Below are positions 1 through 64,000 of a DNA stretch of 64,000 nt, in pieces (position 1 is the stretch's first letter; each line of letters starts with the position of its first letter). A program made the translations under genes and the position numbers. The notes beneath the pieces are model-generated. The model saw only the letters and a list, made by a program, of their open reading frames with translations. It ran no database searches and had not been told where the DNA came from. This DNA is from Chryseolinea sp. H1M3-3 (GTDB lineage: Bacteria > Bacteroidota > Bacteroidia > Cytophagales > Cyclobacteriaceae): assembly GCF_029360725.1 (NCBI RefSeq), contig NZ_JARKMY010000001.1, positions 1,302,001 through 1,366,000 of the forward strand, given 5' to 3'.

Positions 1-916
1 CACTACTGCCGCCGCCACCGAAACTTCCACCTCCGCCAGAAAATCCTCCTGATGATCTGCCCCCACCCGATGACCATCCGGAGCCTGACGACCACCCTCT
101 GCCACCTTGCGATTTTGCGGTAGCCATCTTCTTCGCCATTTTTTTCCCCCAATCGCTTCGGTTCAGCATTAGTTTTAATATCGGAAATCCGATAACGTAT
201 GCTATCAAGACGGACACACCCGTAGCCGTTCCCAATACCACCATTGGGAAAGCTGCATAAAAAGGAATTAGAAAGGCGTATAAAAACCATCCACCACAAC
301 CCGGAATAAACAGACCGAGGAACGTAAATACACCAAGAATTCCAAATACAAAGACGCTGATAAGAATGCGTGCTGGCCAGCCTAATTCAGCTGCATCGTC
401 ATCGCCTGCCTGGTATTCTCCTCCAATAGCCCGGGTTATTCCTGTTATTGCCGCCAACACACCTTCGTCATATTTATTTTGCCGAAACTTCGGCGCTATT
501 TCATTGCGAATGATCCTGCTGCTAAGTGCATCGGTTAATACTCCTTCCAACCCTTCTCCCACTTCGATGCGCATTTTATGATCGTCGATCGCAATGAGCA
601 AAAGAACGCCGTTGTCTTTATTTTCGTCACCGAGTTTCCATTTCTCTGCTACACGGAGGGAGAATTCCTCGATAACTTCTCCTTCAAGCGAAGGAATAAT
701 GAGTATCGCTATTTGGTTTGTTGTTGAATCTTCATAAGCGATAAGTTGCTTTTCGAGTTTATCTACCGTTTGTTGAGAAAGAATATGCGCTTCATCATGC
801 ACGTGCAATCCCCAGAGTTCTGGAATTGCCCGTTGCGCTTGCACAGAAACGGTCGAAGAAATTGTCAACAGGACCAATAACGAATAGGCAAGCCGTTGTA
901 TATTGATTTCTGACAT
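1..916 (-). CDS. TPM-domain membrane protein (YgcG-like), C-terminus cut by window edge
   Basis: The minus-strand frame opens at ATG 916 and stays open to the left edge, giving at least 304 residues. An N-terminal signal peptide ends near VSVQAQ. A TPM (TLP18.3/Psb32/MOLO-1) domain follows at about residues 30-165, with the family-like stretches VHDEAHILS, NQIAILIIPSLEG, DNGVLLLIAIDDHKMRIEVG and SSRIIRNEIAPKFR. Two hydrophobic segments lie at about 185-240. The tail is Gly/Ser-rich and runs to the edge as GGGGSS, so probably only a few residues are missing. It is a paralogue of the next two genes and likely cotranscribed with them. TPM proteins are usually membrane-anchored and of poorly defined role; some act in photosystem repair or as chaperones. 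The biochemical role here is unknown. Confidence 0.85.
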   Translation of the reverse strand, partial: MSEINIQRLAYSLLVLLTISSTVSVQAQRAIPELWGLHVHDEAHILSQQTVDKLEKQLIAYEDSTTNQIAILIIPSLEGEVIEEFSLRVAEKWKLGDENKDNGVLLLIAIDDHKMRIEVGEGLEGVLTDALSSRIIRNEIAPKFRQNKYDEGVLAAITGITRAIGGEYQAGDDDAAELGWPARILISVFVFGILGVFTFLGLFIPGCGGWFLYAFLIPFYAAFPMVVLGTATGVSVLIAYVIGFPILKLMLNRSDWGKKMAKKMATAKSQGGRGWSSGSGWSSGGGRSSGGFSGGGGSFGGGGSS

Positions 917-978
917 AACAAAAGAAAACATCCTGCTGATAAACGGATAAATTTTAAAATACATTTTACTTCATTAAG

Positions 979-1722
979 TTACCACGATCCGCTGGAGCCT
1001 CCTCCACCGAAACCGCCGCCACCTCCAAAACTTCCTCCAAAACCACCCCCTGATCCAGATCCCCAGGAACCACCACCCATTCCGCCTACCGGTCCAATCC
1101 ATCCGCGGCCCGATGACCAATGACCACCTCCGCCTCCACCTCGTCGGCTTCGTGAGGTGATGATGATTATAATAATAATGATAATAATAGTTAGCCAGGG
1201 CGACTTTTTAGAGTTTCGTTTTTTTACAACTGGCTCTTCGTTTACATACTCACCTCTTATCGCCTGAATAATGGCCATTACACCTGCTTCAACCCCGCCC
1301 TCATAATCGCCATTTCGAAAGCGTGGTGCAATTTCATTTCGAATGATTCGGCTAGCGATCGCATCCGTCAGCGCACCTTCTAATCCATAACCTGTTTCAA
1401 TCCTCATTTTGCGATCATTCACTGAAATTAAAAGCAAGACACCATTATCTTTATCGCTTTTGCCCAATTTCCACGCTTCAGCTACACGCAAAGAATACTC
1501 TTCCAGTGCATTGCCGTCCAACGAAGGGATAATAAGAATAGCAATTTGATTGGAAGTTGAATCACGTTCCGCCTGAAGTATTCTCTCAAGGCGGGAGGTG
1601 CGCTGTACAGATAAGATATCGGCCTCATCATGGACCCAATAACCTCCATGATCAGGTATGGCCGGCTGGCTATAAACTATCCTTGCAAAAAGAAGTATAA
1701 GCGATATAAGTGTAATTCTCAT
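979..1722 (-). CDS. TPM-domain membrane protein with poly-isoleucine membrane segment
   Basis: 247 residues. It has a signal peptide (MRITLISLILLFARIVYS), a TPM domain at about residues 28-160 nearly collinear with the neighbouring paralogue at 1-916 (VHDEADILS, QIAILIIPSLDG, IIRNEIAPRFRNGDYEGG), then a short basic linker and a membrane segment made of ten consecutive isoleucines. The C-terminal 60 residues are almost pure Gly/Ser with aromatic spacers and end GGSSGSW. It lies 51 bp downstream of the third TPM gene and 62 bp upstream of the first, all on the same strand, so a common operon is likely. The TPM assignment is confident; the cellular role is not known. Confidence 0.88.
   Translation of the reverse strand: MRITLISLILLFARIVYSQPAIPDHGGYWVHDEADILSVQRTSRLERILQAERDSTSNQIAILIIPSLDGNALEEYSLRVAEAWKLGKSDKDNGVLLLISVNDRKMRIETGYGLEGALTDAIASRIIRNEIAPRFRNGDYEGGVEAGVMAIIQAIRGEYVNEEPVVKKRNSKKSPWLTIIIIIIIIIITSRSRRGGGGGGHWSSGRGWIGPVGGMGGGSWGSGSGGGFGGSFGGGGGFGGGGSSGSW
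1159..1188 (-). repeat. trinucleotide (ATT/ATC)10 microsatellite inside a TPM gene
   Basis: Ten consecutive isoleucine codons (mostly ATT and ATC, one ATA) form a near-perfect 3-bp repeat within the 979-1722 gene. It encodes the whole core of that protein's single membrane segment. Gain or loss of units would stay in frame and change only helix length. Confidence 0.8.
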
Positions 1723-1773
1723 GCCATAAGCCCATTAGCAAGATCAGTATCAACTGCTGTGAGGCAAATATTT

Positions 1774-2433
1774 TTAAAACCGAAGATTGTCATGTAATTC
1801 ATTGGTGTCGTCATCCGTTTTCTTAAATCCTTTTTCCAATAATAATTTTCCGCACTGTTGAATACCATCCTCCATCGCCTCGACTATCTTTCCACGTCGA
1901 ATGTTGTTGATAATATCTTGAACTATTTGATCCCATTGTGCTTGCGCTACCACTTGGCTTATCCCCTTATCGGCCATGATAATAACTTCATGTTCAAAAA
2001 ATGAAACGAAAATCATGATTCCTGTGCGCTGACGGGTATTAAAAACCTCTTCTTCCAAGAAAGCGTTCTCTGCGCTTTGGCGAGTGACCAGATCTTGATA
2101 TTTTCTGGCGACTAAAAGCCGTTTAATTGAGTCTGAAAAATTAGGAATGACAGCTCCCAAGACTCCTCCCAGAATAACGACCAGGAAAATAAAAACCGGA
2201 TCGTAAAAAAGAGTAGTGACGGCATCTTTAATGATATACCTGTCAAAAATAATCATGACAATAAATGCCAGCGAGCCACCAATGAGACTTCCCTTATAAT
2301 TCGCGATTGTATAATTTCCGCTTCGTTCCACAATGACCGGCACAATTTCACCTGAAATTTTTTCTTCCGCGGATTTTACAGCCGCCTTGATTCGTTGTAG
2401 ATCGGCATCACTCAGTTTCTCTTTAAAATTCAT
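1774..2433 (-). CDS. TPM-domain membrane protein without signal peptide or Gly-rich tail
   Basis: 219 residues starting MNFKEKLSDADLQRIKAAV. It has an N-terminal cytoplasmic-looking part of the TPM type (AAVKSAEEKISGEIVPVIVE), two hydrophobic segments at about residues 50-95 (GGSLAFIVMIIFDRYI and FIFLVVILGGVLGAV), then the rest of the domain (NTRQRTGIMIFVSFFEHEVIIMADKGI). This is the short second type of TPM protein that often accompanies a YgcG-like TPM protein in Bacteroidota. It lies 43 bp downstream of pdxJ on the same strand. A LemA-family gene often precedes such pairs but is not present upstream here; it may lie beyond the left edge or elsewhere. Function is unknown beyond the domain. 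Confidence 0.85.
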   Translation of the reverse strand: MNFKEKLSDADLQRIKAAVKSAEEKISGEIVPVIVERSGNYTIANYKGSLIGGSLAFIVMIIFDRYIIKDAVTTLFYDPVFIFLVVILGGVLGAVIPNFSDSIKRLLVARKYQDLVTRQSAENAFLEEEVFNTRQRTGIMIFVSFFEHEVIIMADKGISQVVAQAQWDQIVQDIINNIRRGKIVEAMEDGIQQCGKLLLEKGFKKTDDDTNELHDNLRF

Positions 2434-2476
2434 TAATTAGGAGGTTTGCATTCAAAGATAGGAACGTGCATTTAAA

Positions 2477-3211
2477 TCAGGTGAAATATTGTGTTACTCT
2501 ATTGAGTTCTCGTAAATAAAGTTGAATGGTGTTTTCTAACCCATAGTAAAGCGCGTCACAGATCAATGCATGACCGATAGAAACTTCATCCAAATGTTCA
2601 ATATGCTGGGCAAAAAAATTCAAGTTTTCCAATGAAAGGTCATGGCCAGCATTAATACCTAACCCTGCCTGATGAGCGACCTTGGCACTTTCTATATAGG
2701 GTTTAATAGCGATGTCTCTGTTGAGCGAAAACTCGTGCGCATAAGGTTCGGTGTAAAGCTCAATACGATCTGCGCCGATTTCTTTCGCTGCCTCCACCAT
2801 TTTTGGAATTGGATCGACAAAAATTGAAACTCTTACCCCGTTCGATCTTATTTTAAAAACAACCTCTTTCAGGAAGCTTCTATGCTTTATGGTATCCCAC
2901 CCTGCATTGGATGTAATGGCTTGCGGGGGATCAGGAACTAGCGTTGCCTGCGCGGGCCTCACTTGTTCGATGATATGGAGATATCTTTCGTCAGGATATC
3001 CTTCGATATTAAATTCGGTTTTGACAACACTCTTCAGCGCCAGCACGTCACTATAACGAATGTGTCGCTCGTCTTGGCGAGGATGTACCGTGATTCCTTG
3101 TGCTCCGAATCGTTCACAGTCCTGTGCAGCCTTTATAACATCTGGATTATTTCCGCCCCGCGCATTTCGGAGTGTTGCAATTTTATTAATATTGACGCTT
3201 AGTCTTGTCAT
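2477..3211 (-). CDS. pdxJ: pyridoxine 5'-phosphate synthase
   Basis: 244 residues, the usual PdxJ length. This TIM-barrel enzyme condenses 1-deoxy-D-xylulose 5-phosphate with 3-amino-1-hydroxyacetone phosphate to make pyridoxine 5'-phosphate, in the DXP-dependent vitamin B6 route. Recognisable stretches are VNINKIATLRNARGG at the N-terminus (phosphate and substrate loop), GITVHPRQDERHI at about residues 38-50, RIELYTEPYA, GLGINAGHDLSLENL, and the C-terminal EVSIGHALICDALYYGL. It is the first gene of a minus-strand run leading into the TPM genes and is divergent from yqeY across an 83-bp gap. Position next to an alpha/beta hydrolase, a CBS protein and nadK resembles other Bacteroidota. Confidence 0.97.
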   Translation of the reverse strand: MTRLSVNINKIATLRNARGGNNPDVIKAAQDCERFGAQGITVHPRQDERHIRYSDVLALKSVVKTEFNIEGYPDERYLHIIEQVRPAQATLVPDPPQAITSNAGWDTIKHRSFLKEVVFKIRSNGVRVSIFVDPIPKMVEAAKEIGADRIELYTEPYAHEFSLNRDIAIKPYIESAKVAHQAGLGINAGHDLSLENLNFFAQHIEHLDEVSIGHALICDALYYGLENTIQLYLRELNRVTQYFT

Positions 3212-3294
3212 TGTGCGAAGGATTAAGAATGATACAAGTGTAGTAACTGACTCATTAAAATATTCGTTACGAAATTACATTAACAAAAATTACT

Positions 3295-3747
3295 ATGACT
3301 CTTAAACAACAGATTGACAATGATATTAAAAAAGCCATGCTTGCAAAAAATAAAGAAGAACTTGAGGCATTGCGGGCGATAAAGTCATTGATACTCCTGG
3401 CCGAAACCGATAAGAGCTCTACCGGGGATATTTCAGCTGATGTAGAGAATAAACTACTGCAAAAAGCTGTTAAGCAAAGAAAAGAATCAGCCGATATTTT
3501 TCAGCAGCAAGGCCGTCAAGAACTTGCCGACAAGGAAAATTTTCAACTTGAAGTAATCAGCCGATATTTGCCTAAGCAGCTATCCGAAGAAGAAGTAATG
3601 ACTGCCTTAAAAAATATCATCCAGCAGGTCGGCGCCAAAGGACCTCAAGATATGGGAAAAGTAATGGGCGCTGCTACCAAATCGCTATCTGGCCAAGCCG
3701 ACGGCAAGCTTATTTCAGAACTCGTTAAAAAGCTTCTCGTACCTTGA
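3295..3747 (+). CDS. yqeY: GatB/YqeY domain protein
   Basis: 150 residues, typical for the stand-alone YqeY family, which resembles the C-terminal tRNA-interacting domain of GatB (Asp/Glu-tRNA amidotransferase). Diagnostic segments are MLAKNKEELEALRAIKSLI at the N-terminus, AVKQRKESADIFQQQGRQEL in the middle, and the C-terminal QDMGKVMGAATKSLSGQADG helix. Its biological role is not settled; a link to aminoacyl-tRNA metabolism is inferred from homology only. Its stop overlaps the start of the next gene by 4 bp, so the two are translationally coupled. Confidence 0.93.
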   Translation: MTLKQQIDNDIKKAMLAKNKEELEALRAIKSLILLAETDKSSTGDISADVENKLLQKAVKQRKESADIFQQQGRQELADKENFQLEVISRYLPKQLSEEEVMTALKNIIQQVGAKGPQDMGKVMGAATKSLSGQADGKLISELVKKLLVP

Positions 3748-4241
3748 CGATTTCTGACATAGTTTTAGTTATACTGATTATACTGGGCGCTTATAGTGGC
3801 TATAGGGATGGTTTTATCGTCTCTTTGTTTTCTCTCGTTGCAATCGTACTTGGCATGCTCGGAGGATTCAAGCTTATGGGTAGCTTTATGATACTACTAA
3901 GCAATAAGTATAATATTGATGAAAAGGTACTGCCTTACCTGGCTTTTGGTTTGGTATTCATCATAATAGTAATCGCTGTCAACCTTCTGGGTAAGTTAAT
4001 CAAAACCACGCTTGACAAGTCTATCTTAGGTTGGTTTGACAAAGGTGCCGGCGCACTTTTTGGAACGGTCAGAATGGCTTTCATGATTAGCATTCTCCTT
4101 TGGATTATCGATTCATTGAAAGTCCCGTTTCCAAAAGAATGGGTTGAAAATTCCTGGTTACACACAAACACAGCGAATTTTGCGCCGATGGTTACAAAAT
4201 GGGTTGGTGGCTTTCTGCCTATTTTCAAAGATATATTCTAG
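3744..4241 (+). CDS. CvpA family membrane protein
   Basis: 165 residues starting at TTG 3744; no ATG fits, because the first internal Met comes after the first membrane helix. Four hydrophobic segments are visible, with CvpA-type motifs: DIVLVILIILGAYSGYRDGF at the start, GKLIKTTLDKSILGWFDKGAGALFG in the middle, and a short tail with a last helix and FAPMVTKWV. CvpA is needed for colicin V production and bile resistance in enterobacteria; in Bacteroidota the role is undefined. It overlaps yqeY by 4 bp, which supports the unusual start codon. Confidence 0.88.
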   Translation: MTISDIVLVILIILGAYSGYRDGFIVSLFSLVAIVLGMLGGFKLMGSFMILLSNKYNIDEKVLPYLAFGLVFIIIVIAVNLLGKLIKTTLDKSILGWFDKGAGALFGTVRMAFMISILLWIIDSLKVPFPKEWVENSWLHTNTANFAPMVTKWVGGFLPIFKDIF

Positions 4242-4314
4242 TATCGCGTAAGCGCACAAATTTTTACGTTCTAATTATTTTCCTTTACTTATCCCTTTCT
4301 AATTTGTTTTGAGT

Positions 4315-5082
4315 ATGGCCATTCCGGTGAAAGAAGAAAATGGATTTAGATTTGTTGACGAGGGTCAGGGGGAGGTTCTATTCTTGTTGCATGGATTATT
4401 TGGAGCCCTGAGCAATTGGGAAGGGGTAGTGAGCAGATTTTCAAGAAATTTCAGGGTCGTGATTCCGATGCTCCCTATTTATGAAATGCCCATTCGTGAA
4501 GCGGGGCTTGACGGGCTTCGCCAATTTGTGGAAGATTTTGTTTCCCAAAAAAAACTCGACAACATGATTATTATGGGTAATAGTCTAGGAGGGCACATTG
4601 CGCTTATGTACACATTGAAAAATGCGAGTAAAGTTAAAAAGCTCATCCTGACCGGCAGTTCCGGCCTTTTCGAAGACTCAATGGGTGGATCCTATCCTAA
4701 ACGCGGAAATTATCAATACATTAAAGAGCGCGTTTCCTACACTTTTTATAATCCAGATGTAGCCACAAAAGAGCTCATCGATGAAGTATTTGAAATTACG
4801 AATAGTATCCCAAAATGCCTGAGAATCGTAGCAATTGCTAAATCGGCCCAGCGCAATAACATGGCTGAGGAAATTCCTAATATTAAAACGCCAACTTTAT
4901 TAGTGTGGGGCTTAAATGACACCATTACTCCGCCCATGGTTGCGCATGAATTTAACCGACTTATTCCCAATTCTGAGCTTAAGTTTATTGATAAATGTTG
5001 TCATGCGCCGATGATGGAGCATCCTGAAGCCTTTAATGAAATTGTGGAGAATTTTTTGCTTAACAATACTTCAAGTAAATGA
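4315..5082 (+). CDS. alpha/beta-fold hydrolase
   Basis: 255 residues from ATG 4315; an in-frame TTG at 4309 is less likely. It has the complete alpha/beta hydrolase outline: oxyanion-hole HGLFG near residue 26, nucleophile elbow GNSLGG with Ser90, acid Asp202 in WGLNDTITP, and His230 in DKCCHAPMMEHP. There is no signal peptide, so it should be cytoplasmic. The substrate cannot be read from the sequence; family members include esterases, C-C hydrolases and haloperoxidases. It is followed at once by a CBS gene and nadK. Confidence 0.9.
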   Translation: MAIPVKEENGFRFVDEGQGEVLFLLHGLFGALSNWEGVVSRFSRNFRVVIPMLPIYEMPIREAGLDGLRQFVEDFVSQKKLDNMIIMGNSLGGHIALMYTLKNASKVKKLILTGSSGLFEDSMGGSYPKRGNYQYIKERVSYTFYNPDVATKELIDEVFEITNSIPKCLRIVAIAKSAQRNNMAEEIPNIKTPTLLVWGLNDTITPPMVAHEFNRLIPNSELKFIDKCCHAPMMEHPEAFNEIVENFLLNNTSSK

Positions 5083-5095
5083 ACGGACTCCTTCA

Positions 5096-5761
5096 ATGAT
5101 AGCAGAAGATTTAATTAATCACATGTTGCCACCTCTAAAGGGAACAGATGATGCGCATAAGGCAATCGTCTGGATGGAGGAATTTCGGTGTGCCTACATG
5201 CCCGTGGTGGAGGACGAAAAATTGCTGGGTTTCATCTCGGAAGAAATCATTCTAGAGACAAATGATATTGAAAAGCAGGTAAAAGACTTTGAACTTGTGG
5301 GACAAAACTGCTACGTTCATTTGGACACTCATTTTTATGATATTTTGAAAATCGCTGCTAACAATAAACTACAAATGGTGGCAGTGCTTAATCAAGACCA
5401 GAATTACTGCGGTGTAATTACTATTCAAGATACGCTCATTTCATTTGCGCAGACAGCTGCAGTCCAATTACCAGGAGGAATATTGGTATTATCAATGAAT
5501 CATAATGATTACTCACTGGCGGAAATCAGCAGACTTATTGAGGAAAATCACGCTAAGATTTTAAGTAGTATTGTTAAAGAAGACCCACTGGATGCTGTTA
5601 AGTTAAGACTTACGCTTAAAATAAATCAGGTAGATCTTTCCCGCATTGTGGCAACGCTAGAGCGTTTTGGTTATAAGGTAATTGGACGCTATCATGAAAC
5701 GAAACCTGAAGGAGACGATAAAGACCGTATAGACATGCTGCTTCGTTACCTGGATATCTAG
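5096..5761 (+). CDS. CBS-domain protein
   Basis: 221 residues from ATG 5096. An earlier in-frame start at 5036 would overlap the upstream hydrolase, and the conserved-looking part begins MIAEDLINHMLPPLKGTDDAHKAI. Two CBS motifs sit at about residues 5-55 (AYMPVVEDEKLLGFISEEII) and 70-120 (LQMVAVLNQDQNYCGVITIQDTL). The rest (about 135-205) resembles an ACT-like regulatory fold. CBS pairs usually bind adenosyl ligands such as AMP, ATP or SAM. It lies 83 bp ahead of nadK, an arrangement common in Bacteroidota; regulation of a neighbouring enzyme or adenylate sensing is inference only. Confidence 0.88.
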   Translation: MIAEDLINHMLPPLKGTDDAHKAIVWMEEFRCAYMPVVEDEKLLGFISEEIILETNDIEKQVKDFELVGQNCYVHLDTHFYDILKIAANNKLQMVAVLNQDQNYCGVITIQDTLISFAQTAAVQLPGGILVLSMNHNDYSLAEISRLIEENHAKILSSIVKEDPLDAVKLRLTLKINQVDLSRIVATLERFGYKVIGRYHETKPEGDDKDRIDMLLRYLDI

Positions 5762-5807
5762 ATAAAATGGTTTCACTTCATTCTTAAAACCATCTGATAA
5801 TTTATTA

Positions 5808-5815
5808 TAGATTTG
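5808..5815 (+). promoter_or_regulatory. candidate -7 element (TAnnTTTG) upstream of nadK
   Basis: TAGATTTG matches the Bacteroidota sigma-ABfr -7 consensus and sits 29 bp before the nadK start. No convincing TTTG -33 element was found at the expected distance, so this is a weak call. Confidence 0.3.
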
Positions 5816-5844
5816 GAGGGCTTTCCCAATTCTATTACCCTGAA

Positions 5845-6717
5845 ATGAAAATAGCAATCCATGGCAAAGAATTTAATCGAATAGCGGCTCCGCTCATTGC
5901 CAGGATTTTTGACATTCTTACAGAAAAGAGTGCTACGCTTTATGTTTCATCCAAGTTTGGGGAATACCTTAAGCCACCGCTTACCAAAGAAAAATTTAAT
6001 GTATATCATCCTGGAGATTCTCTTGACGAAATAGAGCTTTTTATAAGCATTGGTGGAGACGGAACATTACTTGAATCTGTCACCCATATCGGGAAATTGG
6101 AAATTCCAATTCTTGGTATTAATACAGGTCGCCTCGGTTTCCTGGCTACTATTAGTAAGGAGGAAACAGAAACAGCTTTGCAAAAATTCTTCCAGGGAGC
6201 TTTTATACTGGACAAAAGGGCGCTGCTAAAGTTGGAAACAAACAAAGATATTTTTGGCGGGTTGAATTTCGCTTTAAATGACTTTACCGTGGTGAAAAAA
6301 GATTCTTCTGCCATGATCACCATTCACACCTATATCGATGGCGAATTTTTGAATTCCTATTGGGCTGATGGTATCATAGTTTCCACGCCAACAGGTTCAA
6401 CAGGCTATTCATTGAGTTGTGGAGGCCCATTAATCTTCCCACGATCTGGTAATTTCGTTATTACCCCCGTTAGTCCTCACAACCTCACCGTGCGTCCAAT
6501 TGTAGTTTCAGATGCTTCCGAAATAACATTTCGGGTTGAAGGAAGAAGCAAACGGTTTCTTGTCTCTCTTGATTCCCGCGTGGCTTCTGTTGACCCATCT
6601 GTTAAACTCAAAGTCTCAAAAGCAGATTTTAAAGTCAATTTGGTACAGCTTGAAGGGAATCATTATTTTAAAACCTTGCGTCAGAAGCTGAATTGGGGGT
6701 TAGATGTGCGTAACTAG
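5845..6717 (+). CDS. nadK: NAD kinase
   Basis: 290 residues, normal for bacterial NAD kinases. It phosphorylates NAD at the 2'-hydroxyl of the adenosine ribose to give NADP in the cytoplasm. The signature GGDGT lies at residues 70-74. NTGRLGFLA follows, then ALNDFTVVKKDSSAMI, the SYWADGIIVSTPTGSTGYSLSCGG region (split here for length: WADGIIVSTPTGSTGYS) and a C-terminal beta-rich domain with ITPVSPHNLTVRP. All expected motifs are intact. Confidence 0.97.
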   Translation: MKIAIHGKEFNRIAAPLIARIFDILTEKSATLYVSSKFGEYLKPPLTKEKFNVYHPGDSLDEIELFISIGGDGTLLESVTHIGKLEIPILGINTGRLGFLATISKEETETALQKFFQGAFILDKRALLKLETNKDIFGGLNFALNDFTVVKKDSSAMITIHTYIDGEFLNSYWADGIIVSTPTGSTGYSLSCGGPLIFPRSGNFVITPVSPHNLTVRPIVVSDASEITFRVEGRSKRFLVSLDSRVASVDPSVKLKVSKADFKVNLVQLEGNHYFKTLRQKLNWGLDVRN

Positions 6718-6800
6718 CCGTTTGGTTACCATCGTATGGTATTTGCTAATAAAGAATAATTAAGTGGGAAACATTTTTTCAACTTTCATTCTTTACGCAA

Positions 6801-7865
6801 ATGAGAAAATCTTTATACCTGATTGGCACAATCCTCTTAATTTTTTTAGCATCCGAATCGGCGTTAGCCCAGATGAATCGGAAAAATATTAAGAGAAATA
6901 ATAAAAAAATTTCAAGCTATCGCGGTAAGAAGGAGTGGTTCAGCAAGGAAAAGCGGTACAATACGCTTGGCATTGGCTTAACTGCCTTAAATTACTACGG
7001 TGATTTGGCGCCTAAACCTACTCAGTTTAGTACTGATATTTCGTTTACCAGACCAGCCGTGAGTCTCAATTTTTCTCACCGATTCGGCCCGCGATATACC
7101 ATCGCAGCAGCATTTATGTATGGAACTCTAAGGGGTGCCGATAGCGAGTCCGCTAATTCAGGGGACTTGAATAATGGGGTTTATCGTTACCAGCGCAACT
7201 TATCATTCCGCAATAGAATCAAAGAATTATCTGTAGTTGCTAGCCTTGATTTATTTTCCAACATGGCTACATATATAAGTAGAGTTAAATGGACGCCTTA
7301 TGTTTTCATGGGCGTCGCCGGACTATTGCATAATCCGCAGGCCCTTGCGCCTGCCACAGACTTAAATGGTAATCCTTTGCCGGAAGCTGGTACTTGGGTA
7401 AATCTCCAGTCTCTCGGTACAGAAGGTCAGAAAGGAACTCTTTCGGAAGGTGACGTAAACAATGGAATTAAATCTTATAAAAAACTTCAAGTTGCCATAC
7501 CATTTGGAATTGGTGCGCGTTTCAGATTGAATGAAGTGCTAGATTTGTCAGCTGAATTAGGTTTCAGGTATTTGTTTACTGACTACATTGATGATGTAAG
7601 TCAGAATTATGTCGATCTAGGTGTGTTTGGAGATAACGAGTTGGCGAAGGCCATGTCATACAGAACCAACGAAATTGTAGACCCGAATCTGTTAACCCCG
7701 ACTCAGACCCGCGACGGCAAGACATATAATTTGTTGAGCGGATATGGTCAGGAATACATTGATAATAAACGAGGAAATAAAAATGATAAGGATACCTACA
7801 TGGTAACCACAATAAAACTTACGTATATTTTGGGCAAAACTTTTCATAGGGCTAAATTCAGATAA
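6801..7865 (+). CDS. DUF6089-like outer-membrane beta-barrel protein
   Basis: 354 residues with a clear signal peptide ending ESALAQ (cleavage near residue 24). The mature part alternates polar and aromatic residues and has barrel-like strands (NTLGIGLTALNYYGDLAP, AVSLNFSHRFGPRYTIAAAF, VKWTPYVFMGVAGLLHNP, FGIGARFRLNEVLDLSAELG). It ends in a hydrophobic strand (TTIKLTYILGKTFHRAKFR), as in an 8- to 10-stranded OM barrel. Its stop overlaps the ATG of a shorter relative by 1 bp (taATG). Proteins of this type commonly sit between nadK and uppS/bamA in Bacteroidota; their role is unknown, with envelope assembly or structure suggested by context. Confidence 0.8.
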   Translation: MRKSLYLIGTILLIFLASESALAQMNRKNIKRNNKKISSYRGKKEWFSKEKRYNTLGIGLTALNYYGDLAPKPTQFSTDISFTRPAVSLNFSHRFGPRYTIAAAFMYGTLRGADSESANSGDLNNGVYRYQRNLSFRNRIKELSVVASLDLFSNMATYISRVKWTPYVFMGVAGLLHNPQALAPATDLNGNPLPEAGTWVNLQSLGTEGQKGTLSEGDVNNGIKSYKKLQVAIPFGIGARFRLNEVLDLSAELGFRYLFTDYIDDVSQNYVDLGVFGDNELAKAMSYRTNEIVDPNLLTPTQTRDGKTYNLLSGYGQEYIDNKRGNKNDKDTYMVTTIKLTYILGKTFHRAKFR

Positions 7866-8551
7866 TGCATTGTGTAGTTAAAAAACCTCTCTTCGTTGCT
7901 TTATTCTTTTTAATCTCTTCAAGCGCAAGTGCCCAACGTTCTGAGATCGGCTTTGGACTTGGAACATTTAGCTACACCGGAGATCTTGTCCGGACCTACA
8001 ACTTCAAATATTCCAAACCGGCAGCTACTGTCTTTTATCGCTCCAATCTAAGTAACGTAGTCAGTTTCCGTGCTGCAATAACCGGGGGGAAAATTGGTGC
8101 CAGTGAAAAGCCGATAGATCCTTTTGCTGTTAATCGTAATGCTTCCTTTGACTTGTTTTTGCTAGAGGCCTCGACTGTCATGGAGTATCACTTTCTGAAT
8201 TGGAGAGATACAAAAAGGTTTGTACGGTTTACCCCTTATATATTTGCAGGGCTAGGATTATTTGGACTATCGGGCAATGTGGAAAAAACTGATGAGTATA
8301 GTAATGTACAAGCATCTGTTCCGTTTGGCGCTGGCGTAAAGTATGTATACAATCCCAAGTGGTACATTTCACTAGAATTTGGCATCAGAAAAACATTCTT
8401 CGACTATCTCGATAATATATCAGCAGGTGATCCAAGGGATAAAAACTATCAGTATGGAAATCCGAACGACAACGACAATTATTATTTCCTGGGTATCACA
8501 TTGACCAGGACCTTCTATAGCATTCCCTGCCCCACAAATCCCTACAAGTAA
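7865..8551 (+). CDS. DUF6089-like outer-membrane beta-barrel protein, shorter paralogue
   Basis: 228 residues. A signal peptide ends SSASAQ, and the mature sequence parallels the preceding gene: SEIGFGLGTFSYTGDLVRTY corresponds to its NTLGIGLTALNYYGDLAP, FTPYIFAGLGLFGL to its WTPYVFMGVAGLL, and FGAGVKYVYNPKWYISLEFG to its FGIGARFRL segment. It lacks the long insert loops, which explains the shorter length. It is translationally coupled to the upstream gene by a 1-bp overlap and lies 69 bp before uppS. The two look like a tandem duplication within the envelope gene run. Specific function is unknown. Confidence 0.8.
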   Translation: MHCVVKKPLFVALFFLISSSASAQRSEIGFGLGTFSYTGDLVRTYNFKYSKPAATVFYRSNLSNVVSFRAAITGGKIGASEKPIDPFAVNRNASFDLFLLEASTVMEYHFLNWRDTKRFVRFTPYIFAGLGLFGLSGNVEKTDEYSNVQASVPFGAGVKYVYNPKWYISLEFGIRKTFFDYLDNISAGDPRDKNYQYGNPNDNDNYYFLGITLTRTFYSIPCPTNPYK

Positions 8552-8605
8552 TCCATTCTTTATTCCTTTCGAGCTCGCCTATCCGCGAATACCGATATCT
8601 TTTAC

Positions 8606-8613
8606 TAATTTTG
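8606..8613 (+). promoter_or_regulatory. candidate -7 element (TAnnTTTG) immediately upstream of uppS
   Basis: TAATTTTG matches the Bacteroidota -7 consensus and ends 7 bp before the GTG start of uppS. If used, the transcript would be leaderless or nearly so. No clear -33 TTTG partner was seen, so the call is tentative. Confidence 0.3.
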
Positions 8614-8620
8614 AAACCCT

Positions 8621-9373
8621 GTGAAGTCTTATAAGGAAAATATCGACTTTAATAATTTGCCTCGACACATCGCCGTTATCATGGACGGCAATGGAAGATG
8701 GGCCAAGAAAAAAGGAGCTATGCGCATTTTTGGTCATAAAAATGCAATTCAAGCTGTGAAGGATGTAACGGAAGGCTGTGGGGAGCTAGGAATTAAGTAT
8801 TTAACACTTTATGCCTTTTCAACAGAAAACTGGAGCAGACCTAAAGCCGAGATTGACGGGTTAATGGAATTATTGGTTAGCACATTGAAGCAGGAAATAA
8901 AAACCTTAATGGATAATCAGGTGAAACTGAAGACCATCGGTGACACGTCTAACCTGCCTATCGATTGCCAAAAAAATTTAGCATGGGCCATTGATCAAAC
9001 TAAAAATAATAGCGGGCTAACTTTGGTTCTGGCCCTAAGTTATAGCGGCCGCTGGGAAATAATTAAGGCCACAAAAGCCATCGCTGCAGAAATTGAGCAA
9101 GGTAAAATTAAAGCTAGTGATATAAATGAGTCGCTTTTCGAAAACTATTTGCAGACTTCCGGCATCCCAGATCCTGAGCTACTGATTCGTACGAGCGGCG
9201 AGTTACGGGTGAGCAATTTTTTATTATGGCAAATAGCGTATTCTGAACTGTACATCACACCCACCCTATGGCCAGATTTTAGAAAAGAACATTTATATGA
9301 AGCGATCTGGTCTTATCAGCAACGCGAACGAAGATTTGGAAAAACAAGCGAACAATTGAATCCTGTAAGTTGA
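8621..9373 (+). CDS. uppS: isoprenyl transferase (undecaprenyl diphosphate synthase)
   Basis: 250 residues starting at GTG 8621. It makes the C55 lipid carrier by adding isopentenyl units in cis to farnesyl diphosphate, for peptidoglycan and other wall polymers. The signature HIAVIMDGNGRWAKKKG holds the catalytic Asp at residue 22. YLTLYAFSTENWSRP and IRTSGELRVSNFLLWQIAY complete the family pattern. The downstream bamA ATG overlaps the uppS stop by 1 bp (tgATG). Confidence 0.96.
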   Translation: MKSYKENIDFNNLPRHIAVIMDGNGRWAKKKGAMRIFGHKNAIQAVKDVTEGCGELGIKYLTLYAFSTENWSRPKAEIDGLMELLVSTLKQEIKTLMDNQVKLKTIGDTSNLPIDCQKNLAWAIDQTKNNSGLTLVLALSYSGRWEIIKATKAIAAEIEQGKIKASDINESLFENYLQTSGIPDPELLIRTSGELRVSNFLLWQIAYSELYITPTLWPDFRKEHLYEAIWSYQQRERRFGKTSEQLNPVS

Positions 9374-12051
9374 TGAAGAGAGTTTTATTCCTAGCTATTA
9401 TTTTGAGTATCACAGTTGATAGTTGGGCTCAATTTAGACGAAATCGTACGGAGCGCTCAACCACTCCTTCAGAGAACAATTTGAGTTATACGAATCCTGC
9501 CGAATATACTATTGGCGGTATTGAGGTTACTGGACTGAGTGTGTTGGATAAAAATGCGATGGTATCTCTGACCGGTTTAAAGGTGGGCGATAAAATAAAG
9601 ATTCCCGGCGATGGCATTTCCAATGCCATCAGAAGCTTATGGAAGCATGGTTTGGTGGGCGATGTCACCATTAAGGTGGATAGAATCGAAGGACAAAATG
9701 TATTTCTTAATATTACACTTGCCGAACGTCCTCGGTTAACCGGCTTTTACTTCAATGGAATCTCAAATGCACAAGAAACCGGGTTGAAGGAAGATCTCAA
9801 TCTTATCCGTGGCAAAATTGTAACAGATGCTATGGTTCGCAATACCGAAACCGGTGTAAAAAAATATTTTATCAAAAAAGGATTCCTTAATGCTGAGGTA
9901 AAGATTGTACAGGAAAAAGACACCCTTAATAAGGATGGAATTCGATTAAGAATAAATGTAAATCCAAAATCTAAAGTAAAAATCAATCAAATATCGTTCG
10001 TTGGCAATAACACGATTTCAGATGCCAAGCTGAGGAAGAAAATGAAGAAGACTCACGAGCGTCCAAGGTTTTCCATTCACCGGGCAATCCTTAGCGAGAT
10101 CCTCCACCTTAATCCAAAAGAGTTTATAGACTCCAGCTACACCGTTGGTTCGAATGAGTTAAAAGAGTTTTTAAACGATAATGTTAAGCTCAATTTATTT
10201 AGCGGTTCCAAATTTATTAAAACTGATTATGAAGATGATAAGAAGAAAGTGATTGAATTTTATAATGCGAAAGGATATCGCGATGCTGAACTTGTTGTTG
10301 ATACGGTATATGCAAATGATGAACGCACTATAAACATTGATTTCGAAGTTTCTGAGGGACCAAAATATTATTTCCGAAATATTATCTGGACTGGAAATTA
10401 CATTTATACAGATAAACAATTAAGCGCAGTACTGGCCATCAACAAAGGAGATGTCTATAACAATGAACTCCTACAAAAAAAGATTCAGTTCAACCCAAAA
10501 GGATTAGACATTAGCGGCTTATATATGGATGATGGCTATTTGTTTTTCCGTTGTGTTCCAGTAGAAGTTGCCGTTGAAGGTGATTCCATCGATGTGGAAA
10601 TGCGAATTTTTGAAGGCGAACAAGCAACTATCAATGAAGTAACCATAACCGGTAATGATAGAACAAGCGATCATGTTATTCGACGGGAGTTAAGCACAAT
10701 ACCTGGGCAAAAATTCAGACGCTCTGATATTATCCGGACACAGCAACGACTTGGGCAATTGGGACATTTCGCTCCTGATAAGATTAACCAAAATTTAGTT
10801 CCAAACCCTGCTAAAGGTACAGTAGACATAGAGTGGCAGGTAGAAGAACAATCGAACGACCAGGTTGAGTTATCGGGTGGCTGGGGTGGCTATTATGGAT
10901 TTGTTGGAACCCTCGGATTGACCTTCAACAACTTCTCTTTGCGTAACGTGCCTAACTTAAAGGAGTGGAACCCGCTTCCGAGAGGCGATGGTCAACGTCT
11001 ATCCCTCCGACTACAGGCGAATGGAAGATCCTTTCAAAGTTACAGCTTCTCATTTTCAGAGCCTTGGTTAGGTGGCAGAAAGCCGCATTCACTCAGTATA
11101 AGTTATGTTCACTCACAATCACGTTATGCTGGACGTGGGGCCAGCAGTTATAATGACTTAAATTCAAAACTTAAGGCCGACAACATATCCGTAGGCTTAG
11201 GCCGGGCGTTAGAATGGCCTGATAACTACTTTACTCTAACGAACTCTTTAGGATATGCCGTTTATACGCTGCAGAATATTGATTATGGCTTGGGATGCGA
11301 TAATTGCTCTTCTTATGCGGTAACCCTGAACACCACGCTGTCACGAAATAGCGTTGACAACCAGATGTATCCTTCTCAGGGCTCAAGCCTTTCTTTGAGC
11401 GTTACCCTGACCCCACCATATTCGTCATTCAATAATATTGATTATACAACAGCAAGTGCAGAAACTAAAAATAAACTGCAGGAATATCACAAGTGGATGT
11501 TTGACGTTCATCAATATTTGCCTTTGGACAACAAGAAAAAATTAGTGCTCGAAGCCAAGGCACACTTCGGTTTCATCGGCGCTTATAATAAAGGTAAAAC
11601 AGGAATCGGGCCGTTCGAACGTTTTGTTTTAGGCGGCAGTGGTTTAGCCGGTGGATTTAATTCCTTTGTACTAGGAAAGGAAGTTATTGGTCTGCGAGGC
11701 TATCAGGATAATCAGATTACACCTCCGTCCTATACTGTTGGAAACAGTACCTCACAGGAGGGTGGGATAGTATATGAAAAACTTGGGTTAGAGTTACGAT
11801 ATCCGGTCACGACCGGCAATGCTGCCACCATCTATGGTTTTATCTTTACTGAAGCTGGAAACAATTGGGGCAATTATGAAGATTACAATCCGTTTAAGTT
11901 ATATAAATCCGCCGGAATTGGTGCGAGAATTTTTATGCCTGCGTTCGGGTTAATTGGATTAAATTGGGCGTATGGATTTGACAGGGTCCCCGGGACATCA
12001 GATGTGAGCGGATCGCAGTTCCATTTCACTATTGGTAATCAACTCAGATAG
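9373..12051 (+). CDS. bamA: outer-membrane protein assembly factor BamA
   Basis: 892 residues from ATG 9373; a TTG one codon earlier is also in frame. A signal peptide (MKRVLFLAIILSITVDSWAQ) is followed by POTRA repeats at about 45-500 (IGGIEVTGLSVLDKNAMVSL, INQISFVGNNTISDAKLRKK, YYFRNIIWTGNYIYTDKQL, INEVTITGNDRTSDHVIRRE). A large beta-barrel follows with the conserved GLRGY motif of loop 6 near residue 775 and a C-terminal aromatic-rich strand. It is the core insertase for beta-barrel proteins in the outer membrane. Two periplasmic Skp/OmpH chaperone genes follow directly, matching its job. Confidence 0.97.
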   Translation: MKRVLFLAIILSITVDSWAQFRRNRTERSTTPSENNLSYTNPAEYTIGGIEVTGLSVLDKNAMVSLTGLKVGDKIKIPGDGISNAIRSLWKHGLVGDVTIKVDRIEGQNVFLNITLAERPRLTGFYFNGISNAQETGLKEDLNLIRGKIVTDAMVRNTETGVKKYFIKKGFLNAEVKIVQEKDTLNKDGIRLRINVNPKSKVKINQISFVGNNTISDAKLRKKMKKTHERPRFSIHRAILSEILHLNPKEFIDSSYTVGSNELKEFLNDNVKLNLFSGSKFIKTDYEDDKKKVIEFYNAKGYRDAELVVDTVYANDERTINIDFEVSEGPKYYFRNIIWTGNYIYTDKQLSAVLAINKGDVYNNELLQKKIQFNPKGLDISGLYMDDGYLFFRCVPVEVAVEGDSIDVEMRIFEGEQATINEVTITGNDRTSDHVIRRELSTIPGQKFRRSDIIRTQQRLGQLGHFAPDKINQNLVPNPAKGTVDIEWQVEEQSNDQVELSGGWGGYYGFVGTLGLTFNNFSLRNVPNLKEWNPLPRGDGQRLSLRLQANGRSFQSYSFSFSEPWLGGRKPHSLSISYVHSQSRYAGRGASSYNDLNSKLKADNISVGLGRALEWPDNYFTLTNSLGYAVYTLQNIDYGLGCDNCSSYAVTLNTTLSRNSVDNQMYPSQGSSLSLSVTLTPPYSSFNNIDYTTASAETKNKLQEYHKWMFDVHQYLPLDNKKKLVLEAKAHFGFIGAYNKGKTGIGPFERFVLGGSGLAGGFNSFVLGKEVIGLRGYQDNQITPPSYTVGNSTSQEGGIVYEKLGLELRYPVTTGNAATIYGFIFTEAGNNWGNYEDYNPFKLYKSAGIGARIFMPAFGLIGLNWAYGFDRVPGTSDVSGSQFHFTIGNQLR

Positions 12052-12052
12052 T

Positions 12053-12589
12053 ATGAGGATATATTTAATTACAATATTTTTTCTCATTTTCGGCCTGAAT
12101 TTTGTCAATGCTCAGAGGTTCGGCTACATTGATACTGATTTTATCCTGAACAAAATGCCCGAATACAAAAAGGCTCAGGATGAAATCAATCAACTTTCGC
12201 AGGCCTGGGAAAAGGAAGTCCAGGAAATGTCGAAGAAAATCGAAGGAATGTATAGTGCACTTCAAGCTGAGCAGGTACTTCTTACAGAGGAGATGAAGAA
12301 GGAACGTTCTGATGCAATTCAAAAAAAGGAAGCTGAATTGAAAGAGTATCAGAAGAAGGTTTTTGGGTTTGGGGGCTTATTTTTCTTGAAAAAACAGGAG
12401 TTGATAAAGCCTATTCAAGACAAAGTATGGGATGCAGTTGATAAGGTTTGCAAAGAAAATAGTTTGGCAATCATGTTTGATAAAGCGGGGGAATTAGTAA
12501 TGATTTATACAGATCCGCGATACGATTATACTGACTTTGTGTTAGACCAATTGGGTTTAGGAGACCCAAATGATAAGATTAAAAACTAA
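12053..12589 (+). CDS. OmpH/Skp-family periplasmic chaperone
   Basis: 178 residues from ATG 12053, one base after the bamA stop; the longer TTG frame from 12032 would overlap bamA. A signal peptide ends GLNFVNA. FGYIDTDFILNKMPEYKKA is the family start. A long charged coiled-coil follows at about 40-105, and the C-terminal globular part includes KVCKENSLAIMFDKAG. Skp-type chaperones hold unfolded outer-membrane proteins in the periplasm for BamA. A second OmpH gene follows 16 bp downstream. Confidence 0.92.
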   Translation: MRIYLITIFFLIFGLNFVNAQRFGYIDTDFILNKMPEYKKAQDEINQLSQAWEKEVQEMSKKIEGMYSALQAEQVLLTEEMKKERSDAIQKKEAELKEYQKKVFGFGGLFFLKKQELIKPIQDKVWDAVDKVCKENSLAIMFDKAGELVMIYTDPRYDYTDFVLDQLGLGDPNDKIKN

Positions 12590-12605
12590 ATTTGAAATTA
12601 CGAGA

Positions 12606-13157
12606 ATGAGAAAACTTGTTTTACTTGCGGTGTTAGGAGTGACAACTTTCATGTCCTATGCACAAACTGCCACCACAAAAGTAGGCTATGCCGATGTGGA
12701 TTATATTTTTACCCAAATGCCCGAGTCTAAACAAATTGATTCGGAGCTTAAATCCCTCCAAACGCAGCTAAAGAATCAAATCGATACAAAATATCAGGAT
12801 TTCCAAAAAAAGCTTGCAGACTACCAAGCCAATTTAAATACGATGATTGATGCAGTCCGCTCAAATACCGAACGTGAGCTTCAACAAATGCAACAAAACA
12901 TAGAAAAGCTACAGCAGGATGCCCAAACCACCGTTCAAACCAAACAAACACAATTGATGGAACCAGTCTTTAAAAAGGTGGGTAAGGCTATTGAGGAGGT
13001 TGCCAAAGAGAATGGATACACTTTTATTCTGAGTCAACAGATCGGTGGCCTGGATGTAATTCTTTACGGTGATGAAAAAATGGATGTGTCAGACTTGGTC
13101 TTGAAAAAACTGGGTGTTACACCAAAGCCCGCTGCGCCAGCGCCCGCCCCAAAGTAA
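12606..13157 (+). CDS. OmpH/Skp-family periplasmic chaperone, second copy
   Basis: 183 residues from ATG 12606, chosen because it begins a good signal peptide (MRKLVLLAVLGVTTFMSYAQ). VGYADVDYIFTQMPESKQID matches the upstream copy. A Gln-rich coiled-coil spans about 45-115, then VAKENGYTFILSQQIGGLDV. The tail PKPAAPAPAPK is a short Pro/Ala repeat absent from the first copy. A strong terminator lies 18 bp after the stop, ending the envelope operon. Confidence 0.92.
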   Translation: MRKLVLLAVLGVTTFMSYAQTATTKVGYADVDYIFTQMPESKQIDSELKSLQTQLKNQIDTKYQDFQKKLADYQANLNTMIDAVRSNTERELQQMQQNIEKLQQDAQTTVQTKQTQLMEPVFKKVGKAIEEVAKENGYTFILSQQIGGLDVILYGDEKMDVSDLVLKKLGVTPKPAAPAPAPK

Positions 13158-13175
13158 ACTTTGATTATAATATTG

Positions 13176-13206
13176 AAAGCCTTCTGTACACAGAGGGCTT
13201 TTTTTA
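13176..13206 (+). terminator. Rho-independent terminator after the bamA-ompH-ompH run
   Basis: A near-perfect hairpin (AAAGCCTTCTGT pairing with ACAGAGGGCTTT, one G-U pair) is followed by a run of T's. It lies between the second ompH gene and the LD-carboxypeptidase gene. Confidence 0.85.
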
Positions 13207-13228
13207 TTTAACTTTTATTAAGTGAGCA

Positions 13229-14134
13229 ATGATTAGCCCCCCATTACTGAAAAAAGGCGACAAAATTGGTATTACTGCGACTGGCAGAAAAGTAAGCCCA
13301 AAAGATGTTGAAATAGCATACACTTTTTTTAGATCATGGGGTTTAGAGATTACTACGGCACCTAATCTTCACAGCAACGCTCACACCTATCTTGCAGGGT
13401 CGGACGCTGAACGACTGCAAGATTTCCAGCAGCTGATTGTTGATCCAGATATCAAAGCCATTGTATGCGCACGTGGCGGCTATGGCACCACACGAATTTT
13501 AGATCAACTAGATTTTACCTCTCTTTATAAGACTCCAAAATGGATAATTGGCTTTAGTGATGTTACTGCCCTTCATCTTAAATTATTCAAACTAGGTATC
13601 AAAAGCATCCATGGCACGATGCCCATTTTATTTCCAAAAGCCGAAAATGCAGATTCTATTGAAAGCTTAAAAGGAAGTCTTACAGGAGAAAGTATTGTAA
13701 TCTCGGCGACATCCAGCAAAAGTAATAGACTTGGGAAAACTACGGCACCAGTAATCGGCGGGAACCTGTCATTGGTTGTCGATGCCATCGGTACCTCAAG
13801 TGACCCGGACACCAACGGAAAGATTTTAATTTTGGAGGAAATTGATGAATACAAGTACAAGGTTGATCGCATGTTTATGCATTTAAAAAGGTCCGGTAAA
13901 CTTGATAATTTGTCCGGACTTATCATTGGTCATATGACTGACATCAAAGATTCTGATTTGTCATTTGGAGAGACCCTTGAGGAGGTTGTGTTAAGTAAAA
14001 TATCTCAGAAAAATTATCCCGTAGCATTCAATTTTCCTATTGGTCATCAATATCCCAATCTGGCTTGGGTGCATGGATCGGTGATGACCTTGAACGTTAC
14101 TGATAGTGAATCACAGTTAATGCCTCTTTTTTAA
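13229..14134 (+). CDS. LD-carboxypeptidase (peptidase S66)
   Basis: 301 residues, the normal length. It removes the terminal D-amino acid from L,D-bonded muropeptides in murein recycling and is cytoplasmic, with no signal peptide. The N-terminal PPLLKKGDKIGITATGRKV and CARGGYGTTRILDQLD are typical. The catalytic Ser110 lies in GFSDVTALH, Glu203 in ILEEIDEYKYKVDRM, and His273 in IGHQYPNLAWVHG. It lies 72 bp downstream of the ompH stop but behind a terminator, so it has its own promoter. It converges on the flavoprotein gene with a 4-bp stop overlap. Confidence 0.94.
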   Translation: MISPPLLKKGDKIGITATGRKVSPKDVEIAYTFFRSWGLEITTAPNLHSNAHTYLAGSDAERLQDFQQLIVDPDIKAIVCARGGYGTTRILDQLDFTSLYKTPKWIIGFSDVTALHLKLFKLGIKSIHGTMPILFPKAENADSIESLKGSLTGESIVISATSSKSNRLGKTTAPVIGGNLSLVVDAIGTSSDPDTNGKILILEEIDEYKYKVDRMFMHLKRSGKLDNLSGLIIGHMTDIKDSDLSFGETLEEVVLSKISQKNYPVAFNFPIGHQYPNLAWVHGSVMTLNVTDSESQLMPLF

Positions 14135-15357
14135 AAACCAGAAGCAATACTTTTTGCAGCGATAAAGGATGTCGTCCATGCGTTTTGAAAGTTAAACCCA
14201 CCTGTCTCTCCGTCAATATTTAATACTTCGCCTGCAAAGTAAACGTTGTTCATCTTTTTACTTTCCATCGAATTAATATTTATTTCACTCAAATCAACAC
14301 CACCGCAGGTTACAAACTCCTCTTTAAATGTCGTTTTGCCTGTAATGTTAAACGGGCATCGAATTAAATATTCAATCAACCTGTTTAGTTCTTTTTTTGA
14401 GAGTTCCGACCAAATTCTATCGTCCCCTATTTCGGCCAGCGCATATAACCTTTGGGCTAAACGCAACGGCAACTTGAACAAGGAATGCGTGGTAACTTTT
14501 TGTTTGCTTGTGGATAACTTGTTTCTCAGCAGAATTTCTCTCAGCTCATCTTCTTTCATGCCTCCTAACCAGTTCACCAAGACCGTAAACTTGTACTGTA
14601 CCTGGTACAGGTATTCTGCCGCCCAGGATGAAAGTTTAATTACAGCTGGCCCACTTAATCCCCAATGCGTAATCAACACAGGACCTTCCTGTAAAAATTT
14701 CGTTCCTGCAATTTTCACTTCGGCGTGAGGTACTGAAACCCCCATTAAATCCTTGAATTTTTGATCCGAATCGTTGAATGTAAATAATGATGGAATAGGT
14801 GTTTTTATGGTGTGATGTAGATCAGCAATAAACTGATAAGCGTGAGCTTGTGGACTTCCACCTGTGGCAACAAGAATTTTTGTCGCCGAATAACTGTCTC
14901 CATCCGCACAGAAAATCTTTATTTCGTTTTTTTCTTGTTTGATTTGTGAAACATTTTTACCCAACATTATTTTTATTTTCAATTTTTGGGCTTCGCTAAT
15001 AAAACAATCTATGATGGTTTGCGAGGAGTTTGTATGAGGAAACATTCGTCCATCACTTTCTGCATTAAGAATTACTCCTTTCGATGCAAACCATTTTACG
15101 GTATGCTCAGCATGGAATATGCTCAATAAATTTTTTAGTGCTTTTTCGCCCCGGGGATAATGACGAGAAAATTCAAAAGGATTGTAGTTATGGTGCGTAA
15201 CGTTACATCGGCCACCACCTGATATTTTAACTTTCGATAATAATTTATTCGATTTTTCCAGAATTAAAATCTTCAAACCCGCCCTCATTTCCGCAGCTTG
15301 GATAGCCCCAAAAAATCCAGCGGCGCCCCCGCCTATGACGATTAGATCAAAATGCAT
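14131..15357 (-). CDS. NAD(P)/FAD-dependent oxidoreductase (BaiN/HI0933-like)
   Basis: 408 residues, usual for the HI0933/YhiN/BaiN flavoprotein family. The FAD dinucleotide fold is at the N-terminus (LIVIGGGAAGFFGAIQAAEM), then the family signature SGGGRCNVTHHN, a substrate domain, and the C-terminal FAD-binding NVYFAGEVLNIDGETGGFNF with WTTSFIAAKSI. One member reduces bile-acid intermediates, but most have no known substrate. It is cytoplasmic. It diverges from the methyltransferase gene across about 50-90 bp and converges on the LD-carboxypeptidase. Confidence 0.9.
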   Translation of the reverse strand: MHFDLIVIGGGAAGFFGAIQAAEMRAGLKILILEKSNKLLSKVKISGGGRCNVTHHNYNPFEFSRHYPRGEKALKNLLSIFHAEHTVKWFASKGVILNAESDGRMFPHTNSSQTIIDCFISEAQKLKIKIMLGKNVSQIKQEKNEIKIFCADGDSYSATKILVATGGSPQAHAYQFIADLHHTIKTPIPSLFTFNDSDQKFKDLMGVSVPHAEVKIAGTKFLQEGPVLITHWGLSGPAVIKLSSWAAEYLYQVQYKFTVLVNWLGGMKEDELREILLRNKLSTSKQKVTTHSLFKLPLRLAQRLYALAEIGDDRIWSELSKKELNRLIEYLIRCPFNITGKTTFKEEFVTCGGVDLSEININSMESKKMNNVYFAGEVLNIDGETGGFNFQNAWTTSFIAAKSIASGF

Positions 15358-15430
15358 TCGTTACTCCTTTCGCGGTTAATGTATGGCACGCAAAGTTACT
15401 ATGCAAGGTGGTGCTTAAATTCACTTTCGT

Positions 15431-15438
15431 TAGTTTTG
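15431..15438 (+). promoter_or_regulatory. candidate -7 element (TAnnTTTG) before the THUMP-like methyltransferase
   Basis: TAGTTTTG fits the Bacteroidota -7 consensus. It is inside the longest possible reading frame and 5 bp before the TTG at 15444. If real, translation starts at 15444 on a leaderless message, not at the GTG 15408. Confidence 0.3.
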
Positions 15439-15443
15439 TTGCA

Positions 15444-16664
15444 TTGAACAAACTTACTGCATTGACCCAACAGCTGTTTTCATCAGCCGTGCAAAGCTTC
15501 ATCGATGAACATGAGCTTGATGATATCCATGAGCTTCTATTGAAATATAAAGCGATTAACACTGTGCCAATAAGCGTTATCATTGACCAGATTATAGGAA
15601 GGAGAAAGGCAAGAGAAAAATTTAGGAGTTGGTCTGAGCAAAAACGAGTTATTTATCCTCCGTCGATAAATCTTGAACAATCATCGTCTGAACAGACAGC
15701 GCGCAATAAAGTAGCAATGCTTTCAAAGGAGTTGGCGTTAAACACAAGCAGCCTTCTTGATCTTACGGGAGGCTTTGGCATTGATAGTTATTTTTTTAGC
15801 CGGTCATTTAGAGAGGTGCATTTTGTTGAGCCAAATGGTGATCTCCTTAAGATTGCACAACACAACCATGCGCAATTGGGTGTAAATAATATTCAATACC
15901 ACAATTCAACAGCCGAAGAATTTTTGGAGTCATTGGATAGAAAATTTGACCTGATCTATATTGATCCGTCGCGCAGGCCAAAGGATAACCAAAAGGTGTT
16001 TTCATTAAATCAATGTGTACCAGACGTAGTATTGCTACAAGAAAAAATTTGGCAAGTCACTGACAGGCTATTGGTAAAAGCGTCGCCGTTATTGGATATA
16101 GAAAAAGCACTGAAAGATCTGAAACATGCAAAGAAAGTATCCGTCGTGTCAGTGCATAATGAATGCAAAGAACTTCTTTTTTATTGCGAGAAAACTTTTG
16201 AATCAGAACCGTTAATCGAGGCAAAAAATTTAACAGAAACAGAATTTGCATTCTCTTTCAAAATTTCAGAGGAACGAAAACTTGAAGTCAAATACAGTGA
16301 TCCTTTGCAGTTTGTCTACGAGCCGAACGCCTCGTTGCTCAAAAGCGGCGCTTTTAAAACCATCGCATTTAGGTTTAAAATAAATAAACTTCATCCAAGT
16401 ACTCACTTTTACACATCCGAAAATCGCATTGACTTCTTTCCTGGACGAGTTTTTAAAATAGAATCTCACGTTAAGCTTCGTGATAAAATGCTTACGTTTT
16501 TCCCCGATGGAAAAGCAAACATTATAACCCGTAACTATCCACTCACCGTACAGGACCTTCGAAAGAAGACAGGTTTAAAAGAAGGTGGAGAAAGATATTT
16601 AATCGGTTGTTCGGGAATGTCTAAAAAGTTTTTATTAGTGGCAGTTAAACTAGATAGCTTGTAA
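15444..16664 (+). CDS. class I SAM-dependent methyltransferase with THUMP-like C-terminal domain
   Basis: 406 residues if started at TTG 15444; the frame is open from GTG 15408 and no early ATG exists, so the start is uncertain. The N-terminal helical part includes LFSSAVQSFIDEHELDD. The SAM-binding motif is LLDLTGGFGIDSYFFSRSF at about residues 105-125, an acidic turn VEPNGD follows, and the motif IV-like FDLIYIDPSRRP is at about 165-175. A THUMP-like C-terminal domain ends YLIGCSGMSKKFLLVAVKL. This architecture points to an RNA substrate, but the modified base cannot be read from the sequence. Its end overlaps the convergent redoxin gene by 15 bp. Confidence 0.85.
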   Translation: MNKLTALTQQLFSSAVQSFIDEHELDDIHELLLKYKAINTVPISVIIDQIIGRRKAREKFRSWSEQKRVIYPPSINLEQSSSEQTARNKVAMLSKELALNTSSLLDLTGGFGIDSYFFSRSFREVHFVEPNGDLLKIAQHNHAQLGVNNIQYHNSTAEEFLESLDRKFDLIYIDPSRRPKDNQKVFSLNQCVPDVVLLQEKIWQVTDRLLVKASPLLDIEKALKDLKHAKKVSVVSVHNECKELLFYCEKTFESEPLIEAKNLTETEFAFSFKISEERKLEVKYSDPLQFVYEPNASLLKSGAFKTIAFRFKINKLHPSTHFYTSENRIDFFPGRVFKIESHVKLRDKMLTFFPDGKANIITRNYPLTVQDLRKKTGLKEGGERYLIGCSGMSKKFLLVAVKLDSL

Positions 16665-17156
16665 TATTTTTTCAATGGCAACTTCACCATTAAATTTTTG
16701 TTGAAGCTGTTGATTCGAATAAATATAGACCGACGGCGCTGGGATAGACCCGAAATTATTTAAGACATTGTCAACAGTAGTTGTTCCAAAATAAATGTTT
16801 GCATATCCCAGAAGTCCGTAATCTTTTGCAAACTTTTCAATTGCCGGCATTTGATCTGCAGAAATAAAATACAAGTTGTAATCTTTAAATGAATCAACGT
16901 ATTCCCTAATTTCCTTGGCTTCGCGCTGACAGTGATCACAATCTGGTTGGAAAAGAATGAGTATGGTATTTCCCTTTATCAACCGGATATTTACTCGTGC
17001 GTTGTCCAACGTTGTGATCAACATATTTGGCAGATCATTTCGCGTTTGAACTGCCTGCTTCTCTTCAGTAATTTCATTTGTTTGCTGAGAAGGGTTTGAA
17101 CAAGAGAATAAAATAAAACTTAAAAATAGGTTCAAAAATATCGATCGTTTTTTCAT
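16650..17156 (-). CDS. redoxin-domain lipoprotein (TlpA/AhpC-like)
   Basis: 168 residues from ATG 17156; a longer frame to 17195 exists, but MKKRSIFLNLFLSFILFSC begins a proper lipoprotein signal with Cys19. The mature domain has a thioredoxin fold with ILFQPDCDHCQREAKEI, a CxxC-type active site, and a cis-Pro region in SIPAPSVYIY. It is probably a membrane-tethered periplasmic thiol reductase or peroxiredoxin-like protein. Its start codon overlaps the stop of the upstream 64-residue membrane protein by 4 bp, so the two are coupled. Confidence 0.85.
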   Translation of the reverse strand: MKKRSIFLNLFLSFILFSCSNPSQQTNEITEEKQAVQTRNDLPNMLITTLDNARVNIRLIKGNTILILFQPDCDHCQREAKEIREYVDSFKDYNLYFISADQMPAIEKFAKDYGLLGYANIYFGTTTVDNVLNNFGSIPAPSVYIYSNQQLQQKFNGEVAIEKILQAI

Positions 17157-17347
17157 GTGGTCACAAGTCGCATCAATGAATATATTAGAATGCAAATTAA
17201 TGAAATGCTGCCATAGAGTTTAATAACCATCCTCCTACTCTGTACTTCCCTCCACCAGAGCAGCAACCACGGAATAAACATCCCTAATAACAGCATTGCC
17301 AGGGCTAACAATGCCATGGGAAAAAAAAATAATTCAATTTGTTTCAC
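17153..17347 (-). CDS. small two-helix membrane protein coupled to a redoxin
   Basis: 64 residues. Two hydrophobic helices (FFFPMALLALAMLLLGMFIP and KLYGSISLICILIYSLMRL) are separated by a basic, Trp-rich loop WLLLWWREVQSRR. Its stop overlaps the start of the redoxin lipoprotein gene by 4 bp, and it lies 87 bp from the divergent mfd gene. I do not recognise the family. Overlap and position suggest a membrane partner of the redoxin, but that is inference. Real gene status is likely because of the coupling and the clean helix pattern. Confidence 0.65.
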   Translation of the reverse strand: MKQIELFFFPMALLALAMLLLGMFIPWLLLWWREVQSRRMVIKLYGSISLICILIYSLMRLVTT

Positions 17348-17404
17348 CCTTTAAAGGTATACAGAATTTTACTTCGTTCCTGGAGAATGAACTTGGTTTA
17401 ATGC

Positions 17405-17412
17405 TATCTTTG
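17405..17412 (+). promoter_or_regulatory. candidate -7 element (TAnnTTTG) of mfd
   Basis: TATCTTTG matches the Bacteroidota -7 consensus 22 bp before the GTG start of mfd. No clear -33 element was seen. Confidence 0.4.
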
Positions 17413-17434
17413 CTGCCTTTCAATTTCAAGTGAC

Positions 17435-20400
17435 GTGAGGGTGAGCGACTTTTTGAATATCTACCGCGCAGATGGTTTTGTTAAAACCGTGGCTGCAGGA
17501 ATTAAAGCGTCTGAAAAAAGAAATATTCAATTAAAAGGCCTTTCAGGAAGTCTCGACGCAGTTGTTCTCGCTGCTATCTTTAAAACTCATCCCCAAGATT
17601 TTCTTATCATTCTTCAGGACAAAGAGGAGGCAGCGTATTTTCAAAATGATTTGCAAAATTTGCTAGCGCGTGAAGTTCTTATTTTTCCGATGTCCTATAA
17701 ACGCCCGTATGAACTGGACGAGATCGAAAATGCCAACATCCTCATGCGTACTGAAGTTCTAAATCACTTATCTAACAAAACGTCGCCAGAAGTTTTAGTT
17801 ACGTACCCGGAAGCGCTGGCTGAAAAAGTCATTAATAAAAGGTCTCTTGCTCAAAACACTTTTTCGGTTAAATTGAAGGAGAAGCTTGACATCAACTTCC
17901 TGGAAGAATTTCTTCATAGTTACGATTTTGAAAAAACTGATTTTGTTTATGAAGCGGGGCAATTTGCAATACGCGGAGGTATCATCGATATATTTTCGTT
18001 TGCCTATGAATATCCATATCGAATAGAGCTTTTTGGGGATGAGGTGGACAGTATTAGGACATTTGATCCCGGATCCCAGTTGTCAGTTGAAAACCTTGAA
18101 AACGTTAATATTATTCCGAACATACAATCAAAGTTAAGCCTCGACGAACGCCAATCTTTCTTTGAATTTATTTCGCCGACGACCAAACTATGGTTTAAAG
18201 ATTATCAACTGACTCGCGACGTCGTGCAGAGAACTTTTGACAAGGCCGGGGAGTCGTTTAATAAAATTATTCAGCCGAGTGCTACACAGATCATCTCAAC
18301 GCCTGAGAAATTATTTGATGATGGAGTTGCATTTAAAAATCAGATGCAAAATTTCACATTGGTTGAGTTTGGAACGCGTTTCACATTGCCGGAACCAAAA
18401 TCATTTCAGTTTCAATCAGCTCCTCAGCCATCATTCAATAAGAATTTTGAATTATTAGCCAAAGATTTGTATGACCATCAAATTCAAGGCTATCATAATT
18501 TCATCACTGCAGAAATTCCCAAGCAAACGGAAAGATTAAAGGGAATCTTCGAAGAAATAAATGATGAAGTGAAATTTGAGCCCCTGGATTTTGCTTTAAG
18601 ACAAGGTTTTTCTGATTCTAGTCTCAGCATTGTCTGTTACACAGATCACCAAATATTTGAGCGCTTTCACAGATACCGCGCAAAAGAAAAATTTTCGAAG
18701 TCAAAAGCCATGACTTTACGCGAGTTGCAAACGCTGCAGCCTGGAGATTTTGTAACTCACATTGACTTTGGAATTGCCAAGTTCGCTGGGCTTGAGAAAA
18801 AAGAAGTCAACGGCCATGAGCAGGAGGCAATTCGCCTGGTTTATAAAGATGACGATTTGCTTTATGTAAGCATTCATGCTTTGCACAAAATCTCGAAGTA
18901 TTCCGGGAAGGAGGGTGCCCCGCCAATCATCAGCAAATTAGGTTCACAAGAATGGGAAAATAAAAAAGCAAGAGCTAAAAAACGCGTAAAGGATATTGCA
19001 AAAGAGCTGATAGAGCTTTATGCGAAAAGAAAGTCTGCGCCAGGATATGCTTATACGCAAGATGGATTTCTTCAAGCCGAATTAGAATCTTCTTTTATGT
19101 ATGAGGATACGCCGGATCAAGCGCGTGCGACAGAAGACGTAAAAAAAGACATGGAACAGCCTCATCCGATGGATAGGTTAGTCTGCGGCGACGTTGGATT
19201 TGGGAAGACTGAAGTAGCCATTCGCGCTGCTTTTAAAGCAGCAACAGATGGAAAGCAAGTGGCTGTTTTAGTTCCTACCACCATACTCGCGATGCAGCAC
19301 TACCGCACCTTTAAAGAACGGCTTTCTAATTTTCCTATTAAGGTTGATTATGTTTCGAGGTTTAAGACAGAGAAGGAAATCAAACAAATACTGGAAGACG
19401 TTCGGGCAGGAAAGATTAATATTCTAATTGGGACTCACCGGATTGTAAGTAAGGATGTGCATTTTAAAAATCTTGGCCTTCTTGTTATTGACGAAGAACA
19501 AAAATTTGGCGTAAAAGTAAAGGACCGCTTGAAAGAGTTAAAAGTAAATGTTGATGTTTTAACCTTAACGGCCACACCTATACCACGTACGCTTCATTTT
19601 TCCTTAATGGGCGCTCGCGACCTAAGTATCATTTCAACTCCTCCTCCTAACAGACAACCCGTAACAACCGAGCTGCACACTTTCAACGAGGAGGTTATAC
19701 GCGATGCCATCAGCTATGAACTGAGGAGAGGCGGACAAGTATTCTTCGTGCATAACAGGGTAAGTGATATAGAGTCAATGGCCAATACCATCTATAAACT
19801 TGTGCCCGACGCCCGCATTGGAATTGCACATGGGCAAATGGATGGAGATAAGTTGGAGAAAGTAATGGTGAAATTTATAGATGGTGAATACGATGTCCTG
19901 GTGTCGACTAATATTATTGAGTCTGGGTTGGACATACCCAATGCTAATACTATTATGATAAATCAGGCACACATGTTCGGGATGTCCGATCTTCATCAAA
20001 TGCGCGGTCGGGTAGGCCGATCCAATAAGAAAGCCTTTTGTTATTTACTTACACCTCCAACCTCAGTCCTATCCGCGGATTCCAGAAAGAGGTTGGCTGC
20101 ATTAGAAGAATTTTCGGAATTGGGCGACGGCTTTAAAGTTGCTATGCGCGATCTGGATATCAGAGGTGCTGGAAATCTTTTGGGAGGAGAACAGAGCGGG
20201 TTCATAACTGATCTGGGCTTTGATACTTATCACAAAATTTTGGACGATGCAATCCAAGAACTAAAGGAAACTGATTTCAAGGATCTTTTTTCAAAGGAAC
20301 TAGAAGAAAGAGCCAAGTTTATAGTTCAGGATTGTGTAATAGAAACTGACTTGGAAATTCTCATTCCAGATGGATATGTAAATAATATTAGCGAACGACT

Positions 20401-20809
20401 TCAACTTTATTCCAGGCTAGACAATATTAAAGATGAGGAACAACTGAAAGAGTTCGCCGACGAAATCCGCGATCGATTTGGTGCATTCCCTACGTCAGTA
20501 AAGGAGCTCATCAATACCGTGCGGTTACGGTGGTTAGGTGAACTCCTTGGATTCGAAAAACTCACCTTAAAAAATGATGCGCTGCGGGCTTACTTTATTA
20601 CAAACAACGATAACTACTTCAGTTCAGAAGTCTTCGGAAAAATTATCTCCTATGTTCAGAAGCATCCCCGGCAGTTTAAAATGAAGGATACCGCCGGAAA
20701 AGCTATGCTTGTTATAGATCAAATTAAAACCGTGGATTCCGCAATTGAATTACTTAGCAGGCTAGCCGATCAGCCAACCAAGTCGGCTAACGAAATCTTA
20801 TCCAAATAA
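17435..20809 (+). CDS. mfd: transcription-repair coupling factor
   Basis: 1124 residues from GTG 17435; a second in-frame GTG at 17441 is equally possible. Mfd removes RNA polymerase stalled at lesions and recruits UvrA. The N-terminal UvrB-like part (about 1-340) contains YEAGQFAIRGGIIDIF. The RNA-polymerase-interacting (CarD-like) domain is at about 430-520 (LQPGDFVTHIDFGIAKFAGL). The translocase domains hold Walker A GDVGFGKTE, the DEEQ box in LVIDEEQKFGV, TATPIPRTLHFSLMGARDLS and MRGRVGRSNKKAFCYLL. The TRCF C-terminal domain follows. Length is close to the usual 1150. Confidence 0.97.
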   Translation: MRVSDFLNIYRADGFVKTVAAGIKASEKRNIQLKGLSGSLDAVVLAAIFKTHPQDFLIILQDKEEAAYFQNDLQNLLAREVLIFPMSYKRPYELDEIENANILMRTEVLNHLSNKTSPEVLVTYPEALAEKVINKRSLAQNTFSVKLKEKLDINFLEEFLHSYDFEKTDFVYEAGQFAIRGGIIDIFSFAYEYPYRIELFGDEVDSIRTFDPGSQLSVENLENVNIIPNIQSKLSLDERQSFFEFISPTTKLWFKDYQLTRDVVQRTFDKAGESFNKIIQPSATQIISTPEKLFDDGVAFKNQMQNFTLVEFGTRFTLPEPKSFQFQSAPQPSFNKNFELLAKDLYDHQIQGYHNFITAEIPKQTERLKGIFEEINDEVKFEPLDFALRQGFSDSSLSIVCYTDHQIFERFHRYRAKEKFSKSKAMTLRELQTLQPGDFVTHIDFGIAKFAGLEKKEVNGHEQEAIRLVYKDDDLLYVSIHALHKISKYSGKEGAPPIISKLGSQEWENKKARAKKRVKDIAKELIELYAKRKSAPGYAYTQDGFLQAELESSFMYEDTPDQARATEDVKKDMEQPHPMDRLVCGDVGFGKTEVAIRAAFKAATDGKQVAVLVPTTILAMQHYRTFKERLSNFPIKVDYVSRFKTEKEIKQILEDVRAGKINILIGTHRIVSKDVHFKNLGLLVIDEEQKFGVKVKDRLKELKVNVDVLTLTATPIPRTLHFSLMGARDLSIISTPPPNRQPVTTELHTFNEEVIRDAISYELRRGGQVFFVHNRVSDIESMANTIYKLVPDARIGIAHGQMDGDKLEKVMVKFIDGEYDVLVSTNIIESGLDIPNANTIMINQAHMFGMSDLHQMRGRVGRSNKKAFCYLLTPPTSVLSADSRKRLAALEEFSELGDGFKVAMRDLDIRGAGNLLGGEQSGFITDLGFDTYHKILDDAIQELKETDFKDLFSKELEERAKFIVQDCVIETDLEILIPDGYVNNISERLQLYSRLDNIKDEEQLKEFADEIRDRFGAFPTSVKELINTVRLRWLGELLGFEKLTLKNDALRAYFITNNDNYFSSEVFGKIISYVQKHPRQFKMKDTAGKAMLVIDQIKTVDSAIELLSRLADQPTKSANEILSK

Positions 20810-21033
20810 GGTTCCAGGCCAATAGCTTTATCAAAAGCATTTATCATTAGTACTTTCTGATATTTAGGAGAATAAAAGACTTCGATAAAGAAGCCATCGG
20901 TATGATATAAGAATACTTTACAATCCGCACAATTTCTTTGAGCCAAATAATTGCCATAAAACGTAATAACATCACATTTCCTTTCGAAGGGCATTACTCG
21001 GAAATTTTGAAGCGTAAACATGTTGGTCATCAT
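20770..21033 (-). CDS. conserved-looking hypothetical protein
   Basis: 87 residues, MMTNMFTLQNFRVMPFERKC at the start; a start at M5 (MFTLQNF) is also possible. No signal or membrane segment is visible; the protein is a compact alpha/beta type with FFIEVFYSPKYQKVLMINAF near the middle. Its last 13 codons overlap the 3' end of mfd on the other strand by 40 bp. I recognise the pattern as resembling small hypothetical proteins of other Cytophagales, but I cannot name a family or function. The clean codon pattern supports a real gene. Confidence 0.65.
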   Translation of the reverse strand: MMTNMFTLQNFRVMPFERKCDVITFYGNYLAQRNCADCKVFLYHTDGFFIEVFYSPKYQKVLMINAFDKAIGLEPYLDKISLADLVG

Positions 21034-21280
21034 TTTTATGACCGGTATTAAAAATTCTATGCCAGCCGGCTTAGCCCCTCAAAATGTTACTTTATCCCCG
21101 TTAACATAATTTTAACTTCCCAAAACTGGATAACCCATTCTCAAAACAATAGAATTGATCGTTGATCGTTCATAGTGACAAGGTTTGTTGTTCTATTACT
21201 CATTGATCATAAAACTTGCACCAACTTGGAAAACATGGTTTTATGGCTTTAATTAGCATTTATTAAACTTTTTAAATAAG

Positions 21281-22513
21281 ATGAATTACTCTTTCAAGGT
21301 TGTCTTGTATGTGCTGTGCGGATCGGTAGTATTATCTGCCTGTTCCTTGTTTGGCGGTAAAGGCGGAAAGCCAACGGCTCAAAATCCCGGTCAAGTCAGT
21401 ACAGCTACAGGGCTGGCGTACAATGACGAAGATCAAGGAGGATTTATGGTTAATCCATATGAAGGACAGCCAGATGCTCCTAATATGGTATTTATCGAAG
21501 GAGGAAGAGCCGTTATGGGTTCCTTTGAAGAAGATGTGATGTCATATCGGGATAATATTGAAAGAACAGTTTCGGTTGCCTCCTTTTATATGGACGAAAC
21601 TGAAATAGCCAATGTACACTGGTTGGAGTATATGCATTATCTAGCGAAAGATTCTTCACAAGAAGCTTATCAGGATGCTCTTCCAGATACTACAGTTTGG
21701 GTAGGTAAGCTTGCCTTCAATGATCCTTATGTGGAACACTACCTGAGATATCCCGGTTTCAGATATTTCCCCGTGGTTGGAATTACCTGGAATCAGGCAA
21801 GCAAGTTTGCAGTTTGGAGAACACGTGCAGTTAATATAAAGCTGGCTGAAGATGCTGGTGAAGAATATGCAGAAAGTGATGGACGTATTCCATTAGAGTC
21901 TGGAATTGTGGTACCTGCGTATCGTCTGCCAACTGAGGCTGAATGGGAATATGCGGCGCAGGCCTTGATAGGAACGCAATGGTTGGAGGAGCTCCAAACT
22001 CACCAAAGAATATATCCATGGGATGGACATGCAGTTCGGAATCCTTACGGGAAGCAAATGGGCTTTATGCTTGCAAATTTTAAACGCGGGCGGGGAGACT
22101 ACGCTGGTATCGCAGGACGTCTGAACGACGGTGCACTGATAACCTCTTACATTTATGAATATCCTCCTAATGATTATGGCCTTTATAATATGGCGGGTAA
22201 TGTAAGCGAATGGGTGCAGGATATATACCGGCCAATGTCATATCAAGATTTTGATGATTTAAACCCAATTCGTAGAGATGGATTTCTTGATCCTGCCTCT
22301 GGAGCAAACTCGGGATATAATAGTGATTTTGAAAAAAATCCTGGATCGTTCACATCCTTGATCACTGACAGAGCTCGTGTTTATAAAGGCGGTTCGTGGA
22401 AAGATGTTGCTTATTGGATGTCTCCTGGAACTAGAAGGTATTTAGATCAGGATTCTGCTACAGCTACAATAGGATTCCGTTGCGCGATGATTAGAGCTGG
22501 ATCGAACTACTAA
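21281..22513 (+). CDS. gldJ: gliding-motility/T9SS lipoprotein GldJ-like (FGE-sulfatase domain)
   Basis: 410 residues. A lipoprotein signal ends SVVLSAC with Cys21. A formylglycine-generating-enzyme-like domain follows at about 65-405: MVFIEGGRAVMGSFEEDVMS, SFYMDETEIANVHWLEYMHY, YRLPTEAEWEYAAQ, NMAGNVSEWVQDIY and KGGSWKDVAYWMSPGTRRYL near the end. GldJ and GldK are paralogous outer-membrane lipoproteins of the type IX secretion/gliding machinery; the ED-V-M spacing and lack of neighbouring gldLMN favour GldJ over GldK. A 247-bp leader region precedes it and a terminator follows. No catalytic sulfatase-modifying role is expected. Confidence 0.78.
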   Translation: MNYSFKVVLYVLCGSVVLSACSLFGGKGGKPTAQNPGQVSTATGLAYNDEDQGGFMVNPYEGQPDAPNMVFIEGGRAVMGSFEEDVMSYRDNIERTVSVASFYMDETEIANVHWLEYMHYLAKDSSQEAYQDALPDTTVWVGKLAFNDPYVEHYLRYPGFRYFPVVGITWNQASKFAVWRTRAVNIKLAEDAGEEYAESDGRIPLESGIVVPAYRLPTEAEWEYAAQALIGTQWLEELQTHQRIYPWDGHAVRNPYGKQMGFMLANFKRGRGDYAGIAGRLNDGALITSYIYEYPPNDYGLYNMAGNVSEWVQDIYRPMSYQDFDDLNPIRRDGFLDPASGANSGYNSDFEKNPGSFTSLITDRARVYKGGSWKDVAYWMSPGTRRYLDQDSATATIGFRCAMIRAGSNY

Positions 22514-22537
22514 AAAACTCAAAACATTTTTGATAGT

Positions 22538-22563
22538 AAACCCTGGCCACCCAGGGTTTTTTT
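22538..22563. terminator. bidirectional hairpin terminator between gldJ and comF
   Basis: A perfect 9-bp stem (AAACCCTGG and CCAGGGTTT) with a CCAC loop is followed by T's on the plus strand. It lies between convergent genes and overlaps the last bases of comF. Confidence 0.85.
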
Positions 22564-23263
22564 ATGCTTCGGCAATGCAGGCAATACTCAATGACGCGCA
22601 CTCGGCCTTAAGAAGGCAATTACCACATGCCTCGAGTGTGGCACCCGTTGTAACAACATCATCAACTAAAAGAATATTCTTGTTTTTAACGGAGACCGCA
22701 TCAGTTACGTTGAATACTTCAGCCATGTTTTCCCATCGGTTTAATTTCGTTTTTCGTGTCTGAGTGTCTGTTTTAACCCTTCGTTCGATCACGTCATCAG
22801 AAAAAGGAATTCCGAGGCGTTGAGAAAGTCCTTCTGCGAATTTTGCTGCCTGGTTATAGCCTCTTTTTCGTTTTCTCGATGGATGTAGCGGCACCGGCAC
22901 AATAAGTTCAAATAAGTTGGCGACATCAGCTTCGGCCATACGATCACCGTATAAATAACCTAACATCATGCCGAGTTCAGGGTGATTTCTGTATTTCAAC
23001 GAGTGGAGTAAGGTTTGGACTCTTCCACTTTTGCTAAATCTAAACAAAGCCATCGCGCAACGAATATTAAGTCGCTGAGAAATTCGATTCATCAACGGAT
23101 TTATGGGCGAGAGATGGTAATTCGTCTGAGGCATCTGTAGCATACATCGTGTACAAACTAGCTTCTCACCTTTGACTAAAGTATCTTCACAGGCTAGGCA
23201 ATAATTTGGATAAAGCAGGGAAATAAAGCCCTGAAAGACTTCAGCTAAAATTGATTGGTTCAT
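22562..23263 (-). CDS. ComF-family phosphoribosyltransferase-like protein
   Basis: 233 residues from ATG 23263; an in-frame ATG at 23305 would add 14 residues. The N-terminus has a four-cysteine zinc site (CLAC at residues 22-25, CTRC at 37-40). The phosphoribosyltransferase fold carries the PRPP loop ILLVDDVVTTGATLEAC. ComF is needed for DNA uptake in naturally competent bacteria such as Bacillus and Haemophilus, where it acts on incoming single-stranded DNA in the cytoplasm; in Bacteroidota its role is untested. It is convergent with gldJ across a shared terminator. Confidence 0.92.
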   Translation of the reverse strand: MNQSILAEVFQGFISLLYPNYCLACEDTLVKGEKLVCTRCMLQMPQTNYHLSPINPLMNRISQRLNIRCAMALFRFSKSGRVQTLLHSLKYRNHPELGMMLGYLYGDRMAEADVANLFELIVPVPLHPSRKRKRGYNQAAKFAEGLSQRLGIPFSDDVIERRVKTDTQTRKTKLNRWENMAEVFNVTDAVSVKNKNILLVDDVVTTGATLEACGNCLLKAECASLSIACIAEA

Positions 23264-23346
23264 TTGAAATATATTTGCTGCTAACCGTGTTATCAAATTT
23301 ATCAAACGGAATGAAAATTACTAGCTGGACGAACTAAAATGATCGT

Positions 23347-23736
23347 ATGTTTAAAAGAGATCTTGAACTAGATAGAATATGGGCAAGCCTTATAAAAAAT
23401 ATTGAGGCGACAATAGGCAAAAAACCGAAAGATCTCAATGCCGTAATCTTTTTGATCGGTGTGCAGGAGCTGGGCAAAGGAAGCAAAAATTTTAGCAAAG
23501 AAGAAAAACAGGATTTGATGCACATTGGCATATGTAAAGTGCTAAGCCTTTCCGGGTATTATGAGCTAGAAGGCTTGGATGAAGATGGCTGGCCCCATTG
23601 GAAAATGCTAAAGAAACTTCCGCATTTTGATTTGCTGGAACAAGAGCGTCTTTTAAAAATGCATGTTATCGAATACTTTGAAAAAGAATTTAACTGGACT
23701 GCTCCGGAATTCACTTCAGAAGGCCCGACGATATGA
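23347..23736 (+). CDS. conserved hypothetical cytoplasmic protein
   Basis: 129 residues, no signal or membrane segment. The sequence is rich in charged helices: LNAVIFLIGVQELGKGSKNF, KEEKQDLMHIGICKVLSLSG, then DEDGWPHWKMLKKLPHFDLL and a C-terminal helix LLKMHVIEYFEKEF. I do not recognise a named family. It precedes the large DUF4175 gene by 87 bp on the same strand and may be cotranscribed with it. The reading frame is clean and no better frame overlaps it. Confidence 0.75.
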   Translation: MFKRDLELDRIWASLIKNIEATIGKKPKDLNAVIFLIGVQELGKGSKNFSKEEKQDLMHIGICKVLSLSGYYELEGLDEDGWPHWKMLKKLPHFDLLEQERLLKMHVIEYFEKEFNWTAPEFTSEGPTI

Positions 23737-23823
23737 AGTATTTTGTCAATATCGGTTTAAGGGATTATCTTGGTGTAATCAACTTTCTACATGCTAGTTG
23801 CGTTTGTACTTAATGACTGAAGT

Positions 23824-26800
23824 ATGGGAGCAGGATTAGATAGTATTCACAAAAAAATAAAATCATTCAACAAGAAATATTACCTCAATATTTTTGTTCG
23901 AGGCGCTATTCTATCCTTATCAATCCTCTTCTCTTATTTTTTGTTAGCTACAGTTCTTGAACATAATTTATGGTTAGGCCCTGTACCAAGGCTTCTGATT
24001 CTTTTAACATTTATAGGAATAGCCGTTTTTTGTGTTTTAAGATTTTTGAAGGAGCCACTGAAATGGTGGTTGATAAAACGAGGCCTCAGCGAAGAACAAA
24101 GTGCGAAAGTCATTGGTAGCTATGTTCCTCAAGTAAAGGATGGATTGCTCAATCTTATTCAGTTGGCATCTTCAGGGAAAAATTCTGCACTTACATATGC
24201 GACTATAGATCAAAGGTCCAAAGAATTTGATCCAGTCGCATTCGATGCTTTCATTAATCTTAATGAAAATAAAAAATACCTGAAATTTCTGTTCGTTCCA
24301 GTTGTCCTTATAGTTCTAATCTTATTAATAAACCAAAGTATATTGACTCAAAGCGCCGATCGAATCGTGCACTTTACTCGTAAATATTCACCAACGGCCC
24401 CTTTTTCATTTTCGGTTCCTAAGACGCTCACCGGATTTTATAATGAACCCTATGTCCTGGAGGTGGAACTTCTTGGAGACGCCTTGCCGACTGACCTTTA
24501 TTTGTTGAGCGGGAACCAACGTCTCAAGTTTGAAAAAACACAAGCGTTAAATAAATTCTCCCACACTTTTGAAAATTTGCAAGGCGACTTTAATTTTCAA
24601 TTAGAGGCTGCCGGATATTTCTCAAATGAATATCACATGGCCGTTGTTAGCCGGCCTGAGCTTTCGGGATTCAACGTCGGTCTTCAGTTCCCTAAATATA
24701 TTCAACGAAAAAATGAGACCTTATTGAACGCAGGGAATTTGGAAATTCCAGAAGGCACCGTCGTGCAATGGAAGCTAACGACGGAGAACGCAAACAAAGC
24801 TGCCATCTTGTTTGATAATGATAAGTCAAAGGAACTTTTTAGTGATGTTGACGGGGAGATATTTACCTTTCAAAAAAGTTTTAAACATCCAGACCATTAT
24901 GAAATTCTTTTAGAAAATGAACAAAGTTCTAACAAAGAAAAAATATCCTACCACATTGATGTCATAAAAGACCAATATCCAAAAATCAGTGTCAATAATT
25001 TCAAGGACTCAGTCTTATATAAAACGGTTGTACTAAGCGGCGTGATCGGGGACGATTATGGGGTGACGAAGTTGGCTTTGCATTTTAAACTTCGTGACCA
25101 AAATAGGAAGGAAATACTAAATAGGACTACGAACATCCCGATTTCCAGAAATCAGATTCAACAGACATTCTTCCACCATTGGACTTTAGATTCCTTAAAA
25201 CCTAACCCTGGGGAACAACTGGAATACTTCTTAGAGGTATGGGATAATGACGGTGTAAATGGGAAAAAATCTACTAAGACATCCAGTTATACTTTTTTAA
25301 TCCCTACGGAGGACAATCTTGTGGCTGAAATAAAGCAATCGCAAACTAAGACGCAGCAGAAAATAGATCAAAGTGTTGGAAAAGCAAATAAACTTCAAGA
25401 CCAATTGGAACAAGCCAATCAAAAATTAAAAGGAAAACAGACGCTGGATTGGCAAGACAAAAAAATGTTAGAAGATATTATTCAGCAGAAAGAAGGACTT
25501 GACAAGATGGTTGAAGAATTGAAACAACAAAATAAACTCCTGGAAGACAAGAAAGACGCTTTTACAGAACAAGATGAACGGATCCGCGAAAAAGCGGCGC
25601 AAATCCAAAAACTGATGGAGGAATTGTTGGATGAAGAAACCAAAAAGCTTTTTGAAGAATTGCAAAAATTATTGAAGGAAAATGCTGACATGTCCCAACT
25701 GCAAAAGTTGTTGGACAAGCTCAATCAGAACACCAATAATTTAGAGAAGGAGTTGGAGCGGACACTTGAGTTATTTAAACAGCTTCAATACGAAACCAAA
25801 CTTGATCAGATTGCGCAGAATTTGAAGGAACAAATTGAAAAACAAAAATCTCTCCTAGAAAAAACCGAATCCTTAGATAAAAAGGATGATGGGAATAAAA
25901 GTAAGGACAAGAACGCAGACAATAAAAATACAGAAGAAGCTACGTCGGAATCTGAAAACGAACAGCTAGCGAAAGATCAGGAGGCATTGCAAAAAGAGTC
26001 AAAAAAGACCGCCGAGCAAATCGAAGAATTGGAAAAGCTCGGTGAGGAGATTCAAAAGAACGAGGACCTACCGTCAGAGGAAGACAGCCAGGAAATTCAG
26101 GAGCAACAGGAGCAGAGTAAAGAGATGCTTAAACAGAACAGCCCCTCCAAATCAAAGGCGCCACAACAAAAAGCGTTGCAAAAAATGAAGCAAATGCAAC
26201 AACAAATGGAAAGTGCGCAGAATTCCATGTCTATGGAAATGGATATGCAAAATATTGAAAGTCTTCGTCAAATAATTCATGGGCTTGTGAAGCTATCATT
26301 TGACCAGGAGAACCTGATGAAGGGCTTTAATGACCTTAACCAAAGCGACCCCAGATTCAATACCCTAGCGCAAAACCAAATCAAATTGAAGGATGATGCT
26401 AAAGTTCTGGAAGACAGCCTGTTAGCTTTAGGAAAGCGTGATCCTTTTATGGGTTCTATCGTTACTAAAGAGGTCGGCGAACTTAATGATCATTTAGATA
26501 AAGTCATTGAAGCGAACCGCGAACGTCGAAAACCCAAAGCCTCAAGTGAAATGCAAATGACTATGACGTCAATAAATAATCTTGCATTAATGTTGGACGA
26601 GCATTTTGATATGATGATGCAAATGATGGCTAATGCTCAGCCCTCTATGGGTAAGTCAAAGAAGAAAGGTCAGAAACCCAGCTTAAGTCAAATGCAACAA
26701 CAATTGAATGAGAAAATTCAACAATTGAAAGGTGGAGGAAAGTCTGGTCGACAATTGTCTGAGGAGTTAGCGGAAATGGCGGCGGAGCAAGAACGTATCA

Positions 26801-27171
26801 GGCGTGCATTAAAGGAAATGGAGGATAAGATGAAAGAAGGAGGCAAAATGCCGGGGGGGGATCTTCCATCTAAGATGGAACAAACCGAGATGGATTTAGT
26901 TAACAAACAGTTGACGGACCAATTGATAAAAAGACAACAAGAAATCCTTACCAGGCTTCTGGAAACAGAAAAGTCAGCTCGGGAACAAGACATGGATGAG
27001 GAACGGAAAGGTGAAACCGCAAAAGAATATGACAAAGAAATTCCAAGAGCGTTTGAAGACTATTTGCGCCTAAAAGAAAAAGAAGTAGAATTGTTAAAAA
27101 CAGTGCCACCGAAACTTTACCCGTACTACAAAAAGGAAGTAAACGAGTATTTTAAAAGAATCGGGAATTAA
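23824..27171 (+). CDS. DUF4175-family membrane protein with long coiled coil
   Basis: 1115 residues. Three hydrophobic helices sit at the N-terminus (about 28-48, 57-75 and 150-170; FLFVPVVLIVLILLINQSIL is the third). Immunoglobulin-like beta-rich regions follow at about 180-480. A very long Lys/Glu/Gln-rich coiled coil runs from about 500 to 900, with Met/Gln-rich patches (KMKQMQQQMESAQNSMSMEM). The C-terminal helix bundle ends VPPKLYPYYKKEVNEYF, which is conserved in the family. DUF4175 proteins sit beside MoxR/DUF58 gene sets or alone in Bacteroidota; the function is unknown. Next genes are an RsbW-like ATPase 20 bp away and ybeY. Confidence 0.85.
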   Translation: MGAGLDSIHKKIKSFNKKYYLNIFVRGAILSLSILFSYFLLATVLEHNLWLGPVPRLLILLTFIGIAVFCVLRFLKEPLKWWLIKRGLSEEQSAKVIGSYVPQVKDGLLNLIQLASSGKNSALTYATIDQRSKEFDPVAFDAFINLNENKKYLKFLFVPVVLIVLILLINQSILTQSADRIVHFTRKYSPTAPFSFSVPKTLTGFYNEPYVLEVELLGDALPTDLYLLSGNQRLKFEKTQALNKFSHTFENLQGDFNFQLEAAGYFSNEYHMAVVSRPELSGFNVGLQFPKYIQRKNETLLNAGNLEIPEGTVVQWKLTTENANKAAILFDNDKSKELFSDVDGEIFTFQKSFKHPDHYEILLENEQSSNKEKISYHIDVIKDQYPKISVNNFKDSVLYKTVVLSGVIGDDYGVTKLALHFKLRDQNRKEILNRTTNIPISRNQIQQTFFHHWTLDSLKPNPGEQLEYFLEVWDNDGVNGKKSTKTSSYTFLIPTEDNLVAEIKQSQTKTQQKIDQSVGKANKLQDQLEQANQKLKGKQTLDWQDKKMLEDIIQQKEGLDKMVEELKQQNKLLEDKKDAFTEQDERIREKAAQIQKLMEELLDEETKKLFEELQKLLKENADMSQLQKLLDKLNQNTNNLEKELERTLELFKQLQYETKLDQIAQNLKEQIEKQKSLLEKTESLDKKDDGNKSKDKNADNKNTEEATSESENEQLAKDQEALQKESKKTAEQIEELEKLGEEIQKNEDLPSEEDSQEIQEQQEQSKEMLKQNSPSKSKAPQQKALQKMKQMQQQMESAQNSMSMEMDMQNIESLRQIIHGLVKLSFDQENLMKGFNDLNQSDPRFNTLAQNQIKLKDDAKVLEDSLLALGKRDPFMGSIVTKEVGELNDHLDKVIEANRERRKPKASSEMQMTMTSINNLALMLDEHFDMMMQMMANAQPSMGKSKKKGQKPSLSQMQQQLNEKIQQLKGGGKSGRQLSEELAEMAAEQERIRRALKEMEDKMKEGGKMPGGDLPSKMEQTEMDLVNKQLTDQLIKRQQEILTRLLETEKSAREQDMDEERKGETAKEYDKEIPRAFEDYLRLKEKEVELLKTVPPKLYPYYKKEVNEYFKRIGN

Positions 27172-27191
27172 TAAATAAGAAGAGCCAATTC

Positions 27192-27596
27192 ATGAATACC
27201 ATTAGCATCCAGGTTCCGTCTATCGCGGAGAACATCAGAATGATTGAAAGTTTTATAGATAATGCAAAAGAACGTTTTCATTTAGATGATGACATTTATG
27301 GTAACATCATGATAGCTGTCACTGAAGCGGTAAATAATGCAATCAAGCACGGGAATGCGAATAACAAAGATAAGAATGTCCACCTGGCTCTTTCCTTAGA
27401 TGACAGTATGATTCGCTTCGTGGTTAAGGACGAGGGTGAGGGGTTTGATTTTGACAATTTGCCGGATCCTACGGCTCCAGAAAACCTTGAAAAGCTGGGT
27501 GGCAGAGGTATTTTTCTAATGAAACATCTTTCTGATGAAGTCGACTTTAAGGATAGGGGCCGCGTCGTTGAATTGTCCTTTTATATTAATGTTTAA
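27192..27596 (+). CDS. RsbW-like serine kinase/anti-sigma ATPase (HATPase_c_2)
   Basis: 134 residues, typical for the stand-alone GHKL ATPases of the SpoIIAB/RsbW type. The N-box is AVTEAVNNAIKHGN, the G1-like box DEGEGFDFDNLPDP, and GGRGIFLMKHLSDEV is the G2 box. No kinase partner, STAS or sigma factor is adjacent. Such proteins phosphorylate anti-sigma-factor antagonists or bind sigma factors; in Bacteroidota the partner is unknown. Its stop overlaps the ybeY start by 1 bp (taATG). Confidence 0.9.
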   Translation: MNTISIQVPSIAENIRMIESFIDNAKERFHLDDDIYGNIMIAVTEAVNNAIKHGNANNKDKNVHLALSLDDSMIRFVVKDEGEGFDFDNLPDPTAPENLEKLGGRGIFLMKHLSDEVDFKDRGRVVELSFYINV

Positions 27597-28027
27597 TGCC
27601 TGCGATCCATATTTTCTATGAAGACGTTTCATTTCGTCTCAAATTGATCAGAAATAAGAAATCCTGGATTAAGAAAGTAATCGAAGCTGAACACAAGAAA
27701 CTTGGTGTATTGAACTATATTTTTTGTTCTGATGCTTTATTGCTTAAAATGAACTTGGAATATCTAGGGCACAATACTCTAACTGACATAATAACCTTCA
27801 ATAACTCACAAGAAGAAACCCTGATTGAGGGAGATATTTATATCAGTATTGAGAGAGTAAGAGAAAATGCCCATAAGTTTGCGTCTGGCTTTGAAAACGA
27901 ACTCCACCGTGTGATGATCCATGGCGTATTGCATCTGCTTGGGTACTCGGACAAAACCAGGGCTCAAAAATTAGCCATGCGAAAAAAGGAGGATGAGTGT
28001 TTAGCTTTGGGGACGAAATTGCATTGA
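27596..28027 (+). CDS. ybeY: endoribonuclease YbeY
   Basis: 143 residues. A single-strand-specific zinc RNase for 16S rRNA 3'-end maturation and ribosome quality control. The metal motif is IHGVLHLLGYSDKT; the two His are present, and the usual third His is replaced by Ser-Asp, a variant I associate with Bacteroidota (GYxDK). The N-terminal part has FHFRLK-like FRLKLIRNKKSWIKKVIEAE and NTLTDIITFN. Translationally coupled to the ATPase gene by 1 bp. Confidence 0.94.
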   Translation: MPAIHIFYEDVSFRLKLIRNKKSWIKKVIEAEHKKLGVLNYIFCSDALLLKMNLEYLGHNTLTDIITFNNSQEETLIEGDIYISIERVRENAHKFASGFENELHRVMIHGVLHLLGYSDKTRAQKLAMRKKEDECLALGTKLH

Positions 28028-28029
28028 AT

Positions 28030-28045
28030 TGTTCCACGTGAAACT
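28030..28045. promoter_or_regulatory. candidate parS (ParB-binding) site 1
   Basis: TGTTCCACGTGAAACT matches the widely conserved parS consensus TGTTNCACGTGAAACA at 15 of 16 positions (N counted as a match). It lies 3 bp after the ybeY stop. The pairing with site 2 at 28086 raises confidence. No parB or parA is in the window. Confidence 0.75.
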
Positions 28046-28048
28046 AAT

Positions 28049-28077
28049 TGTGGAAATGTGGATGAAATTGTGGGTAA
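28049..28077 (-). repeat. three TGTGG repeats resembling DnaA boxes between two parS-like sites
   Basis: On the plus strand TGTGGAAAT (28049), TGTGGATGA (28057) and TGTGGGTAA (28069) read on the minus strand as ATTTCCACA, TCATCCACA and TTACCCACA, similar to the DnaA-box consensus TTATNCACA. TTACCCACA is the best, one mismatch from it. Confidence 0.45.
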
Positions 28078-28085
28078 CATTTATA

Positions 28086-28101
28086 AGTTCCACGTGGAAC
28101 A
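28086..28101. promoter_or_regulatory. candidate parS (ParB-binding) site 2
   Basis: AGTTCCACGTGGAACA has a perfect 14-bp palindromic core GTTCCACGTGGAAC, and its reverse complement is TGTTCCACGTGGAACT, one or two changes from the parS consensus. It sits 6 bp before the mnmG start and 56 bp from site 1. Confidence 0.75.
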
Positions 28102-28107
28102 GCGACT

Positions 28108-29973
28108 ATGTTTAAAGAATACGATGTAATAGTAATTGGTGCGGGTCACGCCGGGTGCGAGGCCGCCTATGCGGCAGCAACAATGGGTTCAAAGGTGCTG
28201 CTGGTAACCATGAATATGAACACAATAGCTCAAATGTCGTGCAATCCCGCTATGGGAGGTGTGGCAAAGGGGCAAATAGTGCGAGAAATCGATGCGTTAG
28301 GTGGACAGTCTGGCCTTGTCTCGGATAAATCCATGATCCAATTCCGGATGTTGAATCTATCCAAAGGTCCGGCGATGTGGAGTCCTAGAACGCAGAATGA
28401 TCGCATGCGCTTTTCGGAGGAGTGGCGATTAACTCTTGAACGGAATCAAAACGTTGATTTTTGGCAGGAAATGGCGAGCAGCCTTGTCATTGAGGGGGGT
28501 AAGGTATCCGGCATTATAACAGCATTGGGATTAAAAATCAGGGGAAGGGCCGTAGTCCTTACCAATGGAACTTTCTTAAACGGCAAAATTCATATTGGTG
28601 AAAAACATTTCGGTGGAGGCCGGGCGGCGGAAGGTGCGGCCTTCGGCATAACAGAACAATTGACCAAAGTTGGTTTTGAGGCAGGCCGAATGAAAACAGG
28701 CACACCTCCTCGAATAGATGGGCGAAGTCTAAATTATGCCAAGATGGAGGAGCAAAAAGGCGACCTTAACCCCGGTAAGTTTTCATTTCTTCCCGAATCG
28801 CAACCGTTGTCGGCCCAAGTAAGCTGTTGGATAACATATACCAACGAAGAGGTACATAATGAACTAAAGAAAGGATTTGACAAATCTCCAATGTTTCAGG
28901 GTAGAATAAAAGGGCTTGGTCCTAGGTATTGTCCATCAGTGGAAGATAAAATTAACAGGTTTGCCGAAAGAGAAAGACACCAAATTTTTGTCGAGCCTGA
29001 GGGCTGGAATACGGTGGAGATATATGTAAATGGGTTTTCCACGTCGCTACCAGAAGATGTCCAATATAAAGCACTTACCAAGATTCCTGGTTTTGAAAAT
29101 GCCAAAATGTTTAGACCTGGATACGCAATTGAATACGATTATTTCCCGCCTACGCAATTGAAGTCTACTTTGGAAACACAACTAATTGATAACCTGTTTT
29201 TTGCAGGTCAAATTAATGGAACTACAGGATACGAGGAAGCCGCCAGCCAAGGCCTAATGGCAGGGATTAATGCGCATAATAAAGTTCATGGATGCGATCC
29301 ATTTATTCTAAAAAGATCCGACGCATACATTGGCGTTCTAATTGACGATTTGGTAAACAAGGGCACTCAGGAACCTTATCGTATGTTTACGTCTCGGGCA
29401 GAGTATCGCATCCTTCTTAGACAAGATAATGCGGATATCCGACTAACTGAGCTTGGACATAAGATAGGACTGGCCAGCGACGAGAGGTTAGACATAGTCA
29501 AGTCGAAAATATCGGCCGTGGCCACGTTGACACAGGAACTCAATAAACTTCGACTTAACCCGGATTCCATTAATTCAAGCTTGGCTCAATTAAATACTTC
29601 CGAAATCAGGGAAAAAATAACCGCTTCCCAGCTATTAAAAAGGCCACAGATAGGCATCGAGGATTTGAAAAAGCTGCATGGGAATATAAAAACGATGTTG
29701 GAATCTTATTCGCCCGAGGTTCTTCAACAAGCCGAAATAAACATTAAATACGAGAGTTACATCGAACGCGAGCAACACAACGCGCTAAGGATAGGAAGCC
29801 TCGAAAGTTACAAAATCCTGGAAGACTTTGATTATGACCGAGTTAAGGCATTGTCCTCGGAGGCGCGCGAAAAACTAAAAAAGGTTAGGCCAGAAACCGT
29901 CGGTCAGGCATCAAGAATTAGCGGTGTTTCTCCAGCCGATGTTTCGGTACTAACTATTTACATGGGCAAATGA
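28108..29973 (+). CDS. mnmG: tRNA uridine-5-carboxymethylaminomethyl(34) synthesis enzyme MnmG
   Basis: 621 residues, the usual length. With MnmE it uses FAD, methylene-tetrahydrofolate and glycine or ammonium to modify U34 of tRNAs. Features are the FAD fold VIVIGAGHAGCEAAYAAATM, SCNPAMGGVAKGQIVREIDA, FLNGKIHIGEKHFGGGR, MKTGTPPRIDGRSL, FAGQINGTTGYEEAASQG and TSRAEYRILLRQDNAD. All signature segments are intact. Its 5' gap carries two parS-like sites. The next gene overlaps its stop by 4 bp (ATGA). mnmG borders oriC in many bacteria. Confidence 0.98.
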   Translation: MFKEYDVIVIGAGHAGCEAAYAAATMGSKVLLVTMNMNTIAQMSCNPAMGGVAKGQIVREIDALGGQSGLVSDKSMIQFRMLNLSKGPAMWSPRTQNDRMRFSEEWRLTLERNQNVDFWQEMASSLVIEGGKVSGIITALGLKIRGRAVVLTNGTFLNGKIHIGEKHFGGGRAAEGAAFGITEQLTKVGFEAGRMKTGTPPRIDGRSLNYAKMEEQKGDLNPGKFSFLPESQPLSAQVSCWITYTNEEVHNELKKGFDKSPMFQGRIKGLGPRYCPSVEDKINRFAERERHQIFVEPEGWNTVEIYVNGFSTSLPEDVQYKALTKIPGFENAKMFRPGYAIEYDYFPPTQLKSTLETQLIDNLFFAGQINGTTGYEEAASQGLMAGINAHNKVHGCDPFILKRSDAYIGVLIDDLVNKGTQEPYRMFTSRAEYRILLRQDNADIRLTELGHKIGLASDERLDIVKSKISAVATLTQELNKLRLNPDSINSSLAQLNTSEIREKITASQLLKRPQIGIEDLKKLHGNIKTMLESYSPEVLQQAEINIKYESYIEREQHNALRIGSLESYKILEDFDYDRVKALSSEAREKLKKVRPETVGQASRISGVSPADVSVLTIYMGK

Positions 29974-30860
29974 TTGAGGTGACTAATTGCCCCATTTGCA
30001 ATGGCAAGAACTTTGTGCCCTACCTCCAGTGTTGCGATCACTCAGTTACACAAGAAACGTTTAGCCTTATTAAATGCACCAAGTGTGGACTTGTCATTAC
30101 CTCACCGCGACCCGACGATCTCGAAATTCAAAAATACTACGCGTCGTCTACATATATCTCTCACTTAGGCACCGCTCAAACGTTACTCGACCGAATCTAC
30201 CTTTTTGCCAGAAGCTTTACGTTGCGTTGGAAATGGTCAATAGTCGAACGAAACATTCTGCCAACACTCGAAAAAAAAATCTTAGATTTTGGGTGTGGCA
30301 CTGGCGAGTTTTTAAGAACCGCCAAACAACATTCCTGGAACGTAGCCGGTGTCGAACCGTCGGAGAATGCCCGGACACAAGCCTCACCCGAAGTTTTTAA
30401 TCACATTAAAAGTTCTTTGCCAAATTTTTCAAATCAAACATTTAATGTTATTACACTCTGGCATGTTTTAGAACATGTAAGCGATTTGGATTCTACCATC
30501 GGTGACCTTAAAAATCATTTAACACAAGAGGGCACACTATTTATTGCAGTACCAAACCACAGCAGTTGGGATGGGAAACATTACCAGGAAAAATGGGCTG
30601 GATATGACGTGCCAAGGCATTTCTGGCACTTCAACTCCAAAAACATGTTAATGTTACTTGAGAATCACTCTCTGGAGCTGGTTGAAATAATACCGATGAG
30701 GCTAGACGCGTTTTATATCAGTTTGTTGTCAGAAAAATACAGTCACAACCGCATGTCGGCGGTCGGCTTAATTAAAGCGTTTTTTTATGGATGTTTCAGT
30801 AATGTCAATGCTAAAAAAAATAACGAATATTCAAGTTTAATTTATGTAGCACGTAAATGA
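29970..30860 (+). CDS. class I SAM-dependent methyltransferase with N-terminal zinc ribbon
   Basis: 296 residues. Four cysteines in CPIC (residues 7-10) and CTKC (near 36-39) form a probable zinc ribbon, followed by a Methyltransf_23 domain with SAM motif ILDFGCGTGEFLRTAKQHSW near residues 105-125 and VEPS. IKCTKCGLVITSPRPD is typical of the family. HVLEHVSDLDSTI and PNHSSWDGKHYQEKW follow. The substrate is unknown; such genes often methylate small molecules or sugars. Sense-strand composition is unusually C-rich for this window (see findings). Coupled to mnmG and to the next gene by 4-bp overlaps. Confidence 0.85.
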   Translation: MIEVTNCPICNGKNFVPYLQCCDHSVTQETFSLIKCTKCGLVITSPRPDDLEIQKYYASSTYISHLGTAQTLLDRIYLFARSFTLRWKWSIVERNILPTLEKKILDFGCGTGEFLRTAKQHSWNVAGVEPSENARTQASPEVFNHIKSSLPNFSNQTFNVITLWHVLEHVSDLDSTIGDLKNHLTQEGTLFIAVPNHSSWDGKHYQEKWAGYDVPRHFWHFNSKNMLMLLENHSLELVEIIPMRLDAFYISLLSEKYSHNRMSAVGLIKAFFYGCFSNVNAKKNNEYSSLIYVARK

Positions 30861-32545
30861 ATATTTTAAAAAATACTCATTGGCTACTGTTTTGCATCTT
30901 CCTTACAGCTTGTGCAAGGCAAACTACGCCAACCGGTGGGCCCAAAGACTCTATACCTCCCACATTAGTAAACTCAAACCCAGTCCATGAGCAACTAAAC
31001 TTCAGTGGCAAAACTATCGACATGACGTTCTCTGAGGCCGTTATTCTAAATAATCCAAAAGAACAATTGATCATCACGCCCGACCTTGGAGAGGACGTCG
31101 ATGTAAAAACAAAAAAAAACCAAGTTACAATCACACTTACTAACGCACTAAAGGAAAACACTACCTACTCGATAAACTTCCGAGAGGCGATACAAGACAT
31201 CACTGAAAAAAATCCGGCACAGATGTTAAAGCTCGCATTCAGCACCGGCGACTATATTGACTCTCTATCCATCGACGGGACTATTTACGATCTGCTAACA
31301 GGTAAAGAATTGAAGGATGCAACGATTGGCCTATACACATCAGATACATTTAATATCTTCAAGCATCGTCCAACATATCTCACTAAATCAGATAGTAAGG
31401 GAAAATTCAAAATCGAAAACCTTAAACCAGCACAATATTTTATCTATGGTCTAGATGACAAAAACAAAAATCTTATAGCCGACAGCCGCACAGAGTCATA
31501 TGGCTTCCTCCGAGAACCGATTGTTTTAGCGAAAGATACATCTCAAATTAGCATACCCCTGTTTCGTCTCGACAGTCGTCCATTAAAACTAACAAGTGCA
31601 AGGCCATTTGGAACATACTTCAACATAAAAACCACTAAAAGTTTAACATCATACGCCCTTTCTGCCAACAAAGAAAAGAACATCGTCTCAAGCTTCGGAG
31701 AAGACCTTTCCAACATTAAAGTATATAACACATTTAAGGATATGGATAGCGTACAAATTCACTTTACGGCACGAGACAGCCTAAGCAATATCCTCGACAC
31801 TTTATTATATGTAAAGTTTCTTGAACGTGACACAAGACCAGAGCCGTTCGAGTTTTCGTTGCAAAATTTCCAGCTCACCAACACAAAAGGAATTCTTAAA
31901 GGGCAGATAAAATTCTCAAAACCGATAGAGCAGATAAATTTCGACAGTCTATACTATGTTATAGACTCTACCCGAATAGTACCATTTTCTCCAGAAAACT
32001 TTTCCTGGGACACCCTCAACAACCTACTCTCTATCGAGAAAAAAATTGATAGAAGCCTCCTAATACCTCAAAAAGAAGAACAACAAAAACAACCCTCCAC
32101 ACCACAACTCACCACCAAAAACAAACAAACAACAACAACAAATAACCAATTGCACCTAGGAAAATCGGCATTCATTAGCATCGAATCTGACAGCTCAAAA
32201 CGAATAACAGAAAAAATTACTCCGATGAAATTAGAAGATACAGGAATAATTTTTGTCCAGGTAGAAACAAAAGCGCCTCATTTCATTATACAACTGCTAA
32301 CATCTGACTTTAAAGTCATCGACACCAAACGTAACATCAAAAAAACAAGCTTTGAAGACCTTAAACCAGGAGACTATCAAATTCGTTTAATAGTAGATAA
32401 GAATGACGATGGAAAATGGGACGCTGGTGACTATTTTCTTAAGGATGAACCTGAACATGTAGTCTTTTATAAGAACGAAAAAGGAGTCGCTCTAATAAAC
32501 CTAAAAGCAAATTGGGAGCTTGGCCCTTTGTTGATAAAAGACTAA
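30857..32545 (+). CDS. Ig-like (SbsA/BIG_5-type) domain lipoprotein
   Basis: 562 residues. The signal ends FCIFLTAC with Cys19, then QTTPTGGPKDSIPPTLVNSN, the family start for Bacteroidota lipoproteins of this type. An Ig-like domain follows at about 38-125, with IDMTFSEAVILNN and YSINFREAIQDITEKNP. A carboxypeptidase-regulatory-like beta domain (SIDGTIYDLLTGKELKDATI) is next. A Gln/Thr/Asn low-complexity stretch lies at about 412-432 and a C-terminal domain ends WELGPLLIKD. It is probably surface- or periplasm-facing on the outer membrane. Function unknown. It is the last gene before the AT-rich gap. Confidence 0.8.
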   Translation: MNILKNTHWLLFCIFLTACARQTTPTGGPKDSIPPTLVNSNPVHEQLNFSGKTIDMTFSEAVILNNPKEQLIITPDLGEDVDVKTKKNQVTITLTNALKENTTYSINFREAIQDITEKNPAQMLKLAFSTGDYIDSLSIDGTIYDLLTGKELKDATIGLYTSDTFNIFKHRPTYLTKSDSKGKFKIENLKPAQYFIYGLDDKNKNLIADSRTESYGFLREPIVLAKDTSQISIPLFRLDSRPLKLTSARPFGTYFNIKTTKSLTSYALSANKEKNIVSSFGEDLSNIKVYNTFKDMDSVQIHFTARDSLSNILDTLLYVKFLERDTRPEPFEFSLQNFQLTNTKGILKGQIKFSKPIEQINFDSLYYVIDSTRIVPFSPENFSWDTLNNLLSIEKKIDRSLLIPQKEEQQKQPSTPQLTTKNKQTTTTNNQLHLGKSAFISIESDSSKRITEKITPMKLEDTGIIFVQVETKAPHFIIQLLTSDFKVIDTKRNIKKTSFEDLKPGDYQIRLIVDKNDDGKWDAGDYFLKDEPEHVVFYKNEKGVALINLKANWELGPLLIKD

Positions 32546-32861
32546 CAACCTGTGGATATCTTTTGAAAGTGCGATCATAATCAAACAAATTTCCTAAGGT
32601 GCCCTATATCTGCTAGGCCTATGTGTATAACATAGACTTTACCAACATCCATCAACAATACATTCGATCCACAACTCATTTTTCCACACCGACTAACGCA
32701 TGTTTAAAAACTACAAAACCAACTGATGTTTAACAACTTACTCCTAGATACATATCCACATTAACTCAACACTGAAAAACAGGATGAACTAGTTCACATA
32801 TACACACTGTTAATTATAGTAATAAAAATATATATTATATAAGAATAATAAGGACCAACCC
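32546..32861. other. candidate chromosomal replication origin (oriC) region
   Basis: No gene is visible in this 316-bp gap. It holds about six DnaA-box-like 9-mers: TTATACACA (minus strand, 32622-32630), matching TTATNCACA exactly; ATATCCACA (minus 32551-32559 and plus 32752-32760), ATATACACA (32798-32806) and TTTTCCACA (32680-32688), each one mismatch away; and CGATCCACA (32665-32673), two mismatches away. A 40-bp AT-only run with only one or two G at its end follows at about 32810-32850, like a DNA-unwinding element. It is 4.4 kb from the parS pair at 28,030-28,101. dnaA is not adjacent. Confidence 0.6.
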
Positions 32862-34727
32862 ATGCGGATAACATTCTTACTAATATTTCTTGCCACAATA
32901 GTGCAGGCCCAGAATCAAGAGGAGATTCAGTTAGCAAACGAATATGTTTTGAAGGGAGATAAAAAGAAAGCACTTGAGCTTTTTAAAGAACTCTCAAAAC
33001 ATGATGTTAATTATCCTTACATTTATAACAACTACTTTAATTTATTACTGGATCTAAGTGCATATGACGACGCTCAAAAACTTGTACAAAAACTTTCAAA
33101 AAAAGATCCACTTAACATCCAATACAATCTTGACCTTGGACTGATTTACGTTCGATCCGGTGACTTGGCCAAAGCAGATCGATACTACAAAGACCTAATT
33201 TCAGGCAACAAAGGCAGTGTCCAACGGATCAAAATGATGTCTGATTTTTTTATGTCAAGATCCCTGATCGACTACGGTATTCAGGCGTTGACTGAGAGCA
33301 GGCAAGCGTTGGGAAATCCTTATCTTTTTTGTCTCGAGTTAGCAATGCTTCACCGAATAAAGGGAAATCAGGATAAGATGGTTCAAGAATACCTTAGCTA
33401 TGTCACCCAGAGTTCAGCCAATATTCAGTATGTAAAAAACGTGATGCAAGCGTTATTGACGAAGCCTGAGGAGTTGGAAAGCCTAGAAAAGCTTTTGTAC
33501 GAAAAAATCCAAGCAGACCCAGACATAGAAGTCTATTCCGATCTTTTAATCTGGGTAACGATGCAACAGAAAAACTTTTACGCATCATTCATTCAAGCTC
33601 GTGCCTACGATAAACGCTATAAGCGCGAAGGTGAAAAATCTATGGAGGTCGCGCGTGTTGCGCTCGACAATGAGGATTATGACAACGCGCTAAAGGTCTA
33701 TCGTTGGGTTATACGTGAATTTCCCAATGGACAAACCTACTTGTTAGCCCGACTTGGCCTTATCCGTACGCGTGAAGCACGAGTCAAAAATACATTTCCA
33801 ATTAACAGAGATTCGGTCAACATCCTTATTGCTGATTATAAAGATTTTATTAAGCAATATCCGGATAATGTGAATGCATTGGAAGCAGCAAGAAGCGAAG
33901 CGTTGCTTTTTGCGAATTATTTGGACCAAAAGGATTCGGCTGTACAAATAATTTCAAAACTTATCGCTAACCCTCGGGCATCGTTACATCTTAAATCAAA
34001 GGCCAAACTCGATCTTGGAGACATATATTTATTAAAAGGAGAGCCATGGGAATCGACTTTACTGTATTCACAGGTTGAAAAAATCCAAAAGGAGAACCCA
34101 TTAGGATACGAAGCAAAACTAAAAAACGCCAAACTTTCTTACTACAAGGGGAATTTCCGTTTAGCTCAAGAACATCTAGATATACTTAAGCAAGCAACGA
34201 CGAGGGAAATTTCAAATGATGCATTGGATCTTAGTATGCGCATTAAAGAAAACATTGCTTTTGATTCTATTGGAGAAGCCTTAAAGCAGTATGCATCAAT
34301 AGAGTTGTTATTATATCAAAACAAAAATGATCAGGCACTCCAAAGAATTCAACAATTGAAAGAAGGCCGGACTTCTAACCTTTCAACATCTAGTTTGGAT
34401 TCTGCGAAAATGATTTCCAACCAAGCCATTCTTGACGACGTATATTGGCTAGAGGCAAATATTAGAATGCGGCAGGGGGAATTTGAGAACTCAATTTCTT
34501 TGCTACAAAAAATCATCAAAGATTATGGTGACGATATCCTGGCAGATGATGCATACTTCTTGCAGGGGGAAATCTACGAACGTCAACTTGCACAAAAAGA
34601 CAAAGCGATGGAGATTTACCGCGAATTTTTAAACAAATATCCAGGCAGTGTATATGCCGCCGAGGCCCGAAAAAGATTTAGATTACTGCGTGGAGATTTC
34701 AGCGGGCAAGAACAACCTCAACTGTAG
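32862..34727 (+). CDS. tetratricopeptide-repeat protein, periplasmic
   Basis: 621 residues with a signal peptide (MRITFLLIFLATIVQAQ). Helical repeats with TPR-like spacing run through most of the protein: VLKGDKKKALELFKELSK, LGLIYVRSGDLAKADRYYKD, VALDNEDYDNALKVYRWVIR, LDLGDIYLLKGEPWESTLLY, AYFLQGEIYERQLAQKDKAM and EFLNKYPGSVYAAEARKRF. The last repeats resemble YbgF/TolA-associated TPRs. Such proteins are scaffolds for protein complexes in the periplasm; the partner cannot be told. It is the first gene after the candidate origin. Confidence 0.85.
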   Translation: MRITFLLIFLATIVQAQNQEEIQLANEYVLKGDKKKALELFKELSKHDVNYPYIYNNYFNLLLDLSAYDDAQKLVQKLSKKDPLNIQYNLDLGLIYVRSGDLAKADRYYKDLISGNKGSVQRIKMMSDFFMSRSLIDYGIQALTESRQALGNPYLFCLELAMLHRIKGNQDKMVQEYLSYVTQSSANIQYVKNVMQALLTKPEELESLEKLLYEKIQADPDIEVYSDLLIWVTMQQKNFYASFIQARAYDKRYKREGEKSMEVARVALDNEDYDNALKVYRWVIREFPNGQTYLLARLGLIRTREARVKNTFPINRDSVNILIADYKDFIKQYPDNVNALEAARSEALLFANYLDQKDSAVQIISKLIANPRASLHLKSKAKLDLGDIYLLKGEPWESTLLYSQVEKIQKENPLGYEAKLKNAKLSYYKGNFRLAQEHLDILKQATTREISNDALDLSMRIKENIAFDSIGEALKQYASIELLLYQNKNDQALQRIQQLKEGRTSNLSTSSLDSAKMISNQAILDDVYWLEANIRMRQGEFENSISLLQKIIKDYGDDILADDAYFLQGEIYERQLAQKDKAMEIYREFLNKYPGSVYAAEARKRFRLLRGDFSGQEQPQL

Positions 34728-34766
34728 TTACGGTAGTACTGTAGTCTTCCTGAAGAAGCAAGCGAG

Positions 34767-36938
34767 TTAGATATTCCACCAATAAGTAAACTTTACAACG
34801 AGTGCCCTATTCCTAATTCCGAAATGCTCCGGAAAATAATTGTCTGTGTAAACTATAAATAAGTCGGACGCGGGCTTATAGCGCCATTGTAATCTCGTAT
34901 TTAAATTTACATTGTCTTGTTGCTCGTTGTATTGAACAAACGCAGTAAAGAACAGCTTGTTTGTCATCGTTACATCAAGGCGAGGTCCTACCAACCAAAA
35001 AGTTTTGTTATTCCATGGATTTGGTAGCCGAATATCGTTGTAGTTAAAGTTGATGGCAAAGCTCAAATATGGTTGAAGACGATAACCTAGTTCGCCACTC
35101 AAATTTAAGCGGGTTCCGTTGGCATAATAGCCCCCATATCGAGTCAATAAAGAATACGTGAATAAACTCTGAGGTTTTGAATAGAATTCCGTTCCAAAAG
35201 AATTCCATCGATGTTCACTTCCTATTTCCAATGAGTCTAGTTTGGAATTAGTAGGATCAAAAGGTTGAAGCAAGTGTACAAAGTTGTGTGCTACCCATCC
35301 GGTGAAAATGCTTTGCTGTCTGAATGTAATGGTGTAAGATAAAAAGCTCTCATTATCTGTTTGTGAGAACGAATCGTTAAAGAAATATGTGGAGCTTACT
35401 TTTGGACCGTGACTTAAGACACTTTTACTTTTAGGAAAAAACAAATATGAGAGAACCGGATTTATCTTGACGTAATTTTTTCGCGGTACATATCCCACCT
35501 CTGCATTATAATTCTCTCCTACATATTCATGTTGCCAGCTAACGGTCAACCTTCTGCTTGCGTACTGCAAATTCGCGGCATGTGATAGCTCCTTGTCTCT
35601 CTTTTCAGGGTTAAAGGATTTTAAAAGCAATGCTTTTCCAGTCCATAAATTATTGGATGAAGCTAAATTGTATTCTAGACCTAAGTTTCTGTTGAATTTG
35701 GAATAGACGGGTAAGGAAGGATTATCACTGGGTGTGTAGTTCATAGATTCTTTGTCGATGAAAATTACACCGACGTTGGATCGTGAAAAAATTCTTCGTT
35801 GAAGTGCCACCACAGCGAAGTTTTGTCGGGGTAGATAATCCTTTGAAACTTTATCTGTTTGCATATTCATCGCGCCGATTCTCCAATTTTTATCAAGCTT
35901 TCCGCTAAACCGAATTCCATATTCAATGGGCGTTCCTAAACCGATTCGCCGGGAAAAAAAAGGACGGATATTCGCGTAACCAAAATTTGCAAATAGATCT
36001 CCATTCTCTAAAAAAAATTGTCGGCGTTCTGGAAAAAATAATTCAAAGCGATCAAGATTGGTTACCTGTCGATCAACTTCAACTTGTGAAAAATCAGGGT
36101 TGAAGGTGAGGTCCAGGTTTAATGAAGAGCTAACAGCAACTTTTGCATCAAAGCCAATTTCTTTTCTATAAGATGTTGATGTACGTGCCTCATGATTTTT
36201 TGAGGCGCCACCTAGCACGTACGGAATAATAGAAATGTTTAAACCGGCCTGCGGTGGTGGTTGATCCCACACTAAAGTACCAGTGTACGCTAGGGATGCC
36301 GTTGGAAATTGCCGTGGTACTGGTGCCCAACTTGACTTCTCAGTAGTTTTCAAATCCAGTCTGCTAAAATTTATTCCCCACTTAGTAATACCTTTTTTGT
36401 AGCGAATACTTTTGAATGGAATTGCCGCCTCAAATACCCATTTGTCGTCATCTTTTTTGACTGCCGATGTCCATTTGTTATCCCAACTTAAATCCACTTT
36501 TCCACCTTCGTACATTAATCCGTCCCATTGAGCGCCAGCAGCGTTTGCGCCAAAAGAAAAACCATTTGTTTGGTCATCAAAAGTATCCATGAACAACAAA
36601 AAATTATCATTCTTGCCGAAAGCAAAGTCTCTCCTCAGTGATTCTACAAAATATCTTCCCGGTAAAAGATGGAAACATGTAGCGAGTATGTATAAGTTTT
36701 GAGTATCATAAGTCATTCTTACTTCGGTCATCACTTTAGCCATGCTTGTATCCATCGGAAGCACCATATAAAAATTAGTGGCAATAGCAGCTTGATGCCA
36801 GGAATCCTCATTCATAATTCCATCAATTTCTATGGGGGAAGTCGACGCCTTTATGAAGAGTTGAAAACCTTCATTTTTTTTCTGACCAGTAGCCCTTAGA
36901 AAGAAGATCGAAAGCAGGCAAATAAGGATAATTCGCAT
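34767..36938 (-). CDS. outer-membrane protein with N-terminal CBM9-like domain and DUF5916 barrel
   Basis: 723 residues. A signal peptide (MRIILICLLSIFFLRATG) is followed by a CBM9-like domain at about 27-230 (IEIDGIMNEDSWHQAAIATN, TYDTQNLYILATCF, FSFGANAAGAQWDGLMYEGG, WVFEAAIPFKSIRY). The rest is a DUF5916 beta-barrel starting SLNLDLTFNPDFSQVEVDRQ with FELFFPERRQFFLENGDLF. Strands such as FNYNDIRLPNPWNN continue to the C-terminal aromatic FTYWWNI, typical of an outer-membrane barrel. Function is unknown despite the carbohydrate-binding name. It is divergent from the marR operon. Confidence 0.87.
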   Translation of the reverse strand: MRIILICLLSIFFLRATGQKKNEGFQLFIKASTSPIEIDGIMNEDSWHQAAIATNFYMVLPMDTSMAKVMTEVRMTYDTQNLYILATCFHLLPGRYFVESLRRDFAFGKNDNFLLFMDTFDDQTNGFSFGANAAGAQWDGLMYEGGKVDLSWDNKWTSAVKKDDDKWVFEAAIPFKSIRYKKGITKWGINFSRLDLKTTEKSSWAPVPRQFPTASLAYTGTLVWDQPPPQAGLNISIIPYVLGGASKNHEARTSTSYRKEIGFDAKVAVSSSLNLDLTFNPDFSQVEVDRQVTNLDRFELFFPERRQFFLENGDLFANFGYANIRPFFSRRIGLGTPIEYGIRFSGKLDKNWRIGAMNMQTDKVSKDYLPRQNFAVVALQRRIFSRSNVGVIFIDKESMNYTPSDNPSLPVYSKFNRNLGLEYNLASSNNLWTGKALLLKSFNPEKRDKELSHAANLQYASRRLTVSWQHEYVGENYNAEVGYVPRKNYVKINPVLSYLFFPKSKSVLSHGPKVSSTYFFNDSFSQTDNESFLSYTITFRQQSIFTGWVAHNFVHLLQPFDPTNSKLDSLEIGSEHRWNSFGTEFYSKPQSLFTYSLLTRYGGYYANGTRLNLSGELGYRLQPYLSFAINFNYNDIRLPNPWNNKTFWLVGPRLDVTMTNKLFFTAFVQYNEQQDNVNLNTRLQWRYKPASDLFIVYTDNYFPEHFGIRNRALVVKFTYWWNI

Positions 36939-37150
36939 AGTCGAGTTTGAAACCGAAAATTAGGAAACATTTAGGACGACAATTTAAAGCGATTAGATTT
37001 TAACTAACCTGGAAATTACTTGCCCGGTCAATAGACGCAGAACTTTACATGTCCGCCCGGAATAAGGTCAGCTTGCGATTGCTTTCATATTCTCCTCCGT
37101 TAGGGGACATCGATTTGAACTAAAAAAATGACTATGAAATATTCTTTTCA

Positions 37151-37168
37151 TAGTATGCATGCATACTA
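37151..37168. promoter_or_regulatory. perfect 18-bp palindrome, candidate MarR operator
   Basis: TAGTATGCATGCATACTA is an exact inverted repeat, 24 bp before the marR start and 8 bp before a TACCTTCG element that is one mismatch from the -7 consensus TAnnTTTG. Position and symmetry fit a dimeric MarR-family repressor binding its own promoter. Confidence 0.65.
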
Positions 37169-37192
37169 AAATTTACTACCTTCGCCCTACCT

Positions 37193-37648
37193 ATGCGAAG
37201 AGAAGAGACCGTAGACCATACCATTAAGTCCGCATGGCATGCAATTTCTCGTATGTATAACCAACAGGCAAGCAAATACGATGTAACAACCTCTATCGGA
37301 TTTGTACTGTTGAATATACATTCGGAAGAAGGTACCCCTGCAACAAAAATAGCTCCGCTGATGGGACTTGAGGCCAGAAGCCTTACGCGAATGTTGAAAA
37401 CCATGGAAGAGAAAAAACTCATATTCCGTCTTCCTGATCCAATTGATAAACGTTCAGTAAGAATTTACCTCACCGAACTTGGGAAAAGAAAAAAAGACCT
37501 GTCGAGAGCGTCCGTTTTGTTGTTTAACAATAGGGTTAGAGAAATTGTACCAGAAAAGAAATTGAATATCTTTTTCGAGGTGATAAATGAGATCACCCAA
37601 CTCGCGACAAATGAAAAATTTGATCCTTCTATGTTCAAAACAAAGTAA
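37193..37648 (+). CDS. MarR-family transcriptional regulator
   Basis: 151 residues, normal for MarR. The winged helix contains EEGTPATKIAPLMGLEARSL and TRMLKTMEEKKLIFRLPDPI, then the wing DKRSVRIYLTELGKRK. It acts as a dimer. It is the first gene of a run with three beta-oxidation genes and lies 18 bp ahead of them, so regulation of fatty acid degradation is likely; an acyl-CoA or fatty acid as ligand is inference. Confidence 0.93.
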   Translation: MRREETVDHTIKSAWHAISRMYNQQASKYDVTTSIGFVLLNIHSEEGTPATKIAPLMGLEARSLTRMLKTMEEKKLIFRLPDPIDKRSVRIYLTELGKRKKDLSRASVLLFNNRVREIVPEKKLNIFFEVINEITQLATNEKFDPSMFKTK

Positions 37649-37666
37649 CGCTGTTGAAAAATTATC

Positions 37667-40066
37667 ATGAAACGTTCTATCCGTAAAGTTGCTGTTCTTG
37701 GTTCCGGCGTAATGGGTTCGGCGATAGCCTGTCATTTTGCTAATGTAGGATGTCAAGTATTATTGTTGGACATAGCGCCACGGGAGTTAACTGACGAAGA
37801 AAAGTCGAAAGGCCTCACCCTCGATAATAAAGTTGTGAAAAATAGAATTGTCCAGGGTTCTTTTGATAGATCCATCAAATCGAATCCCGCACCGTTGTAT
37901 AGCAAAAAATTCGCATCAAGAATTTCCCTGGGTAATTTTGCGGATGATATGAGTCGAATCAAAGATTATGATTGGACAATTGAGGTTGTGGTGGAAAATT
38001 TAGAAATAAAGAAGAAAGTTTACGAAGAAGTTGAAAAATATCGAAGGGCCGGCACGCTGATAACTTCAAACACTTCGGGAATTCCTATCCATTTAATGAC
38101 CGAAGGTAGAAGTGATGATTTTAAAAAACATTTTTGCGGCACGCATTTTTTTAATCCACCGCGCTATTTGCGCTTGCTGGAAATTATACCCACCGCTTTT
38201 ACCGACCCAGAGGTCACAAAGTTTTTAATGTACTATGGTGATTTGCATTTAGGTAAGACAACGGTCTTGTGTAAAGATACCCCAGCCTTTATAGCAAATA
38301 GGATTGGTGTTTACAGCATCATGAAAGTTCTTGATTCAATGCAGAAGTTTGATCTGAATGTTGATGAAGTTGATAAACTTACTGGTCCGGTGATTGGAAG
38401 ACCAAAGTCAGCTACATTTAGAACAACCGATTTGGTCGGACTCGACACCATGGTTAAGGTCTCCTCAAATTTACACCAAGCCTTATCAAAGGATGAGGAA
38501 CGCGACAGGTTTGTTGTGCCTGAAGTCGTATTAAAAATGGAACAAAATAAATGGCTTGGCGATAAAACAGGACAAGGATTTTACAAAAAGAGTAAGAATG
38601 CAAACGGAGAAACGGAAATATTAACATTAGATCTTAAAACGTTGCAGTACGGCCCTAAAGCCAAAGCCAAATTTGTAACGCTCGAAGGGACAAAAACTAT
38701 TGACAGTTTAAAGCAGAGGCTTCCAATGCTCTTGGCAGGGAACGATAAGGCAGGTGAATTTTATCGTGATTCTTTTTACTCGGTTTTCAGCTATGTGTCA
38801 AATAGAATTCCTGAAATCGCAGATGAGCTTTATAAGATTGATGATGCTGTCTGCGCTGGCTTTGGATGGGAATTAGGTCCCTTTGAAACTTGGGATGTCG
38901 TCGGCGTAGAGAAAAGTCTTGCAATCATGGAAGGGTCAGGAAAGCGAGCTAATGATTGGGTGTATGAAATGTTGGCATCCGGTCACAAATCCTTTTACGT
39001 CATAGAGAATGGTCAGCGCAAATATTATGATATCGCCTCGAAGTCATATAAAATAATTCCCGGGAAAGAGGAATTCATCATTCTTGAAAATTTGGTTGAC
39101 CAAATCATTTGGAAAAATGCCGAATCAAAGATCACCCACCTGGGAGATGGCATTTTGAACTTTGCCTGGCACAATAAAGGTTTTGTCTTGGGCAGTCCTG
39201 TTTTTGATGGACTAAAAAAGGCCATAGAAATCGCTGAGAAGGATTATACAGGGCTCGTAATAGGACATCAAGGCGCTGATTTTTCTTTAGGTGCTAACCT
39301 TGGGTTGGTATTCATGTATGCGATAGAGCAAGAGTATGACGAGATTGATTTTATGGTGCGCCAGTTTCAAAATGCTGTCATGCGAATTCGATATTCTTCT
39401 ATACCTGTTGCGGTATGTCCCCAGGGCAGAACTTTAGGGGGTGGCTGCGAGATGACCATGCATTCAGATATCGTTCAAGCGGCTGCGGAAACATATATTG
39501 GTCTGGTTGAAGTAGGTGTAGGGCTGATACCCGCCGGCGGAGGAACGAAGGAATTTACAAAGCGTGTTAGTGATTCTTTGGAAGAAGGTGACGTTGAATT
39601 AAATGCCCTTCAAAATGCTTTCATGAATATTGCCACTGCTAAGGTGGCTTTGTCTGCCGAGGAGGCCAGAGAAACGGGCGTTCTTCGAAAGAATGATCGG
39701 ATTTCCATTAACAAGGATCGGCAGTTGAAAGATGCCAAATCAGCAGTCCAGGAAATGGCAGAGGTTGGTTATACCATGCCCATGCAGGCTAAAAATATCA
39801 GGGTACAGGGGAGATCAGGTTTAGCGCTGTTCACGGCTGGGATATACGGCATGCGAATGGGCAATTTCATATCTGACCATGATCAAAAAATTGCTTTGAA
39901 AATAGCCAACGTTATGTGCGGAGGCGATCTCACTTCCCCTCAAGAAGTAAGTGAACAATATCTTTTGGACCTTGAACGCGAGGCGTTTGTTTCGTTGACT
40001 GGTGAAAAGAAAACCTTAGAAAGAATAAAATCAATATTGACAGGTGGTAAACCTTTAAGAAATTAA
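37667..40066 (+). CDS. 3-hydroxyacyl-CoA dehydrogenase/enoyl-CoA hydratase fusion
   Basis: 799 residues. The order is dehydrogenase first, then hydratase, the opposite of E. coli FadB. The NAD-binding fold is at the N-terminus (VAVLGSGVMGSAIACHFANV) with CGTHFFNPPRYLRLLEII and CKDTPAFIANRIG. The crotonase part, near residues 500-680, carries GANLGL and GGGCEMTMHSDIV and YIGLVEVGVGLIPAGGGT, with both catalytic Glu present. It hydrates trans-2-enoyl-CoA and oxidises the L-3-hydroxy product in beta-oxidation. Two bp separate it from the thiolase gene. Confidence 0.95.
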   Translation: MKRSIRKVAVLGSGVMGSAIACHFANVGCQVLLLDIAPRELTDEEKSKGLTLDNKVVKNRIVQGSFDRSIKSNPAPLYSKKFASRISLGNFADDMSRIKDYDWTIEVVVENLEIKKKVYEEVEKYRRAGTLITSNTSGIPIHLMTEGRSDDFKKHFCGTHFFNPPRYLRLLEIIPTAFTDPEVTKFLMYYGDLHLGKTTVLCKDTPAFIANRIGVYSIMKVLDSMQKFDLNVDEVDKLTGPVIGRPKSATFRTTDLVGLDTMVKVSSNLHQALSKDEERDRFVVPEVVLKMEQNKWLGDKTGQGFYKKSKNANGETEILTLDLKTLQYGPKAKAKFVTLEGTKTIDSLKQRLPMLLAGNDKAGEFYRDSFYSVFSYVSNRIPEIADELYKIDDAVCAGFGWELGPFETWDVVGVEKSLAIMEGSGKRANDWVYEMLASGHKSFYVIENGQRKYYDIASKSYKIIPGKEEFIILENLVDQIIWKNAESKITHLGDGILNFAWHNKGFVLGSPVFDGLKKAIEIAEKDYTGLVIGHQGADFSLGANLGLVFMYAIEQEYDEIDFMVRQFQNAVMRIRYSSIPVAVCPQGRTLGGGCEMTMHSDIVQAAAETYIGLVEVGVGLIPAGGGTKEFTKRVSDSLEEGDVELNALQNAFMNIATAKVALSAEEARETGVLRKNDRISINKDRQLKDAKSAVQEMAEVGYTMPMQAKNIRVQGRSGLALFTAGIYGMRMGNFISDHDQKIALKIANVMCGGDLTSPQEVSEQYLLDLEREAFVSLTGEKKTLERIKSILTGGKPLRN

Positions 40067-40068
40067 TT

Positions 40069-41244
40069 ATGGATGCATATGTGGTAGCTGCAAAGAGAAC
40101 TGCAAATACTCGGGCAAAGAGAGGGGGATTTCGTTTTAGCCGTCCAGATGATTTTGCAACTGAAATAATAAAAGCTTTAGTACAATCCATTCCTGGATTA
40201 GAAAATAAGATGGTTGACGATCTTATAGTCGGCAATGCCGTGCAAGAAGCTGAGCAAGGGATGCAAATGGGAAGAATGATTGCTCTTACCGCGTTGGGGA
40301 TGGAAAATGCTGGTATGGTAATAAACCGGTACTGTGGTTCTGGCATTGAAGCGATTCATTTAGCCTCAGCTAAAATAAACGCAGGCATGGCTGACTGCAT
40401 TATTGCCGGAGGCACTGAATCCATGTCGCTGGTGCCGGTCATGGGTTGGAAAACAGCCCTTAATTACAAGATCGCCAAGGAAAATCCATCCTATTACACA
40501 AGCATGGGCCTTACCGCTGAGGAGGTAGCCAAGCAATTTAAGATATCGCGAGATGATCAGGATAAGTTTGCGTACGAGTCACACATGAAGGCAATCAAAG
40601 CCCAACAGGAAGGAATATTTAGAGATGAGATTCACCCCATTACAGTGCAGGAAGTGTATGTGGACGATGCAGGAAAAAAGAAGTCGCGTGAGTTTGTTGT
40701 TGATACCGACGAAGGACCTAGGCCTGATACAAATTTAGAAGCTCTTTCAAAATTAAAACCTGTTTTTGCCATGGGCGGAACTGTAACGGCTGGTAATTCA
40801 TCGCCAACTACAGATGGAGCGGCGTTTGCAGTTGTTATGTCTGAACGGCTGATCAAGCAGCTTAACATTCAACCAATTGCCAGAATGGTTAGCTATGCCG
40901 TTGCAGGCGTGGATCCTAAAATTATGGGTATCGGTCCGGTAGCTGCAGTCCCGAAGGCATTGCACCGTGCAGGCATGAAGCTGGGCGATATCCATCGCAT
41001 TGAATTAAATGAAGCTTTTGCCGCACAGTCGTTGGCAGTAGTGCGTGAACTAAATATTGATCCGACAAAGCTGAATGTTAATGGAGGAGCAATTGCCATT
41101 GGTCACCCTCTCGGAAGTTCAGGCGCGCGCTTATCCCTTACGTTGTTTAATGAGTTGAGGCGAAGTAAAAGCAAATATGGAATGGTTACAGCTTGTGTTG
41201 GTGGCGGCCAAGGCGTCGCGGGAATTTACGAGTTGCTGAATTAG
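40069..41244 (+). CDS. fadA: acetyl-CoA C-acyltransferase (3-ketoacyl-CoA thiolase)
   Basis: 391 residues, typical thiolase. It cleaves 3-ketoacyl-CoA to acetyl-CoA and a shortened acyl-CoA. The nucleophile Cys89 is in NRYCGSGIEAIH, His346 in IAIGHPLGSSGARL, and Cys376 in TACVGGGQG; the NEAFAAQS motif is present. It follows the dehydrogenase/hydratase by 2 bp and precedes the acyl-CoA dehydrogenase by 50 bp, in the order of the pathway operon. Whether the preferred chain length is short or long cannot be told. Confidence 0.94.
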   Translation: MDAYVVAAKRTANTRAKRGGFRFSRPDDFATEIIKALVQSIPGLENKMVDDLIVGNAVQEAEQGMQMGRMIALTALGMENAGMVINRYCGSGIEAIHLASAKINAGMADCIIAGGTESMSLVPVMGWKTALNYKIAKENPSYYTSMGLTAEEVAKQFKISRDDQDKFAYESHMKAIKAQQEGIFRDEIHPITVQEVYVDDAGKKKSREFVVDTDEGPRPDTNLEALSKLKPVFAMGGTVTAGNSSPTTDGAAFAVVMSERLIKQLNIQPIARMVSYAVAGVDPKIMGIGPVAAVPKALHRAGMKLGDIHRIELNEAFAAQSLAVVRELNIDPTKLNVNGGAIAIGHPLGSSGARLSLTLFNELRRSKSKYGMVTACVGGGQGVAGIYELLN

Positions 41245-41294
41245 CGGTGATCATTTTCATTTAGTTTATCCTTGATGCATCTTAAGATAAAATT

Positions 41295-43094
41295 ATGAGC
41301 AAAGTCGAAAACAAAAGGGCAATCAAAGGCGGTGAATTTCTGATCCGTGAAACACAGGCGCACGAAATTTTCATTCCTGAAGAATTTAATGATGAACAGA
41401 AAATGATTCGCCAGCAGTGTAAAGATTTTTTAGAAAAAGAAGTCTTTAATAAACTGGATGAAATAGATTCTATGAAGGATCCGAAATTGATGCCTTCATT
41501 ATTGGATAAGGCGGGTGAATTAGGATTATTAGGTACTTCGGTACCGACGGAATACGGAGGTTTCGGGATGGACTTTAATACTACGATGCTTGTTGCGGAA
41601 GTCATCGGTGGCGGCCATTCATTAGCAGTAGCCTTATCAGCCCACACCGGTATAGGGACTTTGCCGATTGTTTATTACGGAAATGAGGCACAAAAGAAGA
41701 AATACCTGCCCAAACTTGCAACAGGTGAATGGAAAGCAGCCTATTGCCTAACAGAACCAGATTCGGGATCTGATGCTAATTCAGGTAAAACCAAGGCAAC
41801 CCCATCTTCAGACGGCAAACATTATCTTATCAGTGGGCAAAAAATGTGGATCACGAACGGAGGTTTTGCCGATGTGTTCATTGTTTTTGCAAAAATAGAA
41901 AACGATAAAAACTTGAGTGCCTTCATTGTAGAGAAAACGTTTGGCGGGATAACAATGAATGAAGAAGAGCATAAAATGGGTATAAAAGGCTCTTCTACAC
42001 GACAAATCTTTTTTAATGATTGTAAAGTACCCGTTGAAAATCTTTTATCGGATCGTGAGAATGGTTTTAAGATCGCAGTTAACATTCTGAATGTTGGCCG
42101 GATAAAGCTTGGCGTTGCTGCAATTGGCGGTTGTAAACGAACCATATCGCTTGCAACTAACTATGCAAAAGAGCGGAAGCAGTTTGGTACATCTATCTCG
42201 AACTTTGGAGCGATTAAGCATAAGATTGCCGAAATGGTTTCAAAAGTATTTGCGTGCGAATCGGCATGTTACCGGGCTGGACAAAATATAGATGATGCTT
42301 ACAATGGCTTAGTTGCGAACGGCACTGATCCGGCGAAAGCAAAATTGAAGTCACTCGAAGATTTTGCTATTGAATGTGCAATACTAAAAGTGCACGGATC
42401 GGAAGTACTTGATTTTGTAGTTGATGAAGGTGTTCAGATCTACGGAGGTATGGGTTATTCAGCGGAGGGACCCATGGACCGAGCATATCGGGATGCACGG
42501 ATAAACAGAATCTTCGAAGGCACCAACGAAATTAACCGAATGCTTACGATAGACATGTTGGTTAAGCGTGCCATGAAAGGAACAATCGATCTGATGACGC
42601 CGGCTATGGCTGTTCAAAAAGAACTTTTGGAAATACCGGATTTTGGTTCAACGGAAGAGGAAGGAATATTTATCAGGGAAAAAAAGGTCCTGGCGAATTT
42701 GAAGAAGGCAGGTCTCATGGTGGCCGGCGCGGCGGTGCAGAAGTTCATGATGAAATTATCCGATGAACAGGAAGTATTGATGAATCTCGCTGATATTCTA
42801 ATAGAATGTTACGTAGCTGAATCTACTTTACTCCGGGTTGAAAAATTAATTCAAACGCAGGGCGAGCAGGCCGCGTCGATACAAAAAGAAATTGCGTTGA
42901 TCTATCTGCACTATGCAGTTGAAAAAGCGTCGTCTGCCGCAAAACACTCGATAGCTGCATTTGCGGAAGGAGATGAGTTACGACTGATGCTTTTAGGTCT
43001 TAAGAGGTTCACTAAAATTGATTCATATAATCTGAAAGAGGCACGAAGGAAAGTTGCCAATTATGTTATCGAAAAAGGAGAATATCCTTTTTAG
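41295..43094 (+). CDS. acyl-CoA dehydrogenase
   Basis: 599 residues, longer than the usual 380-400 because of a C-terminal helical extension of about 180 residues, as in VLCAD-type enzymes. FAD-dependent introduction of the 2,3 double bond into acyl-CoA. Motifs are AAYCLTEPDSGSDANSGKTK, MWITNGGFADVFIVFAKI, the helical domain and RIFEGTNEINRML, in which the Glu of EGTNE is the likely base. It is the last gene of the marR-led operon; a terminator-like hairpin follows. Confidence 0.95.
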   Translation: MSKVENKRAIKGGEFLIRETQAHEIFIPEEFNDEQKMIRQQCKDFLEKEVFNKLDEIDSMKDPKLMPSLLDKAGELGLLGTSVPTEYGGFGMDFNTTMLVAEVIGGGHSLAVALSAHTGIGTLPIVYYGNEAQKKKYLPKLATGEWKAAYCLTEPDSGSDANSGKTKATPSSDGKHYLISGQKMWITNGGFADVFIVFAKIENDKNLSAFIVEKTFGGITMNEEEHKMGIKGSSTRQIFFNDCKVPVENLLSDRENGFKIAVNILNVGRIKLGVAAIGGCKRTISLATNYAKERKQFGTSISNFGAIKHKIAEMVSKVFACESACYRAGQNIDDAYNGLVANGTDPAKAKLKSLEDFAIECAILKVHGSEVLDFVVDEGVQIYGGMGYSAEGPMDRAYRDARINRIFEGTNEINRMLTIDMLVKRAMKGTIDLMTPAMAVQKELLEIPDFGSTEEEGIFIREKKVLANLKKAGLMVAGAAVQKFMMKLSDEQEVLMNLADILIECYVAESTLLRVEKLIQTQGEQAASIQKEIALIYLHYAVEKASSAAKHSIAAFAEGDELRLMLLGLKRFTKIDSYNLKEARRKVANYVIEKGEYPF

Positions 43095-43121
43095 TAAAGA
43101 TGTTTATTAACCTAGACTGAG

Positions 43122-43154
43122 AAGGTCGGTTCTTTTTTAGGGCTGGCCTTTTTT
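43122..43154 (+). terminator. probable terminator of the beta-oxidation operon
   Basis: AAGGTCGG pairs with CTGGCCTT (two G-U pairs) across a 13-nt loop, followed by a T run. It lies 27 bp after the acyl-CoA dehydrogenase stop. Confidence 0.65.
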
Positions 43155-43286
43155 ATTGGAATTGTACGAATCTCTTCAATCGAATGTTCATTATTCGACA
43201 CTCATCAAATTAGAAAATGGTTTTTTACAGTCCAAATGGCATTTTTCCGAACTGCATGATTTTTGGGCGGGAGTTAAAAAAAAATT

Positions 43287-43571
43287 ATGCGATCTAAAAG
43301 TTCTACCCCTACCGTTCTAATTGTACTCATTCTAGTATTCACTTTTCCCCTTTGGATTGGAATTGCTGGCGGACTATTTGGGCTGGTCATGGGGTTATTT
43401 GGAGGAGTGATTGGCATTGTCGCTGGTTTTTTTGGAGCCATCGCCGGGATTTTCGGATGGCTTTTTAACTGGCACTGGCCACTCATAGGCTTTTTCCACT
43501 GGAATTTTTTTTGGGTTCTGGTGATCCTGTTGGGCGTCTTAATGATCAGCAGGTCTAAACGTCGGGTTTAA
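43287..43571 (+). CDS. small hydrophobic membrane protein, Gly/Phe-rich
   Basis: 94 residues. Nearly the whole protein is hydrophobic, with three likely helices: VLIVLILVFTFPLWIGIAGG, a Gly-rich middle (GLFGGVIGIVAGFFGAIAGI) and NFFWVLVILLGVLMI, ending SRSKRRV. It resembles small uncharacterised membrane proteins I have seen in Bacteroidota. I cannot name the family. It stands alone between a terminator and a convergent gene, with its own short leader. Confidence 0.7.
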   Translation: MRSKSSTPTVLIVLILVFTFPLWIGIAGGLFGLVMGLFGGVIGIVAGFFGAIAGIFGWLFNWHWPLIGFFHWNFFWVLVILLGVLMISRSKRRV

Positions 43572-43583
43572 CAATTCTAACGG

Positions 43584-43967
43584 TTAGGCTGTGGGATGTT
43601 TATTATATAAGTTATTATTCAGAAAGAACTTTGAATACATAGGGTACTTTTTAACTTCCCGCAATTCAGGTTTATACCTGTTTACAAACACAATTTTATA
43701 CTGAAATTCATAACCCTTTTCGACGCGGATATCTTTTTTAATCACGTACCATAATTTGTTCCAGGGATTCATGACCTTTACCTCCAAATGAAAGAGACCC
43801 GGCGTACTTCTTACTCTAAGAAAGTTTCCGGATTGTTTATTGAAGAGTTTTCCATTAACATAAACTTGCATGGTTGTACCCTTTTCAATTTGTACTGCGA
43901 TCCCGGAATCATACGCCAATAACTCAAAGCTTATTAAAAGCAAAGCTGCCGCCCCAAACATTTTCAT
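43584..43967 (-). CDS. secreted hypothetical protein
   Basis: 127 residues with a signal peptide (MKMFGAAALLLISFELLAYD). The mature part has a beta-rich region with IEKGTTMQVYVNGKLFNKQS and LFHLEVKVMNPWNKLWYVIK, then a basic tail with Asn-rich end KFFLNNNLYNKHPTA. The N-terminal half (signal, then a PEGA-like sheet) resembles the first half of DUF4476-type proteins, but I am not sure. No function can be assigned. It is convergent with the small membrane gene. Confidence 0.7.
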   Translation of the reverse strand: MKMFGAAALLLISFELLAYDSGIAVQIEKGTTMQVYVNGKLFNKQSGNFLRVRSTPGLFHLEVKVMNPWNKLWYVIKKDIRVEKGYEFQYKIVFVNRYKPELREVKKYPMYSKFFLNNNLYNKHPTA

Positions 43968-44096
43968 AGCTCAATTGTTTTAAGCTATTTAATGCAACCT
44001 CCGTGCCATCGTTTTTGCTATTTTAAACAACAAAATACGTATTCATTACATCACTAATGGGAGTTCTGAGCTGATCTCTCACAAAACAAAAAAGTT

Positions 44097-44414
44097 ATGG
44101 CTTGGATATATTTGATCAGTGCTGGTCTCTTTGAAGTTGCGTTTACAACGTGCTTAAAACTCTCCAATAACTTCACACATCGTTGGTGGTCGCTTGGATT
44201 TTTTGTTAGTATAACACTAAGTTTTTACTTGTTAAACAAAGCGATTCAAACCATCCCGATAGGCACAGGTTATGCTGTGTGGACAGGAATAGGGGCCGTA
44301 GGAACCACGATCGTGGGAATTTTTCTTTTTCAAGAACCCGCTTTTTTTTGGAGGGTATTTTTTATTACACTTCTTATAAGCTCAATTATTGGGTTGAAGG
44401 TTGTCTCAAGTTAA
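44097..44414 (+). CDS. small multidrug resistance (SMR) family transporter, SugE/Gdx-like
   Basis: 105 residues, the SMR length. Four hydrophobic helices are seen. The essential Glu is E13 in SAGLFEVAFTTCLKLS. GTGYAVWTGIGAVGT at about residues 58-72 is the SugE/Gdx-type stretch, so guanidinium or quaternary ammonium export is more likely than broad EmrE-type drug export. Only one copy is present, as in homodimeric members. The next gene is convergent. Confidence 0.88.
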   Translation: MAWIYLISAGLFEVAFTTCLKLSNNFTHRWWSLGFFVSITLSFYLLNKAIQTIPIGTGYAVWTGIGAVGTTIVGIFLFQEPAFFWRVFFITLLISSIIGLKVVSS

Positions 44415-44424
44415 TCGGCCTTAT

Positions 44425-45033
44425 TTACGTATTTTTCCATTTAATGGTACAACCAATTGCTTTTGTATTGGGAGTCGATACTGGCTTTCCATTGAGTAGC
44501 GCTTCTACCGCATCTTCAACGTACTTTTTCTTGGCGGCAGATGCATCTCTGCTGTTATCATCAATGGTACCAATGTATGCAACTTTGAAAGTGTTTTCAA
44601 TTCGTTGAAGAACAAAAACGTGAGGCGTATTAGAGGCACCAAACGCCCGGGCCACCGTTTGGCTTTCGTCTATTAAATATGGAAATGTGTAGTTCTTTTT
44701 TTTGGCCCGCGACACCATCTCGTCATAGGAATCGCCTGGCGATATCTGTGCGTCGTTTGCATTTATGGCTATGACGGGAAAACCTTGCTCCGAATATTTT
44801 TTATCCAAAGCGATAATTCTATCATTATACGCTTTTGAATAAGGACAAGTATTACAGTCAAAAATAACGATCACCCCTTTTTCCGATTTATAATCTGAAA
44901 GAGCAACCATTTTTCCATCGACATTTTTCAGTTTGAAATCGCCAACAGCATCACCAATCTCGTACTTCATTGATTTACTGGAAACCAGTAAAAGAATTAA
45001 GCCAACCAATCCTAGTAATTTAATCTTTTCCAT
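44425..45033 (-). CDS. thioredoxin-fold (AhpC/TSA-type) periplasmic protein
   Basis: 202 residues with an N-terminal hydrophobic signal or anchor (LLGLVGLILLLVSSKS). The redoxin domain begins IGDAVGDFKLKNVDGKMVAL, with IVIFDCNTCPYSKAYNDRII containing a CxxC active site, then IAINANDAQISPGDSYDEMV, RAFGASNTPHVFVLQ and a C-terminal Cys in AIGCTIKWK. It resembles peroxiredoxin-like thiol proteins found in Bacteroidota. It lies 29 bp downstream of the TlpA gene on the same strand, so a joint role in periplasmic thiol chemistry is likely. Confidence 0.88.
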   Translation of the reverse strand: MEKIKLLGLVGLILLLVSSKSMKYEIGDAVGDFKLKNVDGKMVALSDYKSEKGVIVIFDCNTCPYSKAYNDRIIALDKKYSEQGFPVIAINANDAQISPGDSYDEMVSRAKKKNYTFPYLIDESQTVARAFGASNTPHVFVLQRIENTFKVAYIGTIDDNSRDASAAKKKYVEDAVEALLNGKPVSTPNTKAIGCTIKWKNT

Positions 45034-45062
45034 AGGGTTATTTTTTAATGATAACGAATAAT

Positions 45063-45548
45063 CTACTGTAAGGACGCAATTAGATTCTCTAGCTCACCTT
45101 CTTTTAACTCCTTCTCGACAAACATCCTTTTGCCCGTCTTTGGATTCAAAATTAACGTGGCTGGTATTGCGCCGCTCCAGGTTTTGTCCACTTTATCGAT
45201 CCAAGAATTGTAATCTATCTCATCGAGTAACAGCACCTGAGATTGAATGTTTTTTCGGTGTATAAAGGCATCCACTTTATCCACCTTGTCAGCGTAATCC
45301 AGGCAGACAAGCGTAATTTTAACATTAAAGTCTTTATTAGCATTTAATTTTTCCAAGAGCGGAATTTCCTTTACGCAGGGTGCACACCAAGTTGCCCAAA
45401 AATTAACCACTTGAATCTGACTGGAATTTGTGTTCAATATTTTTGCCAATGCGTCAAACTTGACCACTGTTGCCTGTTGGGCAATGGTAGTGCTAACACA
45501 AAATATTACCATCAACAAAACCATAAAAAAAGAATGGTGCTTACCCAT
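45063..45548 (-). CDS. TlpA-family thiol-disulfide oxidoreductase
   Basis: 161 residues. A signal peptide (FFMVLLMVIFCVSTTIAQ) is followed by a thioredoxin fold with VVNFWATWCAPCVKEIPLLE, a classical WCxPC active site, and IPATLILNPKTGKR with the cis-Pro. It is a periplasmic reductase or oxidase of protein disulfides or of peptides such as cytochrome c maturation partners. It is the first of a two-gene unit with the AhpC/TSA-type gene. It is divergent from the nitronate monooxygenase gene across 281 bp. Confidence 0.92.
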   Translation of the reverse strand: MGKHHSFFMVLLMVIFCVSTTIAQQATVVKFDALAKILNTNSSQIQVVNFWATWCAPCVKEIPLLEKLNANKDFNVKITLVCLDYADKVDKVDAFIHRKNIQSQVLLLDEIDYNSWIDKVDKTWSGAIPATLILNPKTGKRMFVEKELKEGELENLIASLQ

Positions 45549-45656
45549 ATATAGATTGTTAAAAGAATGATAACAACATTATATTAATCCCATTATAATT
45601 CAAGTACTTAGAATGTAAAGAATTTCGTTCAAAAAGAATTCCACAATTCTGTCCAC

Positions 45657-45742
45657 TTATCCACATCCCTATGAGGCAATGACTTATATTAAAGATAGTC
45701 AGCTACTTACAACAATTTTTTTCAATTAATTCTTGTGGACAA
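45657..45742. other. DnaA-box-like sites in the tlpA/nitronate monooxygenase gap
   Basis: The 281-bp gap (45549-45829) holds an exact TTATCCACA at 45657-45665 and TTGTCCACA on the minus strand at 45734-45742, in AT-rich DNA with no gene. Only two good boxes are seen, fewer than at 32.5-32.9 kb. Confidence 0.45.
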
Positions 45743-45829
45743 CTTAAAATTGACAATAAATCCAACAAATTGTTAGGCTTTTTGAGTTGAATTTAAAATG
45801 AAAATTAAAAGATGTTTAAATGAATAATA

Positions 45830-46774
45830 ATGACAAGATCTAACAGCGTAGTCGATCTTTTTAAAATAAAAATCCCAGTGATTCAAGCTGGTATGGTTTG
45901 GTGCAGCGGATGGAGGTTAGCAGCCGCGGTGAGCAATGCCGGAGGTTTAGGACTAATAGGGGCAGGATCAATGTATCCCGACTGTTTACGTGAACATATT
46001 CGGAAATGTAAGCTTGCAACGGACAAGCCATTTGGTGTTAACGTTCCTTTGCTGTATCCCGAGATAGGTCAGTTGATGAAAATTATCGAAGAAGAGAAAG
46101 TAGACATTGTGTTTACATCGGCAGGAAACCCTGAGACATGGACTCGCTTTTTAAAAGCGCGTGGTATTAGGGTCGCTCATGTGGTGTCCAGTGTAAAGTT
46201 TGCAAAGAAAGCTGAGCATGCAGGTGTGGATGCCATTGTCGCGGAAGGTTTTGAAGCGGGCGGGCATAATGGGCGTGAAGAGACCACTACTTTTGTTTTG
46301 CTCCCAATGGTTCGCGATGCAATTTCACTGCCACTCATTGCAGCTGGAGGTATCGCTACGGGCAGGTCTATACTGGCCGCCGAGGCATTAGGTGCAGACG
46401 GATTTCAAGTCGGTAGCCGATTTGCTGTAAGTGAAGAGTCTTCAGCCCATCCTAATTTCAAAAGACGAATCACAGCGTTAGAGGAGGGAGGAACTTGTTT
46501 AAGTTTGAAGCAGCTTACACCAGTTCGAATGGTTAAGAATAAATTTTTTGAATCGATACAGGCAGCGGAGCTTCGCGGCGCATCAAAAGAAGAACTTACT
46601 CAGCTTTTGGGAACACGCAGATCGAAACTAGGGATTTTTGAAGGCGACATTGAAGAAGGAGAATTAGAAATTGGGCAAGTGTCTTCAATGATAAAAAAGA
46701 TTCAACCCGCTTCCGCTATCCTAGTAGAAATGTGGGATGAGTATCTGGAAATTAAAAAAAATATGTGCTCATGA
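45830..46774 (+). CDS. nitronate monooxygenase (2-nitropropane dioxygenase family)
   Basis: 314 residues. FMN-dependent TIM barrel that oxidises alkyl nitronates; the close relative FabK is an enoyl-ACP reductase. The N-terminal IPVIQAGMVWCSGWRLAAAV is the FMN-binding pattern, then GGLGLIGAGSM, VDAIVAEGFEAGGHNG (catalytic His region), LPLIAAGGIATGRSI and ALGADGFQVGSRFAVS. In the NMO class FMN phosphate contacts lie in these last motifs. Physiological substrate is uncertain. Overlaps the VOC gene start by 4 bp (ATGA). Confidence 0.9.
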   Translation: MTRSNSVVDLFKIKIPVIQAGMVWCSGWRLAAAVSNAGGLGLIGAGSMYPDCLREHIRKCKLATDKPFGVNVPLLYPEIGQLMKIIEEEKVDIVFTSAGNPETWTRFLKARGIRVAHVVSSVKFAKKAEHAGVDAIVAEGFEAGGHNGREETTTFVLLPMVRDAISLPLIAAGGIATGRSILAAEALGADGFQVGSRFAVSEESSAHPNFKRRITALEEGGTCLSLKQLTPVRMVKNKFFESIQAAELRGASKEELTQLLGTRRSKLGIFEGDIEEGELEIGQVSSMIKKIQPASAILVEMWDEYLEIKKNMCS

Positions 46775-47163
46775 ATTTTATAAAAATTAAGGAGACATGT
46801 CTATATGTTCATGATCTTGAGAAGACCAAAAAGTTTTATCATGAAGTGTTAGGGCTTGAAATCATTAACTATGAGGAGGGCAAGCATATTTTCTTTAGAC
46901 TCGGTAGTTCTGTTTTGCTTTGTTTTAATCCGGAAGATTCAAAAACTAAAAAAACACCTCCACCTCACTACGGCGGCGGTAAACAGCATGTAGCGTTTGA
47001 GGTAAAAAAATCTGATTATAATTATGCCAAGGCGGAAATAACATCTAAAGGTATAGCGATCATTGACGAAGTCATATGGAAAAGCGGAGAAACATCTTTC
47101 TATTTCGAAGATCTGGAAGGAAACGTTTTAGAAATACTACCAGATAAAGGAATCTGGGACTAA
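46771..47163 (+). CDS. VOC-family protein (glyoxalase/bleomycin-resistance fold)
   Basis: 130 residues from ATG 46771; a GTG at 46765 is also in frame. The vicinal-oxygen-chelate fold shows CLYVHDLEKTKKFYHEVLGL, GKQHVAFEVKKSDYNYAKAE and TSFYFEDLEGNVLEILPDKG, with metal-type His in GGGKQHVAF and Glu near the C-terminus. The fold does not fix the function. Coupling to the nitronate monooxygenase gene suggests a shared pathway. Its stop overlaps the convergent small gene by 4 bp. Confidence 0.88.
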   Translation: MNFIKIKETCLYVHDLEKTKKFYHEVLGLEIINYEEGKHIFFRLGSSVLLCFNPEDSKTKKTPPPHYGGGKQHVAFEVKKSDYNYAKAEITSKGIAIIDEVIWKSGETSFYFEDLEGNVLEILPDKGIWD

Positions 47164-47432
47164 ATTTGGAAATTTGGCTTCAACTCTGCATCCCTGGATT
47201 CAGCGATAGCGTTCGATTCTTTTTTGTCAATTAGAGAAGATTGATATGAGTTTTCATACCACTCTTCATAATATTTATATTGTATACAGCGAGGCATGAG
47301 TTTTCCATCTACAAGAATTTTGATGAGTAACTCTGGATTTATCGTTTGCAAGAGCGACGTTCTCTGTTCATTAGGTAAAGTGGAGATTTCAATGAACTCT
47401 ATACCTTTGTAAACTGTCGAATTAACTTTCAT
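47160..47432 (-). CDS. hypothetical protein
   Basis: 90 residues, MKVNSTVYKGIEFIEISTLP at the N-terminus, then NEQRTSLLQTINPELLIKIL and RCIQYKYYEEWYENSYQSSL. No signal or membrane segment. It is acidic and aromatic-rich with no motif I recognise. It converges with the VOC gene with a 4-bp stop overlap. Gene status is moderately likely from the start codon, clean frame and fit between neighbours. Confidence 0.55.
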   Translation of the reverse strand: MKVNSTVYKGIEFIEISTLPNEQRTSLLQTINPELLIKILVDGKLMPRCIQYKYYEEWYENSYQSSLIDKKESNAIAESRDAELKPNFQI

Positions 47433-47571
47433 GTCTTGGCTGGAACTAATTATTCTACTTAAACAGAATTTGTAACCGAAGGTTTAATTCGCTTGCGAAG
47501 TTAAACAGAAAAATTTCTTGATATAATTCAAAGCCGATAAATCTTTGAATTTTATACCGCACCTTTTTTTC

Positions 47572-49668
47572 ATGGCACAATTTTTTGCTACACCGATTGA
47601 ATATCTAAAAGGCGTTGGGCCGCAGAAAGGTGTATTACTAAATAAAGAGTTATCCATTTTTACTTTTGGAGATCTGATTCAACATTACCCATTTCGTTAC
47701 GAAGATCGTACGAAGTTTTATTCGATTAGTGAAATTCACGACGAAATGCAGTATGTTCAGATAAAGGGTTTTATTAAAAAAAAGGAGTTGATCGGAGCTG
47801 GTTTTAAGAAACGTCTGGTTGCGCAAATGCGTGATGAGACAGGCGATATTGAACTTGTATGGTTTCAAGGTATTAATTGGATCAACGAAAAAATAAAACC
47901 AGGTATAGAATACATTGCATTTGGAAAGCCCAATCGCTTCGGAAATAAATTTAACATCGCACATCCGGAATTAGAGCCGGCGGCCGAGAAGAAAAACGGG
48001 AAACATGGATTTCTTCAACCAATTTATTCAGTCACGGAAAAGTTAAGGGCGAAACATGTAGACAGTAGAATGCTGTCGAAATTAATAAACGAGCTCCTGT
48101 CCTTATCAGCAGATAAAATTCGCGAAACCCTTCCCGGACCCATTATCGCTTCCGAAACACTTCTTTCAAAAAAGGAAGCACTTAATAATATTCATATTCC
48201 CACAACGCATGACCTACTTGCTAGAGCTCAGCATCGATTAAAATTTGAAGAACTATTTTATATTCAGCTTCGGCTGTTGAAATTAAAATTAATCAGGCAA
48301 AATAAATTCCGCGGCCAGGTATTTCAGAACACGTCCCTTTTGAATGAATTCTATAAAAACCATTTGCCCTTCTTATTAACGGATGCACAGAAGCGGGTTA
48401 TTAAAGAAATATATGCCGATTTAAAATCCGGAAAACAGATGAATCGATTACTGCAAGGGGATGTTGGCAGCGGAAAAACAATTGTAAGTTTTATTTGCAT
48501 GCTCATCGTTCTGAGTAGCGGTGCGCAGTGTGCGTTAATGGCGCCCACAGAAATCCTCGCCCAGCAACATTTTAAAAATTTGAAGATATATGCAGATCAA
48601 ATGCAAATATCGATTGCATTATTGACGGGATCGACAAAAAAGGCGCAACGAATCACCATTCATGAACAATTGAGAAAAGGTAATCTTCACATCCTTATCG
48701 GCACCCACGCTTTATTGGAAGAAGAAGTTCAATTTCATAATCTCGGACTTTCAATCATTGACGAGCAACACCGCTTTGGGGTTGCTCAACGATCAAAATT
48801 GTGGCAGAAAAATAAGGATGTCTATCCTCACATATTGGTCATGACCGCAACGCCAATTCCGCGAACTTTAGCCATGACGTTGTATGGCGACCTGGAGATT
48901 TCGGTGATTGACCAGCTACCGGTAGGAAGAAAACCTATAAAAACCATTCACCAATATGATGCGCATCGATTGCAGGTAAATAGATTTTTAAAAGATCAGA
49001 TCTCCCTTGGTCGCCAGGTATATTGTGTCTATCCATTGATTGATGAATCCGAGAAACTTGACCTTAAACATTTAATGGATGGATATGAAAGTATTTCGCG
49101 GTCGTTTCCTGATATTCCGATCAGCATTGTTCATGGGAAAATGAAAGCCGATGCCAAGAGCTACGAAATGAAACGTTTTGTTACTGGGGAGACTAAAATT
49201 ATGGTAGCCACCACCGTAATTGAAGTTGGTGTAGACGTGCCCAATGCTTCTGTAATGGTGATAGAAAATGCTGAACGATTCGGACTGTCGCAGTTGCATC
49301 AATTGCGTGGCCGGGTGGGTCGAGGTGCAGAGCAGTCCTATTGTATTTTGATGACAGGTTATAAAACTGGTACTGATTCAAAAGTGAGAATTGATACCAT
49401 GGTAAAGACGAATAACGGTTTTGAAATCGCAGAAACAGATCTTAAACTTCGGGGACCTGGCGACTTGCTAGGTACGCAACAAAGTGGGGCGTTGGACTTG
49501 TTAATAGCCGACCTGGGTACTGATGGCAAGCTTTTGCAACGCGCACGCGAAAAGGCTATTGAAATATTAGCGGAAGATCCGGAGCTTACACGTGCTGAGA
49601 ATCAGGTTATCCGTAATCAAATCGAAAATATGCGAAAAACGGTTGTGAATTGGAGCCGAATAAGTTAA
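47572..49668 (+). CDS. recG: ATP-dependent DNA helicase RecG
   Basis: 698 residues from ATG 47572; an in-frame TTG at 47545 is less likely because homologues begin near MAQFFATPIEYLKGVGPQ. RecG remodels stalled forks and Holliday junctions. The wedge (OB) domain is at about 60-150 with the N-terminal helical region before it. Helicase motifs: QGDVGSGKTIVSFICML, MAPTEILAQQHF, SIIDEQHRFGVAQRSK, MTATPIPRTLAMTLYGDLEI, TTVIEVGVDVPNASVMVIEN, QLRGRVGRG and the C-terminal DLLGTQQSG. Complete and of normal length. Confidence 0.97.
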   Translation: MAQFFATPIEYLKGVGPQKGVLLNKELSIFTFGDLIQHYPFRYEDRTKFYSISEIHDEMQYVQIKGFIKKKELIGAGFKKRLVAQMRDETGDIELVWFQGINWINEKIKPGIEYIAFGKPNRFGNKFNIAHPELEPAAEKKNGKHGFLQPIYSVTEKLRAKHVDSRMLSKLINELLSLSADKIRETLPGPIIASETLLSKKEALNNIHIPTTHDLLARAQHRLKFEELFYIQLRLLKLKLIRQNKFRGQVFQNTSLLNEFYKNHLPFLLTDAQKRVIKEIYADLKSGKQMNRLLQGDVGSGKTIVSFICMLIVLSSGAQCALMAPTEILAQQHFKNLKIYADQMQISIALLTGSTKKAQRITIHEQLRKGNLHILIGTHALLEEEVQFHNLGLSIIDEQHRFGVAQRSKLWQKNKDVYPHILVMTATPIPRTLAMTLYGDLEISVIDQLPVGRKPIKTIHQYDAHRLQVNRFLKDQISLGRQVYCVYPLIDESEKLDLKHLMDGYESISRSFPDIPISIVHGKMKADAKSYEMKRFVTGETKIMVATTVIEVGVDVPNASVMVIENAERFGLSQLHQLRGRVGRGAEQSYCILMTGYKTGTDSKVRIDTMVKTNNGFEIAETDLKLRGPGDLLGTQQSGALDLLIADLGTDGKLLQRAREKAIEILAEDPELTRAENQVIRNQIENMRKTVVNWSRIS

Positions 49669-49725
49669 AACAACATTCATGGTAAATTTCTTAATTTCAC
49701 TTTTTCACCCATTTAATCCGCGGCC

Positions 49726-50508
49726 ATGAACTTGAATAATTCTCTTGTATTGCTGGTGATCATTGTATCGCTCACTGCTTGCAATAGATCTGATGAAACC
49801 TCTGGCTTTAGTAACCCAGCGGCAGAAGGATTTGATCTTGCTAATTCTGATCCTGCGGCTGTAGAACTTGCTGATAGCATAATGGTGGCAATGGGGGGAT
49901 GGGCAAACTGGAATAATACTAGATTTATAGCCTGGAATTTTAATGACAACAGAGAGCTTCTTTGGGATAAAAAAGACGAGCGTGTGCGAATCGAATCGAT
50001 TAAGGATTCAATTACATATATCGTTAATCTAAAAACATTGACAGGAAAAGTTTGGGTGAAAGGTCAGCCGCTTACCGAATCGGATTCCTTAGACAAAATG
50101 TTAAATCGGGGAAAAAGCATTTGGATAAACGATTCTTATTGGCTTGTCATGCCCTTCAAATTAAAAGATAGTGGCGTGACACTAAAATATCTGGGAGAGG
50201 ACACATTAAGAACGGGCGGCCGATGTAATGTGATTGAGCTCACATTTAACAACGTTGGCGATACTCCTCAAAACAAATATTTGGTATACGTTGATCTGGC
50301 GGATAACCTTGTTAAACAATGGGCTTACTTTAGCAATGCAAGCCAGGATTCTGCCAACTTTGTTCGACCGTGGGATAATTATAAAAAGTATGGAAATATC
50401 TTGTTGTCGGCAGACCGATCGGACGGCGTGGGTCCAAAAGACGTATCGGTTAGAAATAGAATGGATGAAAAAGCTTTCAACGACATAGGATGGAAAGACA
50501 ACAATTAG
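49726..50508 (+). CDS. lipoprotein of unknown function (DUF6503-like)
   Basis: 260 residues. The signal ends VIIVSLTAC with Cys19. A beta-rich mature part has MVAMGGWANWNNTRFIAWNF, RELLWDKKDERVRIESIKDS, LTGKVWVKGQPL and IWINDSYWLVMPFKLKDSGV, suggesting a LolA-like half-barrel. I associate the MGG-W pattern with a Bacteroidota family (DUF6503 or close), but am not sure. It lies 57 bp after recG and 37 bp before the DinB gene, on the same strand. Confidence 0.75.
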   Translation: MNLNNSLVLLVIIVSLTACNRSDETSGFSNPAAEGFDLANSDPAAVELADSIMVAMGGWANWNNTRFIAWNFNDNRELLWDKKDERVRIESIKDSITYIVNLKTLTGKVWVKGQPLTESDSLDKMLNRGKSIWINDSYWLVMPFKLKDSGVTLKYLGEDTLRTGGRCNVIELTFNNVGDTPQNKYLVYVDLADNLVKQWAYFSNASQDSANFVRPWDNYKKYGNILLSADRSDGVGPKDVSVRNRMDEKAFNDIGWKDNN

Positions 50509-50545
50509 CATTATATGATCAACAACGAACGAATGAAGTAACATT

Positions 50546-51067
50546 ATGACAAGACCCGACTTTAACACAATTCCAGATTTTCACAAGCGTTATGTTGAAC
50601 ATGTAAAAGATTTTGATGTCCTAGAAGCATTAAGAATCTCATCCAAACGAACAGTAGATGTTGTCAGATCTATACCTGAAGACCAAGGGAATTATCGATA
50701 TGCACCTCTCAAATGGAGCATAAAAGAATTGCTCTGCCATATGATGGACACCGAACGAATATTAGCGTATCGCGCACTTCGATTTGGACGTAACGACAAA
50801 ACTGCACTTCACGGGTTTGAAGAGAACGATTACGCGCCGGAGGCAAATGCCGAAAACAGGAAGGTAAAACAGATAGCGGATGAAATGGAAAGATTGCGAC
50901 TTACAACCCTTGATCTATTCGTCAATTTCACCCCTGAAATGTTGATGCGAAAAGGCCTTGCTAACAACCTTGAACTTTCCGTGATTAACCTCGGATACAT
51001 TATTTCAGGGCATGAATCCCACCATCTTCAAATTTTGAAGGAAAGATATCTGCCGGGTCTGCAATGA
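50546..51067 (+). CDS. DinB-family protein
   Basis: 173 residues, four-helix DinB/YfiT fold. Metal-binding His sit in LLCHMMDTERILAYRALRFG and SGHESHHLQILKERYL. DinB proteins are often thiol transferases (bacillithiol or mycothiol-type) or are damage-inducible; this one's chemistry is unknown. The stop overlaps the next gene's ATG by 4 bp. Confidence 0.88.
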   Translation: MTRPDFNTIPDFHKRYVEHVKDFDVLEALRISSKRTVDVVRSIPEDQGNYRYAPLKWSIKELLCHMMDTERILAYRALRFGRNDKTALHGFEENDYAPEANAENRKVKQIADEMERLRLTTLDLFVNFTPEMLMRKGLANNLELSVINLGYIISGHESHHLQILKERYLPGLQ

Positions 51068-52356
51068 AAAACTGGTCTGTTGTAATCCTGGTTTTAATAT
51101 TTTGGAATTTTTCATGTTCACCACTCTCCAAAAGATCCTTAGACAAAACTTTTAAGTCGACAGATGAACGATTTAAGGATCATACCGGATTTGCATTGTA
51201 CGACCTGGACAAAAAGAAATCTGTATATGAGTACAGGTCCGGTCGCTATTTTACTCCCGCCTCCAATACAAAAATTTTTACTTTGTTTTCTTGCCTTACA
51301 TTACTCGGAGACTCTATTCCTGCACTTAAATACATTACGACAAAAGATTCATTGATTTTTTGGGGAACCGGCGATCCTTCATTCTTATACAAAGAAGTTT
51401 ATGACAACAATCGAATCTATTCATTTCTAGGATCGTCTACGCTTCCACTTTATTTTTCTGACAGCAATTTTCAAACAACCCATTGGGGACCAGGATGGGC
51501 GTGGGACGACTACAATGATTATTACTCAGCTGAAAGGTCCGCTTTCCCGATTTATGGCAATATCATGACACTTCAGGCAACCGGCAGAAAATTTTCAGTT
51601 CAGCCTCCTTTTTTAAAAAATTACGTAAAGACTGGGCCTTCCGAGCAAAAAGCGAAAGTATTGAGGAGGTTGGAAAGCAATGATTTTATTTTTTATCCAA
51701 ATTTTTCTAAAAGTGGATTCAAGGCAGATGTTCCATTTAAAGTGTCAACTGAATTGACGGCTAATTTGCTTACCGATACGCTAAACAAAATGGTAAGAGC
51801 AGTGCATAAGCCCGTTCCAAAAAACGCACTCACGGTGTATAGTCTACCCGTTGATAGTCTTTATCGTGTAATGATGCAGGAGAGTGATAATTTTATTGCG
51901 GAACAACTTTTGTTAATGTGCAGCCAGGTCATAAGTGACACGTTACAACCCGAGATTGCTATACATCACATCAAAGAAAATTTCTTAAAGGATTTGAAAG
52001 ACGAGCCTCGCTGGGTAGATGGATCAGGTTTATCCCGGTATAATCTTTTTACACCGCGATCAATTGTTCAGGTATGGGAGAAAATTTATCAACTCCTCCC
52101 ACGCGAACGCCTTTTTGCACTTTTGGCGACAGGTGGTAGATCTGGGACGATCAAAAATTGGTATAATGCGAATGCGCCCTATATCTTTGGTAAAACCGGT
52201 TCATTGAGCAATAATCATAGCTTGAGTGGCTATTTGATCACAAAAAATGGGAAGACCTTGATTTTTTGTTTTATGAACAATAATTACACTACTTCTATCA
52301 ATGAGATAAGGAGAAACATGGAAAATATTTTAAGGACTATTTATGAAAAGTATTAA
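51064..52356 (+). CDS. dacB: D-alanyl-D-alanine carboxypeptidase/endopeptidase (PBP4, S13)
   Basis: 430 residues. An N-terminal hydrophobic signal (WSVVILVLIFWNFSCS) has a possible but weak lipobox at Cys18. Penicillin-binding motifs: SNTK with Ser67 and Lys70 (TPASNTKIFT), SDN in QESDNFIAEQLLL, and KTG in FGKTGSLSNN. It trims or cuts peptidoglycan cross-links in the periplasm. It overlaps the DinB gene by 4 bp and the GH3 gene by 14 bp, so translation is coupled and a joint wall-remodelling role is likely. Confidence 0.92.
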   Translation: MKNWSVVILVLIFWNFSCSPLSKRSLDKTFKSTDERFKDHTGFALYDLDKKKSVYEYRSGRYFTPASNTKIFTLFSCLTLLGDSIPALKYITTKDSLIFWGTGDPSFLYKEVYDNNRIYSFLGSSTLPLYFSDSNFQTTHWGPGWAWDDYNDYYSAERSAFPIYGNIMTLQATGRKFSVQPPFLKNYVKTGPSEQKAKVLRRLESNDFIFYPNFSKSGFKADVPFKVSTELTANLLTDTLNKMVRAVHKPVPKNALTVYSLPVDSLYRVMMQESDNFIAEQLLLMCSQVISDTLQPEIAIHHIKENFLKDLKDEPRWVDGSGLSRYNLFTPRSIVQVWEKIYQLLPRERLFALLATGGRSGTIKNWYNANAPYIFGKTGSLSNNHSLSGYLITKNGKTLIFCFMNNNYTTSINEIRRNMENILRTIYEKY

Positions 52357-53599
52357 GGTTTGCTGCTTTCTTGCTTGCTTACTGGCAGCATCATTTCAAA
52401 TTAAAAGCCAGAGCCTTGATAGCCTTGATATCAAGATTGGTCAAATGCTGTTGATAGGATTTCCAGGTACCGCAGTGGATGCGAATGTTTTGGAAGAAGT
52501 AAGACAAGGGAAAGTCGGATCCATAATCATTTTCGAGAAGAATATTCCACCAACAAACTCATTCGTTGCATTAAAAAAAATAATCTGGACGTATCAACAA
52601 GCTGCTCCCATTCCGCTTTTCGTCAGCATTGATCAGGAAGGGGGTCGGGTAAACAGACTAAAAGATAAATATGGTTTCCCCCGATCAATAACTGCGGCAG
52701 CTATGGGCAAATCTCCATCTCTAGATTCAGTCCAGTTTTATGCAGAAGCTACAGCCTCTACGTTGGCGGGGCTTGGTATCAATATAAATTTTGGTCCTGT
52801 TGTTGACCTTGCCTCGAACCCTAACAATCCCATTATTGCCAAATACGGTAGAGCATTTTCCGCCAATGAAGATTCGGTGATTCTTTTTGCCAAGGAATTT
52901 ATAAAACAACATCGTAAGTATGGAGTGTTAACGGCGTTAAAACATTTCCCCGGCCATGGAAGCTCCAAGGATGATACTCACTTAGGAATTGCGGATGTCA
53001 CCAATACCTGGGAAGAAAGGGAACTTAAGCCTTATCAAAGTCTCATTGATTCTGGGTATGCAGATGCCATTATGACTTCGCATATCGTTAATAAAAAATT
53101 AGACAAGCAAGGTAATCCAGGGACGTTGTCGGCCGATATCCTGGGCGGCATTCTTCGGAAACGACTAAAATTTAATGGTGTCATTTTTACAGATGACATG
53201 CAGATGCACGCCATCACCAAACACTATGGATTGGAGGAAGCGATTAAGTTAGCTATTAATGGTGGCGTCGATATCATGACGTTTTCAAACAACATTCAAG
53301 GCAGCGACGAACGCACGGTAGATAAAGTTCATTCTATTGTCAAAGACTTAGTAAAACAGGGTATCGTTAAAGCGGAGCGGATCGATGAAAGCTACCGCCG
53401 GATAATGAACCTGAAAGAACGTCTTTCACAAGAAGAACTCAATATTTATTACCAACAGGTCCTGGAGAAAACAAATCGCGAACTGGAAGACGCACGTCGT
53501 GCGCTTAAATTGGCTGAAGAAAAAACCTTGACTAAAGCAGAGCAGCCTGAAGAGACCACTAATAAAAAGAAACGGAAGAAACGAAAAGATAAAAATTAG
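52343..53599 (+). CDS. beta-N-acetylhexosaminidase-like glycoside hydrolase family 3 (NagZ-type)
   Basis: 418 residues with a signal peptide (CCFLACLLAASFQIKSQS), so periplasmic or surface, unlike cytoplasmic NagZ. The GH3 domain has GFPGTAVDANVLEEVRQGKV, IDQEGGRVNRLKDKYGF, the NagZ signature KHFPGHGSSKDDTH at residues 200-213 (the histidine H213 is the family's acid/base candidate) and FTDDMQMHAI with the nucleophile Asp. The C-terminal tail is a charged helix with a Lys-rich end. Overlaps dacB by 14 bp. Confidence 0.9.
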   Translation: MKSIKVCCFLACLLAASFQIKSQSLDSLDIKIGQMLLIGFPGTAVDANVLEEVRQGKVGSIIIFEKNIPPTNSFVALKKIIWTYQQAAPIPLFVSIDQEGGRVNRLKDKYGFPRSITAAAMGKSPSLDSVQFYAEATASTLAGLGININFGPVVDLASNPNNPIIAKYGRAFSANEDSVILFAKEFIKQHRKYGVLTALKHFPGHGSSKDDTHLGIADVTNTWEERELKPYQSLIDSGYADAIMTSHIVNKKLDKQGNPGTLSADILGGILRKRLKFNGVIFTDDMQMHAITKHYGLEEAIKLAINGGVDIMTFSNNIQGSDERTVDKVHSIVKDLVKQGIVKAERIDESYRRIMNLKERLSQEELNIYYQQVLEKTNRELEDARRALKLAEEKTLTKAEQPEETTNKKKRKKRKDKN

Positions 53600-55956
53600 G
53601 GACTTTTTAAAGGCTTCAGGTTCTCTTCGAAAAGCTTTAGAATTCTTTTGTACTCATCTGTCCAACTGCTGGGCTCAACAAATCCATGATCTTCCATAGG
53701 ATAAACCGCGAGTTCCCAATTTTCCTTACCCAGTTCAATAAGTCTTTGCGAAAGACGAACTACATCCTGAAAATGAACATTAGTATCGACCATTCCATGG
53801 CAAATCAGCAAGGCACCCTTTAGGCCCTCGGCATAATATATCGGTGAGCTTTTAGCATACGCCAAACTATCCTGATATGGCATATTTAGGATGCAGCCCG
53901 TGTAAGAATGATTATAATGCGCCCAATCAGTAACAGGGCGTAGTGCGGCACCTGCAGCAAATACATCAGGTGTAGTGAACATTGCCATGAGCGTGATAAA
54001 CCCCCCATAAGACCCGCCATAAATCCCAATTCGTTTAGGATCAATACCGTATTCATCCACCAGTACTTTGGCTGCATCTACATGATCAGTAAGATCTTTG
54101 CCTCCCATATGCCTGTAAATTCCCGTTCGCCACTCTCGTCCATAGCCCGCACTCGCCCGGTAGTCGATATCTAACACCGTATATCCTTTGTCTGCTAAAA
54201 GGTTATGGAACATGTATTCCTTATAGTAATTGCTCCACCATCTATGTGCATTCTGCAAATAGCCTGCACCATGTACAAAAACAACAGCCGCACCGTTGGG
54301 TTGCGCAGGTTTATAAATTCTTCCGTAAACATCTGCATTATCGCGTGCTTTAAATGTTATTATCTCCGGATCTCGCCAGGGGTATGATTTAAACTCGTCG
54401 GTGAGCGAATTTGTAATTTGTTTAACCTTTGCTCCAGGTCTGTTTTCCATTATAAATAATTCCCAAGGCTTGTTGCTGTAGGAATATCTGAATGCTATTG
54501 TTTTTTCGTCAGGTGAAATTTCTGCCTCAGTTGCACCTTGCATGGTGGTTAGCCGCTCGGCTTTACCACCTTCTGCGGGTAAGCGATATAAGTGTTTTTC
54601 GCCAGGATGTACTTCGTTGGTAATTAAATAGAAATATTTTTTACTCTTGGCGGTTTTCACTTGTTGTACTTCATATTTTCCTTGCGTTAGAGCCTGCTTC
54701 TTTTTAGTAGTTACATCTATTGTGTAGAGATGAGAATAGCCTGTTTCTTCTGAAGTAAACCAGATTCGTTTATTGTCGCTTAACCATCCCATTGGAGAGA
54801 TTTCTCCGAACCCTCTTGTGGTCGGTCCACCTACCCAGGCATCATCGTGTTGGCGATCCAAAAGTGTAAGTTTTTGAGAGGCAGGATCCAACAGCATAAT
54901 CCAACAATCTTTAAAATCCAATGAACGAATAACTACAACACAATGTAAACCATCGTCGGACCAACTAATAAGTGAATAATTTATTGGACGCAAGGTGGGA
55001 ATGTTTCTTTTTGAAGAATAATCCTTTGCAAACGCGGGTTGATCTGTTATGCCAGGAATATCATCTACCCTTACAGTGTAAACTGTATCTTTTGCGATGT
55101 CATAGATATTCAATTCGCTTGATGCTTGCGCTTCACCAACCTTCGTCCGCGATGCAATGTCCTCAGTGAAGCCAGAGGCTGTTACATAGTTAGGCACCAC
55201 TGTTTTCTTAGGGTTGGTATTTTTGGATAACTCGTATAAAACAAATTTCTCATCAGGACTCACCTGTACCATTTCGACGATCTTATCATCGAGATATATC
55301 AACTTAGGTTTCTTAAGATGTTCGGCTTCTTTATTCTTTTTCTTTAGGGCGTGTTTTGTATTTCTTTCTTTCAATACCTGAAAGTGAGCTAGCTGATTAT
55401 TTTTCAGCCATTTTTCTTGTTCTGACATCGGAACGGACGGCTTGCTCCCAATTTCAAAATGGGTGAACTGTGTTAATTTTCCGGATGTGATTTCCCAGCT
55501 AAAGGCATCGTGACCGATGGTAAAAATTATTTTTTTCTCGTCCGCAGAAAAATATGGACCAAACTCCTGAGAAACAGTATTCGTTATTTGAGAAATTTTC
55601 CCGGTAGGCACATCATACAAAAAAATATCCCCATTTTTTTCATATGCCATTTTTGTGTACGCTTTGTTATACCGGCCATACCTGGAAGGAAGGTTGCGCC
55701 TTTCATGAAGCGTTGCTTTGTGAGGAACAGGATTATGAATTGTAACTGAATATAAAGAATCTGATAGGGCGCCTTCTGGATTCCAATAAAAATTAACCGT
55801 CTTGCTATCTGGCGACCAAAATACATGATTCGGGGCGATTCCGATCCACTTCGGATGGCGCATAATTTTTTCAACCGTTAGCTCGTCCAGGGATTGTGCT
55901 TTCAAAAAAAGGGGCGTAACAAGCAACAAAAAAAGGCACCAGCGCATCATGGACAA
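53596..55956 (-). CDS. S9-family serine peptidase (DPP IV/prolyl oligopeptidase type)
   Basis: 786 residues. A signal peptide (MRWCLFLLLVTPLFLKAQ) is followed by a beta-propeller at about 40-540 with WSPDSKTVNFYW, SADEKKIIFTIGHDAF and SPDEKFVLYELSK, then the hydrolase domain. The catalytic Ser649 is in YGGSYGGFITL, Asp724 in CHGMVDTNVHF and His757 in MEDHGFVEPSS. It probably removes N-terminal dipeptides or cleaves oligopeptides in the periplasm. It converges on the GH3 gene with a 4-bp overlap at the stops. Confidence 0.93.
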   Translation of the reverse strand: MSMMRWCLFLLLVTPLFLKAQSLDELTVEKIMRHPKWIGIAPNHVFWSPDSKTVNFYWNPEGALSDSLYSVTIHNPVPHKATLHERRNLPSRYGRYNKAYTKMAYEKNGDIFLYDVPTGKISQITNTVSQEFGPYFSADEKKIIFTIGHDAFSWEITSGKLTQFTHFEIGSKPSVPMSEQEKWLKNNQLAHFQVLKERNTKHALKKKNKEAEHLKKPKLIYLDDKIVEMVQVSPDEKFVLYELSKNTNPKKTVVPNYVTASGFTEDIASRTKVGEAQASSELNIYDIAKDTVYTVRVDDIPGITDQPAFAKDYSSKRNIPTLRPINYSLISWSDDGLHCVVVIRSLDFKDCWIMLLDPASQKLTLLDRQHDDAWVGGPTTRGFGEISPMGWLSDNKRIWFTSEETGYSHLYTIDVTTKKKQALTQGKYEVQQVKTAKSKKYFYLITNEVHPGEKHLYRLPAEGGKAERLTTMQGATEAEISPDEKTIAFRYSYSNKPWELFIMENRPGAKVKQITNSLTDEFKSYPWRDPEIITFKARDNADVYGRIYKPAQPNGAAVVFVHGAGYLQNAHRWWSNYYKEYMFHNLLADKGYTVLDIDYRASAGYGREWRTGIYRHMGGKDLTDHVDAAKVLVDEYGIDPKRIGIYGGSYGGFITLMAMFTTPDVFAAGAALRPVTDWAHYNHSYTGCILNMPYQDSLAYAKSSPIYYAEGLKGALLICHGMVDTNVHFQDVVRLSQRLIELGKENWELAVYPMEDHGFVEPSSWTDEYKRILKLFEENLKPLKSP

Positions 55957-56050
55957 TCAGAAAATTAGAAGGACAAGATAATGTAAATGCTTTATTTTAC
56001 TAAGACCTCAACATACAGTCTTTGTCTTTTATTACTCAGATGGCATAATA

Positions 56051-56080
56051 AAAAAATGCCCGGTAAGGCACCGGGCATTT
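56051..56080 (-). terminator. terminator of the Tat-TIM barrel gene
   Basis: A perfect 11-bp stem (AAATGCCCGGT and ACCGGGCATTT) with a 5-nt loop. On the minus strand it is followed by TTTTTT, so it terminates the 56108-56944 gene. Confidence 0.85.
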
Positions 56081-56107
56081 TCATCAAAAGGGAAGATTAA
56101 TAGGATA

Positions 56108-56944
56108 CTAATAGTTCAGCTTTTGGAGGTAATCGAAATCATATTTCATGCTTTCCATGGCTGTACTTGCATATTCCTCCTGCTCAACGAAAATGTGTTT
56201 AACTCCCGATTTTTTTGAATTTTTCAGCATGTCTAACACCTTGATTTGCCCCTTCCCGAATTCTGTGCTTTCTTTCTTCGTGGTATCCATGTCTTTTAAA
56301 TGCCAGAGGGAGAACCGACCCGGATATTTATTAAAATAGGCCAGTGGATCATTACCTGAAGCAACCACCCAGCCCAAGTCAAGTTCCATTGTTACTAATT
56401 TGGGATCTGTATTGTCCAACAAAATATCATATAACACTTGTCCGTTCTCTCTTTCAAATTCATACTCATGGTTATGGTATCCAAAGATGATGTTGGATTT
56501 TTTACAATCTTCAGCTGCTTTGGTAAATGCTTCAGCTACCTTTTTATAATTATCAATGGTTTGACCTTTTGAAGGAAGAGATGAGCACACCAGGTAACTC
56601 TGGCCAGCCTCGGCTGCACCATCGATTGAACGTTGAAAATCTTTATCGATATGCACATGGCCACTCCGCAAGGTCATTCCTAAGTCTGACGAAATCTTTT
56701 TAATTTCTTTAGGTTGAAGGCCGTAATAATTTCCCTTTTCACTTCGTGCAGATTCCAGCTCTTTGTAACCGATCTTCGCGAGCTGTTTTAATGTCCCAAC
56801 AGCGTCTGTAAGCATTTCTTTACGAACGCTGTAGAGTTGAATGCCAACTTTTTTCAGTTTTTCGCCTTTTGAAAAATTAGGAAGTAGTAAAGCACCAACG
56901 GCTAGTCCTCCTGTTATTTTAAGAAAATCACGTCTAGTTTTCAT
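56108..56944 (-). CDS. sugar phosphate isomerase/epimerase-like TIM barrel with Tat signal
   Basis: 278 residues. The N-terminus is a twin-arginine signal (MKTRRDFLKITGGLAVGALL) so it is exported folded. The xylose-isomerase-like TIM-barrel domain has KVGIQLYSVRKEMLTDAVG, LAKIGYKELESARSEKGNY, YHNHEYEFERENGQVLYDI, LVTMELDLGWVVASG, SLWHLKDMDT and IFVEQEEYAST. Probable metal ligands are the Glu, Asp, His and Glu of those stretches. The substrate is unknown; family members act on sugars or inositols. No partner gene is adjacent. Confidence 0.9.
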   Translation of the reverse strand: MKTRRDFLKITGGLAVGALLLPNFSKGEKLKKVGIQLYSVRKEMLTDAVGTLKQLAKIGYKELESARSEKGNYYGLQPKEIKKISSDLGMTLRSGHVHIDKDFQRSIDGAAEAGQSYLVCSSLPSKGQTIDNYKKVAEAFTKAAEDCKKSNIIFGYHNHEYEFERENGQVLYDILLDNTDPKLVTMELDLGWVVASGNDPLAYFNKYPGRFSLWHLKDMDTTKKESTEFGKGQIKVLDMLKNSKKSGVKHIFVEQEEYASTAMESMKYDFDYLQKLNY

Positions 56945-57105
56945 AATGTATTTTTAAGTTTAGCTGGCAAATGAGCTTGCCTAAATCTCCCATCATCATG
57001 GCCGAGTATTTGGACCAATCCTTCTCACATGACGGAATAAATTACGCTTTTGAATTAGATGCTGTTGGAAAAATATTATAGAAGGAAAATAGAACTGATT
57101 ACATC

Positions 57106-58413
57106 TTATTTTCGGGGGAGATACATGTAATCAAGGGTAACATTCAGCATTGCTTTCAAACCCACCAGCATACCACGCTCATCTATCATAAAATCGGGAG
57201 TATGGTGCGCAGGTACGGTTCTGGGGTCCTGATCCGGCATCATAGCTCCAACAAAGAAAAACAAGCCTGGGACCTTTTGTTGAAAAAAGGCGAAGTCCTC
57301 GGCACCAGTAACGGCATTAATCCGCATAACATTGTCCTTGCCTGCAGCTTTTTCAAGGCTATGAACCATTTTCTCGGTTAGCGTAGGGTCGTTATAAGTT
57401 ATGGGGGTTTTATTTTCGATCAATACTTCTGCAGTAGCTCCTCCACTTTCTGCAATTTTAGTTGCTGTCAATTTTATCTTTTCGTGAATTTTCAAACGCA
57501 TGTCCTCATCTAGCGTTCTTATAGTACCCGCCATCACCGCTTCCTCTGGTATAATATTTTCGCGAATGCCTGCATTTATTCTTCCTACACTTATCACGGC
57601 CGCTTCTTTTGTAAGTTCAGTTTGCCTGCTGACGATGGTTTGAAGACCATTGATAATTTGTGCTGAAATAGCAATTGGATCCACGCCCATCCAGGGGGCG
57701 GCACCATGACTTTGTTTGCCTTTTACTTTAATTGTAAACCAATCTGAGGCCGCCATCATACCGGCTGGCCTATAGGTAATTTTACCCAGCTGACTAATAG
57801 ATTGAATGTGCATTCCAAAAATCACATCTACTTTCGGATTTTCGAGAGCTCCTTCTTTTACCATAAGCCCTGCGCCTCCCTCTTCACCAGCCGGAGGCCC
57901 TTCTTCTGCAGGTTGAAAAATGAATTTGACTGTTCCCTTTAGTTCACTTTTGTTTTTTGAGAGGATTTCGGCAACGGCCATTAAAATTGCTACGTGCGTG
58001 TCGTGGCCGCAGGCATGCATTACCCCAGTTTCCTGATCGTTAAATATTGCTTTTTCTTTAGATGCAAAAGGCAATGAATTTCGTTCGGTCACAGGCAATG
58101 CATCCATGTCCGCACGCAACGCGATGACGGGCCCGGGCTTTCCACTTTTAAGAAGTCCGATAACCCCAGTCTTAGCGACTCCAGTCTGGACTTCAATACC
58201 CAATTTTTTTAAATGCTCAGCAACAAACGCCGCGGTCTTGACTTCCCTGTTGGAGAGCTCGGGGTATTGATGAAAATGTCTTCGCCATCCAATGACCTGC
58301 TCTTCCATTTCTTTTGCTTGTTGGTCCACTTTGGTTTGCAGCTTAGCGTTCATTTGAGCTGTTGAAACTCCCATTATCAAGGTGCATAGTATGATTAAAA
58401 AAAATTTCTTCAT
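57106..58413 (-). CDS. M20-family amidohydrolase
   Basis: 435 residues from ATG 58413; the longer frame to 58509 lacks a sensible signal, whereas MKKFFLIILCTLIMGVSTAQ is a signal peptide. It has the M20 dimetal motifs ADMDALPVTE, GVMHACGHDTHVAILMAVAE and FQPAEEGPPAGEEGG, and the lid domain with KGKQSHGAAPWMGVDPI. The C-terminal VTGAEDFAFFQQKVPGLFFF region closes the site. Such enzymes hydrolyse N-acyl amino acids, hippurate or related amides; this one acts outside the cytoplasm. A 288-bp gap to the next gene holds no clear feature. Confidence 0.93.
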   Translation of the reverse strand: MKKFFLIILCTLIMGVSTAQMNAKLQTKVDQQAKEMEEQVIGWRRHFHQYPELSNREVKTAAFVAEHLKKLGIEVQTGVAKTGVIGLLKSGKPGPVIALRADMDALPVTERNSLPFASKEKAIFNDQETGVMHACGHDTHVAILMAVAEILSKNKSELKGTVKFIFQPAEEGPPAGEEGGAGLMVKEGALENPKVDVIFGMHIQSISQLGKITYRPAGMMAASDWFTIKVKGKQSHGAAPWMGVDPIAISAQIINGLQTIVSRQTELTKEAAVISVGRINAGIRENIIPEEAVMAGTIRTLDEDMRLKIHEKIKLTATKIAESGGATAEVLIENKTPITYNDPTLTEKMVHSLEKAAGKDNVMRINAVTGAEDFAFFQQKVPGLFFFVGAMMPDQDPRTVPAHHTPDFMIDERGMLVGLKAMLNVTLDYMYLPRK

Positions 58414-58701
58414 GTGGTTTAGCATTGAGTAAAAAACAAGGTAAAATATTTCGCGTCTACACCAAAACTTAATTATTGAATGATTAAAAAATTGCCCTGC
58501 AAAAGACACATTTTTTAGTTAAGAAATTACCAAACAAAACGAATGCGCCTCATGCATCTTCGTAGTTTTCGAACGTTGCCCTGAGATTGCCCATCGCATA
58601 TTTGGTGGATTATTCGATTAAAACTATTGATACATGATTTTTTGTTGGCATAAGAAAATGATTAATCCTTATTTTCGTTTTTATATCGCAGTGAAGCTCT
58701 C
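58414..58701. other. non-coding gap between divergent genes
   Basis: 288 bp with no ORF worth calling. The last 40 bp before the 58702 gene contain TATTTTCG and are AT-rich, as a promoter would be, but I see no clear repeat or RNA structure. Confidence 0.4.
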
Positions 58702-59715
58702 ATGATTAGAAAACGGATTTTGAATTTTAAGTTAATATTTTTCATACTGTTGTCAGGCCACATCTCATCCTTTGGTCAACTTGTTGTTACTGAAAAAACC
58801 TGGATTGAAGACCTTAATCTGCAAGGAGGATTGCCCGAAAAGCTTCTCAGTACCCGGACTGCCGTATTCGACGACTATACGTTAACACAAAAAGAATTGC
58901 TTGAAATTCAATCCTACTTTCAACGTATTGGTATCGATGCGATTATTCATTTTGAGTTGGATATACTTTTCGCGAGTAAAGATGTTACCAAAGCTGTAAG
59001 CGATTATCTTGTGAAGAGGGAAATAACAAATCTAATCTTCATTGAAAAGGACGAGCAAGCATATCGCATTTCGATCACGACATTTTCAGGTAAAGAAAAC
59101 GTTGTTGAACCGAAACAAGCAGCGTGGTCTACTTCTAACCGTTTACTTACGGAAGCGTTGAAGACGCTATACACCACCGCAGCCAACCAGCAAAAGAAAC
59201 AAAATCTGTTAATCAATGATTTACCAGAAACTGACGCGAAAATTGATCCAATCGTTGGCAAGCGAAATGAATTTTACGCCACGGATTTAAAGGTAGATCC
59301 CCTGGCGGTTCCAAAAACAGGTGATGAAACCATCGATAAGGAGCTGGAGGAAATCTTTCAAAATAATTATCCGCTGAAATTTAAAATGACAGAGCCAGGT
59401 GTAACTGAAAAAGAACTTCGCAGACAGGGTCAGTTATATGTAATGGGTTTTATTTATACCCGCGGCGCTGTAGCAAAAGAACTGTTAGGTTATGATATGA
59501 CCAAAACTGAAAGCGCCTTGCTTTCTGTTACTTATCCTGATAATCAGCAACAGCTAAAAAATATTCCTTCAAATACACCTGTCTTTAAATTCTATTTCAA
59601 GCATATCGATTCGGGAAATATTTTCCTTGGAACAAAATGGGATGCCGATGTCACCTGGCAACAAGCGCTGCTGAATTATATCCGAGGGATGAAAGCAGAA
59701 CTAAGACTTAACTAA
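58702..59715 (+). CDS. secreted hypothetical protein
   Basis: 337 residues. A signal peptide (LIFFILLSGHISSFGQ) is followed by alternating helix-strand pattern: FDDYTLTQKELLEIQSYFQR, IDAIIHFELDILFASKDVTK, LIFIEKDEQAYRISITTFSG, then an Asn-Pro linker and a second half with QLYVMGFIYTRGAVAKELLG, VFKFYFKHIDSGNIFLGTKW. The two halves may be two domains. I do not recognise a family and claim no function. It is divergent from the amidohydrolase and lies 140 bp before the AlkD-like gene. Confidence 0.75.
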   Translation: MIRKRILNFKLIFFILLSGHISSFGQLVVTEKTWIEDLNLQGGLPEKLLSTRTAVFDDYTLTQKELLEIQSYFQRIGIDAIIHFELDILFASKDVTKAVSDYLVKREITNLIFIEKDEQAYRISITTFSGKENVVEPKQAAWSTSNRLLTEALKTLYTTAANQQKKQNLLINDLPETDAKIDPIVGKRNEFYATDLKVDPLAVPKTGDETIDKELEEIFQNNYPLKFKMTEPGVTEKELRRQGQLYVMGFIYTRGAVAKELLGYDMTKTESALLSVTYPDNQQQLKNIPSNTPVFKFYFKHIDSGNIFLGTKWDADVTWQQALLNYIRGMKAELRLN

Positions 59716-59855
59716 TCGCCTCCTCCATAACTTCGAGCGATAACGTTCACCTTTTAAGCCACTGCTGACATAAGGTTGTCATCATTGTATTCCTATTTCG
59801 AAACAATTTAATCTTAGCCGACCAAGCATCAGATTCTAGTCCAAGAAATAGAAAT

Positions 59856-60953
59856 ATGAGCGAGCCTCTTAAACACATGTATAGCGTTCAATTTTTTGAA
59901 CAACTATGCCCAGTGCTAAATGAAGTAATTCCAAATTTTAACGAACGTAGATTTGTGTATGACGTGTTTGACACGACATGGCCGGACCTGGAATTAAAAC
60001 AACGAACACGGCAAATAACCTTAGCATTAGGACGTTGTCTTCCCTCGGATTATAAAGAGGCCATTGAGCTGATAATACGTCTTTCTAATTTGCTTCGCGA
60101 AAAAGAAAAGCAACAAAGCTACCCATATGTTTTTCTTCCCGACTTCATTGAGTTATTTGGTCTCGATCATTTTTCCCTTTCCATGGATGCCATTGAGGAA
60201 TGCACAAAATTTGTGAGTGCGGAGTTTGCCATACGGCCATTTATCATTCGCTATCCACAAAAGACCCTGCAGCGCATGTTGAAATGGTCTACCCATCCTA
60301 ACCCTTCGGTGCGTCGCTTGTCATCTGAAGGATGCCGTCCACGGTTGCCCTGGGCGATGGGGTTACCAGCATTTAAAAAAGACCCATCCTTAATTTTGCC
60401 AATTCTTGAAAATCTGAAATGTGATCCCTCGGAATATGTGAGACGCAGCGTTGCCAATAATCTAAACGACATCGCCAAAGACCACCCTGAACTTGCCTTA
60501 AAGATTGCCAAGCAATGGAAAGGTGTAAATCCAGTCACCGAGTGGATCATCAAACACGGATGCCGCACCCTTTTAAAACGTGGACATGAATCAGTATTGA
60601 ATCTTCATGGCTTTAACCCAAAAGCAAAATCGTCTGTTAAAGATCTTACGCTTTCCAAAAAAGTAATCATTGGTGATAGCTTGGCCTTTGATTTCACATT
60701 CCTTAATCAAGAAGCTAAGGCAACTTTATTTCGATTAGAATATGTAATTGACTATCTGACGAGTTCGGGAAAAACATCACGAAAGATTTTTAAAATCACT
60801 GAGAACACTTTTGAAGCAGGTACATGTATTAGATTTGCGAGGAAGCAATCCTTCAAAGATTTTACAACCCGTAAGCATTTTGCCGGGAGGCATTATCTTA
60901 GAATTCTATCCAATGGTAAAGAATTAGCCGCAAGTGAATTCTTCGTGTGCTGA
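59856..60953 (+). CDS. DNA alkylation repair protein (AlkD-like HEAT repeats)
   Basis: 365 residues. An all-helical HEAT-like fold is predicted from repeated LRR-type helices such as MLKWSTHPNPSVRRLSSEGC, ILPILENLKCDPSEYVRRSV and NNLNDIAKDHPELALKIAKQ, with the AlkD-type motif WxxxxGCRTLLKRG (WIIKHGCRTLLKRGHESVL). AlkD is a base-flipping-free glycosylase for bulky or cationic alkyl lesions. The C-terminal 100 residues form an extra beta-rich region not seen in AlkD proper, so the exact activity is uncertain. It is 36 bp upstream of the DUF763 gene. Confidence 0.87.
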   Translation: MSEPLKHMYSVQFFEQLCPVLNEVIPNFNERRFVYDVFDTTWPDLELKQRTRQITLALGRCLPSDYKEAIELIIRLSNLLREKEKQQSYPYVFLPDFIELFGLDHFSLSMDAIEECTKFVSAEFAIRPFIIRYPQKTLQRMLKWSTHPNPSVRRLSSEGCRPRLPWAMGLPAFKKDPSLILPILENLKCDPSEYVRRSVANNLNDIAKDHPELALKIAKQWKGVNPVTEWIIKHGCRTLLKRGHESVLNLHGFNPKAKSSVKDLTLSKKVIIGDSLAFDFTFLNQEAKATLFRLEYVIDYLTSSGKTSRKIFKITENTFEAGTCIRFARKQSFKDFTTRKHFAGRHYLRILSNGKELAASEFFVC

Positions 60954-60989
60954 AGATGTTGAGGTATCGTATCTTTAAAAAAATTTTCA

Positions 60990-62198
60990 ATGCCACGTTC
61001 CGGTTATGCCGATCTGCCCCTTCACTATGGCAAGGTTCCTCCCTGGCTTGCTGAACGCATGACAAAATTAGGAGGAGCAATTGTTGAGGCCCTTGTTTTA
61101 GAATATGGGAAGTCTGAAGTTTTAAAAAGAATAAGTGACCCGATGTGGTTTCAGGCATTTGGGTGCGTTTTAGGAATGGATTGGCATTCCTCGGGAATCA
61201 CAACATCGGTAATGGGCGCTCTAAAGCGGGCAATTAATCCCCTTTCAAAAGAACTTGGGGTTTATATTTGTGGTGGACGAGGAAAGCACTCCCGACAAAC
61301 ACCAAATGAACTACTAAGAGTCGCTGATCAAACCGGGCTGGACGGAATTGCTTTAGTACGATCAAGCCGGCTAGCAGCAAAAATCGACAACACAGCGGTC
61401 CAGGATGGATTTCAATTATACCTTCACAATTTTATTCTTACCGATAAGGGCGAATGGGCCGTTGTGCAGCAAGGGTTAAATGATTCTACTGGCATGGCCC
61501 GACGATACCATTGGCATTCAGCACAGTTCAATTCATTTTTGGACGAACCTCACGTAGGTGTATGCGGCGAAAATCAGGGAATGATTTTGAATCTGACAGA
61601 TCGCAACGCAATGAATACACGCCACGGCATGTTGAACATTGCAGCGGAGCATCCTGAAAAAATGTTGCGAGAGATACGACAAATAACCATGCCCCGTCAT
61701 CATGAAGTTACCGTTACAGATGTTAATCTAAAAAGGCTTGGCGCGGTTCTGACTTTAGCACACGAAATGCAAACTAATAACTTCGAATCTTTGCTTTTAT
61801 TGGAGGGGGCAGGTCCACGAACCATTCAGTCATTAACGCTTGTAAGCGAAATTATATACGGAACTCCTTCACGTTTTAATGATCCGGCACGATATTCATT
61901 TGCGCATGGTGGCAAAGATGGTCATCCTTTTCCCGTGCCATTAAAGGTCTACGATGAAACGATAGGTATTTTGAAAACATCTATCGATCGGGCAAAGCTC
62001 GGCCTGGGCGAAAAACAGCAGGCCATTCAGAAACTTTCTGCCATGGCTCAAAAAATTGAAAAGTCTTTTGTGCCCAATCCATTCTTTGACGAAGTATTAG
62101 CCACAGAAAGAGACAATTCATACAAATACGATGGCATGACCGTTATGGGAAAGGCACAGCCACCGAAATTAAAAAATCAGCAATTGAAACTTTTTTAA
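60990..62198 (+). CDS. DUF763-family protein
   Basis: 402 residues. Family pattern: RSGYADLPLHYGKVPPWLAE at the N-terminus, WFQAFGCVLGMDWHSSGITT, GVYICGGRGKHSRQTPNELL, and GEWAVVQQGLNDSTGMARRY with the central TPSRFNDPARYSFAHGGKDG. The protein is cytoplasmic. DUF763 is widely but patchily distributed in Archaea and Bacteria and has no established function that I can name. It is 36 bp from an AlkD-like gene, so a DNA-related role is a weak inference. Confidence 0.87.
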   Translation: MPRSGYADLPLHYGKVPPWLAERMTKLGGAIVEALVLEYGKSEVLKRISDPMWFQAFGCVLGMDWHSSGITTSVMGALKRAINPLSKELGVYICGGRGKHSRQTPNELLRVADQTGLDGIALVRSSRLAAKIDNTAVQDGFQLYLHNFILTDKGEWAVVQQGLNDSTGMARRYHWHSAQFNSFLDEPHVGVCGENQGMILNLTDRNAMNTRHGMLNIAAEHPEKMLREIRQITMPRHHEVTVTDVNLKRLGAVLTLAHEMQTNNFESLLLLEGAGPRTIQSLTLVSEIIYGTPSRFNDPARYSFAHGGKDGHPFPVPLKVYDETIGILKTSIDRAKLGLGEKQQAIQKLSAMAQKIEKSFVPNPFFDEVLATERDNSYKYDGMTVMGKAQPPKLKNQQLKLF

Positions 62199-62222
62199 TT
62201 TTCACCAGACCGCGGCATGTGG

Positions 62223-62939
62223 TCAGTATTTGGTGCTGAACAAAACATTAACTTTCGTGTAGTATACCGTTGTAATCCCTTCAAAGCCAGAATCCGTCCC
62301 TACCAACAGCCATAGTTCGCCGTCATTATTACTCTGTGCAATATACGGTTGTGACGAGGGAGACGCATTACTTCTTGATATCAAGGTATACTCTGAGGTA
62401 GAGGATGGTATCGCGATATCGCCAAGAACAATGGCGTTAACTCCTGGCATACTTTGATTGCCTTTATCTACATTCAGCACATAACGATTATCTTCAATCA
62501 TTTTTTTTGGCTCAATTTGACTTGCGCCTGCCTTTATATAGACACTCTCACCAGGTGAACCTCCAGCACCAACGGATCCATAAGGTGTGTTTGAAGCTAA
62601 CTCTACTTCAAAGACCAGATTGTAAGACGTATTCGGCATCAACCCTGTGATTTTCTTTTTTATGAACATAAATAGATCATCGCTGTGGTTATTGCCAGAA
62701 AGCATTATTGATTTACGAAAACCTAGATTTGGAGGTAAATGAGTATATGCAACTTGTAATTCATAGAAAGAGGAATCGGTTGGTAGCGCGGGCAAATCCG
62801 CGAAGTCAGCTTCCCATCCACTTTGCGAATGATTGAAATCGAATGAAATTGAAAAAACGGCAATTTCCGGATGGTTATCAGGAAATGAACAGCTGCTCAA
62901 AAAAATCAAGCCAATGAACAAAAGAGTTCTGCAACACAT
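62223..62939 (-). CDS. lipoprotein of unknown function
   Basis: 238 residues. The lipoprotein signal is LLFIGLIFLSSC with Cys17. The mature part is a beta-sandwich-like protein: SISFDFNHSQSGWEADFADL, YELQVAYTHLPPNLGFRKSI, YNLVFEVELASNTPYGSVGA and a C-terminal LWLLVGTDSGFEGITTVYYT. It lacks a family I recognise; the GxxxAP and AGGSPGES loops could bind ligands or metal. It converges on the DUF763 gene across 24 bp. Confidence 0.8.
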   Translation of the reverse strand: MCCRTLLFIGLIFLSSCSFPDNHPEIAVFSISFDFNHSQSGWEADFADLPALPTDSSFYELQVAYTHLPPNLGFRKSIMLSGNNHSDDLFMFIKKKITGLMPNTSYNLVFEVELASNTPYGSVGAGGSPGESVYIKAGASQIEPKKMIEDNRYVLNVDKGNQSMPGVNAIVLGDIAIPSSTSEYTLISRSNASPSSQPYIAQSNNDGELWLLVGTDSGFEGITTVYYTKVNVLFSTKY

Positions 62940-63121
62940 AGTGCCAATGCAATTTTCAACATTTTAGACACGAATGCTTCAGCGAAAGTTGGAACTTGAT
63001 CCCGTTTTTGTAAACGCCGACATTATAAAATGCAACGTCGAAAAATATATTTAAGGTACATACGTCTTTGAAAACGGAACCTCTTACTATTTCTTTCGTT
63101 GACTCCTTTAAACAAATACAG

Positions 63122-64000
63122 ATGGACGTTTTTACTCATAATAAGTTTCCCTTTCCTTCCACTCTTAACCTCCGGTTACTTCTTGAGTACTGGGAGAAAA
63201 GCATCGTGCAGGAAAATGTGCCCGGGTTTGCTCAAGGTCTTTTGCAGGCGATCAAGAATGCGCCTGAATTGAGGGAGCCCATTCATGACCTGTCGGTGCT
63301 TGAGAAGCATCGAAGTTTAATCAATTTTTTACTGACGGCGGTTATTCCATCTGCTAATCAGGAAACAGAAATTTCGGCGGCAATCTTTCCTTTTCAATTT
63401 ACTGCATTATACAGCACACAGGCATTTAAAAAAACACTGGATTTAAATGATGTCGAAAATTGTGTCAGAACCAATCTGCCGAACAACAGGATGATTTTAG
63501 GCAAAACTGTTAAGGCATGTTTGATGATTCTCGAGAAATTCTACGGAGTAAAAGTCGGTTTGGAAAAACCAGTACATTTTACGGTACGCAATCCTCAAAC
63601 AGGACTTGACAAAGTTTATCGCGTTGAAAATAACCATCAGTTTTGTGAAATAATTGCAAAAGGGAAAATAAATCCGATTGAAAAACACGTCATTAAATTT
63701 TTGACGGAGAAGATGTATGACCTCGATCTTTGGATGCAATACATCAAACCTGAAGACTTCGAGTTTCAAGGATTTATGGTTATGCGACTTGTGGACGTAA
63801 CTGAACAAGAAATGTTGTCGTCCATAAAATATGACCTGTTGAAAAAAAATGCAGTTGAAGAGCAAGAAAGTTTTAACACCATTCAGCATAAACTGCGCTC
63901 ACTCTTTGGCATTCAGGAAATTAAACTGGGGCTTGCATATTGCGATACAGCCAATAATCTAATCGTTACTAATTCAGCTTCGGATGGGTGGAGAAGCCTG
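63122..64000 (+). CDS. GAF-domain-type protein, C-terminus cut by window edge
   Basis: The frame is open from ATG 63122 to the right edge (293 residues seen). An in-frame TTG at 63068 would add 18 residues (MKTEPLTISFVDSFKQIQ) and may be the true start. The visible part has LRLLLEYWEKSIV and EPIHDLSVLEKHRSLINFLL, then LFGIQEIKLGLAYCD in the region where a GAF domain of related Cytophagales proteins would begin. No histidine kinase or output domain is visible yet. The family call rests on resemblance in order and spacing, and is moderate. Confidence 0.65.
   Translation, partial: MDVFTHNKFPFPSTLNLRLLLEYWEKSIVQENVPGFAQGLLQAIKNAPELREPIHDLSVLEKHRSLINFLLTAVIPSANQETEISAAIFPFQFTALYSTQAFKKTLDLNDVENCVRTNLPNNRMILGKTVKACLMILEKFYGVKVGLEKPVHFTVRNPQTGLDKVYRVENNHQFCEIIAKGKINPIEKHVIKFLTEKMYDLDLWMQYIKPEDFEFQGFMVMRLVDVTEQEMLSSIKYDLLKKNAVEEQESFNTIQHKLRSLFGIQEIKLGLAYCDTANNLIVTNSASDGWRSL

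Follow-up and report, generated by a model that had tools for sequence, protein, structure and literature searches.

Gene order and a cluster of DnaA boxes downstream of mnmG

We analyzed a stretch of 64,000 nucleotides from Chryseolinea sp. H1M3-3, hereafter called the window, which corresponds to positions 1302001–1366000 of contig C1 in a genome assembly of 6.88 Mb and 19 contigs (G000). Chryseolinea is placed in Fulvivirgaceae, Cytophagales, in the NCBI taxonomy. Five genes on the plus strand and one gap of 316 bp make up the locus:

27596–28027, plus strand: ybeY (TIGR00043, above cut-off)
28108–29973, plus strand: mnmG, also called gidA (TIGR00136, above cut-off)
29970–30860, plus strand: gene for a methyltransferase-domain protein (PF13489)
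30857–32545, plus strand: gene for a Big_5/DUF2141 protein, termed IgL, assigned by domain match; left neighbour of the gap
32546–32861, no strand: predicted oriC, flanked by the genes for the Ig-like lipoprotein and the TPR protein, based on box cluster, skew switch and conservation
32862–34727, plus strand: gene for a TPR-repeat protein, assigned by domain matches; right neighbour of the gap

The closest named relatives of the TPR protein were those of a Chryseolinea MAG (86%) and of Chryseolinea serpens and C. lacunae (77%). No ORF of at least 80 aa overlapped the 316-bp gap, which agrees with its earlier description as gene-free, and an Rfam search of the window returned no match. At positions 24001–28000, the plus strand showed a strong A-over-T skew, up to 0.32, across the DUF4175 gene.

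The first-pass annotation had proposed the gap as a candidate chromosomal origin bearing six DnaA-box-like 9-mers. All six were recovered at the claimed places, and in comparison with TTATNCACA one was exact, four had one mismatch and one had two mismatches. The boxes of the gap, including two further sites that were recognized in relatives, are listed below (z, score in relatives, computed without the window):

32551–32559, minus strand: DnaA box ATATCCACA, a conserved column (z = 4.3)
32622–32630, minus strand: DnaA box TTATACACA, exact TTATNCACA (z = 4.3)
32639–32647, plus strand: extra DnaA-box-like site TTACCAACA, degenerate in the window and a box in relatives (z = 3.7); absent from the first-pass annotation
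32665–32673, plus strand: DnaA box CGATCCACA, two mismatches (z = 4.0)
32680–32688, plus strand: DnaA box TTTTCCACA (z = 3.4)
32752–32760, plus strand: DnaA box ATATCCACA, the weakest (z = 2.7; only 9% of 22 relatives match at 7 or more of 8 positions)
32790–32798, plus strand: tandem-pair box 1 TAGTTCACA, degenerate in the window and the best conserved (z = 5.3; 77% of 22 relatives match at 7 or more of 8 positions)
32798–32806, plus strand: tandem-pair box 2 ATATACACA, likewise weak (z = 3.2; 18% of 22 relatives match at 7 or more of 8 positions)

Five boxes with at most one mismatch were present in the gap, a number reached by none of 5000 shuffles (mean 0.56), where the shuffles, for box and trio statistics alike, preserved base composition only and not dinucleotides. 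Within the scanned part of contig C1 (1,252,803 bases; 1.25 of 6.88 Mb, 18% of the genome), the gap was the densest box cluster, with 6 sites within 316 bp from position 32529 (0.32 expected). Two further places on C1 contained 5 sites, namely a repeat array at C1:80392 and a place overlapping two divergent ORFs at C1:1031758; the former (G000:C1:80392-80560) is short, and its TTATACATA-containing repeats mimic a cluster of DnaA boxes. Over the whole window, matches to TTATCCACA with at most one mismatch numbered 26 versus 18.4 expected, which was not significant (7 of 100 shuffles reached 26), so it is the clustering that counts. The gap therefore carries a box cluster beyond chance, as a DnaA-dependent oriC should, even though the window's own boxes are weak, with one exact box and two mismatches in tandem-pair box 1.

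Conservation of the gap among relatives

A search for the locus in named relatives returned 24 loci, two of which (L131 and L132) were distant and without synteny and were excluded. In all of the remaining 22, the order DUF4175-RsbW-YbeY-parS-MnmG-methyltransferase-IgL-gap-TPR was unbroken, and mnmG was preceded by two or three parS sites. When the gap alignment was scored for box likeness with the window left out, the top eight of 536 column-strand combinations were 32790+, 32622−, 32551−, 32665+, 32639+, 32680+, 32798+ and 32752+, that is, the six boxes already reported and, in addition, 32639 and 32790, both decayed in the window.

We also counted boxes per locus at the family and order levels, taking the best 30 matches per search (own locus and one repeat included) and placing gene starts by tblastn (L193 and L242 are cut by contig ends). 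Among the best 30 matches in the family, two loci had no upstream DNA, and all 28 assessable loci (own plus 27) had 4–15 boxes within 460 bp upstream of the TPR gene, counts that at most 1% of shuffles reached in each case. Counted by gap, the family loci had 3–14 boxes, and L080, of the same genus, had only 3. Among the best 30 matches in the order, 28 loci (26 from other families) were evaluated, of which 19 had a box excess at the 5% level or better and 9 showed none before the TPR gene. Both the position and the boxes, conservation of which had been suggested as a check of an origin here, are thus kept in relatives: synteny in 22/22, the reported boxes among the top eight alignment columns, and enrichment in 28/28 family loci.

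A tandem box pair, a trio run and an AT-rich element at the right end

The right end of the gap, beginning with the tandem pair at 32790–32806, continues with two overlapping features:

32807–32824, minus strand: DnaA-trio-like run CTG TTA ATT ATA GTA ATA (plus-strand letters), six 3'-NAN-5' triplets, aligned with the CTAATAATAA-type runs of relatives
32810–32852, no strand: AT-rich element, predicted unwinding region (40/43 A/T)

The 40-bp AT-only run described earlier at this end does not stand as worded, since the longest pure A/T run is 23 bp (32820–32842); what does stand is that an AT-rich element adjoins the boxes and holds the AT-richest 40-mer of the window (38/40).

Across relatives, the best-conserved element was a pair of tandem boxes on the plus strand, 8–9 bp apart. 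In the window, the pair reads TAGTTCACATATACACA, with boxes spaced 8 and overlapping by one base, and the spacing of 8 is common to relatives. In most relatives, the pair was followed by 2–3 bases, then by a CTAATAATAA-like run (3'-GAT TAT TAT-5' on the opposite strand), and then by AT-rich DNA. Of 49 sequences examined in a trio survey, two had no pair; in the 47 used, TA[AG]TA[AG] was found within 40 bases past the pair in 41, and CTA was the first plus-strand triplet in 21. The summed trio length over the 47 sequences was 136, compared with 107.5 ± 7.8 in shuffles (maximum of 500, 128). Runs of at least 3 trios occurred in 26/47 sequences (16 by shuffling) and runs of at least 4 in 9/47 (6.6 by shuffling), so that the runs are individually weak, and the excess of trios across relatives is modest for runs of at least 4.

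This layout can be compared with the basal unwinding system (BUS) of the Bacillus subtilis oriC, which is described as broadly conserved in the available portions of two reports (PMC6669920, PMC8287927), one of which gives a potential BUS in 1755 of 2070 species searched; the word stem 'Bacteroid' occurs 0 times in the main text of the two. According to the passages available, the BUS search rule allows up to 2 mismatches to TTATCCACA in one DnaA box and up to 4 in a second, and it requires three or more 3'-NAN-5' trios no farther than 16 bp from the box, NAN being a general search rule and 3'-GAT-5' the commonest published trio, particularly beside the box (PMC8287927). The window passes the box rule, with 2 mismatches to TTATCCACA in ATATACACA and 3 in TAGTTCACA, and it passes the trio rule with six trios from 32807, a lenient rule for which shuffles of the stretch average 2.3. 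Trio statistics on a single sequence were too weak to be used as stand-alone evidence, and we trust the trio run of the window only because the same cassette recurs in relatives. As far as the BUS is described there, the two share tandem DnaA boxes beside an A-centred trinucleotide run with a short spacer, unwinding on that side and further boxes at a distance. Unlike the described BUS, the element in Chryseolinea does not lie beside dnaA, its boxes overlap by one base (spacing 8), its trio run is ATA-rich on the plus strand, and the first box of its pair is degraded in the window.

A switch in strand composition near the gap

Strand composition was evaluated at four-fold sites, because the alternatives, raw GC skew and the bias in gene strand, gave a noisy signal on the own contig or one that led elsewhere: the raw GC-skew minimum of C1 was at window position 3168, 29 kb from the gap and still inside the window, and the gene-strand minimum was at C1:823085, away from the gap. 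With 75% of C1 sampled, the four-fold-site GC skew of the plus strand changed from −0.033 (G-poor) to +0.032 (G-rich), with the best change point at window position 40530, 8 kb right of the gap. The 3-log-likelihood interval was C1:1316668-1366171, i.e. from window position 14668 to 171 bases past the right end of the window. The sign switch lay within about 25 kb of the gap. None of 2000 permutations of 10-kb blocks reached the observed gain of 25.2 (maximum 15.4), and the 5–95% range of a residual bootstrap was 1.28–1.41 Mb, with the gap at 1.334 Mb.

Two complete genomes of relatives were sampled in addition. For G036 (one contig, 6.52 Mb, 40 samples, denser near the locus), the best two-arc model had its origin-type switch at sample 828001–848000, which contains the TPR gene (836356–838155), and the opposite switch at 4785001; a model with the switch one sample earlier (760001) scored almost equally (106.9 versus 107.3), and the sample at 900001 had the wrong sign. 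For G028 (6.75 Mb, 20 samples), the switch fell between 6.03 and 6.365 Mb, at an offset of 0.25–0.6 Mb from the locus at 5.785 Mb; a model that brackets the locus, with the switch just ahead of the 6.03-Mb sample, scores 9 units lower. The switch is thus close to the locus without matching it, and we count the offset as weak evidence against an origin here or as the possible result of a rearrangement. A strand-composition switch as expected of an oriC was therefore located to about 50 kb on the own contig and also in G036, with G028 off. The expectation of the first-pass annotation that the skew minimum should fall at the gap held for the four-fold-site switch of the own contig, and it did not hold for the raw minimum (29 kb off), the gene-strand minimum (elsewhere) or G028 (0.25–0.6 Mb off).

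The width of the change-point interval on C1 bears on another reading of the gap. The sites datA and DARS are DnaA-titration and DnaA-reactivation sites, respectively, and if the gap was of such a kind, the origin would lie elsewhere within some tens of kb. The change point, uncertain by about 50 kb and best placed 8 kb to the right, would accommodate this. Positions 45549–45829 of the window would do so too: they lie between divergent genes and contain, along with the second AT-richest 40-mers, two boxes, one matching TTATCCACA exactly (45657) and one, TTGTCCACA, with a single mismatch (45734). That region is by itself a possible second DnaA site. On the other hand, the tandem pair, trio run and AT-rich end of the gap form the layout of an unwinding system, and the sampled contig holds no denser cluster. 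We consider a titration or reactivation site improbable.

parS sites and DnaA boxes ahead of mnmG

The 80-bp interval between ybeY and mnmG contains the following sites:

28030–28045, plus strand: parS site 1, exact TTCCACGTGRAAC
28057–28065, minus strand: DnaA-box-like site TCATCCACA, between the parS sites
28069–28077, minus strand: DnaA-box-like site TTACCCACA, between the parS sites
28086–28101, plus strand: parS site 2, exact TTCCACGTGRAAC

No other exact TTCCACGTGRAAC site occurs in the 19 contigs of the assembly. The starts of the two sites at 28030 and 28086 confirm a parS pair 4.4 kb from the gap, a proximity expected of an oriC. Within 28046–28085, the DnaA-box-like sites are interleaved with the pair. 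A search of 28 other genomes of the family left two without an mnmG match at a strict cut-off; all 26 mnmG loci found had at least one exact parS upstream and 24 had two or more, in a sample that is not random, as 17 of the loci came from genomes picked for lacking a good TPR match. Some parS-like sites were also seen elsewhere in named relatives. A palindrome GTTTCACATGAAAC, one base off parS, lies early in the methyltransferase gene in 13/22 (L109 7111, L113 7185, L114 7155 and ten more loci) and is not in the window, and a GTTTCACGTGAAA-type site with one mismatch lies inside the DUF4175 gene in 6/22 (L117 2213, L118 2218, L123 2177, L124 2125, L125 2140 and L127 2120). The only ParB_N match of the genome was at G000:C11:63328-63606, on a different contig from the parS pair and dnaA.

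Over the 130 bp preceding mnmG, the 22 named relatives had 28 boxes versus 4.0 by shuffling, with at least one box in 19/22, whereas the 26 other family loci showed no box excess (4 boxes versus 5.1 by shuffling). The parS-side boxes thus appear to be an addition in closer relatives. In the main gap, the mean box number per 460 bp was 5.5 for the 22 named relatives versus 8.1 for 26 other family loci (Mann–Whitney p = 0.0004, for sequences that are not independent).

The enrichment in named relatives (28 boxes in 22 loci versus 4.0) could mean that the true origin is the ybeY–mnmG gap (28028–28107), with its parS sites and two DnaA boxes, and that 32546–32861 is an accessory DnaA site; published Bacteroidota origins at or beside mnmG, as presented in the available parts of the reports (PMC11278836, PMC12843772), point the same way. 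However, the region upstream of mnmG lacks a box excess in the other family loci, where the gap following IgL has one, and nothing comparable to the AT-rich element at 32810 is present in the 80-bp gap. As sole origin, the ybeY–mnmG gap was rejected on these two grounds, and the chance that it is the true origin is slight.

Persistence of the boxes after replacement of the TPR gene

In 28/28 assessable family loci among the best 30 matches, the TPR gene is immediately preceded by the boxes, as it would be if they formed a DnaA-regulated promoter of that gene and no origin. Among 60 family genomes, 15 had no TPR match and 4 more had a weak one; four of these 19 had no IgL match, and the remaining 15 were judged. 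In all 15, a different gene follows IgL (CoA-ligase-like, MarR-like or outer-membrane-like, judged by eye), and the 520 bp past IgL contained 6–13 boxes, compared with 0.6–1.1 by shuffling. Since the cluster was kept in 15/15 replacements, the boxes belong to the place and not to the TPR gene. The promoter reading, which also leaves the skew switch unexplained, is largely refuted by this natural gene replacement and very unlikely.

An origin beside dnaA is the common bacterial arrangement, and default annotation would put it there. In this genome, dnaA is at C1:208594-209079, 1.12 Mb from the gap, so that the two are not adjacent, as had been remarked earlier. An origin near dnaA (C1:208594) was rejected and is the least credible alternative, as no skew switch was seen at dnaA (the flanking samples were all slightly negative) and the 5 kb around it contained six scattered one-mismatch boxes, about the background rate. 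A second, weaker Bac_DnaA-domain match (34 bits) was found in a 282-aa frame at G000:C14:5478-5903.

Discussion

Origins away from dnaA have been reported in Bacteroidota before. According to the available text on Mariniflexile litorale (Flavobacteriaceae), dnaA was automatically set as the origin and misfitted the skew, and Ori-Finder 2022 pointed to mnmG (PMC11278836; the legend of its Figure 3 labels the genes opposite to its text), a case that makes apt the earlier remark that pipelines relying on dnaA would miss the present origin. For Algorimicrobium bowmanii (Flavobacteriaceae), the available text likewise gives an Ori-Finder origin at mnmG (PMC12843772). These share with our locus a Bacteroidota origin that is off dnaA, linked to mnmG and compared with GC skew; they differ in that the text available on them describes no box layout, parS or cross-genus comparison, and in that the gap here is three genes downstream of the parS–mnmG junction. 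In a Hi-C study of 12 gut bacteria from mouse, including two Bacteroidetes (Bacteroides caecimuris and Muribaculum intestinale), the origin was not systematically located with dnaA and was placed by parS, skew and read depth, as far as its available text goes (PMC10197239). There too a parS cluster marks the origin, but its position was approximated from the skew inversion nearest to parS, and the portion available describes no DnaA-box element (PMC10197239). The oriC of Yersinia and E. coli lies between gidA and mioC, according to the part of the report available (PMC10225481). Here mnmG is a neighbour as well, but the E. coli-type oriC as described directly adjoins gidA, whereas mnmG, the methyltransferase gene and IgL separate parS from the gap in Chryseolinea. 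Within the accessible parts of the open-access literature searched, we found no experimentally dissected Bacteroidota origin. Since Bacteroidota origins on the mnmG side and off dnaA have already been reported, the general fact is known, and what we add is the detailed element and its conservation.

The gap 32546–32861 is most probably the chromosomal replication origin, to which we assign a probability of about 0.93 on the evidence of the DNA itself. The skew switch nearby, the boxes with their positional conservation and the AT-rich end support this proposal of the first-pass annotation, and the pair-plus-trio layout and the parS neighbourhood accord with it. As the relatives sampled keep the arrangement, the gap represents a new and well-supported case of an element type that was already known. 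We are highly confident that the location beside segregation sites and not beside dnaA, although unusual, is of an already known kind and that the origin is of an ordinary type.

At such an origin, DnaA would bind the boxes on the left and in the middle of the gap (32551 to 32760) as well as the tandem pair (32790–32806), and an oligomer of ATP-DnaA would extend from the pair onto one strand of the trinucleotide run (32807–32824) and open the AT-rich stretch to about 32852. The replicative helicase would be loaded at the opened stretch, and initiation would send out two forks in opposite directions. Once bound by ParB, the parS pair at a distance of 4.4 kb would mark the new origins for segregation.

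A split origin in the window and its closer relatives is conceivable, and we put it forward tentatively, assuming that these form one clade: a weakened main unwinding gap may be accompanied by a second group of DnaA boxes, interspersed with the parS sites at a distance of 4.4 kb, where DnaA and ParB would share a small region and initiation and segregation could be directly coupled.

For this family of Cytophagales, the oriC proposed here would provide a base-level origin map, of use for correct rotation of genomes, estimation of growth rates from coverage and building of mini-replicons, and the gap offers a concrete sequence on which a Bacteroidota origin can be tested. Whether or not the origin is split, the DnaA boxes interleaved with parS represent a possible and testable link from initiation to segregation.
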